From: Deltaproteobacteria bacterium CG11_big_fil_rev_8_21_14_0_20_47_16
Lineage (GTDB): Bacteria; UBA10199; GCA-002796325; 1-14-0-20-47-16
Direction of reading: 5' to 3'
Length of the DNA stretch: 64,000 nt
Assembly: GCA_002796325.1 (NCBI GenBank)
Contig: PCXA01000018.1
Location: forward strand, 1 to 64,000
In this document: positions 1-64,000 of the stretch, piece after piece
How positions within the stretch are numbered: the first letter of the stretch is position 1
Layout of the letters: each line of letters starts with the position of its first letter
Translations under genes and position numbers: made by a program
Notes under the pieces: model-generated
The model's database searches: none
Seen by the model: only the letters and a program-made list of their open reading frames with translations
What the model was told of the DNA's origin: nothing

Positions 1-524
<524 letters not shown>

Positions 525-533
525 GGACTGACT

Positions 534-2903
534 ATGACCATTAAAAAAGTAGCCGTGTTGGGTTCGGGAATCATGGGCCGCGCAATCGCCGGTCATTTGG
601 CAGGTTGCGGGATTCCCAGTTTGTTGCTGGATTTGAAAACTGAAACATCCAAGCAAGCATTGGAACTCTTGGCCAAAAGCAAACCGGCACTGATGTACGA
701 CAATGCCGACATTCGCATGATCACACCTGGCAACTTTGATGATGACATGTCCAAGATTGCGGACTGCGATTGGATTGTCGAAGCGGTCGTTGAACGCTTG
801 GACATTAAAGAAAGCATCTACTCCAAAGTCGAAAAATATCTAAAGCCGCATCAAATCATTAGCTCAAATACATCGGGTATCGATTTGAAGGATTTAACGA
901 ATGGTCGCAGTGAGTTGTTCAAGAAGCGTTTCTTGATTACGCACTTTTTTAATCCCGTGCGTTACATGAAGTTGTTGGAAATTGTGGCCGGGCCGGAAAC
1001 CGATGCCGATGTGGTGAAGACAATTGCTGCATTTGGCGAAAATGTGTTGGGCAAGGGCATTGTGTACGCCAAGGATACGCCCAACTTTGTGGCCAATCGC
1101 ATTGGCGTGCAGGGCATGATGGCCGCGATTCATGCGGTGGTGAACAAGGGCTGGGGCATTGAAGTGGTGGACCAGGTCATGGGCACACCGACTGCGCGGC
1201 CCAAGAGTGCCATGTTCCGCACAGCCGACATTGTGGGCATTGATACGCTTGCCCACGTGGCGGACAACAATGTGAAGGGCTGCCCGAACGACGAAGATTT
1301 GAAGCTCTTTGAATTGCCGGACTATGTGAAGGAAATGATTCAGAAGAAGTGGCTGGGCGATAAAACCGGCCAAGGCTTCTATAAGAAAACCAAAACACCG
1401 GAAGGCAAGACCGAGATCCTTGTTTTGGATCCCAAGTCGATGGACTACCGCCCTCAGCAAAAGATCAAGACCGATTCTTTGGGGGCAGCGCGCAATATCG
1501 ATAATCCCGCAGAGCGGCTTGCCGCCGTGGTTTGGGGCAGTGACGAAGCGAGTGAAATTGCGTGGTATCTGATTTCATCCAGCATTGTGTATTCTGCCAA
1601 TCGTATTCCTGAAATTGCAAATGACATTTTGAATGTTGATCGCGCGATGCGCTGGGGATTCAACTGGGACTTGGGTCCATTTGAAATTTGGGATGCGTTG
1701 GGTGTGGCCAAGGTTTGTGAAAAGTTGAAGGCCGAAGGCCGCGCGATTCCCAAAATTGTGCAGCAACTGTTGGATAAGGGACTTAGCAGTTTCTATCAGG
1801 AAAAGGCGGGCGTGGTGTCTTACTTCGACCAGAATGCCGGTGCCTACAAAGCGATTCCTGAGCCCAAGAATGTGATTATTCTCAAGTCACTCGTTGAACG
1901 AAACAAGACCGTCGCCAAAAATGATAGCGCATCCGTCATTGATTTGGGCGATGGCGTATTCAACGTCCAATTCCATGCCAAGATGAATGCGATTGATGAT
2001 GGCATTATTGAAATGTTGAATCGCGGTATGGATGAAGCGGAAAAAAATGGCGTGGGTGTTGTCGTTGCAAACGATGGCCCCAATTTTTGTGTGGGTGCCA
2101 ACCTCATGCTCGTCTTCTTGGAATGTCAGCAGCAGAACTGGTCGCGCATTGATGACATTGCCAAGGCGTTTCAGAATGTGAATCAGCGCATGAGCTACGG
2201 CAAAGTACCTGTGGTGGTGGCCCCGCACCAGATGGCGTTGGGTGGGGGATGCGAAGTGATTCTAGGCGGCACACATGTGCATGCCGCAGCAGAAACCTAC
2301 ATGGGGCTTGTGGAAGTCGGCGTGGGATTGATTCCGGCCGGTGGTGGTTGCAAAAATATGCTGCTCCACAATGAAGAAAAGCAGCTCGCCAAACACAATC
2401 CCAAAAACGATGTCTGGATGGCGCCCAAAGATGGCGGCCCATTCCCGAAAGTGTCTGCCGCATTCCAGACGATTATGATGGCGCAGGTGGCCACTTCGGC
2501 CAAAGAAGCCAAGCGCATGGGATACTTGCGCAAGAGCGATGCGATTTCAGTAAATGCTGATCAGCGTATTTATGATGCCAAGCAAGATGTGTTGGCTATG
2601 TCCAAGAATTTCACACCACGTGAAATGGTCGATATTCAATTGCCAGGTGTGGGTGGCAAAATGGCACTGGTCAATGCGTTGCGCGGGTTTGTGGCCCAAG
2701 GCCTTGCAACGGAATATGATGCCGTCATTGGCGAAAAGCTTGCGCACATCTTAACAGGCGGGGATCGTCCCGAAACGCATATGGCAACCCAACAGCATAT
2801 TTTGGATCTTGAACGCGAAGCCTTCTTGTCACTCTGTGGCATGGAAAAGACACAGGCCCGCATCCAGAATATGCTCATGAAGGGCAAGCCACTTCGTAAT
2901 TAA
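534..2903 (+). CDS. fadB: Fused 3-hydroxyacyl-CoA dehydrogenase / enoyl-CoA hydratase
   Basis: A 789-aa bifunctional beta-oxidation enzyme. The N-terminal half is an NAD-binding 3-hydroxyacyl-CoA dehydrogenase: Rossmann motif GSGIMG at residues 10-15, NTSG, and the catalytic segment THFFNPVRYMKLLEIV near residue 140, followed by the dehydrogenase C-terminal domains. The last third is a crotonase (enoyl-CoA hydratase) fold with FCVGANL, GGGCEVILGG and EVGVGLIPAGGG. This order, dehydrogenase first and hydratase last, is the reverse of E. coli FadB. It follows the thiolase by 9 nt and ends before a strong terminator. Together the two genes would carry out hydration, oxidation and thiolysis of acyl-CoA. 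The gene symbol is by function, not by domain order. Confidence 0.93.
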   Translation: MTIKKVAVLGSGIMGRAIAGHLAGCGIPSLLLDLKTETSKQALELLAKSKPALMYDNADIRMITPGNFDDDMSKIADCDWIVEAVVERLDIKESIYSKVEKYLKPHQIISSNTSGIDLKDLTNGRSELFKKRFLITHFFNPVRYMKLLEIVAGPETDADVVKTIAAFGENVLGKGIVYAKDTPNFVANRIGVQGMMAAIHAVVNKGWGIEVVDQVMGTPTARPKSAMFRTADIVGIDTLAHVADNNVKGCPNDEDLKLFELPDYVKEMIQKKWLGDKTGQGFYKKTKTPEGKTEILVLDPKSMDYRPQQKIKTDSLGAARNIDNPAERLAAVVWGSDEASEIAWYLISSSIVYSANRIPEIANDILNVDRAMRWGFNWDLGPFEIWDALGVAKVCEKLKAEGRAIPKIVQQLLDKGLSSFYQEKAGVVSYFDQNAGAYKAIPEPKNVIILKSLVERNKTVAKNDSASVIDLGDGVFNVQFHAKMNAIDDGIIEMLNRGMDEAEKNGVGVVVANDGPNFCVGANLMLVFLECQQQNWSRIDDIAKAFQNVNQRMSYGKVPVVVAPHQMALGGGCEVILGGTHVHAAAETYMGLVEVGVGLIPAGGGCKNMLLHNEEKQLAKHNPKNDVWMAPKDGGPFPKVSAAFQTIMMAQVATSAKEAKRMGYLRKSDAISVNADQRIYDAKQDVLAMSKNFTPREMVDIQLPGVGGKMALVNALRGFVAQGLATEYDAVIGEKLAHILTGGDRPETHMATQQHILDLEREAFLSLCGMEKTQARIQNMLMKGKPLRN

Positions 2904-2930
2904 TATATGTAATAGTGCTGAAAATAAAAA

Positions 2931-2960
2931 AGCCCCGTGGGATTCCCACGGGGCTTTTTT
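2931..2960. terminator. Bidirectional rho-independent terminator
   Basis: A perfect 11-bp stem (AGCCCCGTGGG with CCCACGGGGCT) and a 3-nt loop, flanked by an A-run on the left and a T-run on the right. It ends the thiolase/fadB transcript on the plus strand and the convergent lipoprotein gene on the minus strand. Confidence 0.93.
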
Positions 2961-2980
2961 AGTAGATATAGAATCAAAAA

Positions 2981-3388
2981 TTAATTCATGAATTCACAAC
3001 CTGCTGGTGGCGTTGGGGCGGCCAATTGTTCGCATGTGGCTTTGGTAATGGATGCAATGCAGGCATCTAGCGCGGTTTGGTCAATAGCCTTGGCCTTATC
3101 GCTTAAGTTGCTGGCCATGTCCTTACTAAGCCCTGTAGCACAATCAGCTTCACTACCACCCTTGGGGTTACAGGTGCTCATGCGCTTGCAAACAGACTTG
3201 CTAACAGCATCCGCAATTTGTTGTGGGGTAAGACCACCTGCACCTGCAGTTGAAAGGGCCATGTCAGATTTGGCCATATCCGCTGGGGCTTCGCTGCTGG
3301 TGTCTGCTGCCTTTTTAGAACATGCTCCCATGAAGGCTGTAGCAGCTAAAATTGTACATAAACTGAATAATGCGACGCGTCTTTTCAT
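2981..3388 (-). CDS. Small Cys-rich lipoprotein of unknown function
   Basis: 135 aa. The start at 3388 is chosen because AAGGAG precedes that ATG and a lipoprotein signal follows it: MKRR, a hydrophobic stretch, and the lipobox FMGAC with the modified Cys near residue 22. The open frame extends 40 codons further upstream, but that part has no lipoprotein logic. The mature part begins with a low-complexity Ala/Ser/Asp/Met linker, then a helical domain with six Cys (SVCKRMSTC, DCATG, DACIAS, TCEQL, GCEF), probably three disulfides in the periplasm. Cys-spaced lipoproteins of this look are common in myxobacteria-like genomes. It is divergent from the next lipoprotein gene. No function can be named. 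Confidence 0.8.
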   Translation of the reverse strand: MKRRVALFSLCTILAATAFMGACSKKAADTSSEAPADMAKSDMALSTAGAGGLTPQQIADAVSKSVCKRMSTCNPKGGSEADCATGLSKDMASNLSDKAKAIDQTALDACIASITKATCEQLAAPTPPAGCEFMN

Positions 3389-3467
3389 AGTTTCTCCTTG
3401 TTGTATGGACGTGAACCGTTTAGACAAGCAGACATACAAAATCAATAGAAATTCCAGGAGGATTGTG

Positions 3468-3851
3468 ATGAATCGATACGCGCTGATTCTGTTGACGGCC
3501 TTAACCATGGTAATGGGTTGTGCCTCAAGTAATCCTCAACACAAAGCCAAGGAAAGTGCCCTGACTCAGGGTATGACCAAAAAGTACATTTATCCAGGCC
3601 AAACCACACAAACAAATGTTTTGGAAATCTTTGGCCCACCCGACTTGGTTAGCCATAGGGGGGGGAAAGAGGTTTGGACGTATGATAAAATTACCCAAAA
3701 TGTATCGTCATCAGGTGGTTTTGTAACGATCCTCATTGCCGGTTACAATAAGAGTTCGTATGAGTCTCGGAATCGTTCTTCCATGTTGATCATTTATTTT
3801 GATAAGAATGAAGTGGTTGAGGATTACAAACTAAGCGTCTCTAATTTTTAG
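3468..3851 (+). CDS. BamE/SmpA-like lipoprotein
   Basis: 127 aa. The start at 3468 follows AGGAGG at 8-9 nt spacing and opens a lipoprotein signal with lipobox VMGC. A longer open frame starts at 2988 but its first part is antisense to the neighbouring lipoprotein. The mature region reads PGQTTQTNVLEIFGPPDLV followed by GGKEVWTYDK, the pattern of the BamE/OmlA family: a G-T motif, FGxPD, then W-Y. These small outer-membrane lipoproteins fold as two helices on a beta sheet and support the BAM complex, although many homologues of this type have other, unknown roles. It lies 9 nt before another lipoprotein gene, so the two are probably co-transcribed. Confidence 0.75.
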   Translation: MNRYALILLTALTMVMGCASSNPQHKAKESALTQGMTKKYIYPGQTTQTNVLEIFGPPDLVSHRGGKEVWTYDKITQNVSSSGGFVTILIAGYNKSSYESRNRSSMLIIYFDKNEVVEDYKLSVSNF

Positions 3852-3860
3852 GGCTATCGT

Positions 3861-4361
3861 ATGAAATATTGCGCGGCACTCTTGATGGTAGTGATGTTTT
3901 CTTCTTGCACTTGGTTAACGACAAATAACCAACAAATCGGTCAGGCACAGCTTAAAAACTTTGAGACGCGTACGATTGATGCCCCATTTGATGCTGTATA
4001 TTTAGCAGCAACCGAAGCTCTTTTCGATTTGGGTTACCAAATTCGTCACTCTGAAAAGGCATCGGGCGTCATTATGGGTGAGCAGTACTATAACTACACT
4101 GAATCTGTTTATTTGGGAAAGGGTGTATATGATCGACAGGATAAAAAGAAGGTCTTTGAACTTACACTGTTAATCAAGCCCGAAGATAAGAAGTCAACCA
4201 ATGTGCGTATTAAAACATCAGTCGATGGCCAGCCCAAACTCAATAAGGATGCGATTGATAAAGTGTGGGTCTATATTGATCGTCAAGTGATGATGGCCTC
4301 ACCACCTGAAAAACCAACCAAGGGTAGAAAGTCAACTCAGACTCCGGCTGTACAGTCGTAG
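3861..4361 (+). CDS. Lipoprotein of unknown function
   Basis: 166 aa with an N-terminal lipoprotein signal (lipobox FSSC, Cys near residue 17). The mature part has an alpha/beta pattern (IDAPFDAVYLAATEALFDLG, then SGVIMGE) that resembles the BamC-like or DUF799-like repeats found in Gram-negative lipoproteins: a beta strand, a helix, then a strand carrying the phrase for comparing outer-membrane states. I do not recognise the family firmly. The C-terminus is Lys/Thr/Pro rich. Its last 30 nt overlap the 3' end of the convergent ATP-grasp-like gene. It is probably the second gene of a two-lipoprotein operon. Confidence 0.7.
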   Translation: MKYCAALLMVVMFSSCTWLTTNNQQIGQAQLKNFETRTIDAPFDAVYLAATEALFDLGYQIRHSEKASGVIMGEQYYNYTESVYLGKGVYDRQDKKKVFELTLLIKPEDKKSTNVRIKTSVDGQPKLNKDAIDKVWVYIDRQVMMASPPEKPTKGRKSTQTPAVQS

Positions 4362-5348
4362 CCACAGTTCATCTAAGCTAAGTCCCAATGTTCTTTTGAT
4401 GTGTGGTGCGAGCCTTCTATCAACCTCATTTGGTATAATGTCAGTTACATAGACACCGTTCTTATCAAACTGCACGCAACAATTTACAATGCCGTTCTGA
4501 ATTTTCAATGCGTTGCAAGCAGCGCCCGCAAGTCCTTCTGCCTGTAATAATTGCTTTTTGGTTAAACGTTTATGTGTGTGCTTTCCACGAGGCGTGATTG
4601 TTGCAACTGCAAGAATACAAATTTTTCCATCGGAGAGTAATACGGTGATTTTTACAGCAGGTTCAGAATGGCATTTTGTATAAATCATGTCGCCAGAGAT
4701 AGAAAAGCGTAGGTGTTGTTTGGTGCGTGGGTCCATTGCTTGTGTGTCATTGTAGTAGTCGTGAGTCAGAATCCAGTTTTGGAGGATGTGAGTCATGTGA
4801 TGATGAGCGGGCATTAATTCTTCATGTGACATAATGTTTACAGAAAGAGTGGGAAGTTCGTGATGAATGGGGGAGAGCTGGGCTGGGAATCCAATGCTTT
4901 CAGCAGCGAGTTGTAAAGCAGACGGATATTGAATGAGCATAAAATTGCTAACCGGTATTTGAGCGTGTTGCAGGGCACAGCGTGTTAGGTAACGATTACT
5001 GCATACTTTAAGCGCTGTGCTGGAAAAGGCAGGTAGATGGTGCTCTTCGGCAATTTGAGCGACCTGGAGTGCAATTGTGAGGGTACGATAGTCGTGGCCA
5101 GAAGGTGGTAAAACACCAATAATATCATAATGTTGCGACAGGTTTTTGACACAGGTCCTCAGTTGGCCCTCTTGTGAGCTGCTGATATTGAGATTTAAAT
5201 CAGCAGCTCCGTCCATCACATCGTCAGTGCGTGTTTGTCCCCAATGCAGCCGAATGGTGTGCAGCTTATGCTGCTTCGCTGCCCGAATCGATGCGAGCGC
5301 TGTAGTTGCCATGTTGCACTGAATGATGGCCGCTTTCTTGGTTGTCAT
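4332..5348 (-). CDS. Divergent ATP-grasp-fold protein
   Basis: 338 aa, soluble. The layout is that of an ATP-grasp ligase: an N-terminal Rossmann-like preATP domain (residues ~1-110, with DIIGVLPPSGHD), then FSSTALKVCSNRYLTRCAL, matching the place where family members have a dKxxtr signature, then IPVSNF and SIGFPAQLSP. In active enzymes the last segment carries a Lys that binds ATP (GFPxxxKP); here it is Ser. Near the C-terminus, VTDIIPNEVDRRL stands where the metal-binding E-x-N motif is expected, with Asp in place of Glu. Catalysis may therefore be altered or lost. The start at 5348 has AAGG 5-6 nt upstream. It is preceded by an overlapping 56-codon ORF and a secreted fibre-like gene, and overlaps the convergent lipoprotein gene at its 3' end. 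Confidence 0.7.
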   Translation of the reverse strand: MTTKKAAIIQCNMATTALASIRAAKQHKLHTIRLHWGQTRTDDVMDGAADLNLNISSSQEGQLRTCVKNLSQHYDIIGVLPPSGHDYRTLTIALQVAQIAEEHHLPAFSSTALKVCSNRYLTRCALQHAQIPVSNFMLIQYPSALQLAAESIGFPAQLSPIHHELPTLSVNIMSHEELMPAHHHMTHILQNWILTHDYYNDTQAMDPRTKQHLRFSISGDMIYTKCHSEPAVKITVLLSDGKICILAVATITPRGKHTHKRLTKKQLLQAEGLAGAACNALKIQNGIVNCCVQFDKNGVYVTDIIPNEVDRRLAPHIKRTLGLSLDELWLRLYSRSLS

Positions 5349-5436
5349 GAGTATCCTTTTTCACGGATGGTCGTGTGGCTTTTTCAAGTTGTTCCAATTC
5401 TAAAAGGAGATGTGTGTATTGTGTAAGTTGAGACAT
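5266..5436 (-). CDS. Hidden 56-aa ORF coupled to fibre gene and ATP-grasp gene
   Basis: A small ORF starting with an ATG that overlaps the stop of the upstream gene (TAATG) and preceded by GGAGAGGG about 6 nt away. It encodes MSQLTQYTHLLLELEQLEK followed by a hydrophilic tail rich in Ser, His and acidic residues ending in SGSEAA. The first 29 or so codons fill the gap between its neighbours; the remaining part overlaps the start of the ATP-grasp-like gene by 83 nt in another frame. It could be a genuine small protein, a leader-type peptide, or a coupling ORF that passes ribosomes on to the ATP-grasp start. I recognise no family. Coding status rests only on the start context and coupling. Confidence 0.45.
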   Translation of the reverse strand: MSQLTQYTHLLLELEQLEKATRPSVKKDTHDNQESGHHSVQHGNYSARIDSGSEAA

Positions 5437-6671
5437 TATAATCCCTCTCCAAGTGCAATGAACCAGTAAGTGCCTGTAGCCAAATCATTCCATGAACCGC
5501 TGACAGTAAACTGATTGTCTGAAAATGTTATCAATTTTGAAGAAGTGAAACTGGTGAGTGGTCCATTGGGTGTTTTTTCCATACCGGCACTATCATCACC
5601 ATCAATGTTTTGATCAAAAGCAACTGTCCAATGATTTTGCGTTTTGTCAGGGGTGAGACTAAAAATATAGACAATACGCGGGCGAATACCTGTAGTGGAA
5701 ATATCTTGTGGAGAAAACCCATTCAATGCGTTTGCTGTATAGGTACCAGTAGCAATTTTAGTAGTACCCACTTTGGCAGCTGCTAGTTGGGCAGCAGCAG
5801 CTGCCAAAGCAAGGTCATATTGAGCCTTTACAGATGCAATACCACTATCCACATACTTTTTAGTGGATGCATCGGTATCTGATGTGGGGGCGCCGAGGTT
5901 TTTAAGTTGATGCCCACCCATATTGACATCACTTGTGAGTGGCTTGCTCCAATCGATAGCGCTGGGAGAAATTTTGGGAGCACCCACGGCAGCACTGGCG
6001 ATGGCAGTAATCTTGCCATCCAATGCACTTCGGTCCTGCGCCTCCTGTTTAAGACCACTCATCAAATAGTTGGTTTCTTCCAAACGTTTTTTGATGGACA
6101 AATCCAAATCCTGCAGCACACCTTGAACGCTACTGCTTCCAGAATTGATAAACTTTGCAGTCACACCAATTGTGTTGGCTTGATTTTTATCCAACTGTGC
6201 CACAACATCGGGCGCCAGGCTTTCAAATCCCACAGCACCCTTTGCAACAGTTGCACAGGTTTGGCTCCATTGTGCGTATGGGACCGGCACAATGGTCATG
6301 GGTGTTTCAGGGGGTTGGTTACCCACTTGCACTTGCAGGTAACGCGGCGCCCCGCTGGCAAAGACTTCTTCTGGAAGTCCACCAGTGGGGGTGCCATTAT
6401 TGCCACTACCATTTCCAATCAGTGCAGAAACTGCCCCGCGGTTAACATCAACGGTCTGACTTTCAAAATAGATGGGGTTTTGTTGCTCATCCAAAATTTG
6501 AAACTGAATGGTCGCAGGGCCCGAAGGCAGGAGGTTCCCTCCCTCATCAAATAGGACTGACTGGAAGTTGATGAGGGGAGGGAGAGGACCCGCATGCAGA
6601 CGGGTGGGGGACAAAAGCAATGTGACCAGAGTGGCCAACAGGCAGGTGTATGTTTTGAATTGTGAACGCAT
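5436..6671 (-). CDS. Secreted tail-fibre-like repeat protein
   Basis: 411 aa. The start at 6671 has GAGGAG upstream and opens a signal peptide (MRSQFKTYTC, hydrophobic stretch, cleavage near LHAGP). After it comes a domain of the type NFQSVLFDEGGNLLPSGP, found in secreted proteins with collagen- or fibre-like tails. Residues ~250-279 contain NMGGHQLKNLGAPTSDTDA followed by TKKYVDSGI, a motif typical of phage tail fibres and of fibre-like proteins in predatory and other deltaproteobacteria. An Ala-rich stretch and a C-terminal beta-rich domain follow. It probably acts at the cell surface, possibly as a trimer. It is the first of three leftward genes and its stop overlaps the start of the 56-aa ORF. 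Confidence 0.72.
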   Translation of the reverse strand: MRSQFKTYTCLLATLVTLLLSPTRLHAGPLPPLINFQSVLFDEGGNLLPSGPATIQFQILDEQQNPIYFESQTVDVNRGAVSALIGNGSGNNGTPTGGLPEEVFASGAPRYLQVQVGNQPPETPMTIVPVPYAQWSQTCATVAKGAVGFESLAPDVVAQLDKNQANTIGVTAKFINSGSSSVQGVLQDLDLSIKKRLEETNYLMSGLKQEAQDRSALDGKITAIASAAVGAPKISPSAIDWSKPLTSDVNMGGHQLKNLGAPTSDTDASTKKYVDSGIASVKAQYDLALAAAAAQLAAAKVGTTKIATGTYTANALNGFSPQDISTTGIRPRIVYIFSLTPDKTQNHWTVAFDQNIDGDDSAGMEKTPNGPLTSFTSSKLITFSDNQFTVSGSWNDLATGTYWFIALGEGL

Positions 6672-6759
6672 CAGTATCTCCTCTTTTTTCGAGGACACTG
6701 CAGAGCAGAAAGCATGCCAAGTGCGTGATAAAAATTTAGTGTGAAATTTCAGTTGGTTA

Positions 6760-6794
6760 AAGAAAAACGGCCCTCAGGTGCCTGAGGGCCGTTT
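6760..6794 (-). terminator. Rho-independent terminator of the PpiC lipoprotein gene
   Basis: A 14-bp perfect stem (AAACGGCCCTCAGG paired with CCTGAGGGCCGTTT) and a 2-nt loop. On the minus strand it is followed by TTTTTCT, so it ends transcription from the gene to its right. Confidence 0.9.
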
Positions 6795-6833
6795 ACAGGT
6801 TTTTGTTCATAAATTCGAAACTTGGAACAAATA

Positions 6834-7796
6834 TTACTTTTTATCCGGTGTTGGTGTTGGGGTCTGTGCCGGTGGTGGAGGCGGTGGTGATGCTCCAAAA
6901 GGCGCTGCCGCTTTAGGCGCATCCTTCTCATCAGCAAACGTGATCTTGGCATCTTTCTTAAGGTCGGCGAGCAACTTATTACGGATATCACTTTGCAGAC
7001 GGAACATGATGCCTTGTTTGGCGGAATCGAAGGGTTCCACTTCAACGCCACGTGTTACGACAATAATGTGGTAGCCATCGGATGTTTTAATGGGTTCTGA
7101 AACTTCCCCTACCTTCATTGAAAATGCCTTATCCAAAAGTGGTTCATAGCCGCGACGTACCATTCGTTGCTCTGTTTTGGAGACTTCACCCAAATCGCCG
7201 CCATTGGCTTTAGTAATAGGGTCTTCGGAATATTCTTTTGCAACTTTTGCAAAGTCTTCGGAAGTTGTGATCTCGGCACGAGCCTTTTTAGCCAGGGCCA
7301 GGGCCTCAGCATCACTGTGTCCCTTGGGTGCAGGTGGCGTTTTTACACCCTTGGGCGATTTTGCATTTGATGAATCAGCACTTTTGATTGGAATGAAAAT
7401 TTGACTCATGCGCAGTTTTTCAAAATCAGATTGATGGTCTGCGTAATATTTCTTGGCGTCATCTTCGAGTTGCTTTTCAACGTAAGATTGAGCAACTATA
7501 ACGCGGCGATAAAGATCTGCCTTTTCTTTAACTTGGGGGTCGTGATCCAATCCCTTTTTGACTGCGGCCTGGTAGAACAATTCCTGCTCAATAATATTAT
7601 CGATGATTTGTTTGCGACCCATGGGGTTGCTGAGTTGTGCTTTGATGCGTGGGTTAACACTACCTAAGAAGTCCATGTAGCCTTCAGTAATTTTATCCCC
7701 GTTAATGGTTATGATTGTTTTGCCTGGATATGTCTTGTCGCCGCATGCAGTGAGCATCGCGCAGCACATGATGGTAATTCCGATTTTACGATACAT
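6834..7796 (-). CDS. PpiC-type peptidyl-prolyl isomerase lipoprotein
   Basis: 320 aa. The start at 7796 follows AAGGGGG and begins a lipoprotein signal (MYRKIGITIMCCAML with lipobox LTAC); the open frame runs 108 codons further upstream but there it only overlaps acyP. The SurA-like N-terminal helical region (INGDKITEGYMDFLG) is followed by a parvulin domain: FEKLRMSQIFIP, EYSEDPITKANGGDLGEV and SDGYHIIVVTRG. The parvulin is interrupted by a Lys/Pro/Ser insert near residues 150-170. The C-terminus is Pro rich (PPPPPPAQTPTPTP). It likely anchors in a membrane and assists folding of exported proteins. It is monocistronic, with its own terminator. Confidence 0.9.
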   Translation of the reverse strand: MYRKIGITIMCCAMLTACGDKTYPGKTIITINGDKITEGYMDFLGSVNPRIKAQLSNPMGRKQIIDNIIEQELFYQAAVKKGLDHDPQVKEKADLYRRVIVAQSYVEKQLEDDAKKYYADHQSDFEKLRMSQIFIPIKSADSSNAKSPKGVKTPPAPKGHSDAEALALAKKARAEITTSEDFAKVAKEYSEDPITKANGGDLGEVSKTEQRMVRRGYEPLLDKAFSMKVGEVSEPIKTSDGYHIIVVTRGVEVEPFDSAKQGIMFRLQSDIRNKLLADLKKDAKITFADEKDAPKAAAPFGASPPPPPPAQTPTPTPDKK

Positions 7797-7846
7797 GGTT
7801 TCCCCCTTTGATGAGGGCGGTTTTATAGCGATGTCAGTCTCGCGTG

Positions 7847-8116
7847 TCAAATGATGCGAAAATTTGAAAGGGTGCTGCTTTCCGATTGCCATTCCGATTC
7901 GACCTGGGTTACTTTGGCGGCTGGGGGGCCTTTGTGGAGCCATTGGAGTAGTTGTTGCAGTGTTTCTTGGGATCCTTGTGCCACACATTCGACGGAACCA
8001 TCGGGTTGGTTGCGAACCCAGCCCATCAGGCCCAGTTCTTCGGCCTTTTCTTGGGTTGCGGCGCGAAAAAAGACGCCTTGGACACGTCCCCGAATGATGC
8101 AATGAAGTTGAGACAT
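7847..8116 (-). CDS. acyP: Acylphosphatase
   Basis: An 89-aa cytoplasmic enzyme hydrolysing acyl phosphates. The family signature is plain: CIIRGRVQGVFFRAAT carries the catalytic Arg of the GRVQGVxFR loop, and GWVRNQPDGSVECVAQG carries the catalytic Asn. The length is normal for the family. Its start codon is only 14 bp from the divergent ruvX start, so its promoter must lie inside ruvX. A TATAAA box sits exactly 6 nt before its ATG, pointing to a leaderless mRNA. Confidence 0.95.
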   Translation of the reverse strand: MSQLHCIIRGRVQGVFFRAATQEKAEELGLMGWVRNQPDGSVECVAQGSQETLQQLLQWLHKGPPAAKVTQVESEWQSESSTLSNFRII

Positions 8117-8122
8117 ACAAAT

Positions 8123-8152
8123 TTTATATCATGACTAAAACAATATTGGCAA
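8123..8152 (-). promoter_or_regulatory. Promoter of acyP, leaderless geometry
   Basis: On the minus strand, TTGCCA (8147-8152), an 18-nt spacer, and TATAAA (8123-8128), then 6 nt to the ATG at 8116. No Shine-Dalgarno fits between. The promoter lies in the first codons of ruvX. Confidence 0.5.
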
Positions 8153-8565
8153 TTGATGTGGGGACAAAGCGCATAGGTGTTGCAGGCACTGATGCCTTGG
8201 GCATTACCGTGCAACCCATTGAAGTGATTACCCGAAAGCAACTGGAAGATGATGCAATGCGCATTTGCACGCTTATTCAAGAGCGCCAGGTTGGCACGCT
8301 CGTGGTTGGCCTGCCATTGCGCGGAGATGACGGAGAAATCGGATTTCAGGCCCAAAAGGTGCGTGAGTTTATGTCGCAGGTAAATACGATATTGCAGCGT
8401 GAAGGGGTAAGTCCTGCAATTGTGGAATGGGATGAGAGTATGACAACGCATGATGCCGAAGAAAAATTACGTGAAGCAGGTGTGCGGCGTGCGCGTCGTG
8501 GCCAAATGATTGATGCAATGGCAGCAGTTGCTATTTTAGAAAGTTATTTGCGAGGCAATCCATGA
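8131..8565 (+). CDS. ruvX: RuvX/YqgF RNase H-fold protein, putative Holliday junction resolvase
   Basis: 144 aa. It begins with AIDVGTKRIGVAGTD, the RNase H-fold motif of the YqgF family with its catalytic Asp, followed by VVGLPLRGDDGE (the GLP motif) and EWDESMTTHDAEEKL, then a C-terminal DAMAAVAILESYL helix with the last conserved Asp. YqgF proteins process the 5' end of pre-16S rRNA and have been described as resolvase-like. The last 4 nt overlap the mltG start (ATGA), so the two are translationally coupled; this gene pair is common in bacteria. Confidence 0.93.
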   Translation: MTKTILAIDVGTKRIGVAGTDALGITVQPIEVITRKQLEDDAMRICTLIQERQVGTLVVGLPLRGDDGEIGFQAQKVREFMSQVNTILQREGVSPAIVEWDESMTTHDAEEKLREAGVRRARRGQMIDAMAAVAILESYLRGNP

Positions 8566-9611
8566 GTAAATCAATTGGTGAAGAAGAAATTGATCTACCA
8601 CCCAACGATCCCTTGAGACATTCTAATTCTGGTAAGCGTTGGATCTTGGGAGTGGTGGTGTTGCTGTTACCGATTCTTGCGATTGCGTGGGGTGTTTGGA
8701 TTGTTGTGCGTCCCATTCCCCACGCAGATATGACGGTGGAAATTCCATTTGGATCGTCGGTCTTGGGAATCGCACAGACGCTGGAGGAAAAAGGGGTCAT
8801 TGGAAATCGGTGGTTGTTCCTGGCCTATAATCTGATTGAAGGCAAAAAATTAAAGGCGGGGGAGTATGCATTCCAGGATGGATTAAGCATGCCAGAGGTT
8901 TATCGCAAGCTCGCCAAGGGTGATGTGATTACATACACGGTGCGCATGATTGAAGGGTGGAATATAATGCAGCTCATGCGCGAAATTGCATCAGCGCCCT
9001 ATGCGTGGCCCACGATTGGGAAAGAATTTTTAGAAGTATGCAAGGATCCAGTTGTATTGGCCGAATACGGAATTGAAGCGCCCAGTTGTGAGGGCTATCT
9101 CTTTCCAGATACCTACAAAGTGCAGCGTCCTAAAGAAGCAGCAGCCATTGTGAAACGCTTGTTGGATGAATACAAGCATCGTGTGACACCTGAAATGATG
9201 GCAAAGGCCATATCCGTGGGGTTGACTTGGCCGCAGGTCATGACACTGGCGTCAATTGTAGAGAAAGAAGCAGCCGTGCCCCAAGAGCGTGCGCATATTG
9301 CAGGCGTGTTTTTGAATCGGCTGCGGCTGCATATGCCACTGGAAAGTGATCCAACGGTAACCTATGGACTGGATCGTACAGACAATAAAATTTACCGCAG
9401 TGACTTAGAACGGGTGACTCCATATAATACATACAAAATACCAGGATTGCCGCCAGGGCCCATTGCCAGCCCAGGAATAGCTTCTATTGAAGCCGTACTT
9501 AATCCCACGCCAACCGATGACCTATTCTTTGTTGCCAAGAATGATGGCACGCACATCTTTTCAAAAGATTATGCATCTCACTCCGAAGCAGTGCAGAAGT
9601 ATCAGAGGTAG
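8562..9611 (+). CDS. mltG: Endolytic murein transglycosylase MltG (YceG)
   Basis: 349 aa. A short cytoplasmic tail is followed by one transmembrane helix (ILGVVVLLLPILAIAWGVW, residues ~28-47) and a periplasmic YceG domain. The catalytic Glu lies in ASIVEKEAA, followed by RAHIAGVFLNRLRLHMPLES and DPTVTYGL, then YNTYKIPGLPPGPI. MltG cleaves nascent glycan strands and helps set their length. It overlaps ruvX by 4 nt. The final codons (QKYQR-stop) are duplicated 97 bp downstream as part of a repeat. Confidence 0.95.
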   Translation: MSKSIGEEEIDLPPNDPLRHSNSGKRWILGVVVLLLPILAIAWGVWIVVRPIPHADMTVEIPFGSSVLGIAQTLEEKGVIGNRWLFLAYNLIEGKKLKAGEYAFQDGLSMPEVYRKLAKGDVITYTVRMIEGWNIMQLMREIASAPYAWPTIGKEFLEVCKDPVVLAEYGIEAPSCEGYLFPDTYKVQRPKEAAAIVKRLLDEYKHRVTPEMMAKAISVGLTWPQVMTLASIVEKEAAVPQERAHIAGVFLNRLRLHMPLESDPTVTYGLDRTDNKIYRSDLERVTPYNTYKIPGLPPGPIASPGIASIEAVLNPTPTDDLFFVAKNDGTHIFSKDYASHSEAVQKYQR

Positions 9612-9709
9612 TTAGCCGCACAGCGGCGGTGAGGGGGAGGCTCCAACGGCTTTGCCGGTGGAGGGGGCGACGCTAGCCCCCAAAATAGCCCAGAAGTATC
9701 AGAGGTAGT
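9594..9709. repeat. 19-bp direct repeats flanking a GC-rich structured insert
   Basis: The last 18 bases of mltG plus one base (9594-9612) recur exactly at 9691-9709. Between them lie 78 bases, G-rich on this strand, with three consecutive small hairpins: CCGC-aca-GCGG, CGGC-ttt-GCCG, and GGGGGC with GCCCCC. This is either a tandem duplication or a miniature element inserted with a long target duplication. It may also serve as a 3' structure for mltG. Confidence 0.75.
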
Positions 9710-9710
9710 C

Positions 9711-10622
9711 TTACAATCCTGGCGATTTGATCATGTTGCCATTTTCATCAAGCAAGACATAGCGCATGCCCTGGAGTTCTGCCGCAAGATTCTTGGCGCC
9801 ATTGATGCCTAACACGTACATGGCAGTGGCAATGGATTGCGTGGTGGCAGCGTCACGGCCGAGTAAGGTGACGGCCTTTAAATTGGTGGTGAGGGGGGAT
9901 TGATTGCGAGGATCCAAGAGTGGCATGCTGTGACCTGCGCCGACAATCGCAACTGATAATCCTGAAAACGAAAGTGATAATCCGCGCTGGGCCAGCTTGC
10001 CATTGTCTTCAGAGACGTCCACACGCCACGGCCCAATTGTATTTTGGCCAATGCTGCGTGAAACCCCATTGACGGTGACCATCAGGTTTGAGGTATTTCC
10101 ACTATTATAGAGTGATTGGGTCATCAGGTCGGCCAAATAGCCTGATAGAATTCCAATCATATTGATTTTGATGTCGGGCTTTTTGAAAAATACCGTACCT
10201 TCCTTTTTACTGTATTTTACTTTGCGGCTATCGCCATTACCGGTGATGTCAAATGCGCCGTGTGTCCAGTCATTGACGTTCAGGGCAAGTTCCAAGAGGC
10301 GACCGAATTCAGGGCTAATTTTGTAGGGAGCTGTGGCGGCGTTGATATTGATTTGTGTGATTTCGCTGCCGGCATTGCTGGGGTCAAACATTGTGGCAAT
10401 TGCTTTGGCTTCGTTGACGGCATTATTGATTGCAGCCGTGGCGCCGGCGCGATTACCAGGAGCAATGACTGTGATTGATGCGGGCAAACTTCCTGGGAGT
10501 GTGACGCTCCGTTCGACAATGGGGCCACCGCTGTCTGCTGCAGACTTCCCCTTAGCATAGGACAAGACTGGCATTGCAATAATGATACTAAGAGCAAATA
10601 CCGTGATGCGAATTGGATTCAT
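9711..10622 (-). CDS. Degenerate ApbE-like exported protein
   Basis: 303 aa with a signal peptide (MNPIRITVFALSIIIAMPVL, cleavage after SYA). The fold is that of ApbE, the FAD:protein FMN transferase: an early FDPSNAGSEITQIN segment (family: MS.Y...SE+..IN), WTHGAFDITGNG (family: G.FD.T..P), INMIGILSGYLADLM in place of the usual D-G-G-I-A-K-G-Y-A-x-D, and a late LLGRDAATTQSIATAMYVLG (family: +A..AD..ATA.+v+G). The Asp and Gly residues that bind Mg and FAD are largely replaced, so flavin transfer activity is doubtful. A Shine-Dalgarno AGGGGG precedes the ATG. It follows uvrA by 11 nt and is probably co-transcribed with it. Confidence 0.78.
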   Translation of the reverse strand: MNPIRITVFALSIIIAMPVLSYAKGKSAADSGGPIVERSVTLPGSLPASITVIAPGNRAGATAAINNAVNEAKAIATMFDPSNAGSEITQININAATAPYKISPEFGRLLELALNVNDWTHGAFDITGNGDSRKVKYSKKEGTVFFKKPDIKINMIGILSGYLADLMTQSLYNSGNTSNLMVTVNGVSRSIGQNTIGPWRVDVSEDNGKLAQRGLSLSFSGLSVAIVGAGHSMPLLDPRNQSPLTTNLKAVTLLGRDAATTQSIATAMYVLGINGAKNLAAELQGMRYVLLDENGNMIKSPGL

Positions 10623-10633
10623 TTAGATTCCCC

Positions 10634-13450
10634 CTAGAGAACATCCTTTAGATATTTTCCCGTATAAGATTCCTTAACCCTCGTCAATTCCTCTGGTGTC
10701 CCGGCTGCAATAATTTGGCCGCCGCCATCGCCACCTTCAGGGCCCAAATCAATAACGTAGTCTGCGGATTTGATAACGTCCAAGTTGTGTTCGATGACGA
10801 GGACTGTATTACCTGTTTCAACGAGGGCATTTAATACATCCAATAGTTTATGGATGTCTGCAAAGTGTAACCCTGTTGTAGGTTCATCCAAAATATAGAG
10901 CGTTTTTCCAGTGGGACGTTTGGCCAACTCTTTGGCTAGCTTGATACGTTGCGCTTCTCCACCGGAAAGGGTGGTCGCTGATTGTCCGACAGCAATATAA
11001 TCCAAACCCACTTGGTCTAAGAGTTTTAATTTGTTGTGAATGTGGGGGTGGTGCTCAAAAAAGGCGAGTGCTTGCTCAATTGTCATGTTCAAAATGTCCG
11101 AAATGTTTTTACCTTTGTATAGGACTTCTAGTGTTTCGCGATTGAATCGCTTGCCTTCGCAGACTTCGCATTCCACATAGACGTCTGGCAGAAAGTGCAT
11201 TTCAATTTTGATAATGCCATCACCTTCGCATGCCTCGCATCGGCCGCCGCGGACGTTGAATGAAAACCGGCCCGGTGTGTACCCGCGCGCTTTGGATTCG
11301 TTGAGTTCGGCAAAGAGGTCGCGAATTGATGTGAAAACACCGGTATAGGTTGCTGGGTTAGATCGTGGTGTGCGGCCAATTGGGGATTGATCGATGATGA
11401 CAAGCTTATCAACGTATTTGACACCATCAATGTCATCCATACGGCCCGCTTGAATCTTGGTGCGGTCAATGCGCTGCCGCAATCCGTTGGCGAGTGTTTC
11501 GTTGATGAGTGTGGATTTTCCTGAACCAGACACGCCTGTAACCGCTACAAAGCACCCCAAAGGAATTTTGGCATCAATGTGTTTTAAATTGTGTTCATAC
11601 GCATTTTTGACCGTGAGCCAACGATCTTGTGGTTGGCGACGTGTCTTAGGTACGGGAATTTTCTTGCGGCCAGAAATGTAGGCCCCTGTGAGGGATTTTT
11701 TAGCTGCCAGAATTTGTTTGGGGGTGCCTTCGGCAATTACTTTGCCACCGTGAACGCCGGCGCCCGGTCCCATATCAATCACATGGTCAGCCGCCATAAT
11801 CGTATCGGTGTCGTGTTCGACGACAATAACAGTATTCCCCAAATCACGCAGGTGGCGCAGTGTTTCCAAAAGTTTGTGATTGTCGCGTTGATGCAATCCA
11901 ATAGAGGGTTCATCCAAGACATAGAGCACGCCTGTAAGGGATGATCCAATTTGAGATGCCAATCGAATGCGTTGGGCTTCGCCACCGGACAGTGTCCCTG
12001 CGGTGCGATCGAGTGTTAAATATCCCAATCCCACGTTGGCCAAGAATCCAAGGCGTTGTGTGATTTCTTTGAGGATACGATCCGCAATGGTTTTATCCTT
12101 TTTAGAAAGCTTGAGTGCTTTAACAAAGTCGAGTGATTTAACAACGGACATGCAGGTGAGGTCACCAATTGAGATGCCGCCCACTTTAATGTGCGAACTT
12201 TCTTTCTTAAGGCGAGTACCGTGACATTCAGGGCATTCGCGGCGATCCATGAATCGTTCCAAGTCTTCGCGTTGCCAGTCTTTGCTGGCTTCCTTCCAGC
12301 GGCGTTCCAGTTGTGGAATGACGCCGATGAACGCTTGGGTATATGTTTCCTTACGGCCGTGGCGTTCAATGTTGAATTTAATTTCTTCGTCGCCAGACCC
12401 GTGAAGGAAAATTTCTTGATAGATGGGATTAATGTCTTTCCAGGGCGTGTAGAAATCAAAACCATAGTGTTTTGCAAGTGATTCAGCAATTTGCTGATAG
12501 TATAGATGATTGACGGTTTGCCAGGAGGCGATTGCACCTTCGCGTAGCGACAAATTTTTATTGGGAATAATCAAATCCGGATCAAAGACCATCATGGTGC
12601 CAAGGCCGGTGCACTCAGGGCATGCGCCCACAGGATTGTTGAACGAAAAAAGCTGTGGTGTAATTTCAGGGTAGCTAATGCCGCAGTCGGGGCAGGCAGA
12701 CTTACTGCTAAAGAGCATGGGCTCGTCTTGCCCTTGAATTTCTACCTTAGCCAAGCCGTCTGCGTGTTTCAGTGCGGTTTCAATTGAATCCGCCATGCGG
12801 TTGTCGGGCTGCTTTTTAATTACAATGCGATCGACGACCAAATCAATGTCGTGCTTCTTCTTTTTGTCGATTGTAATGGTGTCCGTTAATTCATGCATCA
12901 CACCATCCACGCGTACACGCACAAATCCCTGCTTCGACAATAACTTCAGTTCCTTGCTGTATTCGCCTTTGCGACTTCGAACGATGGGCGCAAAGATGGT
13001 GCACTTGCTGCCTTCGGGCAGTTGCATGATGTGATCAACCATTTGGCTGACGGTCTGTGATTGAATGTGCTTGCCGCACTTATAGCAATAGGGAACACCG
13101 ATGCGTGCAAAGAGCAGCCGGTAATAGTCATAAATTTCGGTGACGGTGCCCACGGTAGAACGCGGATTGTGGCTGGTCGTTTTTTGTTCAATCGAAATAG
13201 CAGGGGAGAGTCCTTCAATTGAATCCACATCGGGCTTGTCCATTTGGTCCAAAAACTGGCGTGCATAAGATGATAGTGATTCAACATAACGCCGCTGGCC
13301 TTCGGCATAAATGGTGTCAAAGGCCAGTGTGGATTTTCCAGACCCAGAAAGACCAGTAATGACTACCAGCTTGTCCTTGGGAATGGTGACGTCGATGTCT
13401 TTAAGGTTGTGCTCTCGGGCACCTTTAATGATGAGTTTTTTATGATCCAT
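10634..13450 (-). CDS. uvrA: UvrABC excision nuclease subunit A
   Basis: 938 aa from the ATG at 13450 ([20 protein letters not shown]); a TTG 11 codons further upstream is possible but the family starts where I place it. UvrA is the damage-sensing ABC ATPase of nucleotide excision repair. Visible: the first Walker [22 protein letters not shown], zinc fingers CYKCG, CPDC/CPEC and the second-half module with CEACEGDG and CEVCEGKRF, two ABC signatures ([29 protein letters not shown]), second Walker [13 protein letters not shown], and Walker B segments [12 protein letters not shown] and [12 protein letters not shown]. The length is normal. Divergent from the metal-efflux operon. Confidence 0.98.
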
Positions 13451-13558
13451 AAGGGTCGGGCATCTTGCCTTAGGTGCGGTCAAAAGGGCAAGGAAAAGCC
13501 GTAGTGAATTTTGATTTATTTTGACTTTGATATAACGCTACATTAAGTGGCAATTCAA

Positions 13559-13948
13559 ATGAAAATATGGAATCAGGCCCTGCACTACTTCTTGTTGGTG
13601 GCTTTCTTTGGTTATGCCTCTGTGGTGGTGTGTACGTGTCCTAATCACCAGAGTCATGTTGTTGCTATGCAGCAGCATGAGTGCTGTCACTCCCTTTCCG
13701 ATCATGGTGGTCTACAATTTACGACTCCTGGTTGCCACGATTGTTGTTTGCAGAAGAATCTGTCACTTTTAAAGGTTCAGGGGACGCCATCGGGTACCGA
13801 TACGAGTACTGTTGGAATTCTCATTAGCGCTTATTTACCATTTGCACCATCTGGACGATATTATTCAAAGGGCTCATTGTTACTATACGAACATTCTCCA
13901 CCCCAATCATTGCCTATTTTTCTGACAACTCACGCACTATTGATCTGA
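13559..13948 (+). CDS. Cys/His-rich exported protein heading the metal-efflux operon
   Basis: About 129 aa; a GTG at 13547 is an alternative start. A hydrophobic N-terminal segment (YFLLVAFFGYASVVV) is a signal peptide or anchor. It is followed by a cluster of metal-type ligands: CTCPNHQSH, HECCHSLSDHGG and GCHDCC, seven Cys and many His within about 45 residues. The C-terminal half is unremarkable. I recognise no named family; small Cys-rich exported proteins often stand in front of copper or silver efflux genes. Position directly upstream of tolC-, cusB- and cusA-like genes suggests periplasmic metal binding or delivery. This is inference from residues and context. Confidence 0.65.
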   Translation: MKIWNQALHYFLLVAFFGYASVVVCTCPNHQSHVVAMQQHECCHSLSDHGGLQFTTPGCHDCCLQKNLSLLKVQGTPSGTDTSTVGILISAYLPFAPSGRYYSKGSLLLYEHSPPQSLPIFLTTHALLI

Positions 13949-14000
13949 GTCCATCATCTCTTTGGCCTGTTGTTATGATCCGCTCTGAGGTGGGGGATTT

Positions 14001-15299
14001 ATGAAGTGTCATTCTGTTTATAAAATCATCATATTTGTCATGCTTGCGGTGTCGTTTATTGCGCCAGCAGCCGCTGAGACAGTGCAGGGCGATAATTTTA
14101 CTTTGGAATCTGCGCTAACGTATGCCAGCCAAAATAATCCGCAACTCCGTGCGCTCTACCATGAAACAGAAGCAGCAAAATATGTAATTCCTCAAGTGAA
14201 GTCGTTAGATGATCCCAATGTTAGTGTCTGGGCCTTCGATGCGCCATCCGGTTCCTTTAATCTCAATGAAACACAGGAGTTGTGGTTTTCAGTGAGCCAG
14301 AAAATTCCGTTATTTGGCAAGCTCAAGCATAAGGGGAAAATTGCTACTGCTGAAATGAATATGGCATCGGAGTCAACCCGTGCCAAAGCGCTCGAAATTC
14401 AGACGATGGTGGAGCATGCATTTCACATGTTGTTTCTTCTCGAGAAGCAATTGGATATTGCCCGCGAAAACTTGGCCATGCTGCGTGATTATAAAAAGGC
14501 GGCACTGGTAAAATATGAGTCACGCACCTCGGAATTTGATGATCCCCTCAAGGCGTCGCTCGAAATGACGCAAATTGAAGAGGATATTTTAGGGTATGAA
14601 CGTGACGTTACCATAGCCAAAGCGAGATTGAATCGTCTTTTGGGGAGAGAGCCCGACAAGAAAATTCATGTACAGTATAGTAGGCATGGGTCTGGCATTG
14701 CACTGTCTGAGGCAGAGTTAATAGCGGCAGCCAAACGCAATAATCCCGATATCCAATCAAGTCATTATGCAATCGACCGTAGTAGTGCCTCCAAAAAACT
14801 GGCTGTTCGGCAATTCTTGCCAGATGTCACATTAGAGGCCATGTATATGAAAATGAAGTCTGGTAATAACGGCATGAGTTACATTGCATCCATCAATGTG
14901 CCGTTTTGGGGCCTTACCAAACAGCGCAATGGTGTTAAAGAGGCAAAGGCCCGTCTTAAAGCCTCTGAAAGTTTAAACGAAGACACGATTAACGGCATCA
15001 CAGAAAATATCATTTCCGTTTATGCTGAGTATCTGAGAGCTAAAAAAACAGTAGCCTTGTATCAGCGCGCAGCACTGCCGGAGTCTCGTGCTGCACTTAA
15101 TTCTGCCCGTAGGGCATTCGAATCCGACAAATCCACATTTCTTAACCTTGTTGAAATTTGGCGGCGTTATAAAACGATTCAAGATGAGTATTGGCAGACA
15201 CTTGTTGCCTATGAAAGTGCCATTACAAACATGGAACAACTCGTGGGGATTTCTCTGCGACAATTTCACAGCGGGGAGGTTATAAATGAAAAAGAATAA
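14001..15299 (+). CDS. TolC-family outer-membrane efflux protein (CusC-like)
   Basis: 432 aa. A Shine-Dalgarno-like GAGGTGGGG precedes the ATG at 14001. The signal peptide (MKCHSVYKIIIFVMLAVSFI) ends near AAAE. The outer-membrane efflux repeats are clear: LESALTYASQNNPQLRALYHE at the first repeat and IAAAKRNNPDIQSSHYAID at the second, each followed by long helices (RENLAMLRDYKKAALVKYE; AALNSARRAFESDKSTFLNL). Its last 14 nt overlap the adaptor gene. It should form the outer-membrane channel of the tripartite metal pump encoded here. Confidence 0.92.
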   Translation: MKCHSVYKIIIFVMLAVSFIAPAAAETVQGDNFTLESALTYASQNNPQLRALYHETEAAKYVIPQVKSLDDPNVSVWAFDAPSGSFNLNETQELWFSVSQKIPLFGKLKHKGKIATAEMNMASESTRAKALEIQTMVEHAFHMLFLLEKQLDIARENLAMLRDYKKAALVKYESRTSEFDDPLKASLEMTQIEEDILGYERDVTIAKARLNRLLGREPDKKIHVQYSRHGSGIALSEAELIAAAKRNNPDIQSSHYAIDRSSASKKLAVRQFLPDVTLEAMYMKMKSGNNGMSYIASINVPFWGLTKQRNGVKEAKARLKASESLNEDTINGITENIISVYAEYLRAKKTVALYQRAALPESRAALNSARRAFESDKSTFLNLVEIWRRYKTIQDEYWQTLVAYESAITNMEQLVGISLRQFHSGEVINEKE

Positions 15300-16281
15300 T
15301 CTATGGATTCTGCTCTGCATTACGGTCCTAACGCTTGCTATGTTTGCGACAGCTTGCACAAAACGTCATGACCCTAATATTTTATACTATACCTGTCCCA
15401 TGCATCCTCAAATTAAGAAGGATGCACCTGGGCAATGTCCTATTTGTGGTATGACACTGGTACCTGTTAAAAAGGAAATGGAAGGTCACACAGAAAAGCC
15501 TGTAGGCGTGTTGATTTCGCCAGAACGCTTGGCCATCTTGGGTGTGGAAACTATTGCTGCACAGAAAAAGTCTCTAACACGAGATATACGCACCAGTGCT
15601 ACGATTGCCGATAGTCCAGAACTAGCAACCGCACAAGAGGAGTACCTGTCTGCGCTGCGTCTTTACGGGAATAGTCGTCATGAATTTGTAACTGCAACTT
15701 ACAATAAACTGAAGTTGATGGGTATGAGTGATGACTGGATTCGTAATTTGCGACGTCGGGGCAAGCCTGAAAGTGAGCTATATCTGCAGAAACGCGGCGG
15801 TAAGTTGATTGTGGCGGCCGCACTTTACGAATATCAGATTCCACATATTCAAATTGGACAAAACGCAACTGTTATTTACCCCAATGCAAAACCGGGTGAG
15901 TATATGGGCAAAATTATTGGGATTGAGCCCAGGGTAGACCCTAAGACACGAACGGCTCGTGCCTGGATAGAGGTTTTGGGGAATCACTCGCCTGTCCCCT
16001 CGGGGAGTTATTTGATTGCCCAACTTCAAGAACAGTTGGGGACCCATTTGACTGTCCCAAAGACGGCTGTTTTGGACACGGGTCGTCGGCAAATCGTTAT
16101 TGTCAAAAATGGGGATTATTACGAGCAGCGTGATGTGCAGGTGGGTGAGGCATCCAATGACGACGTAGCAATTGAGTCTGGTCTTGAAGTAGGAGAGGAT
16201 GTGGTGGTGAAGGCCAACTTCTTTATTGATTCTGAGGCTCAGTTAAAAGCGCAACTTAACACACCAGAACACCAACACTAA
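15286..16281 (+). CDS. RND efflux periplasmic adaptor with heavy-metal-binding domain (CusB-like)
   Basis: 331 aa. A lipoprotein-type N-terminus (lipobox FATAC, Cys ~24) is followed by a short heavy-metal-binding domain, YYTCPMHPQI ... GQCPICGMTLVP, typical of CusB/CzcB-like adaptors and YHS-like copper sites. The adaptor core follows: a long helical hairpin with AQEEYLSALRLYGNS, the lipoyl/beta-barrel strands (GGKLIVAAALYEYQIPHIQIG, YMGKIIGIEPRVDPKTRTARAW) and the membrane-proximal domain. It overlaps tolC-like by 14 nt and precedes the pump by 7 nt. It is likely to collect Cu(I)/Ag(I) or related ions and pass them to the inner-membrane pump. Confidence 0.93.
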   Translation: MKKNNLWILLCITVLTLAMFATACTKRHDPNILYYTCPMHPQIKKDAPGQCPICGMTLVPVKKEMEGHTEKPVGVLISPERLAILGVETIAAQKKSLTRDIRTSATIADSPELATAQEEYLSALRLYGNSRHEFVTATYNKLKLMGMSDDWIRNLRRRGKPESELYLQKRGGKLIVAAALYEYQIPHIQIGQNATVIYPNAKPGEYMGKIIGIEPRVDPKTRTARAWIEVLGNHSPVPSGSYLIAQLQEQLGTHLTVPKTAVLDTGRRQIVIVKNGDYYEQRDVQVGEASNDDVAIESGLEVGEDVVVKANFFIDSEAQLKAQLNTPEHQH

Positions 16282-16288
16282 GGCGACT

Positions 16289-19200
16289 ATGATTGAAAAG
16301 CTAATAGCAACGTGTGCGAAACATAAACTGCTTGTTGTTGCCCTGACAGCTGCGGCTATTTGGGTGGGATGGTGGTGTTTGAGCAATATCCGAATGGATG
16401 CGCTGCCGGATTTGTCGGATACCCAAGTAATTGTCTATTCAAAATGGAACCAAAGCCCAGATATCATTGAAGATCAAGTAACGTACCCCATTGTAACCGC
16501 GCTGTTGGGTGCGCCAAAAGTAAAGGCGATTCGCGGTTATTCTGATTTTGGATATTCCTTTGTATATGTGATTTTTGAAGACGGTACTGACATTTACTGG
16601 GCACGTTCACGCGTTCTGGAATATCTCTCTAAGGTTCAACCTACTTTACCCAAAAGCGTTCAAACTGAACTGGGGCCCGACGCAACCGGGCTTGGCTGGG
16701 TTTTTCAATATGTACTGATGGATGAATCAGGCAAAAACAGTTTGTCTGATTTGCGATCTTATCAAGACTGGTTTTTGCGATACGCGCTGCAATCGGTTCC
16801 AGGTGTCTCAGAAGTAGCAAGTCTGGGTGGCTTTGTGCGTCAGTATCAAATCATTTTGGACCCCGCAGTCTTGCGGTCCTATCAAATTCCAATCAAGGCT
16901 GTTGTAGAGGCCGTTCGAAATGGCAACAACGATGTGGGGGCGCGCCTTGTTGAAATGTCGGATCGGGAGTACATGGTGCGTGGCTTGGGATATGCACGCT
17001 CAGTAGAAGAATTTGAACAAATTGCAATTTTGAACAATCCAAAAACAGGTGTTCCCATTAAAATTGGGGATATCGGGCGTGTGGAGCTAGGACCGGACAT
17101 TCGTCGCGGAGTTTCAGATTGGAACGGACAGGGAAATGTGGTGAGCGGCATTATTGTGATGCGTGAAGGGGAAAACGCGCTGCGTGTGATTGATCGAGTC
17201 AAGGCCAAGCTTAAGCAGCTAGAGCCCTCATTGCCGGAGGGTGTGAAAGTGGTCACTGCGTATGATCGCTCGGTGTTGATCAAGGAATCAATTGGTACGT
17301 TAAAACATGAATTGATTATTGAAATCATCATTGTGTGCTTGGTTATTCTTCTTTTTCTTTGGCACATTCCGTCCGCTATTATACCCATTACAACTATTCC
17401 CATCGCAGTACTCCTGTCATTTATTCCCATGTATTTTATGGGACTGACGTCCAACATCATGTCATTGGCAGGGATTGCCATTTCTATTGGGGTACTCGTT
17501 GATGGTGCCATTGTTGAAGTGGAGAATGCATATCGAAAACTACAGTTGTGGAACGATTCAGGTCGCAAGGGGGATGTTCACGATGTTCGACTCAAAGCAT
17601 TACAAGAGGTAGGCCCATCCGTATTTTTCTCTCTATTGGTGATTGCAGTTGCATTTTTACCCATTTTTGCTCTCGAGGGCCAAGAAGGACGACTCTTTCA
17701 TCCACTTGCCTATTCCAAGACCTTCGCCATGGCGATTGCCGCCTTTTTAGCTGTGACCTTGGACCCCGCATTGCGTATGTTCTTTACGAGGATGGACTTT
17801 GTTAAATTGCGATGGCGTTGGTTAACTTCTTTGGCCAATACGGTAATGGTTGGAAAATATTTTGCTGAAGAAAAACACCCCATTAGCAAGCGCCTATTCA
17901 AAATATACGATCCTATCTGTCGTTGGTCATTAGCCAATACCAAACGTGTTTTAATGGGTGCAACTATTCTGTTTGTGATCACTATTCCTATTTTTATGAA
18001 TTTGGGTTCTGAATTTATGCCTCCGCTTAATGAAGGCACCATTTTGTATATGCCGACAACGTTGCCAGGAATTTCTGCTGCTGCAGCTGAGGAATTATTG
18101 CAACGACAGGACAAGGTCCTGAAAAGTTTCCCTGAAGTGGAAACTGTTTTGGGAAAGGCGGGCCGTGCCGATACAGCAACTGATCCTGCACCTCTTTCCA
18201 TGATGGAAACAATCGTGGTGTTAAAGCCAAAGGATCAATGGCCAAAAAGAATCAGCATGGATGAGCTGACAAACAAGATGAATGCAAAGCTCCAAATTCC
18301 TGGAACAACGAATGCGTGGACGATGCCTATTCGAAATCGTGTGGATATGCTTTCTACGGGTATGCGTACTCCAATCGGGATTAAAGTCTTGGGGAGTGAT
18401 CTGAATAAAATCGAAGAAATTGGAAAAAAGTTAGAGGGGATATTGAGTAAGGTGCCAGGAACACGCACAGTCTTTTCTGAACGTGCTGCTGGTGGGTATT
18501 TTTTAGATATAAAAATCAACCGTGAGGAAATTGCACGCTACAACTTGAGTGTGGCTGACGTAGAATCCGTCATTAGTTCTGCAATTGGTGGTGAAAATGT
18601 CACAACAACGATTGAAGGTGTGGCGCGCTATCCCGTTAATGTCCGGTATGCGAGGGAATTGCGTGACGATATTTCTGCCATGAAACGAGTTTTGGTGAGT
18701 ACCCCCAGTGGTGCTCAGATTCCACTTGGTCAATTAGCGAGTATTACGACCAACGAAGGTCCATCCATGATTCGCAACGAAGACGGATTTCGTGCTGGCT
18801 ATGTTTATGTGGACGTAGCGGGTCGTGATATTGGTAGCTATGTGAAAGAGGCCAAGCGTGCAGTTGATGCTCAGATGATGGGCAAGCTCCCCGCCGGATA
18901 TGAGCTGCGGTGGAGTGGGCAGTATGAGGCTATGATCCGTGTCAAAGAGAAGCTGAAGGTGCTTGTGCCCCTGACACTATTTATCATTTGTCTGCTCTTA
19001 TATATGAATACAAAGTCGATAGTCAAAACAGGTATCGTTTTGTTGGCGGTGCCATTTTCAGCGATCGGTGCGGTGTGGTTGCTGTATATCCTTGGATATA
19101 ATTTGTCGATTGCAGTTTGGGTGGGGATTATTGCGTTGTTGGGACTGGATGCGGAAACAGGCGTATTTATGCTGATGTTCTTGGACATGTCATACAACGA

Positions 19201-19465
19201 CGCTGTTGCAGTAGGAAAAATGCGAAATGCTGATGATTTAACAGAAGCTGTTGTCCACGGTGCAGTAAAGCGCATTCGTCCCAAGATGATGACTGTGATG
19301 GCTGCCATGATGGGCTTACTTCCGATTATGTGGGCGATGGGCACAGGCGCCGATGTCATGAAGCGTATTGCCGCACCCATGGTGGGCGGTCTTGCCACAT
19401 CATTTTTACTGGAACTGCTGATCTACCCGGTACTGTATTACAAGTGGCGGGTAAAACGTTTGTGA
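16289..19465 (+). CDS. Heavy-metal efflux RND transporter (CusA/CzcA family)
   Basis: 1058 aa, inner-membrane proton/metal antiporter of the HME-RND family. Features: N-terminal TM1 (LVVALTAAAIWVGWWCL), the family hallmark MDALPDLSDTQVIVYSKW, porter domains, TM4 with GVLVDGAIVEVENAYRKL carrying the proton-relay Asp, a second periplasmic half starting FMPPLNEGTILYMPTTLPG (a Cus/Czc signature), and the last TM bundle with AVWVGIIALLGLDAETGVFMLM and RIRPKMMTVMAAMMGLLPIM. The Met-rich segments fit Cu/Ag more than Zn/Co, but substrate cannot be settled from the sequence. It is the last gene of a four-gene operon. Confidence 0.95.
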   Translation: MIEKLIATCAKHKLLVVALTAAAIWVGWWCLSNIRMDALPDLSDTQVIVYSKWNQSPDIIEDQVTYPIVTALLGAPKVKAIRGYSDFGYSFVYVIFEDGTDIYWARSRVLEYLSKVQPTLPKSVQTELGPDATGLGWVFQYVLMDESGKNSLSDLRSYQDWFLRYALQSVPGVSEVASLGGFVRQYQIILDPAVLRSYQIPIKAVVEAVRNGNNDVGARLVEMSDREYMVRGLGYARSVEEFEQIAILNNPKTGVPIKIGDIGRVELGPDIRRGVSDWNGQGNVVSGIIVMREGENALRVIDRVKAKLKQLEPSLPEGVKVVTAYDRSVLIKESIGTLKHELIIEIIIVCLVILLFLWHIPSAIIPITTIPIAVLLSFIPMYFMGLTSNIMSLAGIAISIGVLVDGAIVEVENAYRKLQLWNDSGRKGDVHDVRLKALQEVGPSVFFSLLVIAVAFLPIFALEGQEGRLFHPLAYSKTFAMAIAAFLAVTLDPALRMFFTRMDFVKLRWRWLTSLANTVMVGKYFAEEKHPISKRLFKIYDPICRWSLANTKRVLMGATILFVITIPIFMNLGSEFMPPLNEGTILYMPTTLPGISAAAAEELLQRQDKVLKSFPEVETVLGKAGRADTATDPAPLSMMETIVVLKPKDQWPKRISMDELTNKMNAKLQIPGTTNAWTMPIRNRVDMLSTGMRTPIGIKVLGSDLNKIEEIGKKLEGILSKVPGTRTVFSERAAGGYFLDIKINREEIARYNLSVADVESVISSAIGGENVTTTIEGVARYPVNVRYARELRDDISAMKRVLVSTPSGAQIPLGQLASITTNEGPSMIRNEDGFRAGYVYVDVAGRDIGSYVKEAKRAVDAQMMGKLPAGYELRWSGQYEAMIRVKEKLKVLVPLTLFIICLLLYMNTKSIVKTGIVLLAVPFSAIGAVWLLYILGYNLSIAVWVGIIALLGLDAETGVFMLMFLDMSYNDAVAVGKMRNADDLTEAVVHGAVKRIRPKMMTVMAAMMGLLPIMWAMGTGADVMKRIAAPMVGGLATSFLLELLIYPVLYYKWRVKRL

Positions 19466-19561
19466 ATGGAGTTTGAGTCCAAAAAATCCTAGTTTTTCTA
19501 GCTATTTAAACACAACTTTGGGGGGGGCGCTAGCCGATAATCATAAGGCAAGGGGGCGGTT

Positions 19562-21259
19562 ATGTCAGATGGTGTTAAACGCAAAATTGCAATTGTGATT
19601 AATGGGGACACAGCGGCGCGTCACGCCAAAAACGTGGATCGCGCTGTAAGTCAGCTTAATAAAAAAGGCTATCAGTGTTTTGTGGCAAGTAACGAAGCCC
19701 CAAGCTCACCGACCTCGATGTACCGTAAGGCCACTCCTCAGAATATCGATCAACTTATTGAAGCAGCAAAGGCCCAGTTGGATGGGGACGATGAATTGCT
19801 TATCTATACTACGGGTCATGGTGGCAAGGTTGATGGTCAGGAGTGTATTGTTGTTGGTGATCTCAAAGCTAATCATAGTTGTGAAGCAGACCTATATAAG
19901 AAATTGGATAATTTAAAATTTGGCAAGCGTGTTGTGGTGATGGACCAATGTTACAGTGGTGGCATGGCCCGACTCTTCACAGATAACGCAAAGTCCGCAT
20001 TTATTTCGGCAGGCAGTAGTGATGAAACCGTATGTTGTGGGGATTTTGCACCGCGCCTGTGGGCAGACGATTCAGAGGTGAAAGACATTAACAAAGATGG
20101 CGTGATCAGTTGGGGGGAGCGATTTGAATATGCCAAGAAAGGTGTGATTCAAGCCAATCTCAAGTCCATACCTCAATTTATAACCACTAAGGGATTTGAA
20201 GATGACGGTGTTCATTTTGCACCCTATGTTATTGAGGTTGATAACTCCGCTAGTATGAATGAGCAGTTGAGCCGGTTAAGGCCTGGGCAGACAGCGGTTG
20301 TTACGTTCTCAATGGATAGGTGTCTTCCGTGTAGAGAATTGAAGCCCAAGTTTAATGGGCTTGCAGAGAGTGATGTGGGTCAGAATCTTTGGTTGCGGAC
20401 TGAGAATACAAGTGTTGGTAATGAATATGGCATTCAATCTTTCCCAAAAGTAGTTATTTTTACAATGAAGGAGAATGGGGTTAAAGAAATGAATGTGGTT
20501 ACTAACAGAGATAAAATACGAGAAACACTTCAGGCTGTTCAATTAGGATCGTATGATAACGTCAATGAGATTGCAAACAATGAAGACCCCATCAACCGTG
20601 CTATAGCGTATGCAAGATTGGCATTTATGTTGGAAAAGTCTGGGCAACCTAATAAAGCGATCCCTCTTTATATAAAGGCCATTTCAGCAACAGCAGAAAC
20701 GCAACTGCGAGGTCTGCTGCGTCGACAACAACGTTTGCCTGGTGCTTATCAAAAAGTGGGTCGGTTGCTCGCGCTGTCGGGGCTTGAAGATTCGGTTAAA
20801 ACACAGTTGTTTTCTCAATTGATTCAGAAGGTGGATGATCTATACGACAATGCCCAGGATAGTTATATACAAAGTTTGGCAGAGTCCCTTGTAGTTTCAC
20901 GGCAGCGGGGCACCTCTGAATACACGGCTGTATATCTCTTTAAAGACCTGATTGCTGCTGCAGCCAAAATCAATAAGCCAGATAGCTGTGGTCTCGCTAG
21001 TTTAGATAATATTGCTCTGTATGTTAAGGCAGCTCAGTTGGGTGCAGCCCAGGAACCATTGTTTAATCAGCTGATTGGTGAAGCGGTGAAACAGAAGGAC
21101 CATGTGGCGCTTCGGGGTATTGCCGATGCTGTTTCACAGTCTGACTTGGGCGAAAGAAAAACTGCAGTATTGATGAAAATTTACAAGGAATCTCAAAAGA
21201 TAATTGGCAATCAAAATTCTGAATACATTCGTCGTCTTATAGAGAAAAATCCTACCTAA
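19562..21259 (+). CDS. Caspase-like peptidase fused to thioredoxin and TPR regions
   Basis: 565 aa, no signal peptide, so probably cytoplasmic. Residues ~8-225 form a caspase/legumain-clan (CD) peptidase core: KIAIVINGD at the first strand, IYTTGHGG with catalytic His86, and VVVMDQCYSGG with catalytic Cys130. An EF-hand-like loop, DINKDGVISWGE (175-186), lies inside it, suggesting Ca2+ control. Residues ~238-325 are a thioredoxin fold: TAVVTFSMDRCLPCRELKP with the CxxC pair at 254/257 and the cis-Pro in SFPKVVIF. From ~340 on there are TPR-like helices (AIAYARLAFMLEKSGQPNKA) and a helical tail. A Shine-Dalgarno GGGGGCGG precedes the ATG. I know no family with this domain order. Function unknown. 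Confidence 0.82.
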   Translation: MSDGVKRKIAIVINGDTAARHAKNVDRAVSQLNKKGYQCFVASNEAPSSPTSMYRKATPQNIDQLIEAAKAQLDGDDELLIYTTGHGGKVDGQECIVVGDLKANHSCEADLYKKLDNLKFGKRVVVMDQCYSGGMARLFTDNAKSAFISAGSSDETVCCGDFAPRLWADDSEVKDINKDGVISWGERFEYAKKGVIQANLKSIPQFITTKGFEDDGVHFAPYVIEVDNSASMNEQLSRLRPGQTAVVTFSMDRCLPCRELKPKFNGLAESDVGQNLWLRTENTSVGNEYGIQSFPKVVIFTMKENGVKEMNVVTNRDKIRETLQAVQLGSYDNVNEIANNEDPINRAIAYARLAFMLEKSGQPNKAIPLYIKAISATAETQLRGLLRRQQRLPGAYQKVGRLLALSGLEDSVKTQLFSQLIQKVDDLYDNAQDSYIQSLAESLVVSRQRGTSEYTAVYLFKDLIAAAAKINKPDSCGLASLDNIALYVKAAQLGAAQEPLFNQLIGEAVKQKDHVALRGIADAVSQSDLGERKTAVLMKIYKESQKIIGNQNSEYIRRLIEKNPT

Positions 21260-21385
21260 CATCCCGTACAGCGCAGTGAATTCCCATATTAGCGGTTAAT
21301 GATATTATGCTTGCATACAAGCTGGCAGCCTGGAATGACCGACGGGTCTTGACAGTGAAGCATTTTGCAAAAATATGAGGGTTCT

Positions 21386-21802
21386 ATGCAGCGACAAATT
21401 TTGAGTATTTTGTTGGTCTTGGTAGCACTGCCTGTAATGGCGATGGAAGGCGGCAAGATGCACGACGAGCACCGTTTGGGGCCACCAGAAGAGAAGGTGC
21501 TTAAAATCCTGTGGCAGCAGCAAAAGGCCTGGCAGGCGCCGTCACTGGGGTATTTTACCAAAACAGGTGTTTTGATCGATGCTGACCATCCCATGGACCA
21601 GAAAAAACAGGCGAGTTTGGTGACGCTTTCGGGGTTCAAGCTGGGGGTGATCAATGTGGTATTGAAAGAATTGGTGCCCACCATGCTTATGCAGCACCCC
21701 GGTAGCAGCTTGTTCAAGGGGGGTGCACCTGAAGGCGAGGCCTATATCTTTCATATCACCCCGCGCGCTCAGGATTACTTGAAGAAGATTGGGGTTAAAT
21801 AG
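21386..21802 (+). CDS. Small exported protein of unknown function
   Basis: 138 aa. The start at 21386 (TGAGGG upstream) opens a clear signal peptide, MQRQILSILLVLVALPVMAM. The mature region begins with EGGKMHDEHRLGPPEEKVLK and then has an alpha/beta pattern without Cys pairs or recognisable motifs. It stands alone between the caspase-like gene and the methionine-synthesis gene, all on the same strand. A TTGACA occurs at about 21352 with a weak -10, so it may have its own promoter. I do not recognise the family. Confidence 0.7.
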   Translation: MQRQILSILLVLVALPVMAMEGGKMHDEHRLGPPEEKVLKILWQQQKAWQAPSLGYFTKTGVLIDADHPMDQKKQASLVTLSGFKLGVINVVLKELVPTMLMQHPGSSLFKGGAPEGEAYIFHITPRAQDYLKKIGVK

Positions 21803-21803
21803 C

Positions 21804-21832
21804 TTGAATTTAGGCTTAGCTATATCTACACA
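21804..21832 (+). promoter_or_regulatory. Putative promoter with leaderless geometry
   Basis: TTGAAT (21804-21809), 17-nt spacer, TACACA (21827-21832), then exactly 6 nt to the ATG at 21839. The start has no Shine-Dalgarno. The -10 match is only partial. Confidence 0.35.
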
Positions 21833-21838
21833 AACACT

Positions 21839-23659
21839 ATGACTAACTTCCTTGAACAGTTAAATGACCGCGTCCTGCTTGCAGATGGCGCCATGGGCAC
21901 TGAAATTTACAAGCGCGGTGTGTTTATCAATCGCTGCTATGACGAACTCAATCTGACCGCGCCCGATATTATTCGTGGGATCCACGAAGACTATGTGCGT
22001 GCCGGTGCCGATATTATCGAAACCAACACGTTTCTTGCCAATCCGATTCATCTTCAATCGTACGGACTGGAAACCAAAACCAAAGAGATCATCGCCGCAG
22101 GGGTCAAGTTGGCACGCGAGGCCGTTGGGAAAAAGGATGTCTTTGTGGCGGGCGCGATGGGGCCTCTTGTTCGACAGATCGAACCCATTGGACGAGTCAC
22201 GTTGGATGAAGCGCGCGAGGCATTCAAAATTCAAGCGGGCGCTTTGATTGATAGTGGTGTGGATCTTATTATTCTGGAAACCTTCCAAAACTTGCGTGAA
22301 CTCAAATTGGCTTATGATGTGATTCGTTCACTTTCCAAGTTGCCAGTAATTGCGCAGTTTGCATTTGTCGATAATAGCGCTGAAAAACCGGAAGATGTGG
22401 TGAAGGCGATTGAATCTTGGGGTGTGGATGTTGCGGGCACCAACTGCGCCAATGGGCCGCAGATGACACTCAGTATCGTAGAACGCATGCGTTCTGTGTC
22501 ACGCATGAAGCTGTCTGCCATGTCCAATGCGGGTTTGCCGCAGGTGGTAGAAGGGCGCACCATGTACCTGGCAACGCCGGAATACATGGCCGAATACGCG
22601 CGCCGCATGGTGCAGAAGGGTGCCAACATTGTGGGTGGTTGTTGTGGTACGACACCGGCAGACATTGCAGAAATGCGCAATTTTTTAAAATCAATTGCAC
22701 CCACGCCGATCGTTTCCATCAAACCCGTTGATAAACAAGCAGTGGATATTCAACCGGTGCCGCTTGCAGAGAAAAGTGCATTCGGCGCAGTCTTGGGTAA
22801 AAAGTTTGCAGTGAGTGTGGAATTGGACCCGCCCCATGGATTAAGCCCCGGCAAAACAATTGAGGCCGCCAAGTTCTTATATGACAACGGCATTGATGCC
22901 ATCAACATTGCCGACGGTCCGCGTGCCATTGCCCGCATGAGCCCCATGGCATTGGCTTCAATGATTAAACAACAAGTGGGGATCGAAACCATTGTGCATT
23001 ATTGCTGCCGCGATCGCAATTTGCTCGGCATGCAGATGGATTTAATTGGTGCGAATGCGATGGGTTTGAACAATGTGCTCATCATCACAGGTGATCCACC
23101 CAAAATGGGCAACTATCCGTCAGCCACAGCAGTGTTTGATGTGGATGCCATTGGGCTTCTGCACTTTGCCAATGGCTTGAATCATGGGCGTGACTTGGCT
23201 GGCAAGTCATTGGGTGCTCCGACAAAGTTGGTGTTGGGGTGTGGGTGTAACCCAGGTGCGGTCAATTTGGATTTAGAAGTGGAGCGCTACGCCAAAAAAG
23301 TGGAAGCGGGCGCGGAGTACGTGTTTTCCCAACCAGTGTACGATGTGGCGATACTCGAAGAATTTTTAAAACGCACAGCACATGTAAAGCCGATTCCATT
23401 TTTTGTGGGGGTCTTGCCACTTGCGTCTCTCAAGAATGCGGAATTTTTCCATAATGAAGTTCCTGGTATGCAAATTCCACCGGCCATTATGAAACGCATG
23501 GCGGCTAAAGAGAGCAAAGAAGCGCAGCAGTCTGAAGGCTTGGCGATTGCGCAAGAAGCACTCAAGGCGGCGAGCAAAATTGACCGCGTGCAGGGGACGT
23601 ATATCTTCCCCCCATTTGGTAATTACCGAGCGGTGATGGATTTATTGGACGTGCTGTAA
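21839..23659 (+). CDS. Bifunctional homocysteine S-methyltransferase / methylenetetrahydrofolate reductase
   Basis: 606 aa. The N-terminal half (to ~285) is a zinc-dependent homocysteine methyltransferase barrel: LLADGAMGTEIYKRG, then the zinc Cys in GTNCANGP and the Cys pair in GGCCGTTP. The C-terminal half is a MetF-type 5,10-methylene-THF reductase: AVSVELDPPHGLSPGK, ADGPRAIARMSP, NNVLIITGDPPKMGNY and EYVFSQPVYD. The same fusion is known as YitJ in Bacillus and in many other bacteria. It would make methyl-THF and transfer methyl to homocysteine, although in characterised fusions the methyl donor of the first domain is uncertain. Its 3' end overlaps the convergent hutI by 37 nt. Confidence 0.93.
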   Translation: MTNFLEQLNDRVLLADGAMGTEIYKRGVFINRCYDELNLTAPDIIRGIHEDYVRAGADIIETNTFLANPIHLQSYGLETKTKEIIAAGVKLAREAVGKKDVFVAGAMGPLVRQIEPIGRVTLDEAREAFKIQAGALIDSGVDLIILETFQNLRELKLAYDVIRSLSKLPVIAQFAFVDNSAEKPEDVVKAIESWGVDVAGTNCANGPQMTLSIVERMRSVSRMKLSAMSNAGLPQVVEGRTMYLATPEYMAEYARRMVQKGANIVGGCCGTTPADIAEMRNFLKSIAPTPIVSIKPVDKQAVDIQPVPLAEKSAFGAVLGKKFAVSVELDPPHGLSPGKTIEAAKFLYDNGIDAINIADGPRAIARMSPMALASMIKQQVGIETIVHYCCRDRNLLGMQMDLIGANAMGLNNVLIITGDPPKMGNYPSATAVFDVDAIGLLHFANGLNHGRDLAGKSLGAPTKLVLGCGCNPGAVNLDLEVERYAKKVEAGAEYVFSQPVYDVAILEEFLKRTAHVKPIPFFVGVLPLASLKNAEFFHNEVPGMQIPPAIMKRMAAKESKEAQQSEGLAIAQEALKAASKIDRVQGTYIFPPFGNYRAVMDLLDVL

Positions 23660-24855
23660 TTCCGCCCCCAGTTGTATGTGATCTCTTCGATTTGATTCAC
23701 CTTAAACAGTGAGAAGCGGGGTTTAAGTCCTGGCAGGATAGCGCCTTGGTCGGTAAGACCCAAAGCATGTGCGGCATTTAATGTGATGGCTGCCCAAAGC
23801 TCACCCAAATTCATTTTGTATGTCGGTGCCGCAATCGATGCGATTAAGAGCAAGTTGTCGCAGTTGCAGGACCCAGGGTTATAATCACTACCAATCGCCA
23901 CTTTGACGCCTACATCTAAAAGTGCACGTGCATTGGCTTGGGGTTTGCCCAAGAAGAATCCGGTACCCGGGAGTAGTGTGGCAACTGTCTTGGATTTGGC
24001 AAGCGCTTGAATGCCATCTTTTTCAGTACATAGTAAATGATCGCAGCTCAGTGCGGCAAGTTCTGCCGATAATTTGGCCCCTTTGTTATCCGTAAATTCA
24101 TCGACGTGGGTTTTGAGCGGAATTTTAAGTGCGGTTGCCGCTTCTGCCAGAAATTTTAAGTCGGCATCATCGAAATAACCCTCTTCATGAAAAATATCGA
24201 CAGCATCAATTATTTTGCGTGGGGCCAATTCTTGCAGCAGTGGAATAACCACCTGTTGCATATAGGCATGGCTGTCGTTGTAATCCTTGGGCACGGCATG
24301 TGCGGCCATAAATGTATTAAAAATCTGAACACGTGGCGCGAAGTATTTTTTAAGTTCATCAATGACTTCTGTGAGTTCCTTTTCCTTTTCATAGTTGAGC
24401 CCATATCCACTTTTGATTTCAATGGTACCCACGCCGTAGCTAAGAATACGCTCGATGCGTTCTCTTCCCAGCTCAAAAAGTTCCTTGCGGCTTAAGTCGT
24501 TCGTACCCTTCATGCTGGCGAGTATTCCACCGCCAGCCTTGGCAATGTCTTGATAGTCGGCGCCATTTAATCGCATGCCGTATTCAACGGAACGGTTCCC
24601 ACCAAAGACACAATGAGTGTGCGAGTCTACAAGTTCAGGAAGTAGGGCATGGCCCTTAAAGCTTTGAGTGGTGTCGATTGTAATGTCTTGGGGAATATCT
24701 TTTGTTTTTCCCACCCACAGAATTTTGTCGTCATCAAAAATAACGGCACCATCGTTAATGATACTTAAATCGTCGGGTGTTAAGAGGCGGCCGTCTTTTT
24801 GATGTGCGCCTTGCAAGGTTACCACTTGAGAAAAATCTTTGTATAATGTCGTCAT
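23623..24855 (-). CDS. hutI: Imidazolonepropionase
   Basis: 410 aa amidohydrolase opening the imidazolone ring in the third step of histidine degradation. Metal-binding signature LVDSHTHCVFGGNR after the first strands, IEIKSGYGL, FMAAHAVP (metal His), KTHVDEF and the final metal Asp in AIGSDYNPGSCN. The length is as expected. It is the last gene of the hutH-hutU-hutI string, starting 3 nt after the hutU stop. The C-terminus overlaps the convergent methyltransferase gene on the other strand. Confidence 0.97.
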   Translation of the reverse strand: MTTLYKDFSQVVTLQGAHQKDGRLLTPDDLSIINDGAVIFDDDKILWVGKTKDIPQDITIDTTQSFKGHALLPELVDSHTHCVFGGNRSVEYGMRLNGADYQDIAKAGGGILASMKGTNDLSRKELFELGRERIERILSYGVGTIEIKSGYGLNYEKEKELTEVIDELKKYFAPRVQIFNTFMAAHAVPKDYNDSHAYMQQVVIPLLQELAPRKIIDAVDIFHEEGYFDDADLKFLAEAATALKIPLKTHVDEFTDNKGAKLSAELAALSCDHLLCTEKDGIQALAKSKTVATLLPGTGFFLGKPQANARALLDVGVKVAIGSDYNPGSCNCDNLLLIASIAAPTYKMNLGELWAAITLNAAHALGLTDQGAILPGLKPRFSLFKVNQIEEITYNWGRNYSTSNKSITAR

Positions 24856-24858
24856 ATG

Positions 24859-26517
24859 TTACCCCAAAGACGGAAATTGAATATTGGTTTTATCTTTCAT
24901 GGCCAGTGCTTCATCATATCCCGCATCAATGTGACGAACGATACCCATGCCTGGGTCTGAATTTAAAACACGTTTTAGTCGATTATCCATGTCTGGTGTG
25001 CCGTCACATACAATGACCATGCCAGCATGTTGCGAATAACCCATGCCGACACCGCCGCCGTGATGAAAACTGGTCCAGCTGGCACCGTTCATTGTGTTAA
25101 TCATCAAATTTAAAAGTGGCCAATCGGATACGGCGTCAGTGCCATCTTTCATGGATTCTGTTTCGCGATTGGGGGATGCCACACTGCCACAGTCCAAGTG
25201 GTCGCGGCCAATCACAATCGGTGCATTCACTTTTCCATCACGCACAAGTTTGTTAAACGCAAGTCCTGCCTTTTCACGCTCACCATATTTAAGCCAGCAG
25301 ATGCGCGAAGGCAGTCCTTGAAATGCAATCATCTTCTCGGCCTTGTCCAACCAGTTGAGGAGTTTTTTGTTTTCGGGGAAGAGGGCGCGCAATGCATCGT
25401 CTGTTACTTTGATGTCCTGTGGATCGCCGGAGAGTGCCACCCAGCGAAATGGGCCCGATCCTTCGCAGAAGAGCGGGCGAATGTAGGCGGGTACGAAGCC
25501 GGGAAAGTCGAATGCATTTTGAACGCCAGCTTGCTTTGCCCCCGCACGCAAGTTGTTCCCATAGTCAAAGACATGGCTGCCATTCTTTTGGAAGGCGAGC
25601 ATGGCGTGCACGTGATCGCCCATTGTTTGGATGCTTTTGTCTGTGTAGGCTTTGGGATTTTTATTTCGCAACGCAATAGCATCTTGTAGCGACAAGCCGC
25701 GTGGTACGTAGCCGTTGAGTGGATCGTGCGCGGAGGTTTGATCAGTCACCAAGTCGGGCACAATTCCTTTGGCCAAGATGAATTCATAAAAGTCCGCCGC
25801 ATTTCCGACGCAAGCAATAGATACAGCATCATTTTTGGCCTTGGCATCAAGTGCCATCTTGAGAGCTGATTCAAAACTATCCGCTAGATGATCGAGATAT
25901 TTGGTCTTCAACCGCTTTTGAATACGCGTCTCATCCACGTCGCATCCCAAAAACACACCGCCCGCCATCTTAACAGCTAGCGGTTGTGCACCCCCCATGC
26001 CACCGATGCCAGCGGTCAAAACCAATTTTCCAGCGAGTGTCTTGCCCTCACCATAATGTTTTTCGGCGGCGGCCATAAAGGTTTCATACGTGCCCTGCAA
26101 AATACCTTGGGAACCGATGTAGATCCAGGAACCCGCTGTCATCTGGCCGTACATCATTAGGCCTGCATCTTTGAGGTGATTGAAGTGTTCCCATGTTGCC
26201 CAGTGCGGCACCAAGTTAGAATTTGCAATCAAGACGCGTGGTCCGTGTGGGTGCGATGGAATGATGGCCACCGGCTTTCCGGATTGAATGAGTAGTGTTT
26301 GATCATTTTCCAAATTTTTAAGTGCGGTAATGATATCAAAGAGAGCCTTGTGGTTACGTGCGGCCTGTCCATTTCCCCCGTATACAATCAAATTGTCACG
26401 GTCTTCGGCAACGTCGGGGTGTAAGTTGTTGAGCAGGCATCGCAATGCGGCTTCTTGATGCCAGCCTTTGCAGCTGAGTGTGGTGCCGGTGGGAGGAAGG
26501 GGGATTTTTTCGGCCAT
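24859..26517 (-). CDS. hutU: Urocanate hydratase
   Basis: 552 aa, NAD+-dependent second enzyme of histidine degradation. The N-terminus ([19 protein letters not shown]), [10 protein letters not shown], the NAD-binding [20 protein letters not shown], and the late signature [20 protein letters not shown] with the catalytic Cys region, then [19 protein letters not shown] are all present. Its start overlaps the hutH stop (TAATG). Length is that of the family. Confidence 0.98.
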
Positions 26518-28046
26518 TAGCGCAATGCTCCTGTAATCGCTTCAACTGTTGCAACCAGTTCACCGCTCTGGATGAGTTTGGTGAGAGCGTTAATGTCAGG
26601 GCTTAGCACACGATCGTCTTTGAGTGGGGCGACATGTGTACGAATTAATTTCATGACGGCTTCAATGGCAGCCGAAGATTTGAGTGGTCGATGAAATTCT
26701 ATCGCTTGGGCCGCACACATCAACTCAATTGCAAGACAGTATGTGGTGTTGTTGATCACCTGCATCAATTTGCGTCCTGCAATCGGACCCATGGACACAT
26801 GATCTTCCTTGTCAGTTGAAGTTGGAATGGAATCTACGCTGGCAGGATGACAGAGCGTTTTGTTTTCGGAAACAAGTGCAGCAGCGGTCACCTGTGCAAT
26901 CATAAATCCAGAGTTAATGCCTGACTCCGGTGTCAAAAATGGGGGTAATTCTGAAAATGTTTTATTCATCATCTTTTCAATGCGGCGCTCTGAGATATTG
27001 GCAATTTCACTGACGCCCATGGCTAGATAATCCATGCAGAAGGCGAGTGCTTCTCCGTGAAAGTTGCCGCCCGATAAAACCTGGTCTTCAGCAACAAACA
27101 CCAGTGGATTGTCTGTCACGGAATTGATCTCGGTCGCAGCAACATCCATCGCGTGATACAGCGTCTGGCGGCAGGCGCCGTGTACCTGCGGCACACAGCG
27201 GAGAGAATAGGGGTCCTGTACCTTTGAACAATCCTTGTGTGATTCCAAAATTTCGGAATGACTGAGCAGTTGATTCAAATTGGCGACACAGTCCAGTTGA
27301 CCGGGGTGGGGCTTGAGTTTGGAAATCAAAGGTGAATATGCTTTGGTGGATCCTTTAACCCCTTCGAGCGTCAATATGGCGGAAATGTCCGCCGCTTTCA
27401 TTAAATTGTAGGTACGTGAGATGGCAAGACATGCGAAGGCCGCCATGAAGGCGGTGCCATTGATGAGCGCCAAGCCATCTTTGGGTCCCAAGTGCAGTGA
27501 TTTTTTCCCAATGGCTTTCAATGCATCATTAGCCGGCATTAATTTACCCTGATAGGTTACCTCGCCTTCGCCGATCAATGCCAACGACATATGAGCAAGT
27601 GGGGCCAAGTCGCCTGATGCACCCACTGACCCTTGTTTTGGAATAATGGGTAGAAGATCATGATTCAAAAAATCAAGAAGGCGTTGCACCAGCTCAGGAT
27701 TAATGCCTGAAAATCCTGATGCCAAACAGTTGGCACGCAGCAAGATGAGTGCGCGTGTGGTGTCACGATCCAATGGATCACCCACACCTGTACAATGGGA
27801 ACGAATCAAGTTGATCTGCAGTTGTTCCAAATCATTTTTTTGAATGAATTTGTCAGAAAGTGCACCAAATCCGGTGTTGATGCCATAAACAGGCTTTCCG
27901 GCTGCAACCGTTTTCAGAACATAATCTCGCGCCGTTTGCATTTTGGCGAGTGCGCTTGTAGAAAGTGTTACCTGGCAATCCGCTGCATTTGCGGTTGCCA
28001 CGCGGTAGACATTATCAACGGTTAGGTTTTCACCTGTGATTTCCAT
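26517..28046 (-). CDS. hutH: Histidine ammonia-lyase
   Basis: 509 aa, first enzyme of histidine degradation, releasing ammonia to give urocanate. The self-forming MIO prosthetic group arises from Ala-Ser-Gly, seen in [17 protein letters not shown]. Other family stretches: [15 protein letters not shown] at the N-terminus, [19 protein letters not shown] and QEDHVSMG-like [16 protein letters not shown]. It starts in the stop codon of the phosphohexomutase gene (TAATG), so hut expression appears tied to the upstream pdxA/phosphomutase transcript. I see no local hutG, hutF or hut regulator in the window. Confidence 0.98.
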
Positions 28047-29455
28047 TAGACAATTCCAATAATCTTTTGTGCCTCTTGAAGCAAGGCATCACATTCTTCG
28101 AGGGAGCGTGCCTCGGCATAGGTACGCAGCAGTGGCTCGGTGCCACTGGGGCGAATCATGAGCCATGAATCGTCACCCCGCAAATAATGATAGCCATCGA
28201 TTGTGGTGAGCTTTTTTACCTTTTGACCACACAGTTCAGTCACGCCACCTTTGGCCAGTCGCTCTTTAGCAATGGCCATCTTGTCGTGGTCTAGTTTTAA
28301 ATCGATACGCTTGTAAGCGACCGGGCCAAAACGCTCTTGAACATCGGTGACGAGTTGACTCATGGTTTTACCTGTAGTGGCCATGAGTTCTGCAATCATC
28401 AGTGAACAAAGCAGACCATCCCGCTCACAGACATGGAGTGGGAATGCAATGCCACCGGATTCTTCTCCGCCGACCATTTTGTTGGGCACATTGAGTGCAG
28501 GGCTGATGTGTTTGAACCCCACGGGTGTTACTTGTAGTTCACGATGATATTTTTGACAGATGCGGTCAATCACCTGAGTTGTGGTGATGGACTTAATCAC
28601 ATTTCCCTGCATCTTTTTACGTTCAATCGCGTTGAGTAAAAGGAGCGCGTATATAATATGGGTTGTGATGTAATTTCCATTTTCATCTAGTGCACCAATG
28701 CGGTCTGCATCGCCATCGGTAATAACACACACATCATTGCCACCTTTGGCCATCACCTTCATGGCTTCGTCTACATAGGGACGAATGGGTTCGGGGTGAA
28801 TCCCACCAAATTTTGTGTCATGCGCTGTATGAATTTGAGATACTTGATTGCTCAAAAGATCCGGCAAAAAATCCACACCAGCACCATACATGGGGTCATG
28901 CAACACCTTAACGCCCGATGCGCGGATCTTTTCTAGATCCACCATGCGGCCCAGTTGTTGCACATACTCTTGATGGGGATTGAATGTTTTGAATAGTTTG
29001 GAACCTTCAAGTGGCGCAGTTTTAAATTTTTTCCCAGCAGCCTGATTTTTCGCAATCTGTGCCTCAATGGGATCTGTGAATGCTGGAGATGCAGCACCGC
29101 CGTAACTTTCCTTAAATTTGATGCCATTCCAATTGGGAGGGTTGTGACTTGCGGTAACCATAATGCCTGCTGCAGCCTTATGTTCTTTGACCATCCAGGA
29201 TACCGCTGGCGTGGGGCAGAACTGCTCACTGAGTACAACTGGAATATGATTGGCGACCAAAACTTGCGCCACGAGTTTGGCGGATTCGGGTGATTGATCA
29301 CGGCGATCATAGCCAACATAGATGGGTTCACCTGCGCGCGGCAATGTGGGGTAGAGGTCGGCATACGCTTGAATAACCGCGCCAATATTTTCAGGAATAA
29401 AGTCATCACCAATGATGGCGCGCCAACCGTCTGTTCCAAATTTAATGGGTTTCAT
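28046..29455 (-). CDS. Phosphoglucomutase / phosphomannomutase family protein
   Basis: 469 aa alpha-D-phosphohexomutase. Signatures in order: FGTDGWRAIIGDDF, the active-site serine loop TASHNPPNWNGIKFK, the metal loop ITDGDADRIGAL (DGDxDR), the sugar-binding GGEESGGIAFP, and the phosphate-binding RPSGTEPLLRTYAEA. These enzymes interconvert sugar 1- and 6-phosphates. The substrate (glucose, mannose or glucosamine) cannot be set from the motifs alone. Coupled to hutH downstream and 4 nt from pdxA upstream. Confidence 0.93.
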   Translation of the reverse strand: MKPIKFGTDGWRAIIGDDFIPENIGAVIQAYADLYPTLPRAGEPIYVGYDRRDQSPESAKLVAQVLVANHIPVVLSEQFCPTPAVSWMVKEHKAAAGIMVTASHNPPNWNGIKFKESYGGAASPAFTDPIEAQIAKNQAAGKKFKTAPLEGSKLFKTFNPHQEYVQQLGRMVDLEKIRASGVKVLHDPMYGAGVDFLPDLLSNQVSQIHTAHDTKFGGIHPEPIRPYVDEAMKVMAKGGNDVCVITDGDADRIGALDENGNYITTHIIYALLLLNAIERKKMQGNVIKSITTTQVIDRICQKYHRELQVTPVGFKHISPALNVPNKMVGGEESGGIAFPLHVCERDGLLCSLMIAELMATTGKTMSQLVTDVQERFGPVAYKRIDLKLDHDKMAIAKERLAKGGVTELCGQKVKKLTTIDGYHYLRGDDSWLMIRPSGTEPLLRTYAEARSLEECDALLQEAQKIIGIV

Positions 29456-29459
29456 TGTA

Positions 29460-30407
29460 TTATTCCTTTCGATTAAGTGCGAGCGCCATTTCTAATGCAG
29501 CCATCATGTGTTGCGTATTGGCACGCCCTTGCCAGGCAATGTCCTCTGCAGTTCCATGATCGGGCGATGTGCGTATGAATGGCAACCCCATGGTTATGTT
29601 AACGGTATTTTGAAAATCCAAGGCCTTGACCGGAATCATGGCTTGGTCATGGTACATACAAATCACGGTATCGTATTGGACTTGCCCTGCAACGAGTGAT
29701 GCAAAAAGCCCATCAGCGGGTAGGGGGCCACTAACGTCTAATCCCATTTGTCTCAGTTGGGCAATTGCGGGAATGATTGTGGTGATCTCTTCCTGTCCCA
29801 GGTCACCCTGTTCGCCTGCATGGGGATTGAGTCCAGTGAGTGCCAAACGGGGCGATTTAATCTTAAAATGCTTCTTTAGGAATATGTTTGTAAGTATTGA
29901 ACATTTAATTATTTTTTCGACTGTGATGTTTTTGGACACCTGCTGTAATGGCGTGTGAATCGTAACGGGTACGGTGCGCAGCTGGGGGCAGGCCATCATC
30001 ATGCCCACATCTGTTGTTTGTGTTAAATGGGCCAGATACTCGGTGTGACCGGTGCTTTTGCCGCTGGCCAATCTCCATCGGTGTTTATTGATGGGGGCAG
30101 TGACCAATGTGGCACCACTGACTTGGCAAAATTCAACTGCGTTTGTCACATAATCACGGCTCAATCGCCCACACTGGGCATCGTCCCAATGACGAAAATC
30201 GGGATCATTACTTACGGCAACAATTTCACAGGACCATGTTTCAATCGGTGTGCAGTGTATGGTTTCTGCAGCGGCCTTTAAGATGCTGGGATCACCAAAG
30301 ATGGTGATGGAAGAAGTGTGTGTCCGCTTGAAATCAGATGCAATGGCGGCAACAATTTCAGGACCAACTCCTTTGGGGTCGCCCATTGTGATGGCAATTT
30401 TATTCAT
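29460..30407 (-). CDS. pdxA: 4-hydroxythreonine-4-phosphate dehydrogenase
   Basis: 315 aa from the ATG at 30407 (MNKIAITMGDPKGVGPEI, which matches the family's N-terminus; an in-frame ATG 4 codons earlier exists). PdxA oxidises 4-phosphohydroxy-L-threonine in DXP-dependent pyridoxal phosphate synthesis. Metal His residues lie in GHTEYLAHL and the later MYHDQAMIPVKAL, with SPDHGTAEDIAWQGRA near the end. Its start overlaps the end of surA. Its place after surA follows the mfd-ppiC-surA-pdxA order known from deltaproteobacteria. Confidence 0.96.
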   Translation of the reverse strand: MNKIAITMGDPKGVGPEIVAAIASDFKRTHTSSITIFGDPSILKAAAETIHCTPIETWSCEIVAVSNDPDFRHWDDAQCGRLSRDYVTNAVEFCQVSGATLVTAPINKHRWRLASGKSTGHTEYLAHLTQTTDVGMMMACPQLRTVPVTIHTPLQQVSKNITVEKIIKCSILTNIFLKKHFKIKSPRLALTGLNPHAGEQGDLGQEEITTIIPAIAQLRQMGLDVSGPLPADGLFASLVAGQVQYDTVICMYHDQAMIPVKALDFQNTVNITMGLPFIRTSPDHGTAEDIAWQGRANTQHMMAALEMALALNRKE

Positions 30408-31338
30408 TGATCTGGACATAGGAGTTCTGGCGCAGTTGCGAAACGTAGGCCTTCATGACGTCTTGCATGCGTTCGTCATACAATATATTATAAATTTGAT
30501 CTTTCAGTCTTTCAAAATCCTTATCTGTTGCAGCACTTCGTTCAAGCGCCATTACAATGACAATCCCCGTTTTGGTCACGATGGGTTGGCTGATGTCGCC
30601 CGAGTGCATGGGGATGACCACTTTAGCAACTTCAGGTGGTAGGGTGCTGGGATCAATGACGCCCAAATCCCCACCCTGATCGGCATTGGGACCTTTAGAA
30701 TATTGGCGTGCCAGTTGTTTAAAGTTGCTCTTATTGAGTTGTTTTGCGACCTTTTTGACATCGTCTTCCAGTTTTCTAACATTTTCAGTCGTCAATGGGT
30801 CAGGGAATGGAAAGATGATTTCAGCAATGTGAACGGCACTGGTGCCAGAAAATTTTTGCATATGCTGGCGATAATAATCTTCAAGATCTTGATCACTGAT
30901 TTTAACTTGCGATCCAATATTCTGGTTAATGAACTTCATTTGCTGAATGTGCTTTTTAAGGTTTTCACGGTATTGGTCAAATGAAAGACCCTGCTTGGCA
31001 ACAGCGCCACGTAGTTGCTCGACAGTGGTCATGCCATGCTGTGCCATGACGTTGCGAATGGCTCGGTTGACGTCTTCTTCATTGACCACAACATTTGCAT
31101 TGGCCATGGCTTGTGCCAGCAGTGCATCTTGAATGAGTCCCTCTAACGCATCTTTACGATTGGCTGCCTTTTGCCCTTTGGTGCTGCCAAAATCCTTCAT
31201 AGATAAAGATACGTCGCGCTCAGTAATAGCTTGATCTCCCACGACAGCAACAACGCGGTCTAACACCACGGCGCTTGCCATTTGGGTGAATAGTAGTGTG
31301 ATACTAATGAGAATCAGATTCAGTTGTCTTTGCTTCAT
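30400..31338 (-). CDS. surA: SurA-like periplasmic chaperone
   Basis: 312 aa from the ATG at 31338, with TGAGG upstream. A signal peptide (LNLILISITLLFTQMASA) leads into VVLDRVVAVVGDQAITERDV, the classic SurA N-terminal strand-helix start, then the helical chaperone domain and one parvulin domain: VHIAEIIFPFP, QYSKGPNADQGGDLGVI and IVTKTGIVIVMALE. It has one parvulin domain instead of two. It overlaps the preceding ppiC gene by 35 nt and the pdxA start by 8 nt, consistent with tight coupling. Confidence 0.93.
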   Translation of the reverse strand: MKQRQLNLILISITLLFTQMASAVVLDRVVAVVGDQAITERDVSLSMKDFGSTKGQKAANRKDALEGLIQDALLAQAMANANVVVNEEDVNRAIRNVMAQHGMTTVEQLRGAVAKQGLSFDQYRENLKKHIQQMKFINQNIGSQVKISDQDLEDYYRQHMQKFSGTSAVHIAEIIFPFPDPLTTENVRKLEDDVKKVAKQLNKSNFKQLARQYSKGPNADQGGDLGVIDPSTLPPEVAKVVIPMHSGDISQPIVTKTGIVIVMALERSAATDKDFERLKDQIYNILYDERMQDVMKAYVSQLRQNSYVQINE

Positions 31339-32257
31339 ATGGGACCTCAATTGTGGCTAATTTCTTGGCATCAACATTGACTGTAGCTTTTAAACGAAGT
31401 TGCGTGATGAGTGCTTCAAATTCCTTTTGACCACCAGCTTGTTGTAAGCTGCGCTTAATCATTTTTTTAGCTTCTGCATACGGAATGGTTCGCGCGGCCC
31501 GATGATCGGTTACTTTGAAAATCTGATAACCGAATTCACTTTTGACGACATCACTGACACCGCCAACGGGCAGTCCAAAACAGATTCGGTCAAAAATAGG
31601 GGGGAAGCTACCGCGAGAAAAATAACCAATATCGCCACCGCTTTTGGCATCCGGTGAAATGGAATATTGCTGGGCCAGTGCTGCAAAGTTTTCGCCTTCG
31701 AGAATTTTATCGTGGATCATCTGGGCGGTGTCTTTACTTTTGACCAAAATTTGTCGTGCGCGCACTTCTTCGGGGCGTTTGAACTCAGATGCATTTTGAT
31801 CATAAAAGGATTTAATTTCGGCCTCTGTAATTTTGGTGGCATCTGGCACAACGGTATTGCGAAGCTTATCGATTAAGTAATTACGTCGCCGTTGGTCTTT
31901 CCAATCATCGTAAGACACCTGTTGTTCCTTGAGCATCTGCTGAAAATTTTCTTCGGTGTACTGGCTTTTGAAGCGGGCATATTCTTCAGCCAACTCCTCA
32001 TCGCTGGCGGTAATGCCCAGGCGCTTGGCTTCTTGTAGAAGTAAGCGTTCATCAATCATTCCCCCCAGGACTTGTTCTTTGAGTGCCTTAGCGCGTTCGG
32101 GTTGTTGGGCCCAGACGGGATCGCTGACAGAGGCCGTAATGCGTAGCCGAGTCATGTAGTCATTGAGTGGGATCTTGTCACCATTGACTGTGGCAATGCT
32201 GGATCCGCTGCAGGCAGCAATAGCGATTGCAACGAGGATAAGGAGTCTTAAGCGCAT
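31304..32257 (-). CDS. PpiC-type peptidyl-prolyl isomerase lipoprotein
   Basis: 317 aa. Lipoprotein signal MRLRLLILVAIAIAAC (Cys 16). The helical region has VNGDKIPLNDYMTRLR and repeats of the SurA_N type; the parvulin domain reads VRARQILVKSKDTA, QYSISPDAKSGGDIGYFSRGSFPP and VVKSEFGYQIFKVTDHRA. It likely sits in the inner or outer membrane facing the periplasm. It is the second of three such chaperones in this window. It lies between the 517-aa unknown and surA. Confidence 0.94.
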   Translation of the reverse strand: MRLRLLILVAIAIAACSGSSIATVNGDKIPLNDYMTRLRITASVSDPVWAQQPERAKALKEQVLGGMIDERLLLQEAKRLGITASDEELAEEYARFKSQYTEENFQQMLKEQQVSYDDWKDQRRRNYLIDKLRNTVVPDATKITEAEIKSFYDQNASEFKRPEEVRARQILVKSKDTAQMIHDKILEGENFAALAQQYSISPDAKSGGDIGYFSRGSFPPIFDRICFGLPVGGVSDVVKSEFGYQIFKVTDHRAARTIPYAEAKKMIKRSLQQAGGQKEFEALITQLRLKATVNVDAKKLATIEVPYEAKTTESDSH

Positions 32258-32311
32258 GGGATGGCAGTAGCAGAGGCCATAAAGCGCGACAAGAATTATC
32301 CAATTGTTCGG

Positions 32312-33865
32312 CTATCTCCCGCGGACATGTGGAAAATCACGAAACATACGGGTGCGTTCGACGCGAATTCGCTCAAGGGGATGGACTTCTATCAGGCGAC
32401 CCAGAGCCTGGGGCCCAATTAGTTCGCAGATCTGGGTTTGAATTGCCAGGCTGGAACCTGGGTTGCGGATGATGTCGTAAATAGTGCTGGGGGAGACATT
32501 TAAGTGGTGTGCCAGATCCATTGTGATTTTGACGGCTTCGGCATTCCCCACACGTCCCAATTCAAGTCGTTGGCGAATGTTGGAAAAGTGAGAGTCCGCT
32601 GGGAGGTATTCAAGGCGTTCACTTACAACGGGTTCCATTGTGCGTGTTAACTCACCCATAATGGCATCTACGAGTCCAATGATCGTTTGCACAAATGTTG
32701 CGGGGCGAGAGGTTTGGGAACTCGATAAAATGCGGAGCTGGAGGTGGCCCTGATTGATCATGTGAAATGCGCCTGCGAATTGGGCATCCCAAAACGTATA
32801 AGCACTTTCCAGAAAATGGTCCAACGCTTGAATTTTATTTTTGGGATGGCGGCGTTCTACAATGGAACTGCTGGCAACTTCAGAATATGATTGGTGCCAA
32901 GAGGTGAGGAGTCTTTCAAAAATGGAGTCTTCAGGATAGTGATGTTCACCAATGGAAATGGCTATTGCAAGGGCCAGTCCGCGATCCGCCTGATCCGATG
33001 TGAGGTGTGTATGTGCGTTGCGATTATGGGTGATTTCCCTTGGGTCCACAAATGCAAGCATCTTGGGAACGAGTTGGTTATATAGTGCATCCCAATCAGA
33101 AAGTTGCGTGTTAATAAATGCAACAAGGCGGACCGCATCGGCCACTATTGAAGGATCTGCTTCTGCAGCATTTACGGCCAAGTTGGTTAAGTGGCGTGCC
33201 AGTTGGGCAGTCACTTGTAAGGCGGACGGTGCATCGCCAGATGCAAAGTAGTGGGCGGCGCTCCAGATGGCAGCATCTGCAAAGGCAGACTGACCGTTTT
33301 CTAAAAGTAATGCAATATCTTGTGCCATTGTCTGTGCTGTTTTGCGTCTTAGGTCCATTGCGTCAGTGAGTGTAACGAGTTCATATTTGGAAGCATGGTC
33401 TGAAGCCACTGCAAATGCAGAGGAGACGATATACCGTAAAACAGAATCAGTGTGTTCTGCATAAGCTTGCTGTGCAGCGACCCCCAACTCAAGTAATCCT
33501 GTAAAAAATGCAACCTGGTCACTGCTGAATCGCAAGGCTTCTACCGCCATACCAAGTACAGTTGCTTTGATTGTGGCATCAGGTTCTTGAGATACACTCT
33601 CTCGAAACTGCATGCCCGATTGGCGATATAGCTGAGGTGCTGTGTCATGCATAAATCGTTCTGCAACGGCTGCGTCAATGAAGAGTCCGGTGGGCGAATT
33701 ACCATCTGTACCATGAAGTTCTGTTTTGGCCTGTGCCGCCCAACGATTGGCAATCGTCTGACTGCTGGGTAACAATGATGCATCTTCCCGAGTCTGGTGG
33801 AGTACAGGACTGAAGATGTATGCAGATGGGTTGTTATATAATTCAGTGATAAAGTCGGTTGCCAT
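32312..33865 (-). CDS. Large helical protein of unknown function
   Basis: 517 aa with no signal peptide or membrane segment. Almost entirely predicted helical by composition (many Ala-rich amphipathic stretches such as ADAAIWSAAHYFASGDAPSA). Near the C-terminus HLNVSPSTIYDIIRNPGSS looks like a helix-turn-helix or similar helical turn, but DNA binding is not established. I recognise no family. CAGGAT precedes the ATG. It lies 13 nt after the 1093-aa nuclease-like gene, so both are probably expressed together from the mfd promoter. The pair interrupts the usual mfd-ppiC neighbourhood. It could be a partner or inhibitor of the upstream protein; this is only inferred from pairing. Confidence 0.75.
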   Translation of the reverse strand: MATDFITELYNNPSAYIFSPVLHQTREDASLLPSSQTIANRWAAQAKTELHGTDGNSPTGLFIDAAVAERFMHDTAPQLYRQSGMQFRESVSQEPDATIKATVLGMAVEALRFSSDQVAFFTGLLELGVAAQQAYAEHTDSVLRYIVSSAFAVASDHASKYELVTLTDAMDLRRKTAQTMAQDIALLLENGQSAFADAAIWSAAHYFASGDAPSALQVTAQLARHLTNLAVNAAEADPSIVADAVRLVAFINTQLSDWDALYNQLVPKMLAFVDPREITHNRNAHTHLTSDQADRGLALAIAISIGEHHYPEDSIFERLLTSWHQSYSEVASSSIVERRHPKNKIQALDHFLESAYTFWDAQFAGAFHMINQGHLQLRILSSSQTSRPATFVQTIIGLVDAIMGELTRTMEPVVSERLEYLPADSHFSNIRQRLELGRVGNAEAVKITMDLAHHLNVSPSTIYDIIRNPGSSLAIQTQICELIGPQALGRLIEVHPLERIRVERTRMFRDFPHVRGR

Positions 33866-33878
33866 TGGGTATCCTGTA

Positions 33879-36800
33879 TTATGGGGCGGTGACGTAGCCG
33901 TTTAATTGAGGTTGTAGGTTATATCGTTTAATGGCTTCCAGCATGCGTGCTGCCGTCGGCATGAGCCGTACGCGTCGGACTGCTTCTGCTGGTGCACTGG
34001 CTAACCGGCCTAAAATTGTGCTGTGTCGTTCTGGGGCCAACATCCCCATGGCAATTAAGCGGTCAGTCAATAGTCGCGCTTCACGAGGGCCGGCTAATTG
34101 GACACTGTCTTTGATGCGTGCTGCAGGTGTGTATCGGGGGTTGGCATACGTGACGGTAGTGGTGCTGCCAGTATTGCTCGATGTCACTTCAACCGTAATT
34201 TCTTTGAGACGGCCGTATTGGGGCGCATTGGCAAGATTCTCTCGAAGCCAATTATCAATTCTTGTTGGGATTACGGCACGATCACTGGCAACGACCAATC
34301 TCAGATAAATGACTTGGTCCGCCGTGGGAAAGCCCTTGCGACTCTCGGCAAGCTGGCTGGCAGCTTTATCTATCGAGGTTTTAAGGTCTTCAAAATCTTT
34401 ATCATTGTGGACGCGCTTGTTTTTAACTTCCACCAATTGTGGAGTTCCCGTTCTGCCGATTACCAAAAGGTCTGCAATTTGTCGGCGGTGAATAAAGTCA
34501 ATGGGTAGAAGGCGAACCCAGCTATCACGGTCCCTGGCATAATACTGAACCGCATGGAGCTCAGCGGTGCCGTCATAGTTAGCGCTTCGCATGACGAGTT
34601 CCAATACGTTACCTGCAATGGTGGATTTGCGACGACGTGCATACTGTAAGAGATCAGCTACTTGTGATGGAATTGCAGCCCACGTTGCATGTTGATCCGG
34701 GTTTTGGGGTTCGGAAATGGCCCAGGCCATGAGTGCCACGTGCAATTCAGAATTCAAGGCAGCCCGCCGCATCAGCTCATGCATTGCATCTGTACTGACA
34801 CCTGGAATTTGTCCCTGTGCTGCCTTTCGGATTGCGGTGTTCCCTTCGTCGAACCCCTCTTTGTCAGAAAAATAATCATAGACCTCTCTAAAATCACCTT
34901 TTCCAACAACATGTCCTATCTGATGAATCAAACGTACACTGCGGTGTTCTGTGCTAAACGGTTGATCCCAAAATTGATGTTCATGGGGGAGTAAAAAACC
35001 AAATGGGTCAACTTGAGCGTTATACCCATGTGCATTGAGAATGGTGAATGCATGGAAACCATCTTGGTCTTGTTCTGGACCATAGGGTTGCATTTTTGCT
35101 TTGATCACCTTTGGATCTTGCGCAACAACGTCAATCCATCGTGCTGCGAGTGTGCGTAGCTGATCCATATTGCCGGTTCCCGCATACATCAATGCACGTT
35201 GGATAATTGCTTTGAACATGTCGGATTGCAGAGTGGTTGCTTTGCGCCAACGGCGATTACGATCTCCTTCAGTAAAGGCTTCATCCAGGGCACGTTGAAC
35301 ACGTGCTTCGGGTAAATTCATACGGCGGTCATATTCTGCTAGAATATATCCGCCCATGGGCTTGTTGGCGGTATATAATTCCCGAAGATTTTGATCAGCA
35401 ATATCAGGATCACTTTGCAAATAGGGTGTCACGTCGTGTTGAATGGTAGCCATCAATGTGTAGCTGGTTTTAAAGAGGTCAACGATCATACCCAATTGAT
35501 GTGGCGTGAAATTTGTGTTTCGCAATAACACTCTTGTATTGGAAATGATGTGAGCATTTTCACCACTCTCACGCCGCATGAGATATTCCATGCTAAACCA
35601 TCGCGCTATATCAACGCCATGAAAGAGTAGGGAGAGGCTCGCTTCCGGTGTAGGTGACTGTTTGTGTGTGAGCTCTTGTTTAAGTGCGCCCATATCTAGA
35701 ACGCCTTGCAGTCTTGCAATTCTTTGTGCATGTGCCTGAAGATGGGCGTCCACAAGTGCTAAAATTTGGTTTGCATTGGGAACCAGTTCCAAGAAGACGA
35801 CGCGAATGTGCTCCACAAAAAGACTATAATTAATGATCATCTGATCTGGATTTTCTGTGTGGAGTTCGGAATCGTGCACTTCGGCGGCATCCATGGCTTC
35901 AGAAATTCTCCTATCACGATCGCTTCGGTCGCCAGAATGCTGATTAATCAAAATGGTCAATATAATTTTGCCATCTGTTGCGATGAATGGATCGTTGAGG
36001 AGATTAACAAGCAGATTGTCAGGTTCGTCCTCCAAAAGTCGTGTGTAATATATATTCAGTAGGGTAACAACCGAGCCGGGTGATGTGGCCAGTAGTGTTG
36101 CCATATCCGTGATGCTGGCCTTGCCATCCAGAATACGATAAAAAATATCGCCAATGTCATTAAAACTAATGTCATCTGGAAGGCCATCTCCAATAATGTC
36201 GATTCCATCTGGTGGTGTGCTTGTATCTGGAGCAGGGTCAGAGGCAGATCCAGCAGCAGACGCGCGAATTTGGAGCGGACCGCCTGGGCTATTTTTTGGA
36301 GGTGATAGTTGTTCTCGCAAAGCATCGAGTTCTAATTGCTTCTTTTGCGCTTCCGAAATTTTTCCACTGGCAATGAGCTGTAAAATTTCGGATTCTAATT
36401 GTTCAATATCCAAGTTGAGTGCTGATTTTTGAATATCGTCCCAACTACGTCGTGTCAGATCGAGTTCGATAAGCGCCAATTCATCCTTGGCACGCTCTTC
36501 AATGGAATCATCCCCATTTTTTTGACGATCTAGCATTTGCAGATAAGCTGTTAGTTTTCCAGGGAGTGGAATTTCCAATTCAGAATCATCATCGGTAATG
36601 GTAATGCGATGATCACCAATATAAGTCTGACGTCTACGAATTTCGCGGAGCAGCTGCAGATCTTGTGTGGACATGTGGGCAAAGCGTCGTTCCATTTCGC
36701 GAGTAACAGCATCCGCATCTTCCCATTGTTTGGGATCCAAGCATGGGCCTGGCAACCATTCGACTTGTCTCTGTGCTTGGGCTGTCTCGACCTTTATACT

Positions 36801-37160
36801 GCGATCCATTTCATAAATGGTTACGGCTGCCGCGATAAAAGGGATGCGCCTTCCCAGCAAACTCAACCAGGGTGTCCATGGTGATGTGGGTTGCGAAATT
36901 GCTGGAGTGGGTTGTGGTGCAGGTGGTGTCGGTGCCGTTGGCTCCATCGTTGGTGTGCCAGGCATTGGGCGTGGCACACGAAATTCGGATCCAATGGGTC
37001 GTTCCACATGCATTGCACGTGTAGTGGGGCGCACCGCACGTCCCGTGGTTACAGAAGGTCGCTGAGGTTGTGCCGGTTGCACCGGTGCTTTTTGTAGTCG
37101 AATGGCGCCCATATATAGATACGGATGTATCGGCGTTTGCAGATAAAAGTTGTGTAACAC
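33879..37160 (-). CDS. Large protein with C-terminal PD-(D/E)XK-like nuclease core
   Basis: Up to 1093 aa (GTG start); an ATG 16 codons in (37112) is an equally likely start. Residues ~25-95 are Pro-rich with many PxP repeats; a short hydrophobic stretch follows (~100-115). A long helical middle, including a coiled-coil-like segment (~250-285, QLESEILQLIASGKISEAQK), runs to ~850. Then comes WVRLLPIDFIHRRQIADLLV and GTPQLVEVKNKRV, that is Asp-x(13)-Glu-x-Lys between hydrophobic strands, the arrangement of a PD-(D/E)XK nuclease, followed by a helix and VIYLRLVVAS. About 130 residues follow. I do not recognise the whole protein. Architecture recalls large toxins or effector proteins, but there is no secretion signal seen. 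Confidence 0.7.
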   Translation of the reverse strand: MLHNFYLQTPIHPYLYMGAIRLQKAPVQPAQPQRPSVTTGRAVRPTTRAMHVERPIGSEFRVPRPMPGTPTMEPTAPTPPAPQPTPAISQPTSPWTPWLSLLGRRIPFIAAAVTIYEMDRSIKVETAQAQRQVEWLPGPCLDPKQWEDADAVTREMERRFAHMSTQDLQLLREIRRRQTYIGDHRITITDDDSELEIPLPGKLTAYLQMLDRQKNGDDSIEERAKDELALIELDLTRRSWDDIQKSALNLDIEQLESEILQLIASGKISEAQKKQLELDALREQLSPPKNSPGGPLQIRASAAGSASDPAPDTSTPPDGIDIIGDGLPDDISFNDIGDIFYRILDGKASITDMATLLATSPGSVVTLLNIYYTRLLEDEPDNLLVNLLNDPFIATDGKIILTILINQHSGDRSDRDRRISEAMDAAEVHDSELHTENPDQMIINYSLFVEHIRVVFLELVPNANQILALVDAHLQAHAQRIARLQGVLDMGALKQELTHKQSPTPEASLSLLFHGVDIARWFSMEYLMRRESGENAHIISNTRVLLRNTNFTPHQLGMIVDLFKTSYTLMATIQHDVTPYLQSDPDIADQNLRELYTANKPMGGYILAEYDRRMNLPEARVQRALDEAFTEGDRNRRWRKATTLQSDMFKAIIQRALMYAGTGNMDQLRTLAARWIDVVAQDPKVIKAKMQPYGPEQDQDGFHAFTILNAHGYNAQVDPFGFLLPHEHQFWDQPFSTEHRSVRLIHQIGHVVGKGDFREVYDYFSDKEGFDEGNTAIRKAAQGQIPGVSTDAMHELMRRAALNSELHVALMAWAISEPQNPDQHATWAAIPSQVADLLQYARRRKSTIAGNVLELVMRSANYDGTAELHAVQYYARDRDSWVRLLPIDFIHRRQIADLLVIGRTGTPQLVEVKNKRVHNDKDFEDLKTSIDKAASQLAESRKGFPTADQVIYLRLVVASDRAVIPTRIDNWLRENLANAPQYGRLKEITVEVTSSNTGSTTTVTYANPRYTPAARIKDSVQLAGPREARLLTDRLIAMGMLAPERHSTILGRLASAPAEAVRRVRLMPTAARMLEAIKRYNLQPQLNGYVTAP

Positions 37161-37202
37161 TTGCGTGACATTAAAAACTCGGAAAAATAGGTGATATGCG
37201 GC

Positions 37203-40200
37203 TTAGCGCGCGGGGGTGAGTGTTGTAAATGCCTTGCGAATGGCTGAGAAAAGAGCATTGCCTTTTAATCCTGGCATCGCAATTTTCAACGTAGATGGTG
37301 GCCGAATTTGATACACATCGGGTTGTGCTTGCATGAGATGCATTAACTTTTCACGCGGAATGGGTGTGTCTTCATGCAGCCGCAGACTTAGGTAGTCACC
37401 ATCGTACTGCACTTGCTCCGCCTTTGCAGCCTTTGCGAGCAATTTGACTTCCATCATCTTAAACAGGTTTTGCGCAGGATCAGGAAGTGGTCCAAAGCGA
37501 TCTGCCCAACCACCAGCCATGCCATCCAACGCTTCAAGTGTTTCCGCACCCGATAAATGTTTGTAGCATACCAATCGCAATTGAGCGTCATTGACATAGT
37601 CTTCTGGTAGAAATGCAGAAACAGGCAGCGTAATTTCAGGATCAACTTCTGTTGTATGCTTTTCACCCTTGAGCTCGCGAATCGCCTGCTCCAAGAGTTG
37701 CGTGAATAGTTCATAGCCGATGTCGTGAATGTGTCCGGATTGTTGTGCACCCAACATGTTACCACCACCTCTGATTTCCAAGTCATGCATCGCAATGGAA
37801 AAGCCGCTGCCCAAATCTGTGTAACGTTGCAAGGTGGAGAGGCGCTTCTCGGCAATTTCCGTTAGTTCGCGTCCCTGGGGCGTGAGCATATAGGCATAGG
37901 CTTGCAAATTACTACGTCCCACACGACCGCGAATTTGATAGAGTTGCGATAGCCCAAAGGTATCGGCACGATTAATAATAATGGTGTTGGCAGAGGGAAT
38001 ATCAATTCCGGATTCAATGATGGTGGTACACAAGAGGCCGTCACAGTCCTTTTTGGTGAAGGCGATCATTGCATCTTCCAGTTCATGTTCGCTCATTTGC
38101 CCATGGCCCACTTTGATGCGCGCCTCTGGAACAATTTTGCGCAATTGATCGGCCATATGGAAAATTGTTTCGACACGATTGTGTACAAAGAAGAATTGGC
38201 CACCGCGTGCCAGCTCTTTCAAAATAACTTCTCGGATCAATCGGTCTTCAAATTCTGCAATGTAAGTGCGAATGGTTTGGCGATCCGCGGGTGGTGTGCG
38301 AATGACGCTGATGTCACGCAGGCCCGAGAGTGTCATGTGTAGTGTTCGTGGAATAGGCGTGGCGCTCATGGCCATGGTGTCCACAGTGCTCTTGAGCTCG
38401 CGGATTTTTTCTTTTTGCCCCACACCAAAGCGATGCTCTTCGTCGATGACCAAAAGCCCCAATCGTTTGAATAGAATATCCTTTTGCAACAGGCGATGTG
38501 TGCCAATCAAAATGTCAACAGTGCCAGCAGCTGTATCTGCCAAAATTTTCTTTTGGTCGGCACGGCTGACAAAACGACTCAAATATTCAATGCGGACACC
38601 GGTATTTTTGAAGCGTTGCAAGAACGACTGGTGATGCTGAAAGGCGAGTAGGGTGGTAGGCACCAGCACGGCAACTTGTTTGCCATCCAAAACGGCGCGG
38701 TAGGCGGCGCGCATGGCGATTTCTGTTTTACCAAAGCCCACATCGCCACAGACCAGTCGATCCATGGGTTTTTCCTGCTGCATATCCGCCAATACTGCTT
38801 CGATGGCATCCCATTGATCGGGCGTTTCTTCAAATGGGAATGCGGCTTCAAATGTTTCAAGCGCTTCATCACGTGGATTAAATGCAAATCCTTTGTGGAG
38901 CGTGCGCTCGGCATAGATTCGTAGCAAATCCTTGGCCATGATTTGAATCGCATCATGGGCGCGCTTCTTGGCATTGGTGAACCGCGTACCACCCATTTTG
39001 TCGAGTGTGGGGTTGCCTTCGTCGCCACCCACATAACGTTGCACCAAGTTCATGCGATAGACGGGAAGATAGAGTTTATCGCCACCCAGATATTCCAGGA
39101 TTAAAAAATCTGTCGCATGATCTTGAATGGCCATGTGGGTGAGCCCCACATAACGACCAATGCCGTGCTCCATATGGACGAGCAAATCGCCAATGTTCAA
39201 ATCAGAGAAGCTAATGAAATTTTCAACAGCGCGCGTGGGTTTGGGGCGGCGCGATAGTTTGCGTCCAAAAAGTTCTTCTTCGGTGATGCACAAGATGCCT
39301 TCACTCGCCCATTCAAATCCAGAAGACAGCGGAGAGACCGCGACTTGGATACCATTGGCTTGGGGTGGATTCGCAAATAGCAGGCCACTTTCTTGACTCG
39401 GGGCTTTGCCCTGCCAGCGGAGCATGTCCAAAATGCGTTCGGCCTGAAGCGGTGTGGGCGTGGTAATGAGTAGGTTCAGTCCTTTGGCATGTGCGTGTTC
39501 CAAAAGTGGAGTGAGTGTATTGTTTTTATAGGCAGTAGTGGTGTGGGTATCCGCACTCCAGGTCACCTCAACGCCCTTGGGAATCAGTCCGCCAATGGTG
39601 CACACTGCAGAGGGAAGTTGTTCACGCAACTTGGGCCACGCTGTCAGCAATTGATCGGGTGGAACGATGCGATCGCAGTCTTCTGTTTCTTGGTACGCCG
39701 CAGTGCATTGGGTCAAGTGAGCATCGGCTTCGGTGCGCACAGCCGCTGGATCCACAATGATGACGCGTGTTTTTTCAGAGAGATAATCTGCAATGGTTGC
39801 CGCCTTGTCATAAAAACAGGGCAACAAACTTTCCATAACTGGCAGTCTCCGTCCATTTTGCAATGCTTCCACAATGGCACGTCGCTTGTTGGCGGGGTAG
39901 TCCACTGCGTCTGCAGCGTGCTTCAGTCGTTTTGTAATGGCTGGCAAATTTTCGTCATCAAAGTACAGATTATGAGCCGGGATAATGGTGATGGTGGATA
40001 GATCCCCCTGACTGCGCTGAGATTCTGGGTCAAAGTTGCGAATGGAGACAATCATATCGCCATCCAGTTCAATGCGACATGGAAGATCTTCAGCCAATGA
40101 CCAAATATCCATCAATCCACCACGTCTTGAAAAATCGCCGGACTCTTCCACAAGGGGTGCCGATGCGTATCCCATGGCGGTCAATTGTTGTGCAAAGGTG

Positions 40201-40637
40201 ATGAGATCAATGGTTTGGCCAACGCTAATAGTCGTTCCATAGTTGTAAAAAATATCAGGCGGCGGCAAACAACGCAGCAGTGCTGTTACAGGTGCTACCG
40301 AAACCATGGGCGCACGTCGTGTCCACTCATACAGATGTTGCAAGCGCGCGACCCAGGTGTCGCGTGATGGTGTGAGTGGATGATATGGCAGGTGATCCGG
40401 TGCCGGAAAAAAATGAATTGGCACGTCCCCTTGATAACAGGGTGCAATGGCTCTCAGGTCATCGGCTAATCGCACAGCTGATTTGCTGGTGGGGCAGATA
40501 ATGAGGGTTTGGGTATCCGGGCAAATGAGGGGCAGGCGTTGTAGGGCATAGGGCACACCTCCACCCTCCAAACCCTGTACATGGACAGTTTGGTTTTTGT
40601 CCCACGCAGTAATCAACGACTTCCGACCGTCAGACAC
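37203..40637 (-). CDS. mfd: Transcription-repair coupling factor Mfd
   Basis: 1144 aa. Mfd removes RNA polymerase stalled at lesions and recruits UvrA. The N-terminal UvrB-like region carries RGGLMDIWSLAEDLPCRIEL; the RNA polymerase-interacting domain follows around FISFSDLNIGDLLVHMEHGIGRYVGL; then the RecG-like translocase with Walker A CGDVGFGKTEIAMRAAY, DEEHRFGVGQKEKI, SATPIPRTLHM, and the helicase C-terminal part with RVGRSNLQAYAYML and MHDLEIRGGGNMLGAQQSGH. The TRCF C-terminal domain is present. Start is GTG with no Shine-Dalgarno, close behind a promoter. uvrA lies elsewhere in the same window. Confidence 0.97.
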   Translation of the reverse strand: MSDGRKSLITAWDKNQTVHVQGLEGGGVPYALQRLPLICPDTQTLIICPTSKSAVRLADDLRAIAPCYQGDVPIHFFPAPDHLPYHPLTPSRDTWVARLQHLYEWTRRAPMVSVAPVTALLRCLPPPDIFYNYGTTISVGQTIDLITFAQQLTAMGYASAPLVEESGDFSRRGGLMDIWSLAEDLPCRIELDGDMIVSIRNFDPESQRSQGDLSTITIIPAHNLYFDDENLPAITKRLKHAADAVDYPANKRRAIVEALQNGRRLPVMESLLPCFYDKAATIADYLSEKTRVIIVDPAAVRTEADAHLTQCTAAYQETEDCDRIVPPDQLLTAWPKLREQLPSAVCTIGGLIPKGVEVTWSADTHTTTAYKNNTLTPLLEHAHAKGLNLLITTPTPLQAERILDMLRWQGKAPSQESGLLFANPPQANGIQVAVSPLSSGFEWASEGILCITEEELFGRKLSRRPKPTRAVENFISFSDLNIGDLLVHMEHGIGRYVGLTHMAIQDHATDFLILEYLGGDKLYLPVYRMNLVQRYVGGDEGNPTLDKMGGTRFTNAKKRAHDAIQIMAKDLLRIYAERTLHKGFAFNPRDEALETFEAAFPFEETPDQWDAIEAVLADMQQEKPMDRLVCGDVGFGKTEIAMRAAYRAVLDGKQVAVLVPTTLLAFQHHQSFLQRFKNTGVRIEYLSRFVSRADQKKILADTAAGTVDILIGTHRLLQKDILFKRLGLLVIDEEHRFGVGQKEKIRELKSTVDTMAMSATPIPRTLHMTLSGLRDISVIRTPPADRQTIRTYIAEFEDRLIREVILKELARGGQFFFVHNRVETIFHMADQLRKIVPEARIKVGHGQMSEHELEDAMIAFTKKDCDGLLCTTIIESGIDIPSANTIIINRADTFGLSQLYQIRGRVGRSNLQAYAYMLTPQGRELTEIAEKRLSTLQRYTDLGSGFSIAMHDLEIRGGGNMLGAQQSGHIHDIGYELFTQLLEQAIRELKGEKHTTEVDPEITLPVSAFLPEDYVNDAQLRLVCYKHLSGAETLEALDGMAGGWADRFGPLPDPAQNLFKMMEVKLLAKAAKAEQVQYDGDYLSLRLHEDTPIPREKLMHLMQAQPDVYQIRPPSTLKIAMPGLKGNALFSAIRKAFTTLTPAR

Positions 40638-40646
40638 AGAAAAGCG

Positions 40647-40674
40647 CTTCTAGGATACAGATATAAAATGTCAA
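40647..40674 (-). promoter_or_regulatory. mfd promoter
   Basis: On the minus strand TTGACA (40669-40674), 16-nt spacer and TAGAAG (40647-40652). The GTG start of mfd lies 9 nt beyond the -10, so any leader is at most about 3 nt. Confidence 0.55.
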
Positions 40675-40685
40675 CGTTAGATCGC

Positions 40686-40714
40686 TTGAGAAAATAAGGG
40701 GGTTTGTGTAGACT
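40686..40714 (+). promoter_or_regulatory. Promoter of the tail-anchored protein gene, leaderless geometry
   Basis: TTGAGA (40686-40691), exact 17-nt spacer, TAGACT (40709-40714), then 6 nt to the ATG at 40721. There is no room for a Shine-Dalgarno, so transcription would begin on or at the A of the ATG. Confidence 0.6.
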
Positions 40715-40720
40715 AAGCAA

Positions 40721-41980
40721 ATGGCAGAGACGCCCAAAGTAAGTTCCCCATCAACCAGTAGTGCCAAGCCCGATGCTCAGGTGACTGATGCTGCTGCCAA
40801 GAAGCCGGTGGCGGATGTTGCGGCCACTGCACCCAAGGAAACAGAACAAGCCCAGCCCAAATCAGATCAATATCGCACGGCCCAGCGCGTGGCCCACTTT
40901 TTGGAAGTGGTCGAGCAGCACATTGCGTGGTCCGGCGGATTTCGTCTGCCAGGCAGCGAGCGCATGGTGCACGATCGGCGTAGTGAAGGTGAAGGGCGCT
41001 CAGAACGGGGCGAGCGCCATGAGCGTGCGGGTGAACGAGATTCAGCGGGCGCGCGCAAAGCCCCTGGTGACAAACGAGCGCATGGGAATGCGGGCGAGCG
41101 TGAAGTAATTGAAAGGGCCAACAAGGCCTTACAAACAATGGAAGCCGCGTTACTTGGGAAAAACCCGGAAGGGCAAGCTGAAGGCAAAGAGAAATCATTA
41201 TCTGCATTTGAAAAAACACTGATTGCGCGTTTTGAGGAAGCGGAAGGGCAAGTCAAAGAATCTGCTGATGGTCAAAAACATTTTCTCAAGAAGACAGCTG
41301 GCGAATGGATGAACTTTTTTGAAAAATTTGTAAACCGCACACTCCAAAAAGTGGTGGGTTGGGATGATGTTCAAGGATTCCTGTTTCGAGGGCTGGTGCA
41401 GGAAAAAGGCGTACCGCAAAAGGGCGTGCTGATTTCAGATGTGCAGACCATGATGGGTACCGATAAATTTGCACGTCTTTCAGTGTCACTCCCCAAGTTA
41501 ATGGCATTTGCAGCTGCCAATCCGGGTGTTGCGATTCCAAAAGAAGTTGTTCAAGCTGCATTACTCAGTGAACAATTACGGTATTTGGCGCTGGGTCCCC
41601 AAAAGGGTGACGATGCGGCAGCCGCGCAATTTACACAGGCAGCCAGTCGCGGCATGTTTGCCTCACAACAAGTTGAAAATAGGGTGGCAGAGCAATTGGG
41701 GTTGATCTCTGAGTTTCGCGGAGGCGTTTTGGGTCGGCACGACGCCAACACTGTAGAAGGTCGTCGTCAGGCGGAATCCCGTCGCCGTCGTGGTGGCATG
41801 TGGGCCAAGTGGTTTGGCGGTGAAGACGTTAATGGTGAGGGCTCTGTTTTTATACCATGGTGGCGTTGGGACCGCGAAGAACGTGGCGGTTCCCGTCGCT
41901 GGTTTGTGGTGGTTTTTGGAACGGTTGCTATTGTAATTTTGGTTGGCCTGATCTTCGCACTCTTCCATAATCTACGTTAA
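40721..41980 (+). CDS. Tail-anchored protein of unknown function
   Basis: 419 aa. The N-terminal ~70 residues are Ala/Pro/Thr/Lys rich and disordered; residues ~95-130 are dominated by Arg, Glu and Gly (GEGRSERGERHERAGERDSA). A helical domain follows (~140-350, with LSAFEKTLIARFEEAEG). Near the end are a basic patch, RRQAESRRRRGG, a Trp-rich stretch and a single C-terminal transmembrane helix (WFVVVFGTVAIVILVGLIFAL), with almost nothing after it, so the protein is probably inserted with its bulk in the cytoplasm. Divergent from mfd. I recognise no family. The stop is 1 nt from the convergent aldehyde dehydrogenase end. Confidence 0.75.
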   Translation: MAETPKVSSPSTSSAKPDAQVTDAAAKKPVADVAATAPKETEQAQPKSDQYRTAQRVAHFLEVVEQHIAWSGGFRLPGSERMVHDRRSEGEGRSERGERHERAGERDSAGARKAPGDKRAHGNAGEREVIERANKALQTMEAALLGKNPEGQAEGKEKSLSAFEKTLIARFEEAEGQVKESADGQKHFLKKTAGEWMNFFEKFVNRTLQKVVGWDDVQGFLFRGLVQEKGVPQKGVLISDVQTMMGTDKFARLSVSLPKLMAFAAANPGVAIPKEVVQAALLSEQLRYLALGPQKGDDAAAAQFTQAASRGMFASQQVENRVAEQLGLISEFRGGVLGRHDANTVEGRRQAESRRRRGGMWAKWFGGEDVNGEGSVFIPWWRWDREERGGSRRWFVVVFGTVAIVILVGLIFALFHNLR

Positions 41981-41981
41981 T

Positions 41982-43523
41982 CTATAGCTTCTTACGGCCC
42001 AACAGATAACCGAAGGCGGGAAGGGAAAGTGCCCATTTCCAGATGGGTCCGGTCATGGTCTTGGTCATCCATTTGAATGCCGAAACGACGCGACTATTAT
42101 ATGGAAACCACCACAAGCTGCGCAGGCGTGTGGTGTGAAGATGTAAGTGATGTGTGCGCACACATTCCATGAGTCCCATCTTGCCATGCGAGCGACCAAT
42201 GCCGCTTTCTCCATCGCCACCCCATGGAGTTTGGCAAATGGCGTGGGTGTATACACATTCATTGATCGTGACTGTTCCCGCATGGAGTTGTCGCGCAACG
42301 GCATCCGCATGTGCAATGTCGCGCGACCAGACCGATGCTGTGAGCCCATATGGGCTGTCGTTTGCAAAAGAGATTGCCTGATCATCTGTTGTGAATGTCA
42401 TAATGGGAAGCGTGGGACCAAACGTTTCTTCGCGCATGCATAAAAAATCGTGTGTCACATCAATCAATACAGTGGGGGCATAAAAATATCCGGGAAGATC
42501 TGTGAGGCGCGATCCCCCACATAAAATTTTGGCACCGCGGCTTCGTGCGTCTTCTACATGGGTTTCCACTTTGCGTAACTGGTCTTCGTGCGCTAGCGGC
42601 CCCACATCAATTGATGGGCTTAATCCATTGCCCACACGCAGTTTTTTTGTTTTTTCGACCACTCGTTTGATAAAGCGTTCGGCAATGCTGGAATGGACAT
42701 ATATGCGTTCGACGGATGCGCAGGCCTGGCCACAGTTGGTAAAGGCGCCCCATACGGCACCACTTGATGTTTGTTCAATGTCGGCATCTTCCAAAACAAT
42801 CATGGCATCTTTACCACCCAATTCAAAAACGGCGGGTGTCATATGCTCGCCACATTGCTGCGCCAGTTGCTTGCCAACGCCAACTGATCCGGTAAAAAAT
42901 AATTTGTTAATGGGTTGGGTCACAAGCGCTTGACCCACGTCGGTTGCACCAAAGAGCACGGTGCAGACATCTTCCGGCAGACCAGTGGCCTTCCATGTCT
43001 CAACGATCAGTTGGCTCACCAATGGCGTGAGTTCCGATGTTTTGCAAACAACGGTGTTGCCCGCCACAAGTGCCATCGCAATTTCGCCCATGGGAATGGC
43101 AAATGGATAGTTCCAAGGTGCGATAATACCAATCACACCATAGGGGGGATGGACTAAAACAGATTTGCGAAACAAAAGTTGCATGAAACCAATGCCGACA
43201 CGCTGATCTTTCAAATAGCGTTCGGACTTTTTGGCAAAGTGGTACAACAGATCTGCAACGGGGAAGAGTTCACTTGTAATGGCTTCAGATAGAGGTTTTC
43301 CCGTTTCACGTGTGATTGTTTCAGCAAAGCGATTGAGGTTATCCAAGATAAATTGACGTGCTCGTAAAAGGTAGATTGCGCGGGTAGCAATGGGCAGTCG
43401 GCTCCAGTCGGCCCATGCGAGCTGTGCATTTTGAACAAGCAGCGGCACGTCTTCTGCGGCTGTGGCTGGAACTGCCGTGTTTTTTTCGAGAGTTGCTGGA
43501 TTGATGCTGAATAGTTCTGACAT
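41982..43523 (-). CDS. Aldehyde dehydrogenase
   Basis: 513 aa NAD(P)-dependent aldehyde dehydrogenase. Key segments: APWNYPFAIPMGEIAMAL, FTGSVGVGKQLAQQCG, catalytic Glu in FELGGKDAMIVLEDAD, catalytic Cys in NCGQACASVERIYV, and EETFGPTLPIM. C-terminal SLPAFGYLLGRKK region is hydrophobic with a basic end, resembling membrane-associated fatty-aldehyde dehydrogenases, though substrate is not determined. It is the last gene of a leftward string led by prfA and starts 9 nt after the HIT gene. Confidence 0.93.
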   Translation of the reverse strand: MSELFSINPATLEKNTAVPATAAEDVPLLVQNAQLAWADWSRLPIATRAIYLLRARQFILDNLNRFAETITRETGKPLSEAITSELFPVADLLYHFAKKSERYLKDQRVGIGFMQLLFRKSVLVHPPYGVIGIIAPWNYPFAIPMGEIAMALVAGNTVVCKTSELTPLVSQLIVETWKATGLPEDVCTVLFGATDVGQALVTQPINKLFFTGSVGVGKQLAQQCGEHMTPAVFELGGKDAMIVLEDADIEQTSSGAVWGAFTNCGQACASVERIYVHSSIAERFIKRVVEKTKKLRVGNGLSPSIDVGPLAHEDQLRKVETHVEDARSRGAKILCGGSRLTDLPGYFYAPTVLIDVTHDFLCMREETFGPTLPIMTFTTDDQAISFANDSPYGLTASVWSRDIAHADAVARQLHAGTVTINECVYTHAICQTPWGGDGESGIGRSHGKMGLMECVRTHHLHLHTTRLRSLWWFPYNSRVVSAFKWMTKTMTGPIWKWALSLPAFGYLLGRKKL

Positions 43524-43532
43524 GGATGCTTT

Positions 43533-43877
43533 CTATCCCATGCTACCCAATTGGCGTCCACCCAAAAGATGAACATGGAGATGAAAGACTTCCTGGCCAC
43601 CGTGGCGGTTGATGTTGGTGATGACGCGATACCCGCTTTGATCAACCCCTTCAGCTTTTGCAATCTTTTGAATGGCTTGCGTAATTTCGGTCATAATGGT
43701 GTCGTCTGCAGAAGGCACATCGTTGAGTGTGGCATAATGTGCTGTGGGTACAAATAATACGTGAGTGGGCGCTTTGGGATGAATGTCGCGAAATGCCACA
43801 AGGGTTGGGCTTTGGTATAAAAATTCAGTTTTAAAATCCCCGCGAGAAATTTTACAGAAAAGACAGTCCTCGGCCAT
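43533..43877 (-). CDS. HIT family nucleotide hydrolase (HinT-like)
   Basis: 114 aa. DCLFCKISRGDFKTEFLY at the N-terminus, ALPVFxDIHPKAP-like VAFRDIHPKAPTHVL, and the histidine triad in VFHLHVHLLGGRQLG. HIT proteins hydrolyse AMP from amino or other adducts. The start overlaps the stop of the HisA-like gene (TAATG). A HIT gene in this place agrees with his-operon neighbourhoods of deltaproteobacteria, where hisI/hisE is often followed by a HIT gene. Confidence 0.95.
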   Translation of the reverse strand: MAEDCLFCKISRGDFKTEFLYQSPTLVAFRDIHPKAPTHVLFVPTAHYATLNDVPSADDTIMTEITQAIQKIAKAEGVDQSGYRVITNINRHGGQEVFHLHVHLLGGRQLGSMG

Positions 43878-44632
43878 TAGTCCTCCATGATCGTTTCTTC
43901 GGCGAGGCCAATCTGGCTGCGTTCTTTGAGGTAGGTAACGCTGCTGGCAAGATCCAAACGTTGTTCATAAAGGGCTTTGGATAGCACACATCCGGCAACA
44001 CCAAATTTTTCAACAAGCAGCAATGCCGCCATGTCGTCGACGGACATCACTTCACCATTAAAATAGATGGGAAGGTTGGCGTGTTGTGCCAGTTTGCGAA
44101 TACCATCTAAGTTAATTTGGATGTCATTGTTGGATTCAACAATATCAGAGTAATAACACGATGAGACGCCCGCTTCGGCAAACTGATCATAATAATCGAT
44201 AGCGGTTTTGTGGGAGGATGCTGCCCAACCCGGAATGACCACTTTGCCATTTTTAACATCCAAGGTAATTCCAATTTTTCCAGGGCATTTTTGGATAGCA
44301 CCCTTTAGGAGTTCGGGTGATTGGTATGCCGATGATCCCAAAATCATTTGTTCAACACCCAAGCTGGCATATTTTTGCACGACATCGATTGTCTTGAAAT
44401 GACCCCCGACATGGACACGGAGATGGTGGTCTTTGATGCAATTTAATATCAGGTTAGCGTTTGGAATGGGCCCATTGTTGGGCATGTCCAGATCCACAAT
44501 GTGAAGCATTTCAATCCCAGCACTGGCCCAATCGGCAATGACTTGAAGCGGGTCAGTGGGGAAGTTGCCCCGTTTATCTCCGGGGGAGGCGACAGTGCGA
44601 TTACGAACGAACAACTTGGGTATGAGTAGCAT
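43877..44632 (-). CDS. HisA/HisF-family barrel protein, catalytic Asp missing
   Basis: 251 aa from the ATG at 44632; the frame is open 83 codons further upstream but that part is antisense-like sequence over murA. The fold is a HisA-type (beta-alpha)8 barrel: MLHIVDLDMPNNG, LRVHVGGHFKTIDVVQKY, GVEQMILGSSAYQSPELL, GITLDVKNGKVVIPGW and YYSDIVESNND. HisA isomerises ProFAR in histidine synthesis, using an Asp in the first strand (IPAIDL); here that strand reads IPKLFV with no Asp. The usual phosphate loops are also altered. Either an altered enzyme or a non-catalytic descendant. It sits between murA and the HIT gene. Confidence 0.8.
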   Translation of the reverse strand: MLLIPKLFVRNRTVASPGDKRGNFPTDPLQVIADWASAGIEMLHIVDLDMPNNGPIPNANLILNCIKDHHLRVHVGGHFKTIDVVQKYASLGVEQMILGSSAYQSPELLKGAIQKCPGKIGITLDVKNGKVVIPGWAASSHKTAIDYYDQFAEAGVSSCYYSDIVESNNDIQINLDGIRKLAQHANLPIYFNGEVMSVDDMAALLLVEKFGVAGCVLSKALYEQRLDLASSVTYLKERSQIGLAEETIMED

Positions 44633-44684
44633 ACACAACAGTATGCCACGGATTTTTTTTGAAATCCAGCAGAAGCTTTGTGGG

Positions 44685-45941
44685 CTAGGAACGGGACTTA
44701 ACGCGACTAACGCGGGCGCCAAGACGCTGCAGTTTGTCCTCGACATGTTCATAACCACGGTCGAGGTGGTAAATGCGGCGAATTTCGGTGGTTCCTTGGG
44801 CAGCCAATCCTGCCAGAACCAGACAGGCACTGGCACGTAGGTCGGTTGCCATAACCGGTGCACCCGACAAATGGGGGACACCGGTTATGTGGGCGGTATG
44901 CCCATCCACTTTAATGTCAGCCCCCATGCGGCTCAATTCAGCCACGTGCATGAATCGATTTTCAAAAATGGTTTCGCGGATCACACAAGTTCCTTGGGCA
45001 ATGGTCATGCAGGCCATAAACTGGGCTTGTAAGTCCGTTGCAAATCCGGGGAAGGGGGCTGTTGTCACATCAACGGCGCGCAATTGCTTTGGCGCGGTGA
45101 GCGTGATGCGATCACCCTGGCTTGAAATGCTGCAACCTGCTTCGGCGAGCTTATCCAATGTGTCCTGTAAGAATGATGCCGGGACACCGATTGTTGTAAC
45201 GCTGCCACCTGTGATGGCTGCCGCCATGAGGTAAGTGCCGGCTTCAATGCGATCGCCAACGAGTGTGTGTTCAACTCCACCCAATGCAGGGACGCCGGTA
45301 ATGGTAATGCGGCTGCTACCAGCGCCTTCTATTTTGGCGCCCATTTTGTTGAGGCACTGTGCAAGATCCGCAATCTCTGGTTCTTGCGCGGCGTTTTCCA
45401 AGACGGTGACGCCATCGGCGAGTGTTGCAGCCATCATAATATTTTCAGTGCCCGTCACCGTAACTGTATCAAAAATGATGTGGGCGCCTTTGAGCTTTTT
45501 GGCGCGTGCCGTGATGTAGCCTTCGGCAATGCTAATTTCGGCACCCATGGCTTCCAGTGCCTTAAGATGCAGGTTGAGTGGGCGGGCACCAATAGCACAG
45601 CCACCTGGTAGTGACACATGAGCGTTTCCAGTGCGTGCAAGCAGTGGACCCAAAACCAGCGATGAAGCACGCATGGTTTTGACCAAATCATATGGCGCTT
45701 CGGCATTTTGAATGGTTTCTGCGGCAATGGTGATCGTGCGGCCATCTTGCCACTGGGCACCCGTGTGGGTCAGCAAGCGCTTCATGGTTTGAATATCTTG
45801 AAGCGGTGGCAGATTGTGCAGAACAAATGTCTTGGATGTCAGGAGTGATGCGGCCATGAGTGGCAGTGCTGCATTTTTTGCACCTGTAATCGTCACATCA
45901 CCATGGAGTGGAACCCCACCATTTATTTCCAATGCGTCCAT
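44685..45941 (-). CDS. murA: UDP-N-acetylglucosamine 1-carboxyvinyltransferase
   Basis: 418 aa. MurA transfers enolpyruvate to UDP-GlcNAc, the first committed step of peptidoglycan synthesis. Family motifs: VTITGAKNAALPLMAASLL, RASSLVLGPLLARTG, LPGGCAIGARPLNLHLKAL with the active-site Cys (GGCAIG), and PFPGFATDLQAQFMA, ENRFMHV, DLRASACLVLAGLAAQG at the end. It follows prmC by 1 nt. The Cys in the loop predicts sensitivity to fosfomycin-type alkylation, as known for the family. Confidence 0.97.
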   Translation of the reverse strand: MDALEINGGVPLHGDVTITGAKNAALPLMAASLLTSKTFVLHNLPPLQDIQTMKRLLTHTGAQWQDGRTITIAAETIQNAEAPYDLVKTMRASSLVLGPLLARTGNAHVSLPGGCAIGARPLNLHLKALEAMGAEISIAEGYITARAKKLKGAHIIFDTVTVTGTENIMMAATLADGVTVLENAAQEPEIADLAQCLNKMGAKIEGAGSSRITITGVPALGGVEHTLVGDRIEAGTYLMAAAITGGSVTTIGVPASFLQDTLDKLAEAGCSISSQGDRITLTAPKQLRAVDVTTAPFPGFATDLQAQFMACMTIAQGTCVIRETIFENRFMHVAELSRMGADIKVDGHTAHITGVPHLSGAPVMATDLRASACLVLAGLAAQGTTEIRRIYHLDRGYEHVEDKLQRLGARVSRVKSRS

Positions 45942-45942
45942 T

Positions 45943-46803
45943 TTAATTTCCTAACTCGAACACCATGATGCGTTCGGTTCCAGATAAATCAGTATATGAA
46001 GTTGGTGCTTGCCATTGCGGCGTGGCCTTAGCGATTGCTGCGATGTCTGCGTGTTGGCCAAGTCCAGTCTCGATGAGCAGCGCGCCGCCAGTATTCAGTT
46101 GAGTGGGCGCATCCTGCAGGAGCTGTCGGTAAAATGCAAGCCCATCTTCGCCACCATCCAATGCCAACTTGGGTTCAAATTGTGCAACTTCGGGTTGAAG
46201 TTTGGAAATTTCAGCGCTTGGAATGTAGGGGGGGTTGGAAATGATCAAGTCCACAGCCGTCATGCCGGACATGATCCGGCATCCAGTAGTGAGCGTGATC
46301 GTTGCCCCCAATTGTTTCGCATTTCTCTGTGCGACTTCAAGTGCTGCTTCTGATGCATCCACAGCGGTGACTTGTAGCTGTGGTCGTTCGAGCGCTACTG
46401 TCGAGGCAATACAGCCTGAGCCGGTTCCAAAATCCAAGACCCGTGTGGCAGTGGGATGTACATCCAACCATTCCAATGCGCGTGCGACCAGCTGCTCTGT
46501 TTCAGGGCGCGGAATTAAAACAGCTGGTGTCACCGAAAAACGTCGCCCATAAAATTCGGTGTATCCCATGATGTATTGCAACGGTTCCCGTTTGCCACGG
46601 CGTTGTACCTGTGTGCGAAAGCGGGCAAGATCAGGTTCAGCGACAGGTTGATCGAAATGCATGTACAACTCAATTCGCTTCATTCCCAAAATGTCGCTTA
46701 ACAGTAGTTCGGCATCCAGGCGTGGATTGGGTACGCCGCGATCTGTAAAATAAGCGGCGGTTCGTTCCAACAAGGGCAAGATTGTCCACGTTTGGGTCGT
46801 CAT
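45943..46803 (-). CDS. prmC: Peptide chain release factor glutamine methyltransferase
   Basis: 286 aa SAM-dependent methyltransferase that modifies the GGQ Gln of release factors. Visible: the N-terminal helical domain with [16 protein letters not shown] motif [29 protein letters not shown], and the catalytic ISNPPYIPS (NPPY). Between these, normally an acidic/aromatic loop ending in D, this protein has [12 protein letters not shown], which is exactly the translation of a palindromic repeat at 46259-46290. The start overlaps prfA by 4 nt. Function is likely kept because the SAM and NPPY motifs are intact, but the altered loop may matter. Confidence 0.94.
46259..46290. repeat. Palindromic repeat inside prmC
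   Basis: ATGCCGGA (46262-46269), 5-nt spacer, TCCGGCAT (46275-46282), followed by CCAGTAGT. The core matches the widespread GTCATGCCGGA...TCCGGCATCC-type intergenic palindrome known from many proteobacterial genomes. Here it is in frame within the prmC coding sequence. Confidence 0.7.
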
Positions 46804-47876
46804 GTGGTTTGTTGTAACAACTCTGTTTGGTAGTGGGTGCGCAATGCGACGATCAAATCGTCAATACGGCCTTCCATCACGGTGTCCAATTGATGCAATG
46901 TCAGGCCAATGCGATGATCAGTGATACGATTTTGCGGAAAATTATAGGTGCGAATCTTTTCGCTGCGATCGCCGCTGCCAATTTGCGAACGGCGTGTGGC
47001 GGATTCCGTGGCATGTTGCTCAGCCAACATGCGATCATACAGGCGCGACCGTAAAACAGTCATGGCCTTTGCGCGATTCTTGATTTGGGAGCGCTCTTCC
47101 TGACAGGCGACTACAATGCCTGAGGGAATGTGGGTAATGCGCACGGCAGAGTCGGTGGTGTTAACACCTTGGCCACCAGGACCTGATGAGCGATAAATAT
47201 CCACGCGCAGATCCTTTTCATCAATTTTCAGATCAATCTCTTCGGCTTCAGGTAGAACAGCAACGGTCACCGCTGATGTGTGTACACGACCCTGTGTTTC
47301 GGTTTTGGGAACACGTTGCACACGGTGGACACCGCTTTCATATTTGAAATCGCTGTAGGCACCTTTACCTGAAATGGTGGCGATAACTTCTTTTAGTCCA
47401 CCAATTCCGGTGGGACTGGATTCCATGACATCCACACGCCACCGTTTTGATTCAGCATAGCGCGTATACATGCGAAAGAGCTCGGCCGCGAACAGTCCGG
47501 ATTCTTCACCACCGGTACCGGCACGGATTTCCAAAACAATATTTTTGTCATCACTGGGATCTTTGGGCAGTAACAAGACTTGAATTTGGCTGGCCAGCTC
47601 TTCCATGTGCTTTTCAAGATCGGGCAATTCTTCTTCCGCCATGGCCGCCATCTCTTTGTCACCGCTGGCGATAAGTTCGCGATGGCCATCACAATCACTA
47701 CGCAGTTTTTTAAACTCTGCGTAGACAGTCATGAGTTCACTTAGGTCGGAATGTTCTTTGGCAACGGCTTGGTACTGCGCCATGTTTGCGGCAACATCGG
47801 GATCGCCCATTTGTGCGGACAGTTCAGAATAGCGACGGGCAATATCGGCCAATTTTTTTTCCCACTGATACGTCAT
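46800..47876 (-). CDS. prfA: Peptide chain release factor 1
   Basis: 358 aa. RF1 reads UAA and UAG. The N-terminal helical domain is followed by [19 protein letters not shown], the RF1 anticodon-like region containing the P-A/V-T type motif near [19 protein letters not shown], the catalytic [18 protein letters not shown] (GGQ), and the C-terminal [12 protein letters not shown]. It is preceded by GAGG and a terminator for rpmE. It overlaps prmC, which methylates the GGQ Gln. Confidence 0.98.
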
Positions 47877-47887
47877 AAAACTCCTCT

Positions 47888-47921
47888 AAAAAAAACCCCG
47901 TTCAGATTGCTCTAAACGGGG
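47888..47921 (-). terminator. Rho-independent terminator after rpmE
   Basis: Stem CCCCGTT/AACGGGG, extended after one mismatch by AGA/TCT around a TTGC loop. On the minus strand it is followed by eight T. It separates rpmE from prfA. Confidence 0.88.
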
Positions 47922-47967
47922 CTCGATTCCCCAATCCGATTGAGGGGACAATGGCAGGGAATCAAAA

Positions 47968-48216
47968 TTAGCTGGGCTGCTTGTCCGTTGTGCTCTTGCC
48001 CTTGGCTGGCTTTTTCCAGTTGGCGTAACGCTTCTGGAATTGATCGACCTTACCAGCGGTATCAATTAATTTTTGCTTACCCGTGTAATAGGGATGACAT
48101 GCTGAACAAATTTCCACGTTAAAATCTTTACCTTTGGTGGAAATGGTTTTGATGCTGTGACCGCATGCACAAGTAATCGTAATAGCGGCAACTTTGGGAT
48201 GAATGTTCTCTCTCAT
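47968..48216 (-). CDS. rpmE: 50S ribosomal protein L31
   Basis: 82 aa from the ATG at 48216 (MRENIHPKV...); the frame is open 4 codons more upstream. It is the zinc type: CAC in TITCACGHS and CSAC in EICSACHPYYTGKQ provide four Cys. The C-terminus has a Lys/Pro-rich tail (KKPAKGKSTTDKQPS) longer than usual. It precedes prfA and is separated from it by a terminator. Confidence 0.96.
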   Translation of the reverse strand: MRENIHPKVAAITITCACGHSIKTISTKGKDFNVEICSACHPYYTGKQKLIDTAGKVDQFQKRYANWKKPAKGKSTTDKQPS

Positions 48217-48306
48217 AATAGGCTCCAATGCTCTGTTAAAGGACGGGCGTGGCTATCACAGGGCTTGCGGGACGATCAAGGGATTTTGCGGCTAAAATGG
48301 ATAAAA

Positions 48307-48618
48307 CTAGGCTTTTCGAGGTTTTGACGGGGTTTTTATGATTCTGTCGAGATAACTCAGGAGTGATTCATCTCGAGCAACGGGGGTACCGCCCTTTGTT
48401 ATAGCGGCCAGAGGGGATTCAAGTCGCCCTTCGGCATAGGTGGCGTTTGACTTCATAACAACCTGTTTTTTATTGGCTTTTCCTGTAAAAACATCGCGTG
48501 CGCCTTGGAGAAGGCTTACTGTACGTGGTTGGGACTTGGTTGTGGCAGGTCTTTGGGCCACATCACGGTTTACGGCACGCTGAGCAGGTTTATGAACAGG
48601 TTTGTTATGAACAGCCAT
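48307..48618 (-). CDS. Small basic protein of unknown function
   Basis: 103 aa from the ATG at 48618, preceded by AAAGGAG. The first half is rich in Lys, Pro, Gln, Arg and Thr (HKPAQRAVNRDVAQRPATTK) and likely disordered; the second half has short helices, with DESLLSYLDRIIKTPSKPRK at the end. No signal peptide. I recognise no family. Upstream is a 5' region of 364 bases before the divergent transporter. Confidence 0.65.
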   Translation of the reverse strand: MAVHNKPVHKPAQRAVNRDVAQRPATTKSQPRTVSLLQGARDVFTGKANKKQVVMKSNATYAEGRLESPLAAITKGGTPVARDESLLSYLDRIIKTPSKPRKA

Positions 48619-48890
48619 TATTACTCCTTTGGGCAACTCTGTAATGGTACCTGAATCGCACCCCTGGATATAGAGCAAAATTGCTGCCAACTACGTAATC
48701 TTCCTTAATTCTTGTAAGCTATTGAAAAATAATGGTAACAGCCTTGCACCGCAGGTGTGGGACAGCCTGGGATGTGGGACTCATGGCCCCATTTTTCCTG
48801 AAGTTGGGGTCCAGAAACCAAAAAATTGGACATATAGGGAATGTGATGGTAGGCGGCTTTAACTCGTTTCAGAATTTTCCAAAAATAAAG

Positions 48891-48978
48891 CCATACTGTG
48901 GCTTTGCCAGCAGTATGGCGCGGGGGCACGGGGGCCATTGGAGCCTTCGCGTACAGGGGCCCCCGATTCAAAAGGGGG
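48891..48978 (+). promoter_or_regulatory. Structured leader of the transporter gene
   Basis: First hairpin: CCATACTG (48891-48898) with CAGTATGG (48911-48918), capped by TGGC-TTT-GCCA. Second: CGGGGGCC (48929-48936) with GGCCCCCG (48958-48965). The C-run 48960-48964 could instead pair with the Shine-Dalgarno GGGGG at 48974-48978, so the two folds exclude each other. The rest of the 48619-48890 gap holds a possible CCCCA/TGGGG stem near 48786 and no gene. Confidence 0.4.
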
Positions 48979-48982
48979 ACCC

Positions 48983-50389
48983 ATGGCTAAGGCAGTGAAC
49001 CACTCCGTCGCATACCGTCGTCGTCGTTTTCTTAACTGGCTACCTATGGGGTTGGCATACGCCTTCATGTATTTTGGTCGCTACAATCTGACTGTTGCAA
49101 AGTCAGCGTTGGGTGATGATGTGATGACCAAAGCAGATTTTGGATTAATTTTTGCGGTAGGTGCTTGGGTGTATGCGTTGTCCTTTTTGATTAACGGGCC
49201 ACTCACTGACAAGTGGGGCGGGCGGTGCACCATGTTGTTGGGTGTTGCTGGTGCATTGGTATGTAATTTTTTGATGGGCATTGTGTTGTACGCTAACATG
49301 TATTGGGATTGGCAAATTCACATCGTTGGTTACTTCGTCGTTCTCTATGCGCTTAATATGTATTTTCAAAGTTTTGGTGCCGCTGCCATTGTAACAGTAA
49401 AGGCGCCCTGGTTTCATGTGCGCGAACGCGGTACCTTCTCCACCATTTTTGGTATTATTATTTCACTCGGAATCTATTTTGCATTTGATTGGGGGTTTGC
49501 CGTGGTGCAAGCCACACGTGCGAACTTGGGTGAGTTGAGCGGTGTTGCTGCGGTGGTTCAAAAAATCTTTGTGACAGGCGGAACGGGAGTGAATCAGAAC
49601 TGGTGGATATTCTTTGTTCCCGCAATCTTGATGGCCATTTTTTGGGTGATCATGTTCTTCACTCTTCGTGATACGCCTGGGCAAGCGGGGTTTCCCGATT
49701 TTGATACGGGAGAAGGTCGCCTGACCAGCTCTGGAGAGCGTGAACCTATCACACGTGTATTTGGGAAAATTCTGACACATCCCGTGTTGATGATTGTATG
49801 TGGCATTGAGTTTTGTAGTGGCATCATGCGCAATGGCATTATGCATTGGTATCCCATCATGGCCAAAGAAGTGGGGTTCTATAAAGAGTTTGTCATCACG
49901 CGTGACTGGGGATTGATGTTGTTACTGTGTGGTGTGGTGGGTGCAACACTCACCGGTTGGGCATCCGATCATTTGTTCCAATCTCGTCGTGCACCGATGG
50001 CTGGCATTTTATATTTTCTCATGATTGTTGCCGCAATGGTTATGGGTAATCAGTTGGGTGTGGACATGTGGATACCCGGCATGATGGGGCTCGTGATTTC
50101 TATGGGTGTTATTGGTGTGCACGGCATTTTGTCAGGCACTGCAACGGCTGATTTTGCAGGCACCAAAAATTCTGGTGCGGCTGTCGGTATTGTGGACGGC
50201 ATGGTTTATTTGGGAACGGGGTTTCAATCCATCGTCATCGGCCTACTTGTTCCAACAGGGGACGAAGCCAAAAACCCCGCCAACTGGAGTGCATGGCCAT
50301 TTTTCTTGGTGCCATTTGCAATTATTGGATTCTTCCTTGCGCTGCGTATTTGGAATGCGCTGCCATCGAATGTGAAGATGAAAAAATAA
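48983..50389 (+). CDS. MFS organophosphate:phosphate antiporter (GlpT/UhpT family)
   Basis: 468 aa from the ATG at 48983, which follows AAAAGGGGG. Twelve hydrophobic segments; the start RRRRFLNWLPMGLAYAFMYFGRYNLTVAK is typical of the GlpT/UhpT/UhpC group, as are NGPLTDKWGGR after TM2 and the late GTKNSGAAVGIVDGMVYLG. Such carriers exchange glycerol-3-phosphate or hexose phosphates for phosphate; homologues are also found in intracellular and predatory bacteria. The exact substrate is open. A long loop in the middle (VVQATRANLGELSGVAAVVQK) separates the halves. Its leader is strongly structured (see the regulatory entry). Confidence 0.9.
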   Translation: MAKAVNHSVAYRRRRFLNWLPMGLAYAFMYFGRYNLTVAKSALGDDVMTKADFGLIFAVGAWVYALSFLINGPLTDKWGGRCTMLLGVAGALVCNFLMGIVLYANMYWDWQIHIVGYFVVLYALNMYFQSFGAAAIVTVKAPWFHVRERGTFSTIFGIIISLGIYFAFDWGFAVVQATRANLGELSGVAAVVQKIFVTGGTGVNQNWWIFFVPAILMAIFWVIMFFTLRDTPGQAGFPDFDTGEGRLTSSGEREPITRVFGKILTHPVLMIVCGIEFCSGIMRNGIMHWYPIMAKEVGFYKEFVITRDWGLMLLLCGVVGATLTGWASDHLFQSRRAPMAGILYFLMIVAAMVMGNQLGVDMWIPGMMGLVISMGVIGVHGILSGTATADFAGTKNSGAAVGIVDGMVYLGTGFQSIVIGLLVPTGDEAKNPANWSAWPFFLVPFAIIGFFLALRIWNALPSNVKMKK

Positions 50390-51754
50390 TTAATACAAAA
50401 GTTGCAACGCTTCGTTCACGTTGGCTACTCCCACGACTTCCATTCCTTTGGGGGCCTTGAGTTTGGCTTGGCTGCGGGGGACAATCATGCGCGTGAAGCC
50501 CATCTTGTGGGCTTCATTCATGCGTACATCCAACGCAGAGACAGCGCGGACTTCGCCGGTAAGGCCGACTTCGCCCACCAATAATAAATGCGGATCAAGT
50601 GGTTTATTCATCACACTGGAATGCACGGCACACACGAGTCCCAAATCAATGGCGGGTTCCGCCACCTTCATGCCGCCGGCGACATTCACAAAGATATCTT
50701 GGTCGTGGAGCTGCACGCCAATAATTTTATCGAGGACTGCCACAAGCAGCGACAAACGGTTGGCATCCACACCCAGAGCCGTGCGCCGCGGATTGGCAAG
50801 CCCTGACGGGCTGACGAGTGCTTGAATTTCAACGAGTACCGGACGGCTGCCTTCGAGTGATGAGACAACAACAGAACCGGGGTGATTGATCGGACGTTCC
50901 GCCAAAAATAGCGACGATGGATTGGCGACTTCTTGCAAGCCCAAACCCGTCATTTCGAAGACGCCGATTTCATTAGTGGATCCAAAACGATTTTTCACGG
51001 TGCGAAGCAGGCGAAATGGATGACCGCGTTCGCCTTCAAAGTACAACACGGTATCCACCATGTGCTCAAGCGTCTTGGGTCCCGCAATGGCGCCATCTTT
51101 GGTAACATGTCCAACGAGCAGTGTTGCGATGCCGGTAGCCTTGGAGAGCAACATGAATTGTCCCGTGGCTTCGCGAATTTGGCTAACGGTTCCGGGCGAT
51201 GAAGTGATGCTATTTGAGTAAATGGTTTGAATGGAATCAACGGCGATGACAGCGGGTTTGAGTTTTTTAACTTCTTCCAAAACTTTTTCAAGGCAGTTTT
51301 CGGTGATAACATAAATCTGAGATGCATTGACGCCCAAACGTTCGGCACGCTGTTTAATTTGCGGCGCGGATTCTTCACCTGAAATGTAGAGAAGGGGCTG
51401 TTCTGTTTTGGCCATCGCCCCAAAAATTTGTAGAATGAGTGTGGATTTACCAATGCCGGGATCACCGCCAATTAAAGAGAGTGAACCGGGAACAATGCCA
51501 CCACCCATGACACGATCAAATTCCGCAATACCCACGGCTTGATGGCGACCCGTGTCTTGAGAAATATCGGGGAGTTTGACGGGACTACTTTGTGACACAA
51601 TGCCAGCGAGTGCGGGTTTTGCGTTGATGTTGTCCGAGCCCACGGCCTCTTCAACCAGGCTTCCCCACGCACCACAGTCGGGACAACGTCCTAACCACTT
51701 GGGTGCTTGCGTGCCGCATTTCTGACAGGAAAATATGGTGCGTAGTTTGGCCAT
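50390..51754 (-). CDS. radA: DNA repair protein RadA (Sms)
   Basis: 454 aa from the ATG at 51754 (5 codons into a slightly longer open frame). Zinc finger FSCQKCGTQAPKWLGRCPDCG, Walker A GGDPGIGKSTLILQ, the RadA-specific KNRFGSTNEIGVFEM motif, and a Lon-like C-terminal domain (VGEVGLTGEVRAV). RadA assists branch migration in recombination. A TATAGT box lies 14 nt upstream of the start. It is convergent with the transporter: the stop codons abut. Confidence 0.97.
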   Translation of the reverse strand: MAKLRTIFSCQKCGTQAPKWLGRCPDCGAWGSLVEEAVGSDNINAKPALAGIVSQSSPVKLPDISQDTGRHQAVGIAEFDRVMGGGIVPGSLSLIGGDPGIGKSTLILQIFGAMAKTEQPLLYISGEESAPQIKQRAERLGVNASQIYVITENCLEKVLEEVKKLKPAVIAVDSIQTIYSNSITSSPGTVSQIREATGQFMLLSKATGIATLLVGHVTKDGAIAGPKTLEHMVDTVLYFEGERGHPFRLLRTVKNRFGSTNEIGVFEMTGLGLQEVANPSSLFLAERPINHPGSVVVSSLEGSRPVLVEIQALVSPSGLANPRRTALGVDANRLSLLVAVLDKIIGVQLHDQDIFVNVAGGMKVAEPAIDLGLVCAVHSSVMNKPLDPHLLLVGEVGLTGEVRAVSALDVRMNEAHKMGFTRMIVPRSQAKLKAPKGMEVVGVANVNEALQLLY

Positions 51755-51829
51755 GCAATTCCCATTCACTATATGGCATTGGTCAAGTCAAGGTGAATCC
51801 AATTCCATCCTTGCCAGATAAAGCGAATC

Positions 51830-51835
51830 TATAAT
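51830..51835 (+). promoter_or_regulatory. -10 box of pgpA
   Basis: A perfect TATAAT 14 nt before the ATG of pgpA. No good -35 is seen at normal spacing. Confidence 0.45.
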
Positions 51836-51849
51836 AGACCCGTTTGTCT

Positions 51850-52305
51850 ATGAACCGTATTATACTCGCACTCTCGAGTGGGCTCGGTACGGGCTACTCG
51901 CCCATTGCACCCGGTACCATGGGCAGTTTGCTTGCCATCCCATTTGTGCTGATGCTCTTGTCGCTGCCGCTCTCCACATATTTAGTAACGGTCATTACAT
52001 TTATCTTCATGGCCTGCTGGATTTCTGAACAAGCGCGGCAAATTTATCAAGTCAACGATGCCCCTCAAGTTGTAATCGATGAAATTGCGGGTATGCTGGT
52101 GGTATTCATTGGCCAAGATCCAAGTATGATCACCGTCATCACTGGTTTTATTTTATTCCGTGTGATGGACATCTGGAAGCCGTGGCCATGCCGCTGGTTC
52201 GACAAAAAGATGCATAACGGTTACGGCATTGTGTTGGATGATGTCGTAGCGGGCGTGTATGCGAACCTGTTACTGTGGGTTCTGGTTTATTTCTTTCCTC
52301 AATGA
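51850..52305 (+). CDS. pgpA: Phosphatidylglycerophosphatase A
   Basis: 151 aa from the ATG at 51850. Integral membrane phosphatase converting phosphatidylglycerophosphate to phosphatidylglycerol. Family phrases: SSGLGTGYSPIAPGTMGSL, VVIDEIAGMLVVFIG (with the conserved DE) and LFRVMDIWKPWPCRWFD. Four hydrophobic stretches. It overlaps pncC by 4 nt (ATGA) and opens a string of pgpA-pncC-thpR-recA, a grouping known from deltaproteobacteria. Confidence 0.95.
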   Translation: MNRIILALSSGLGTGYSPIAPGTMGSLLAIPFVLMLLSLPLSTYLVTVITFIFMACWISEQARQIYQVNDAPQVVIDEIAGMLVVFIGQDPSMITVITGFILFRVMDIWKPWPCRWFDKKMHNGYGIVLDDVVAGVYANLLLWVLVYFFPQ

Positions 52306-52775
52306 CAACTCTCGCTGCTGAAATTGGGCAATTGTTGGCCACGCGCAACGAAACTATTGCGATTGCAGAGTCCTGCACGGGTGGTTTTATCGCGAACGCG
52401 ATTACCAATGTGCCGGGCGCATCCCAGTATTTTGATCGGGGAGCTGTAACCTATAGTAACAAAGCCAAGCAAGATTGGCTGGCTGTAGCCCCTACTATAA
52501 TAGAGGCACATGGTGCCGTGAGTGAGGACTGCGCCAAGGCGATGGCGGTAGGGATTCGCAATGCGGCCAAGTCAACTTACGGAATTTCAGTGACTGGGAT
52601 TGCAGGTCCCAGTGGTGGAACGCCAGAAAAGCCTGTGGGGACGGTGTTTGTAGGGCTTGCATCACCATCAGGTGTGGCTGTTCAAAAATTCTTTTTCCCT
52701 AAAGGGCGTGAAGCGTTTAAACTGGCGGTCTGTGATGCAACACTTGAAATGCTAAAGAATCAGTTAAAAGGATAA
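52302..52775 (+). CDS. pncC: Nicotinamide-nucleotide amidohydrolase PncC (CinA C-terminal domain)
   Basis: 157 aa. Stand-alone CinA C-terminal domain: TIAIAESCTGGFIANAITNVPGAS, DRGAVTYSNKAK, and VTGIAGPSGGTPEKPVGTVFVGL. It deamidates NMN to NaMN in pyridine nucleotide salvage. The N-terminal MoaB-like part of full CinA is missing, which is normal for PncC. It starts within the pgpA stop. Confidence 0.95.
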   Translation: MTTLAAEIGQLLATRNETIAIAESCTGGFIANAITNVPGASQYFDRGAVTYSNKAKQDWLAVAPTIIEAHGAVSEDCAKAMAVGIRNAAKSTYGISVTGIAGPSGGTPEKPVGTVFVGLASPSGVAVQKFFFPKGREAFKLAVCDATLEMLKNQLKG

Positions 52776-52777
52776 CA

Positions 52778-53350
52778 ATGCCCAACAAGATTCGTGCATT
52801 TTTGGCTATAACGATACCTCTCAAGGTTCAAAAGAATGTCGAGGCATTGCTGAAGGGCTTTCGGCAGAAAGCGCCTGAGGTCAATTGGTTCTCACCAGAA
52901 AAATTACATGTGACGCTCTATTTTTTTGGCGACGTTGATGAGCAAAAACTAATGAATCAGATGGTTCCGGCTGTTGAAGCTGCAATCAAATCCGAACCAC
53001 CACTTGATCTATCTTGTGTGGGTATTGGTGTTTTCCCGGATTGGAAATATCCCAAGGTTATTTGGGCAGGCATTTCAGGGGATACGGATCGCCTACTACT
53101 TATGCACGAACAGGTTGTGGATAACTTAAAGCCATTTGACCTAAAACGCGACAAACGCTTGTTTCGTCCGCACTTAACGATCGGTCGCGCGGACAAAATT
53201 CGGAAAGATGCACACGTTGTTCAATTGGTGGAACACTTGGGCCCCATTGAGTTTGGCCATATTCCGGTAAAAGAACTTACGCTCTTTAGAAGTGAGTTGA
53301 CAAACGACGGTCCGATATATACGCCACTCAAAGTTTTACCTCTCGGTTAA
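52778..53350 (+). CDS. thpR: RNA 2',3'-cyclic phosphodiesterase
   Basis: 190 aa, LigT/ThpR family. Two HxTx motifs, in [10 protein letters not shown] and RPHLTIGRA, form the 2H active site; IRAFLAITI at the start is typical. It hydrolyses 2',3'-cyclic phosphates. AAAAGGA precedes the ATG, 2 nt after the pncC stop. Next gene is recA. Confidence 0.94.
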
Positions 53351-53379
53351 TCATTCCCGCACGGGAAAAGGAGTCATTT

Positions 53380-54450
53380 ATGGAACAAAATGAAAATCGC
53401 GAAAAGACGATTGGTCTTGCGATTAGCGCAATCGAAAAACAATTCGGCAAAGGCTCAATCATGCGCCTCGGCAAAGACGAAAAAGTGGGGAATATTGATG
53501 CCATTTCCACAGGCTCCATGACATTGGACTTGGCCTTGGGCATCGGTGGTTTGCCACGTGGCCGTATTGTTGAAGTGTATGGACCAGAATCTTCTGGTAA
53601 AACCACATTGGCATTGCAGGTCGTGGCCAATGCGCAAAAGACCGGTGGCATTGCGGCGTATGTCGATGCCGAACATGCACTGGATGTGGAATATGCGCGC
53701 AAGTTGGGTGTGAAAACAGAAGACCTGCTCATTTCGCAGCCCGATGGCGGTGAACAAGCGCTTGAAATTGTGGAAACCCTGGTGCGCAGTGGTGCCATGG
53801 ATGTGATTGTCGTGGATTCTGTTGCTGCATTGGTCCCACGTTCAGAACTTGAAGGCGACATGGGCGATGCCACCATGGGTGCTCAAGCCCGTTTGATGAG
53901 TCAGGCGCTGCGCAAATTGACTGCAACCGTGTCAAAGTCCAAGACTCTCCTCATTTTTATTAACCAAATCCGCATGAAGATCGGTGTCATGTTTGGAAAT
54001 CCTGAAACCACCACCGGTGGCAATGCACTCAAGTTCTATGCCTCTGTGCGCATGGATATTCGTCGCATTGCGCCCATTAAGAAGGGTGATGAAATTGTGG
54101 GTAGCCGCACGCGTGTGAAGGTTGTGAAGAACAAGGTAGCTGCACCATTCCGTCAGGCCGAGTTTGATATTTTGTATGGTGAAGGCATCAGTCGCGCTGG
54201 CGATGTCTTGGATCTGGCCAGTGAACACAATATCATTGAAAAGAGTGGTACTTGGTTCTCATTTGGTGCCGAGCGCATTGGTCAAGGTCGTGACAATGCC
54301 GTGGGCTTCTTGAAAGACAATCCCAAGCTGCTCGCACAAGCCGAAAAGATGTTGCTTGCCAAGTTGGGTGCAGTGGCACCCGTTGCGGGGCAGGCGGATA
54401 CTGAAAAGGCCGCCAAGCCAGATGCCAAATCCGCAAAGGCTGCAAAGTAA
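53380..54450 (+). CDS. recA: Recombinase RecA
   Basis: 356 aa. Strand-exchange ATPase and SOS coprotease. Walker [67 protein letters not shown], and [22 protein letters not shown]. The C-terminus is Ala/Lys rich ([14 protein letters not shown]) and less acidic than in E. coli. AAAAGGAG precedes the ATG. No obvious LexA box was identified by eye in the 29-nt gap to thpR. A terminator follows. Confidence 0.99.
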
Positions 54451-54470
54451 TAATGTTAGAAGCTAAGCGG

Positions 54471-54510
54471 AAACTCCCCGGTAGAAGAATCTGCCGGGGA
54501 GTTTTGTTTT
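54471..54510 (+). terminator. Rho-independent terminator of recA
   Basis: Stem AAACTCCCCGG (54471-54481) with CCGGGGAGTTT (54494-54504), 12-nt loop, and a T-rich tail. It lies inside the upstream extension of the cupin frame, showing that the cupin starts later. Confidence 0.9.
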
Positions 54511-54554
54511 TAGTCATGTGTTGCATGGCCACGTCATGCGCAAGGAGGGCGCCA

Positions 54555-55058
54555 ATGCCAACCGTTGATCAACTCGTGAAGCAACTGGAATTGCAACCGC
54601 ATCCGGAGGGTGGCTTCTTTCGAGAAACCTATCGGGATAAAGGGGTTATTCCACACCAAGCTCTGCCAAAACAATTTAACGGTTCACGTAGCTATTCAAC
54701 AGCGATTTATTTTTTGCTTCCTCAAGGAAAATTCTCGGCGTTGCATCGCATTCATGCGGATGAAGTCTGGCACTTCTACTTGGGTGGTCCTCTGACTGTG
54801 GTTCAAATTTCTCCAAGTGGTGATGTTGAAAAGATTGTTTTAGGAAGTGATATTGAAAAGGGGCAACAACTCCAACATGTGGTGCCCGCCGGATACTGGT
54901 TTGGTGCGTATCCGAACCCCGGCACAGACTATTCGTTGGTGGGATGCACTGTGGCGCCCGGATTTGACTTTGCTGATTTTGAAATGGGATCCCGATCTGA
55001 ACTTCTTAAACAATTTCCGCAGGTCAAAGAGGTCATCGAACAGCTGACACATCCTTAG
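54555..55058 (+). CDS. DUF985-family cupin protein
   Basis: 167 aa from the ATG at 54555, which has AAGGAGG 6 nt upstream. The frame is open from 54453, but that stretch contains the recA terminator. The DUF985 (YML079w-like) pattern is clear: LELQPHPEGGFFRETYRD at the N-terminus, TAIYFLLPQGKFSALHRIHADEVWHFYLGGPL in the cupin core, and VVPAGYWFGAY, CTVAPGFDFADFEM. It is soluble; the fold can bind a metal or sugar-like ligand, but no activity is known to me. It lies between recA and alaS. Confidence 0.88.
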   Translation: MPTVDQLVKQLELQPHPEGGFFRETYRDKGVIPHQALPKQFNGSRSYSTAIYFLLPQGKFSALHRIHADEVWHFYLGGPLTVVQISPSGDVEKIVLGSDIEKGQQLQHVVPAGYWFGAYPNPGTDYSLVGCTVAPGFDFADFEMGSRSELLKQFPQVKEVIEQLTHP

Positions 55059-55116
55059 AATCGGTTTTCGGCTTTTCTATTGTGGCTTTCTAATGGTTTC
55101 GCTAGGAACCCGCCTT

Positions 55117-57747
55117 ATGAAAGCATCAGAGCTCCGCGAACAATTTCTCAAGTATTTTGAAGCCAATGGCCATGCGCGTGAGGCCAGTGGGTCGTTAATT
55201 CCATCCAATGATCCTACGTTGTTTTTTGCCAACGCCGGAATGGTGCAATTCAAAGACTGTTTCTTGGGTAACGACAAACGTGCCTACACACGCGCCACCA
55301 CATCGCAAAAATGCATGCGCGTTTCTGGTAAACACAATGACTTGGAAAACGTGGGACGCACCAAGCGCCACCACACGTTTTTTGAAATGTTGGGCAATTT
55401 TTCATTCGGTGATTATTTTAAGAAAGAGGCAATCGCCTTTGCATGGGAGTTTTTGACCAAGGTTGTTAAGCTCCCGGAAGACAAACTCTATATTACGGTA
55501 TTTGAAGATGATGATGAAGCTGCAAAGCTTTGGGAAAAACACGTCGATAAAGCACGCATCTTCCGATGTGGCGAAAAGGATAATTTCTGGTCGATGGGGG
55601 ACACGGGTCCCTGTGGTCCGTGCAGCGAAATTCATTATGATCGTGGTGGTAAGGGCAAGGTCGTCTCCAAGGATTTAGAAAACGGCCGCCTCATGGAAAT
55701 TTGGAATCTTGTTTTCATGCAGTTTGATCGTGATGCCAGTGGCAAACTAAACAATCTTCCCAAGCCCTCGGTAGATACAGGTATGGGGTTGGAGCGCCTG
55801 GCCGCTGTGGTGCAGGGAGTTGATAGCAATTACGATACCGATCTCTTCACGCCCATTTTGCGTGCGATTGAATCTGCGACTGGCAAAAAATATACCGGCA
55901 CATTTTCAGACGGTGTGGCCAACACTCCCGATGTCTCCATGCGTGTTGTTGCCGATCACATTCGCGCCATGACGTTCTTGATTGCTGATGGTGTGCAGCC
56001 CTCAAATGAAGGTCGCGGCTATGTGCTTCGCCGCATCATGCGTCGAGCCATGCGTCACGGCAAAATGTTGGGGATGAATAAACCGTTCTTGGTGCCAGTT
56101 GCTCATGTGGTGATGGACGAAATGGGAAGTGCGTTTCCTGAAATTGTGCGTAACCGTCACGCCATTGAAAACATGATTCATCACGAAGAGCTGCGCTTCT
56201 TTGAAACACTTGAGCGCGGTCTTGCGATTTTGGACGAGCAGTTTGCAATGATGGCCAAATCCAAAACCAAAGTAGTGCCAGGGGATATGGCCTTTAAACT
56301 TTACGATACCTTTGGCTTTCCCAAAGATTTAACTGCCGATATCGCTGCTGAACAGGGCTATTCTATAGATGATGCCGGTTTCGATGCCTGTATGGACAAG
56401 CAACGCCAGCAGGCGCGCGACGCCTGGAAGGGTAGCGGCGAAGATAAAGTTGCTGATGTGTACAAAGATCTGCATCAGCAAGGTGTGGCGAGCGCATTCT
56501 TGGGTTACACGGCAGATTCTGCCAAGGCCGAAGTTGTTGCGATTGTTAAAGATGGCAAGGTAGTTAAAGCCGCCAAGGCTGGCGACAAAGTTCAAATCGT
56601 CTGCGACGAAACGCCATTTTACGGTGCTTCTGGTGGCCAAATGGGTGACACGGGTGTCATGTTAGGCGATGGCATCGAAGTCGAAGTGACCGATACCACA
56701 AAACCACTGCCCACTATTTTTGTGCACCATGCTGTTGTCAAAAGAGGCACCATCCAAAATGGGACGACGCTGACACTCGCTATTGATAATGACCGCCGTG
56801 CAGCGCTGCGCCGCAATCACACCGCAACGCATTTGCTCCATAAAGCATTGCGCGCAACTCTGGGTGAACATGTGCGTCAGGCGGGCTCGCTGGTGGCGCC
56901 TGATCGCCTACGCTTTGACTTTTCGCACTTTGCTGCGATCACGCCGGAGCAGCTTCGCGACATTGAACGCGATGTGAACGCACACATTTTGGCCAATATT
57001 CCCGTGACCACACATGAACTCTCTTATGATGAAGCGATTGCACGAGGTGCGTTGGCATTCTTTGGTGACAAATATGGCAAGATGGTCCGCATGGTGGATG
57101 TGCCCGGGTACTCCACCGAACTTTGTGGCGGCACTCACGTGACGGCGACAGGTGATATTGGTTTGTGCAAGATTACTCAGGAATCCAGTGTGGCCGCGGG
57201 TGTGCGCCGACTCGAAGCCGTAACCGGTGAAGGGGCGCTGGCCTATGTGGAATCCCTTGAAGACGATCGCCGTCAACTGGCCCAAAATTTAAAATCAGGC
57301 CCAGACGAAGTTGTGAGTCGCGTGTCCAAGTTAATGGAACAACAAAAAACACTCGAACGTGAAATTCAAACGCTAAAATCCAAACTTGTTTCTGGGTCTG
57401 CAAGTGATGTGATGTCGCAAGTAAAAGACGTGAACGGCATTAAGCTGTTGGCCACCGAAGTTCCTGCAACAAGTGTTGCAGAGCTCCGCCAGTTTGCCGA
57501 TCAGTATAAAGATAAGATTGGAAGTGGGGTAGTGGTGCTCGGCGCTGCGATTGATGGCAAAGCCGCACTCATTGCCACTGTGACCAAAGACCTAGCCGGT
57601 AAAATCCACGCTGGTAACATCATCAAACAACTCGCTGCGCAAGTGGGTGGTACTGGTGGCGGTCGCCCCGACATGGCCCAAGGCGGCGGCCCCGATGTGG
57701 CAGCCCTTTCTGGGGCGCTCGACAAATCTTCTCAGTTGCTTTCCTAG
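55117..57747 (+). CDS. alaS: Alanyl-tRNA synthetase
   Basis: 876 aa from the ATG at 55117 (MKASELREQFLKYFEANGH). Class II catalytic core: SLIPSNDPTLFFANAGMVQFKD-type motif 1 region, GRTKRHHTFFEMLGNFSFGDYF, and DTGMGLERLAAVVQG. The editing domain has HTATHLLHKAL and the Cys/His site STELCGGTHVTATGD. The C-terminal DHHA1-type domain ends GTGGGRPDMAQGGG. Length is normal. Divergent to nothing; it follows the cupin by 58 nt. Confidence 0.98.
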   Translation: MKASELREQFLKYFEANGHAREASGSLIPSNDPTLFFANAGMVQFKDCFLGNDKRAYTRATTSQKCMRVSGKHNDLENVGRTKRHHTFFEMLGNFSFGDYFKKEAIAFAWEFLTKVVKLPEDKLYITVFEDDDEAAKLWEKHVDKARIFRCGEKDNFWSMGDTGPCGPCSEIHYDRGGKGKVVSKDLENGRLMEIWNLVFMQFDRDASGKLNNLPKPSVDTGMGLERLAAVVQGVDSNYDTDLFTPILRAIESATGKKYTGTFSDGVANTPDVSMRVVADHIRAMTFLIADGVQPSNEGRGYVLRRIMRRAMRHGKMLGMNKPFLVPVAHVVMDEMGSAFPEIVRNRHAIENMIHHEELRFFETLERGLAILDEQFAMMAKSKTKVVPGDMAFKLYDTFGFPKDLTADIAAEQGYSIDDAGFDACMDKQRQQARDAWKGSGEDKVADVYKDLHQQGVASAFLGYTADSAKAEVVAIVKDGKVVKAAKAGDKVQIVCDETPFYGASGGQMGDTGVMLGDGIEVEVTDTTKPLPTIFVHHAVVKRGTIQNGTTLTLAIDNDRRAALRRNHTATHLLHKALRATLGEHVRQAGSLVAPDRLRFDFSHFAAITPEQLRDIERDVNAHILANIPVTTHELSYDEAIARGALAFFGDKYGKMVRMVDVPGYSTELCGGTHVTATGDIGLCKITQESSVAAGVRRLEAVTGEGALAYVESLEDDRRQLAQNLKSGPDEVVSRVSKLMEQQKTLEREIQTLKSKLVSGSASDVMSQVKDVNGIKLLATEVPATSVAELRQFADQYKDKIGSGVVVLGAAIDGKAALIATVTKDLAGKIHAGNIIKQLAAQVGGTGGGRPDMAQGGGPDVAALSGALDKSSQLLS

Positions 57748-57780
57748 CCGCACTCTGCCTAGTCTAGCGGCTATACCGCT

Positions 57781-58257
57781 ATGGCGAAACCTTCTGGATT
57801 CACATCGATGATCTTTGATGCCAATATATTCCGTATTGGCCAATCGCGTTCACCCAGTGCAGATATCTCTGCGGTCGCCATTCTGAAAAAATGGTCCATA
57901 TCGAGTGATACGGTGTTGGGTTGGTCTGTAGGGCCTACGTTGCAATCCTTAGAAGTTCCCTCACTGCACAATGGAACGTGGACACTTGGAGCACGTAGTC
58001 ATTTTGCAATTGCCCATCGTTTTGCAACACAACTAAAGGGCTTTGCCAGTGTGGGGATTGGTGTTCATAAGGGGACACTAAGCGAAATGGAGATGATTGG
58101 GCATATTGGTATTATGCTTCCACACTTGTTTCTTCCCGATACGATGGCTCCAATGATTCAAATGATTGGGGGTGGCGCTGTTTTTCTTCCGCAGTCGGGC
58201 CGCGCATATTATCTTCCCATCTACGGTGCTGGTGTTGGTGTTCGGTGGTGTTTCTAG
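57781..58257 (+). CDS. Hypothetical protein
   Basis: 158 aa, no obvious signal peptide. Alternating hydrophobic and polar residues (GARSHFAIAHRFATQLKGFASVGIGVHKG; YYLPIYGAGVGVRWCF) look beta-rich, and the last residue is Phe as in many outer-membrane strands, but the missing signal speaks against export unless the start is elsewhere. There is no Shine-Dalgarno at the ATG. I recognise no family. It is followed by a terminator. Confidence 0.55.
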   Translation: MAKPSGFTSMIFDANIFRIGQSRSPSADISAVAILKKWSISSDTVLGWSVGPTLQSLEVPSLHNGTWTLGARSHFAIAHRFATQLKGFASVGIGVHKGTLSEMEMIGHIGIMLPHLFLPDTMAPMIQMIGGGAVFLPQSGRAYYLPIYGAGVGVRWCF

Positions 58258-58263
58258 AAAACC

Positions 58264-58296
58264 AAACCCCCTGACGATTGCTCGCCAGGGGGTTTT
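58264..58296. terminator. Bidirectional rho-independent terminator
   Basis: Stem AAACCCCCTG with CAGGGGGTTT, inner CGA-TTGC-TCG, then TTTT on the plus strand and a T-run on the minus strand. It separates convergent genes. Confidence 0.88.
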
Positions 58297-58324
58297 AATT
58301 TAAATTCAAATTATAAGCGTCAAT

Positions 58325-58798
58325 TTAGCTACAGCATCTACCGCCCTTGTCGCTCTTGTCATCACACTTTTGCCCCATGCAGCACATGAAGCCGGTGACG
58401 AATCCAAGGATTGTGTATTCCACAATCCCGCAGAGTGCGCTGCCAATATAGAGATTATCCGTCATATTGCTGAACGGATACTGCAGCATATTGCCGGCAC
58501 CCCAAACAAGTAACCCAACCATCGCACCATACTTGAGTCCCTGCATCTTGGGGCATTTGCCACACTCGTAGCCTTTGTAATAGATCCATGTGAAGACCCA
58601 TGCGAAGAGAATATATCCGATATAAGCGACCCACATTTTGCTCTGGGCCACATCCATCGGTCGCCACAAATTCATATTTTCCATGACCATCCCGCCCAAG
58701 ATGACATGCCACACGAGCATGTCGAGCAGGAAGTACGCCACCGCGACGACCACGATGGATATTACGCACTTCTTAATACAACACTTATCTTCTCCCAT
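58325..58798 (-). CDS. Four-helix membrane protein, DUF1761-like
   Basis: 157 aa from the ATG at 58798, preceded by GGGGGAA. Four hydrophobic segments (VVVAVAYFLLDMLVWHVILGG; YIGYILFAWVFTWIYY; YGAMVGLLVWGAGNML; IVEYTILGFVTGFMCC). Cys-rich ends: DKCCIKKC at the N-terminus, YECGKCPKM in a loop and GQKCDD, RCCS at the C-terminus, most likely on the cytoplasmic side. The helix pattern resembles DUF1761-type proteins. Function unknown; the Cys could bind metal. Confidence 0.72.
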   Translation of the reverse strand: MGEDKCCIKKCVISIVVVAVAYFLLDMLVWHVILGGMVMENMNLWRPMDVAQSKMWVAYIGYILFAWVFTWIYYKGYECGKCPKMQGLKYGAMVGLLVWGAGNMLQYPFSNMTDNLYIGSALCGIVEYTILGFVTGFMCCMGQKCDDKSDKGGRCCS

Positions 58799-58907
58799 AA
58801 TTCCCCCCTTATGGTTTTGGTTGCGTTGAAAAATCAAATTCGGGCGGATTTATACCATGTTTCGGGGGAGGCTGCCTAACGGAAATTTGTGACGCAGCTG
58901 TGGCGCG

Positions 58908-59624
58908 TCATTTCTTGGTTTTGCTGGTGCCGTTGTCGCTTAATCGCAGATACATATCGGCATAGGGGTGGTTGGGGGCTAACTTCAATGCATGCTGCCA
59001 AGCCTTTTGGGCATCGGTTGCTTTACCCATCGCATAATAGGTAATGCCGAGTTGAACATGGGCATCTGCATATTTGGCTTCTTGCTTAATGACGGATTTG
59101 AGTTCTGAAATGGCTGTTGCCAGCTCACCCGCATCACGCAACGCAACACCCAGCTTCAAGCGAATATCAGCATAAGTGGGGTTATGTTCTAAGGCTTTTT
59201 GGTACTCTTGTACCGCATGGGTATACAGACCAATGTTGCGGTAGATATCACCAATGTCAGCATGTAAGTTGGACAGTTTGCCTTGCAATACAGGCTCAAT
59301 TTTTTTGGGCGTGTTTTCTTTTCCCTTACGCAACTTGCCATACAACTTCTTGGCTTCGGCATATTTGCCAAGATCATTATATAGGACGGCCAAATTGAGT
59401 AGGGCTTCTGTGTAATGGGGATTGCGCTTGAGTGCCTTTTCAAAAAATTCAATGGCTTGCTGAAATTTGCCTTCAGTATGGGCAATGACACCGAGCATAT
59501 TAAACACGTCGGCATATTCCACGCCACGCGAAACAACTTGTTTTAACAAGGCCTCAGCATTGCTGTATTCTTTATTCTCGAAACAGTATTTTCCTTTGGT
59601 GACTAATTCTTGGACGGTCTGCAT
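58908..59624 (-). CDS. TPR repeat protein
   Basis: 238 aa from the ATG at 59624, with GGGGGC upstream. At least six tetratricopeptide repeats: ENKEYSNAEALLKQVVSRG, GKFQQAIEFFEKALKRNPHY, GKYAEAKKLYGKL, GLYTHAVQEYQKALEHNPTY, GELATAISELKSVIK and GKATDAQKAWQHALKLAPNH. No signal peptide. It probably acts as a scaffold. It follows bamD by 10 nt, so co-transcription is likely. Confidence 0.85.
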   Translation of the reverse strand: MQTVQELVTKGKYCFENKEYSNAEALLKQVVSRGVEYADVFNMLGVIAHTEGKFQQAIEFFEKALKRNPHYTEALLNLAVLYNDLGKYAEAKKLYGKLRKGKENTPKKIEPVLQGKLSNLHADIGDIYRNIGLYTHAVQEYQKALEHNPTYADIRLKLGVALRDAGELATAISELKSVIKQEAKYADAHVQLGITYYAMGKATDAQKAWQHALKLAPNHPYADMYLRLSDNGTSKTKK

Positions 59625-59634
59625 ACTTGCCCCC

Positions 59635-60402
59635 TTAATCAGATTTAACGCGTCCTGCAACCCGAATCAAATAATCTTGGTCTTCTTTGGTATATGGGTT
59701 TGCCGGATACTGAGATGATAGAATGTTGAATGCTTCGCGTGCGATATTATAATCTTTTAGCTTAACAGCAGCGTGAATAATTTTGTGAAGTGAGATAGGT
59801 GCTAAGCCACTGTCTGGATAGCTTTGCGCGACCTCCATAAAACGGGGAATGGCCGAAATATATTCACCGGTGTGATAATAGAATCGTCCAATATAAAAGT
59901 CGCGACGGGCCTGCTTGGTGCGTGCTTTTTCCAAATCCCGCATGGCAATGTCTCGATAAGTGCTGCCTGGAAAACCTTGGATCACAATGTTGAAATTTTG
60001 GATGGCGTCGTCTAAATATTCTTGATCACGATCAATTGCTTTTGGTGTTTGTGCTAAATAGGATGCACCCAGACGATAGTAAGCGTAGTCCACACGCTCA
60101 TTCAAAGGGTGAAGTTTAATAAAAGTACGGTAGGATTCTGCTGCAAGAAGGTATTCTTTCTTTCGAAAATAATTATCGGCAATGCGCAGCTCGGCTTCTT
60201 GGCCTTGTGGAGATTTTGGATAGCGCGCTTTTAATGCACCTAGACACTCAATGGCGGATTCGAATTTTTTCTTCTCGGATAATTTAAGACAGGCATCCAA
60301 TTGAGCCTCGGGACCGTCTCCGGAAAGAGTTGGTCCACTATGGGCGCAGGCACTTAAAACCAAGCCCGTCAAAAATAGTAATGAAAACTGTCGCAATTGC
60401 AT
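59635..60402 (-). CDS. bamD: Outer-membrane assembly lipoprotein BamD
   Basis: 255 aa from the ATG at 60402. Lipoprotein signal MQLRQFSLLFLTGLVLSAC. The TPR-like body has FESAIECLGALKARYPKSP, YFRKKEYLLAAESYRTFIKLHP, VDYAYYRLGASYLAQ and GEYISAIPRFMEVAQSYP, the usual BamD pattern with the longer middle insert (DRDQEYLDDAIQNFNIVIQG). It is the second essential BAM subunit. A TATAGT box stands 7 nt before the start, with TTGCAC at 17-nt spacing. Confidence 0.93.
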   Translation of the reverse strand: MQLRQFSLLFLTGLVLSACAHSGPTLSGDGPEAQLDACLKLSEKKKFESAIECLGALKARYPKSPQGQEAELRIADNYFRKKEYLLAAESYRTFIKLHPLNERVDYAYYRLGASYLAQTPKAIDRDQEYLDDAIQNFNIVIQGFPGSTYRDIAMRDLEKARTKQARRDFYIGRFYYHTGEYISAIPRFMEVAQSYPDSGLAPISLHKIIHAAVKLKDYNIAREAFNILSSQYPANPYTKEDQDYLIRVAGRVKSD

Positions 60403-60409
60403 GGGTGTG

Positions 60410-60438
60410 ACTATAGAAGCAGACTCTAATGAGTGCAA
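60410..60438 (-). promoter_or_regulatory. bamD promoter, leaderless geometry
   Basis: Minus strand: TTGCAC (60433-60438), exact 17-nt spacer, TATAGT (60410-60415), 7 nt, ATG. No Shine-Dalgarno fits. Confidence 0.6.
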
Positions 60439-60474
60439 GGGAAACGACGACTTGTGGTAAAGCAAGTCGAGGGG

Positions 60475-60503
60475 TTGACAAGACGGGGCCCTGTCCTTAT
60501 TTG
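60475..60503 (+). promoter_or_regulatory. Putative degP promoter
   Basis: Perfect TTGACA (60475-60480), 17-nt spacer and TATTTG (60498-60503). The ATG is 44 nt downstream and has a good Shine-Dalgarno (AAAGGGGG). Confidence 0.5.
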
Positions 60504-60547
60504 TAGGGCATCTATCTATAGTAACCTATTATCCAAAAGGGGGTGTT

Positions 60548-62026
60548 ATGTTGCGGCGGATTGGTCTTGGTTTGCTTGTATTGACGGTTTCAGGCGTTGT
60601 TGGGGCAACTGATGGTGAGGCGCCTTGGTACCAGCTCCGCCCCCCAGCACCCAAAACATCCATATTTACAGATGCTTCCCAAGCTGCGGCTCCCGCAGCT
60701 GTCATGCCAAATGGCCCGGTCAGTTTTGCCCCGTTGGCCAACCGGGTAAAACCGTCAGTAGTGAACATTTCAACCACTATCAAAGTGAAAGCAGCTCAAC
60801 AGTTAAACCCATTCCAGCAGTTTGGTCCGCGATTTGGCCCCCGTGATCCATTTGATGAATTTTTCGATAAATTTTTTGAAGGTCAACCCCAGCGTGAGCG
60901 GGAACAGCACAGTTTGGGATCTGGATTCATTATTAATGAGGATGGCTACATCCTCACCAATAACCACGTCGTTGAGAAAGCAGATGAAATTATCGTTCGG
61001 CTTTCAGATAAGCACAAATATAAAGCCAAGGTGATAGGGACAGATCCCAAAACGGATGTGGCCGTCATTAAAATTGATAATGGTAAAAGTAGTCTGCCGT
61101 TTGCAGCACTTGGCGATTCCGATGTTGCACAAGTGGGAGATTGGGTGTTGGCTATTGGCAATCCATTTGGCCTCGAGCAAACGGTTACCGCTGGCATCAT
61201 TAGTGCCAAAGGCCGCGTGATTGGTGCTGGCCCATACGATAATTTCATTCAAACCGATGCGTCTATTAACCCGGGCAACTCCGGCGGGCCGCTCTTTAAT
61301 ATGGCGGGCGAAGTCATTGCCATTAACACCGCGATCTATGCGTCTGGCCAAGGCTTGGGGTTTGCGATTCCAATCAACATGGCCAAGAAATTGGTGCCGC
61401 AGTTAATTGAACACGGAAAAGTGACCGATCGTGGGTGGTTGGGTGTGGTGATTCAACCCATGACAGAGGAATTGGCCAAGTCTTTTGGTCTGTCGGGCGA
61501 AACAGGTGCATTGGTGGGAACGGTCATGAAGGATTCGCCTGCTGAAAAGGGTGGGATCAAACGGGGTGACGTGATCATTGCGTTTAATGGAGAGTCCATT
61601 GATTCTGCCAATGAGTTGCCCGCACTTGTGGCGACAACACCAGCAGGAAAAGCGGCAACAATCACGGTCCTGCGCAATGGCAAGAAGATGGATCTTTCAA
61701 TTACATTGGGAAATCAAAAGGACGACACGACAGAGGCTGCCACAGAAAAATCAGATGAGGCACCGTCTAAGCCAGATGTGTTGGGCTTTGCGGTTGCAAC
61801 CAGTAAAACGGGTGATGGTGTGACGATTACACAAATGGATCCGGATTGTCCTGCAGCGATGTCGGGAGTACGTCCTGGTGATTTGCTGGTTGAGATCAAT
61901 GGTACGCCTGTCAAAGACGTTGCAACCTATAATACAATTGTTGGCAAGCTGTCCAAGGGTGCATTGGTTCGCCTCTTAGTGGCACGCGATGGGTCTACAT
62001 TGTTTGTGGCATTCACGTTGAAATAA
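60548..62026 (+). CDS. degP: DegP/HtrA-family periplasmic serine protease
   Basis: 492 aa with a signal peptide ([20 protein letters not shown]). Trypsin-like catalytic triad: His in [13 protein letters not shown], Asp in [12 protein letters not shown], Ser in [11 protein letters not shown]. Two PDZ domains follow: [19 protein letters not shown] and, near the end, [17 protein letters not shown] to [12 protein letters not shown]. It degrades or refolds envelope proteins. It is followed at 10 nt by clpB, an adjacent stress-protein gene; the two may be expressed together. Confidence 0.96.
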
Positions 62027-62036
62027 AAGGGAACCC

Positions 62037-64000
62037 ATGAGACTCGATAAATTTACACTAAAGTCCCAAGAAGCGTTGCAGGCTGCGCAGAACTTGGCTT
62101 CCAAGATGCACCAGCAGCAGATCGAACCTGAACATTTGCTGGTGGCATTGCTTGAACAGGCCGAAGGTATGGCCCCGCTGATCTGCCAAAAAATTGGTGT
62201 GAATCTGGATTTGCTCAAAGAAAAGGCCAATGCGCTTTTGAATAAAATTCCATCCGTCAAGGGTGGTAGCGTGGGGGATGCCTTCATTAGTAATGCTCTG
62301 AAGGAAGTGTTTGATTTTGCTGATAAAGAAGCCGCTGCGCTGCAAGATCAATTCATTAGCACCGAACATTTGCTCTTAGCGATTGCATCGCATGGTAAAT
62401 CCCCAGCAGGCGAATTGCTGCGTAAAGAGGGGATCAGCAAAGCGGCTATTCTGAAAGTGCTGCAAACGATTCGCGGCAGTCACAAGGTGACCGACCAAGA
62501 TCCCGAAGGAAAATACCGCTCATTGGAAAAGTACTGCCGTGATTTTACTGAAATGGCAAAGTCTGGAAAGTTGGATCCGGTCATTGGTCGTGACGATGAA
62601 ATTCGCCGAGTGGTGCAGGTGTTATCGCGTCGCACCAAAAATAATCCGGTGTTGATTGGTGAGCCGGGTGTGGGGAAAACCGCTATTGTTGAAGGCTTGG
62701 CCCAACGTATTGCTGATAAGGACGTGCCTGAAACCTTGCAAAACAAGCGATTGTTGTCACTCGATTTAGGCGCGTTGCTTGCTGGTGCCAAGTACCGTGG
62801 TGAATTTGAAGATCGCTTGAAGGCGCTACTCAAAGAAATTCAAGATGCCGGTGGTGAAATTATTTTGTTCATTGATGAGCTGCATACATTGGTGGGTGCG
62901 GGTGGATCAGAAGGCGCCATGGATGCATCCAACATGTTAAAGCCGGCGTTGGCGCGCGGTGAATTGCGCTGTGTGGGTGCGACAACACTGGATGAATATC
63001 GCAAATATATTGAAAAGGATGCCGCACTCGAACGACGTTTCCAAAAAGTGTTCGTGGGTGAGCCGAGCGTTGAAGACACCATCGCCATTTTGCGCGGACT
63101 CAAAGAAAAATACGAAGTGCATCACGGTGTGCGCATTCAAGATAACGCAATTGTCGCCGCTGCAGTGTTGTCGAATCGTTATATTACAGACCGCTTCTTG
63201 CCAGATAAAGCCATCGACTTGGTGGATGAGTCTGCCAGCAAGATTCGCATGGAGATCGACAGTCTGCCGACAGAAATCGATGAAATTAAGCGTCGCATGA
63301 CTCAGTTGCAGATGGAACAGACGGCACTCAAGAAGGAAAGCGATAAGGGCAGCAAGGAACGCCTGGGCAAAATCGAAGCGGAAATCAAAGAGCTGCATTC
63401 CAAAAATGAAACGCTGACCGCACAATGGCAGACGGAAAAAACAGCGATTCAGTCCATTCGCCAGATTAAGGAAAAAATTGAAACCGCCAAGGTGGATCAA
63501 GAACGCGCCGAACGCGAAGGCAATTTAGAGCTGGCATCAGAACTCAAGTTTGGCACGTTGTGGAAGCTGCAAAAGGAATTGGAAGATGCGAATGCCAAGA
63601 TTGCAGAAATGCAGAAGAGCCAAACCATGCTCAAGGAAGAAGTGGACGAAGATGATATTGCAGAGGTGGTGAGCAAGTGGACAGGGATTCCGGTCACCAA
63701 AATGTTGGAGTCCGATGTGCAAAAGCTCATTCACATGGAAGAGCGTTTGGGTGAGCGCGTGATTGGGCAACAGGAAGCGATTAATAAAGTGGCGAGTGCG
63801 GTACGCCGTGCCCGTGCGGGGTTGCAAGACCCCAATCGTCCGATGGGGTCATTCTTCTTCATGGGCTCCAGTGGTGTGGGAAAAACCGAAACCGCACGCG
63901 CGCTTGCGGAATTTTTATTTGATGATGAGCACGCCATGGTGCGCATTGATATGAGTGAGTTCATGGAAAAGCACAGCGTGTCGCGCCTAATCGGTGCGCC
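62037..64000 (+). CDS. clpB: ATP-dependent disaggregase ClpB, N-terminal part
   Basis: Open from the ATG at 62037 (AAGGGA upstream) to the window edge, 654 codons with no stop. Clp-N repeats: [17 protein letters not shown] with [15 protein letters not shown]1: [18 protein letters not shown], Walker [47 protein letters not shown] and [13 protein letters not shown]. The coiled-coil (middle) domain is present, followed by ClpB's NBD2 opening: [21 protein letters not shown] and Walker [17 protein letters not shown]. The middle domain identifies ClpB rather than ClpA. Confidence 0.97.

Follow-up and report, generated by a model that had tools for sequence, protein, structure and literature searches.

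A predicted caspase/legumain-like peptidase joined to a thioredoxin domain and a helical-repeat arm in one bacterial protein

Does a single bacterial gene encode a caspase-like peptidase together with its own thioredoxin and, if so, what might such a protein do? The question was raised by one open reading frame in the window (the whole stretch of 64,000 nucleotides that was analyzed). A first-pass annotation had read its translation as an intact clan-CD dyad, a Ca-binding loop, a CLPC redox site, and TPR helices in one chain, and it had suggested that a redox-linked caspase of this kind could be a sensor. The features that we located are listed in Table 1.

Table 1. Features of the 565-residue protein and their positions in the window
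Feature	Residues	Position	Strand	Basis
Peptidase-thioredoxin-solenoid protein, 565 aa		19562..21259	+	ORF, ATG start
Clan-CD (C13/caspase-like) peptidase domain	8-208	19583..20185	+	Pfam C13, AlphaFold2, Foldseek
Predicted catalytic His (TTGHGG)	86	19817..19819	+	Motif; kept in 23/24 aligned relatives
Extra Cys pair lying between the dyad residues	95 to 107	19844..19882	+	Pair kept in 19/24
Predicted catalytic Cys (DQCYSGG)	130	19949..19951	+	Motif; kept in 22/24 aligned relatives
Noncatalytic Cys, after the strand following Cys130	159	20036..20038	+	Kept in 19/24
EF-type predicted Ca-binding loop DINKDGVISWGE	175-186	20084..20119	+	Motif; exit helix in models
Thioredoxin domain	224-328	20231..20545	+	Pfam, Foldseek
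Thioredoxin active site CLPC	254-257	20321..20332	+	Motif, alignment
Pro aligned with thioredoxin cis-Pro	295	20444..20446	+	Alignment
C-terminal alpha-solenoid (TPR-like helical hairpins)	332-562	20555..21247	+	AlphaFold2 helices, weak TPR_1

Domain organization of the protein

The AlphaFold2 model of the whole protein (22 sequences) had a mean pLDDT of 87.8 and a pTM of 0.70, and it placed an alpha/beta peptidase domain up to about residue 208, the thioredoxin domain at residues 224 to 328, and helices at residues 332 to 562. The motif positions, the Pfam matches, and this model bore out the earlier reading of an intact clan-CD dyad and a CLPC site in a single-chain architecture, and domain searches of the kind that reading had called for, here with Pfam and Foldseek, upheld the peptidase and thioredoxin assignments. 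No signal peptide or transmembrane segment was seen in the 565-residue protein by eye and by hydropathy. As judged from its sequence and models, the protein is a cytosolic caspase/legumain-like protease, a thioredoxin, and a helical-repeat arm in one chain.

The Pfam family Peptidase_C13 matched residues 76 to 156 (E value of 1.6e-5; 25.0 bits against a cutoff of 22.8), and the match spanned only model positions 108 to 186 of 258. The peptidase domain modeled alone had a pLDDT of 90.1 and a pTM of 0.90. When this domain model was compared with the PDB, Foldseek found the caspase/legumain fold of clan CD and family C13, with matches to MALT1 and legumain (E values of 6e-8 to 1e-6, TMq of about 0.6, probability of 1.00). 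When the motifs were mapped onto the AlphaFold2 model, each dyad residue lay where one of two neighboring strands ended: His86 followed the strand at residues 78 to 84, and Cys130 followed the strand at residues 122 to 127. The window protein had no match to Pfam C14 (caspase/orthocaspase), a family matched by 6 of 15 relatives at an E value of 0.01 or lower, and its score against the EACC1-associated caspase model NF047832 of NCBIfam was 24.1 bits, which was below the cutoff of 140.

The loop DINKDGVISWGE contained D1, N3, D5, G6, I8, S9, and E12 of the canonical EF-loop, and we predict that it binds Ca2+. It lay in the C-terminal part of the peptidase domain and was followed by an exit helix at residues 184 to 197 in the AlphaFold2 model. 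Thus, the Ca-binding loop that was originally annotated between the dyad and the thioredoxin was indeed a canonical EF-loop in that position, but it was a loop plus exit helix within the peptidase domain rather than a separate EF-hand module.

The Pfam Thioredoxin family matched residues 232 to 324 (E value of 1.1e-6; 29.1 bits against a cutoff of 23.5), and this match, the CLPC motif, and Pro295 together identified a thioredoxin domain, which gave a TMt of about 0.75 in Foldseek comparisons with thioredoxins. The residue before CLPC was Arg in the window protein and Trp in most relatives. The C-terminal helical repeats at residues 332 to 562 were clear in the AlphaFold2 model, but the TPR label originally given to them was weak. 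A single TPR_1 match, at residues 347 to 374, fell below the Pfam cutoff; the closest relatives had the same kind of repeats, and the relative L004 had a strong TPR score. Alpha-solenoid is the safer name.

Conservation of the features and distribution of the family

We aligned 24 relatives, which were 21 to 48% identical. The dyad was retained in 22 rows, the EF-loop and the CxxC motif in 16 rows each, and the extra Cys pair and Cys159 in 19 rows each. Because the dyad, the EF-loop, the CxxC motif, and the domain order recurred in relatives at 30 to 40% identity, the architecture is not a product of chance. The dyad residues were among the best conserved positions. The catalytic Cys was lost only in L004 (GQG, DQEFGG) and L020 (DQNFSG), which were sisters with support of 93/89 in a peptidase-domain tree that was otherwise poorly resolved. 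Hence, dyad loss among close homologues, which the first-pass annotation had named as an observation that would refute its proposal, did occur, but only in one sister pair. Both the way the domains are combined and the retention of active-site residues suggest that the peptidase works, and we predict that the domain is active.

The EF-loop was missing in 8 of the 24 relatives, including a second copy (L002) in the same genome as the window protein, which had GHG, DACQGG, and WCAPC motifs and a different C terminus. The loop is not unique to this family, since a C13-type locus (L107) from the phylum of Desulfonema had an EF-loop at a comparable place. The CxxC motif was absent or degenerate in eight relatives as well, six of which retained the dyad, which indicates that peptidase function would not always depend on CxxC.

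We considered two sets of cysteines as possible partners of the thioredoxin, and both candidates were dropped. The pair at Cys95 and Cys107, which usually took the form C-L-x3-C in the relatives, showed no association with CxxC (P value of 1.0); it was also present in the thioredoxin-less relatives L006, L020, L024, and L025, so its presence does not depend on a thioredoxin. Cys159 was present in all 16 rows with CxxC, and no row that lacked Cys159 had CxxC (table of 16/3/0/7 for 26 rows, i.e., the 24 rows plus two added divergent sequences; Fisher P value of 0.00018). As a control, 57 columns of similar conservation were screened against CxxC. Asn24 and Asp128 gave a table identical to that of Cys159, and several other columns were close behind. 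Therefore, the pattern separates the main group from the divergent members and cannot be taken as a sign that Cys159 is a target of the thioredoxin.

The C termini of the relatives varied, with TPR in L004 and L024, HEAT in L015/L088 and L021/L093, and other helical regions in the rest. Across the alignment, the peptidase-thioredoxin core appeared as a recurrent and fairly constant unit with a variable C terminus. Many members began with M(G/S)DG..KK immediately before the first strand and had no signal peptide. In seven relatives (L088, L092, L093, L098, L065, L069, and L071), a beta-rich stretch resembling outer membrane proteins followed the solenoid. Pfam matched none of these stretches, most of the complete ones ended in Phe (a terminal aromatic residue), and the starts of these proteins were mostly intact with no obvious signal peptide.

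A search with the single protein at an E value of 1e-5 found relatives in 20 of the 46 genomes (species) of the window's phylum, and a profile at 1e-10 likewise found them in 20 of 46; in a few of the 20 genomes, the match was the peptidase part alone or a fragment. Presence was patchy (15 of 29 high-quality genomes). The genomes of the named relatives were metagenome-assembled genomes labeled Deltaproteobacteria bacterium, several of them from groundwater. A separate single-protein scan of genome contigs found no close relatives, but the profile did. At 1e-12, the profile had no match in 395 genomes from the phylum of Desulfonema or in 399 genomes from that of Herbaspirillum; both sets were samples rather than exhaustive collections, and the matching genomes served as positive controls. 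On the basis of these samples, the family is probably confined to a single phylum. Judged by motifs alone, none of 30 C13-type loci taken from 18 of the 297 genomes in Desulfonema's phylum had a thioredoxin fusion. In the peptidase-domain tree, copies from the same taxonomic family tended to group (13 changes, with a minimum of 12 and a shuffled mean of 17.2), a pattern consistent with largely vertical inheritance plus losses.

Relation to known proteins

The window protein shares the clan-CD fold and the His/Cys dyad with legumain, a member of family C13, the family whose Pfam cutoff it exceeded. However, it was only about 15% identical to legumain, and it is predicted to be cytosolic, with an EF-loop inside the domain and a fusion to a thioredoxin and a solenoid. 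Prokaryotic caspase homologues and orthocaspases (C14) likewise join a caspase-like domain to protein interaction repeats, in TPR and HEAT fusions, but the window protein scored as C13, not as C14. Of the 671 prokaryotic metacaspases in one survey, 84% kept the dyad, and TPR ranked with the most frequent partner domains; the main text of that survey did not mention thioredoxin (PMC3501461).

The type III metacaspase PtMCA-IIIc of a diatom is reported to be Ca2+ dependent, self-processing, and redox tuned by a Cys pair (PMC8455989). In that eukaryotic enzyme, regulation was shown by experiment as reported, whereas in the window protein it is proposed; the abstract on PtMCA-IIIc mentions no thioredoxin domain (PMC8455989), and the window protein has one. 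In Chlamydomonas, thioredoxin is reported to target a type II metacaspase (PMC10980519). Algae are already known to control caspase-like proteases through redox state and Ca2+. To our knowledge, the thioredoxin is a separate protein in these algal systems. We found no caspase-thioredoxin protein in the open literature searched, and no description of the present architecture, the finding of which the first-pass annotation had said would undo its claim. With a peptidase that has its own thioredoxin, a single purified polypeptide would suffice to test how thiol state is linked to proteolysis, and the known range of bacterial clan-CD regulators would come to include a phylum that has hardly been studied.

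Genomic neighborhood and candidate functions

Upstream of the gene, on the same strand, were genes for an outer membrane efflux protein, a CusB-like adaptor with a heavy-metal-binding domain, and an RND pump. We considered a possible operon with these efflux genes; the gap between them and the 565-residue gene was 96 bp, and promoter and terminator scans scored no better than shuffled sequences. Downstream, we identified by eye a small secreted-looking ORF, a gene resembling homocysteine methyltransferase/methylenetetrahydrofolate reductase, and then histidine degradation genes. No conserved neighbor was seen in the regions around 20 relatives, and a PADLOC scan of ten proteins, of which nine were encoded in the window, gave no hit and no nearby defense system. 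These results agree with the original observation that the gene stands alone, away from any obvious defense island. Six relatives (L083, L087, L092, L093, L098, and L101) adjoined genes that by eye resembled toxin-antitoxin pairs or single ATPases.

We tentatively propose that the protein is a cysteine endopeptidase of clan CD that resides in the cytosol, has a regulatory and not a digestive role, and is gated by stress, with the solenoid as the sensor arm and the thioredoxin and Ca site as gates. The alpha-solenoid would recognize a partner or a damaged client. The integral thioredoxin would keep cysteines of the peptidase or of the bound client reduced or, alternatively, would couple the redox state of the cysteines to activity. 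Where the peptidase domain ends, the EF-loop could make ordering of the active site dependent on Ca2+, perhaps with self-cleavage. Exchangeable C termini (TPR, HEAT, or other) on a recurrent core would be expected if this region were a sensor or adaptor arm, and without a signal peptide, CxxC would meet the reducing cytosol. We infer that the thioredoxin may act on its own chain, that the role may lie in stress, and that redox state and Ca2+ may be the gating signals. Retention of the dyad (22/24), the EF-loop (16/24), and the extra Cys pair (19/24) favors a gated peptidase, for which the diatom and Chlamydomonas metacaspases offer functional parallels; absence of CxxC and of the EF-loop in 8 of 24 relatives each, the independence of the Cys pair from the thioredoxin, and the failure of the Cys159 pattern in the control count against it. 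The redox-linked caspase sensor first suggested is partly supported: the architecture was right and the core recurrent, but each putative gate was missing from a third of the relatives. A more elaborate version is improbable: phylum-specific single-chain caspase-like proteases gated by Ca2+ through the EF-loop and by thiol redox through an integral thioredoxin acting on conserved cysteines of the peptidase. In this version the sensor arms would be exchangeable, and some relatives would have a membrane-like, beta-rich domain at the C terminus that cleavage could release.

A defense or programmed-death effector, with a solenoid that would sense a signal of phage or damage and a caspase-like domain that would cleave a death factor (compare TPR-CHAT in Craspase and the caspase-like proteases of gasdermin systems), strikes us as rather unlikely. 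TPR-CHAT (Csx29) shares a clan-CD peptidase and a TPR solenoid with the window protein but is reported to be CRISPR linked. In Csx29, TPR precedes CHAT, and the protein is not known to contain a thioredoxin. The combination of a caspase-like domain with TPR or HEAT repeats, the patchy presence with variable C termini, a weak PADLOC caspase match of the window protein (E value of 0.0019), and the toxin-antitoxin-like pairs seen by eye beside some relatives speak for defense. Against it stand the solitary position between Cu/Ag-type efflux genes and methionine/histidine metabolism genes, the lack of a conserved neighbor in the 20 regions, and the lack of a PADLOC hit; in addition, the plasmid records searched contained no match, and the viral contigs contained one weak match, to the caspase part only. 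The effector role raised by the first-pass annotation thus gains no support from the neighborhood or PADLOC, and we found nothing further against it.

We think it unlikely that the protein is a proteostasis factor that, in the manner of the chaperedoxin CnoX/YbbN, would act as a holdase through its thioredoxin and solenoid and whose attached peptidase would remove oxidized clients. Escherichia coli YbbN was the top Foldseek match of the whole model (E value of 1.1e-6), and YbbN-type TPR_20 was matched in only 9 of the 46 genomes of the window's phylum, mostly partially, which would be compatible with this role. However, the match had a TMt of 0.31 and a root mean square deviation of 16 Å with a different arrangement, so only the order of a thioredoxin followed by a TPR-like solenoid is common to both proteins; CnoX/YbbN has no peptidase domain, the window protein had no TPR_20 match, and several relatives had HEAT or other C termini or no thioredoxin. 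That the protein is mostly a scaffold, with a structural thioredoxin and EF-loop and a weak or inactive peptidase, is very unlikely: the catalytic Cys was lost in one lineage (L004 and L020) and CxxC was lost repeatedly, but 22 of 24 relatives kept both dyad residues, which belong to the best conserved positions.

Some additional arrangements were observed. At L099:3360-8500, a thioredoxin-less caspase-like TPR relative lay on the same strand as a gene for a trypsin-like serine protease (by eye) and small genes, possibly in one operon. Elsewhere in the window, two minus-strand genes (33879-37160, 1,093 aa, and 32312-33865, 517 aa) had no Pfam or PADLOC match, and the stretch DLLVIGRTGTPQLVEVKNKR of the 1,093-residue protein resembled by eye a restriction endonuclease-like E-x-K core. 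Finally, the 541-residue ORF L009 was rearranged: a thioredoxin with CKAC came first and was followed by peptidase-like motifs (GHGG and VECHAAS), by the EF-like loop DIDGDGIIANWE, and by another thioredoxin-like domain, which lacked CxxC.
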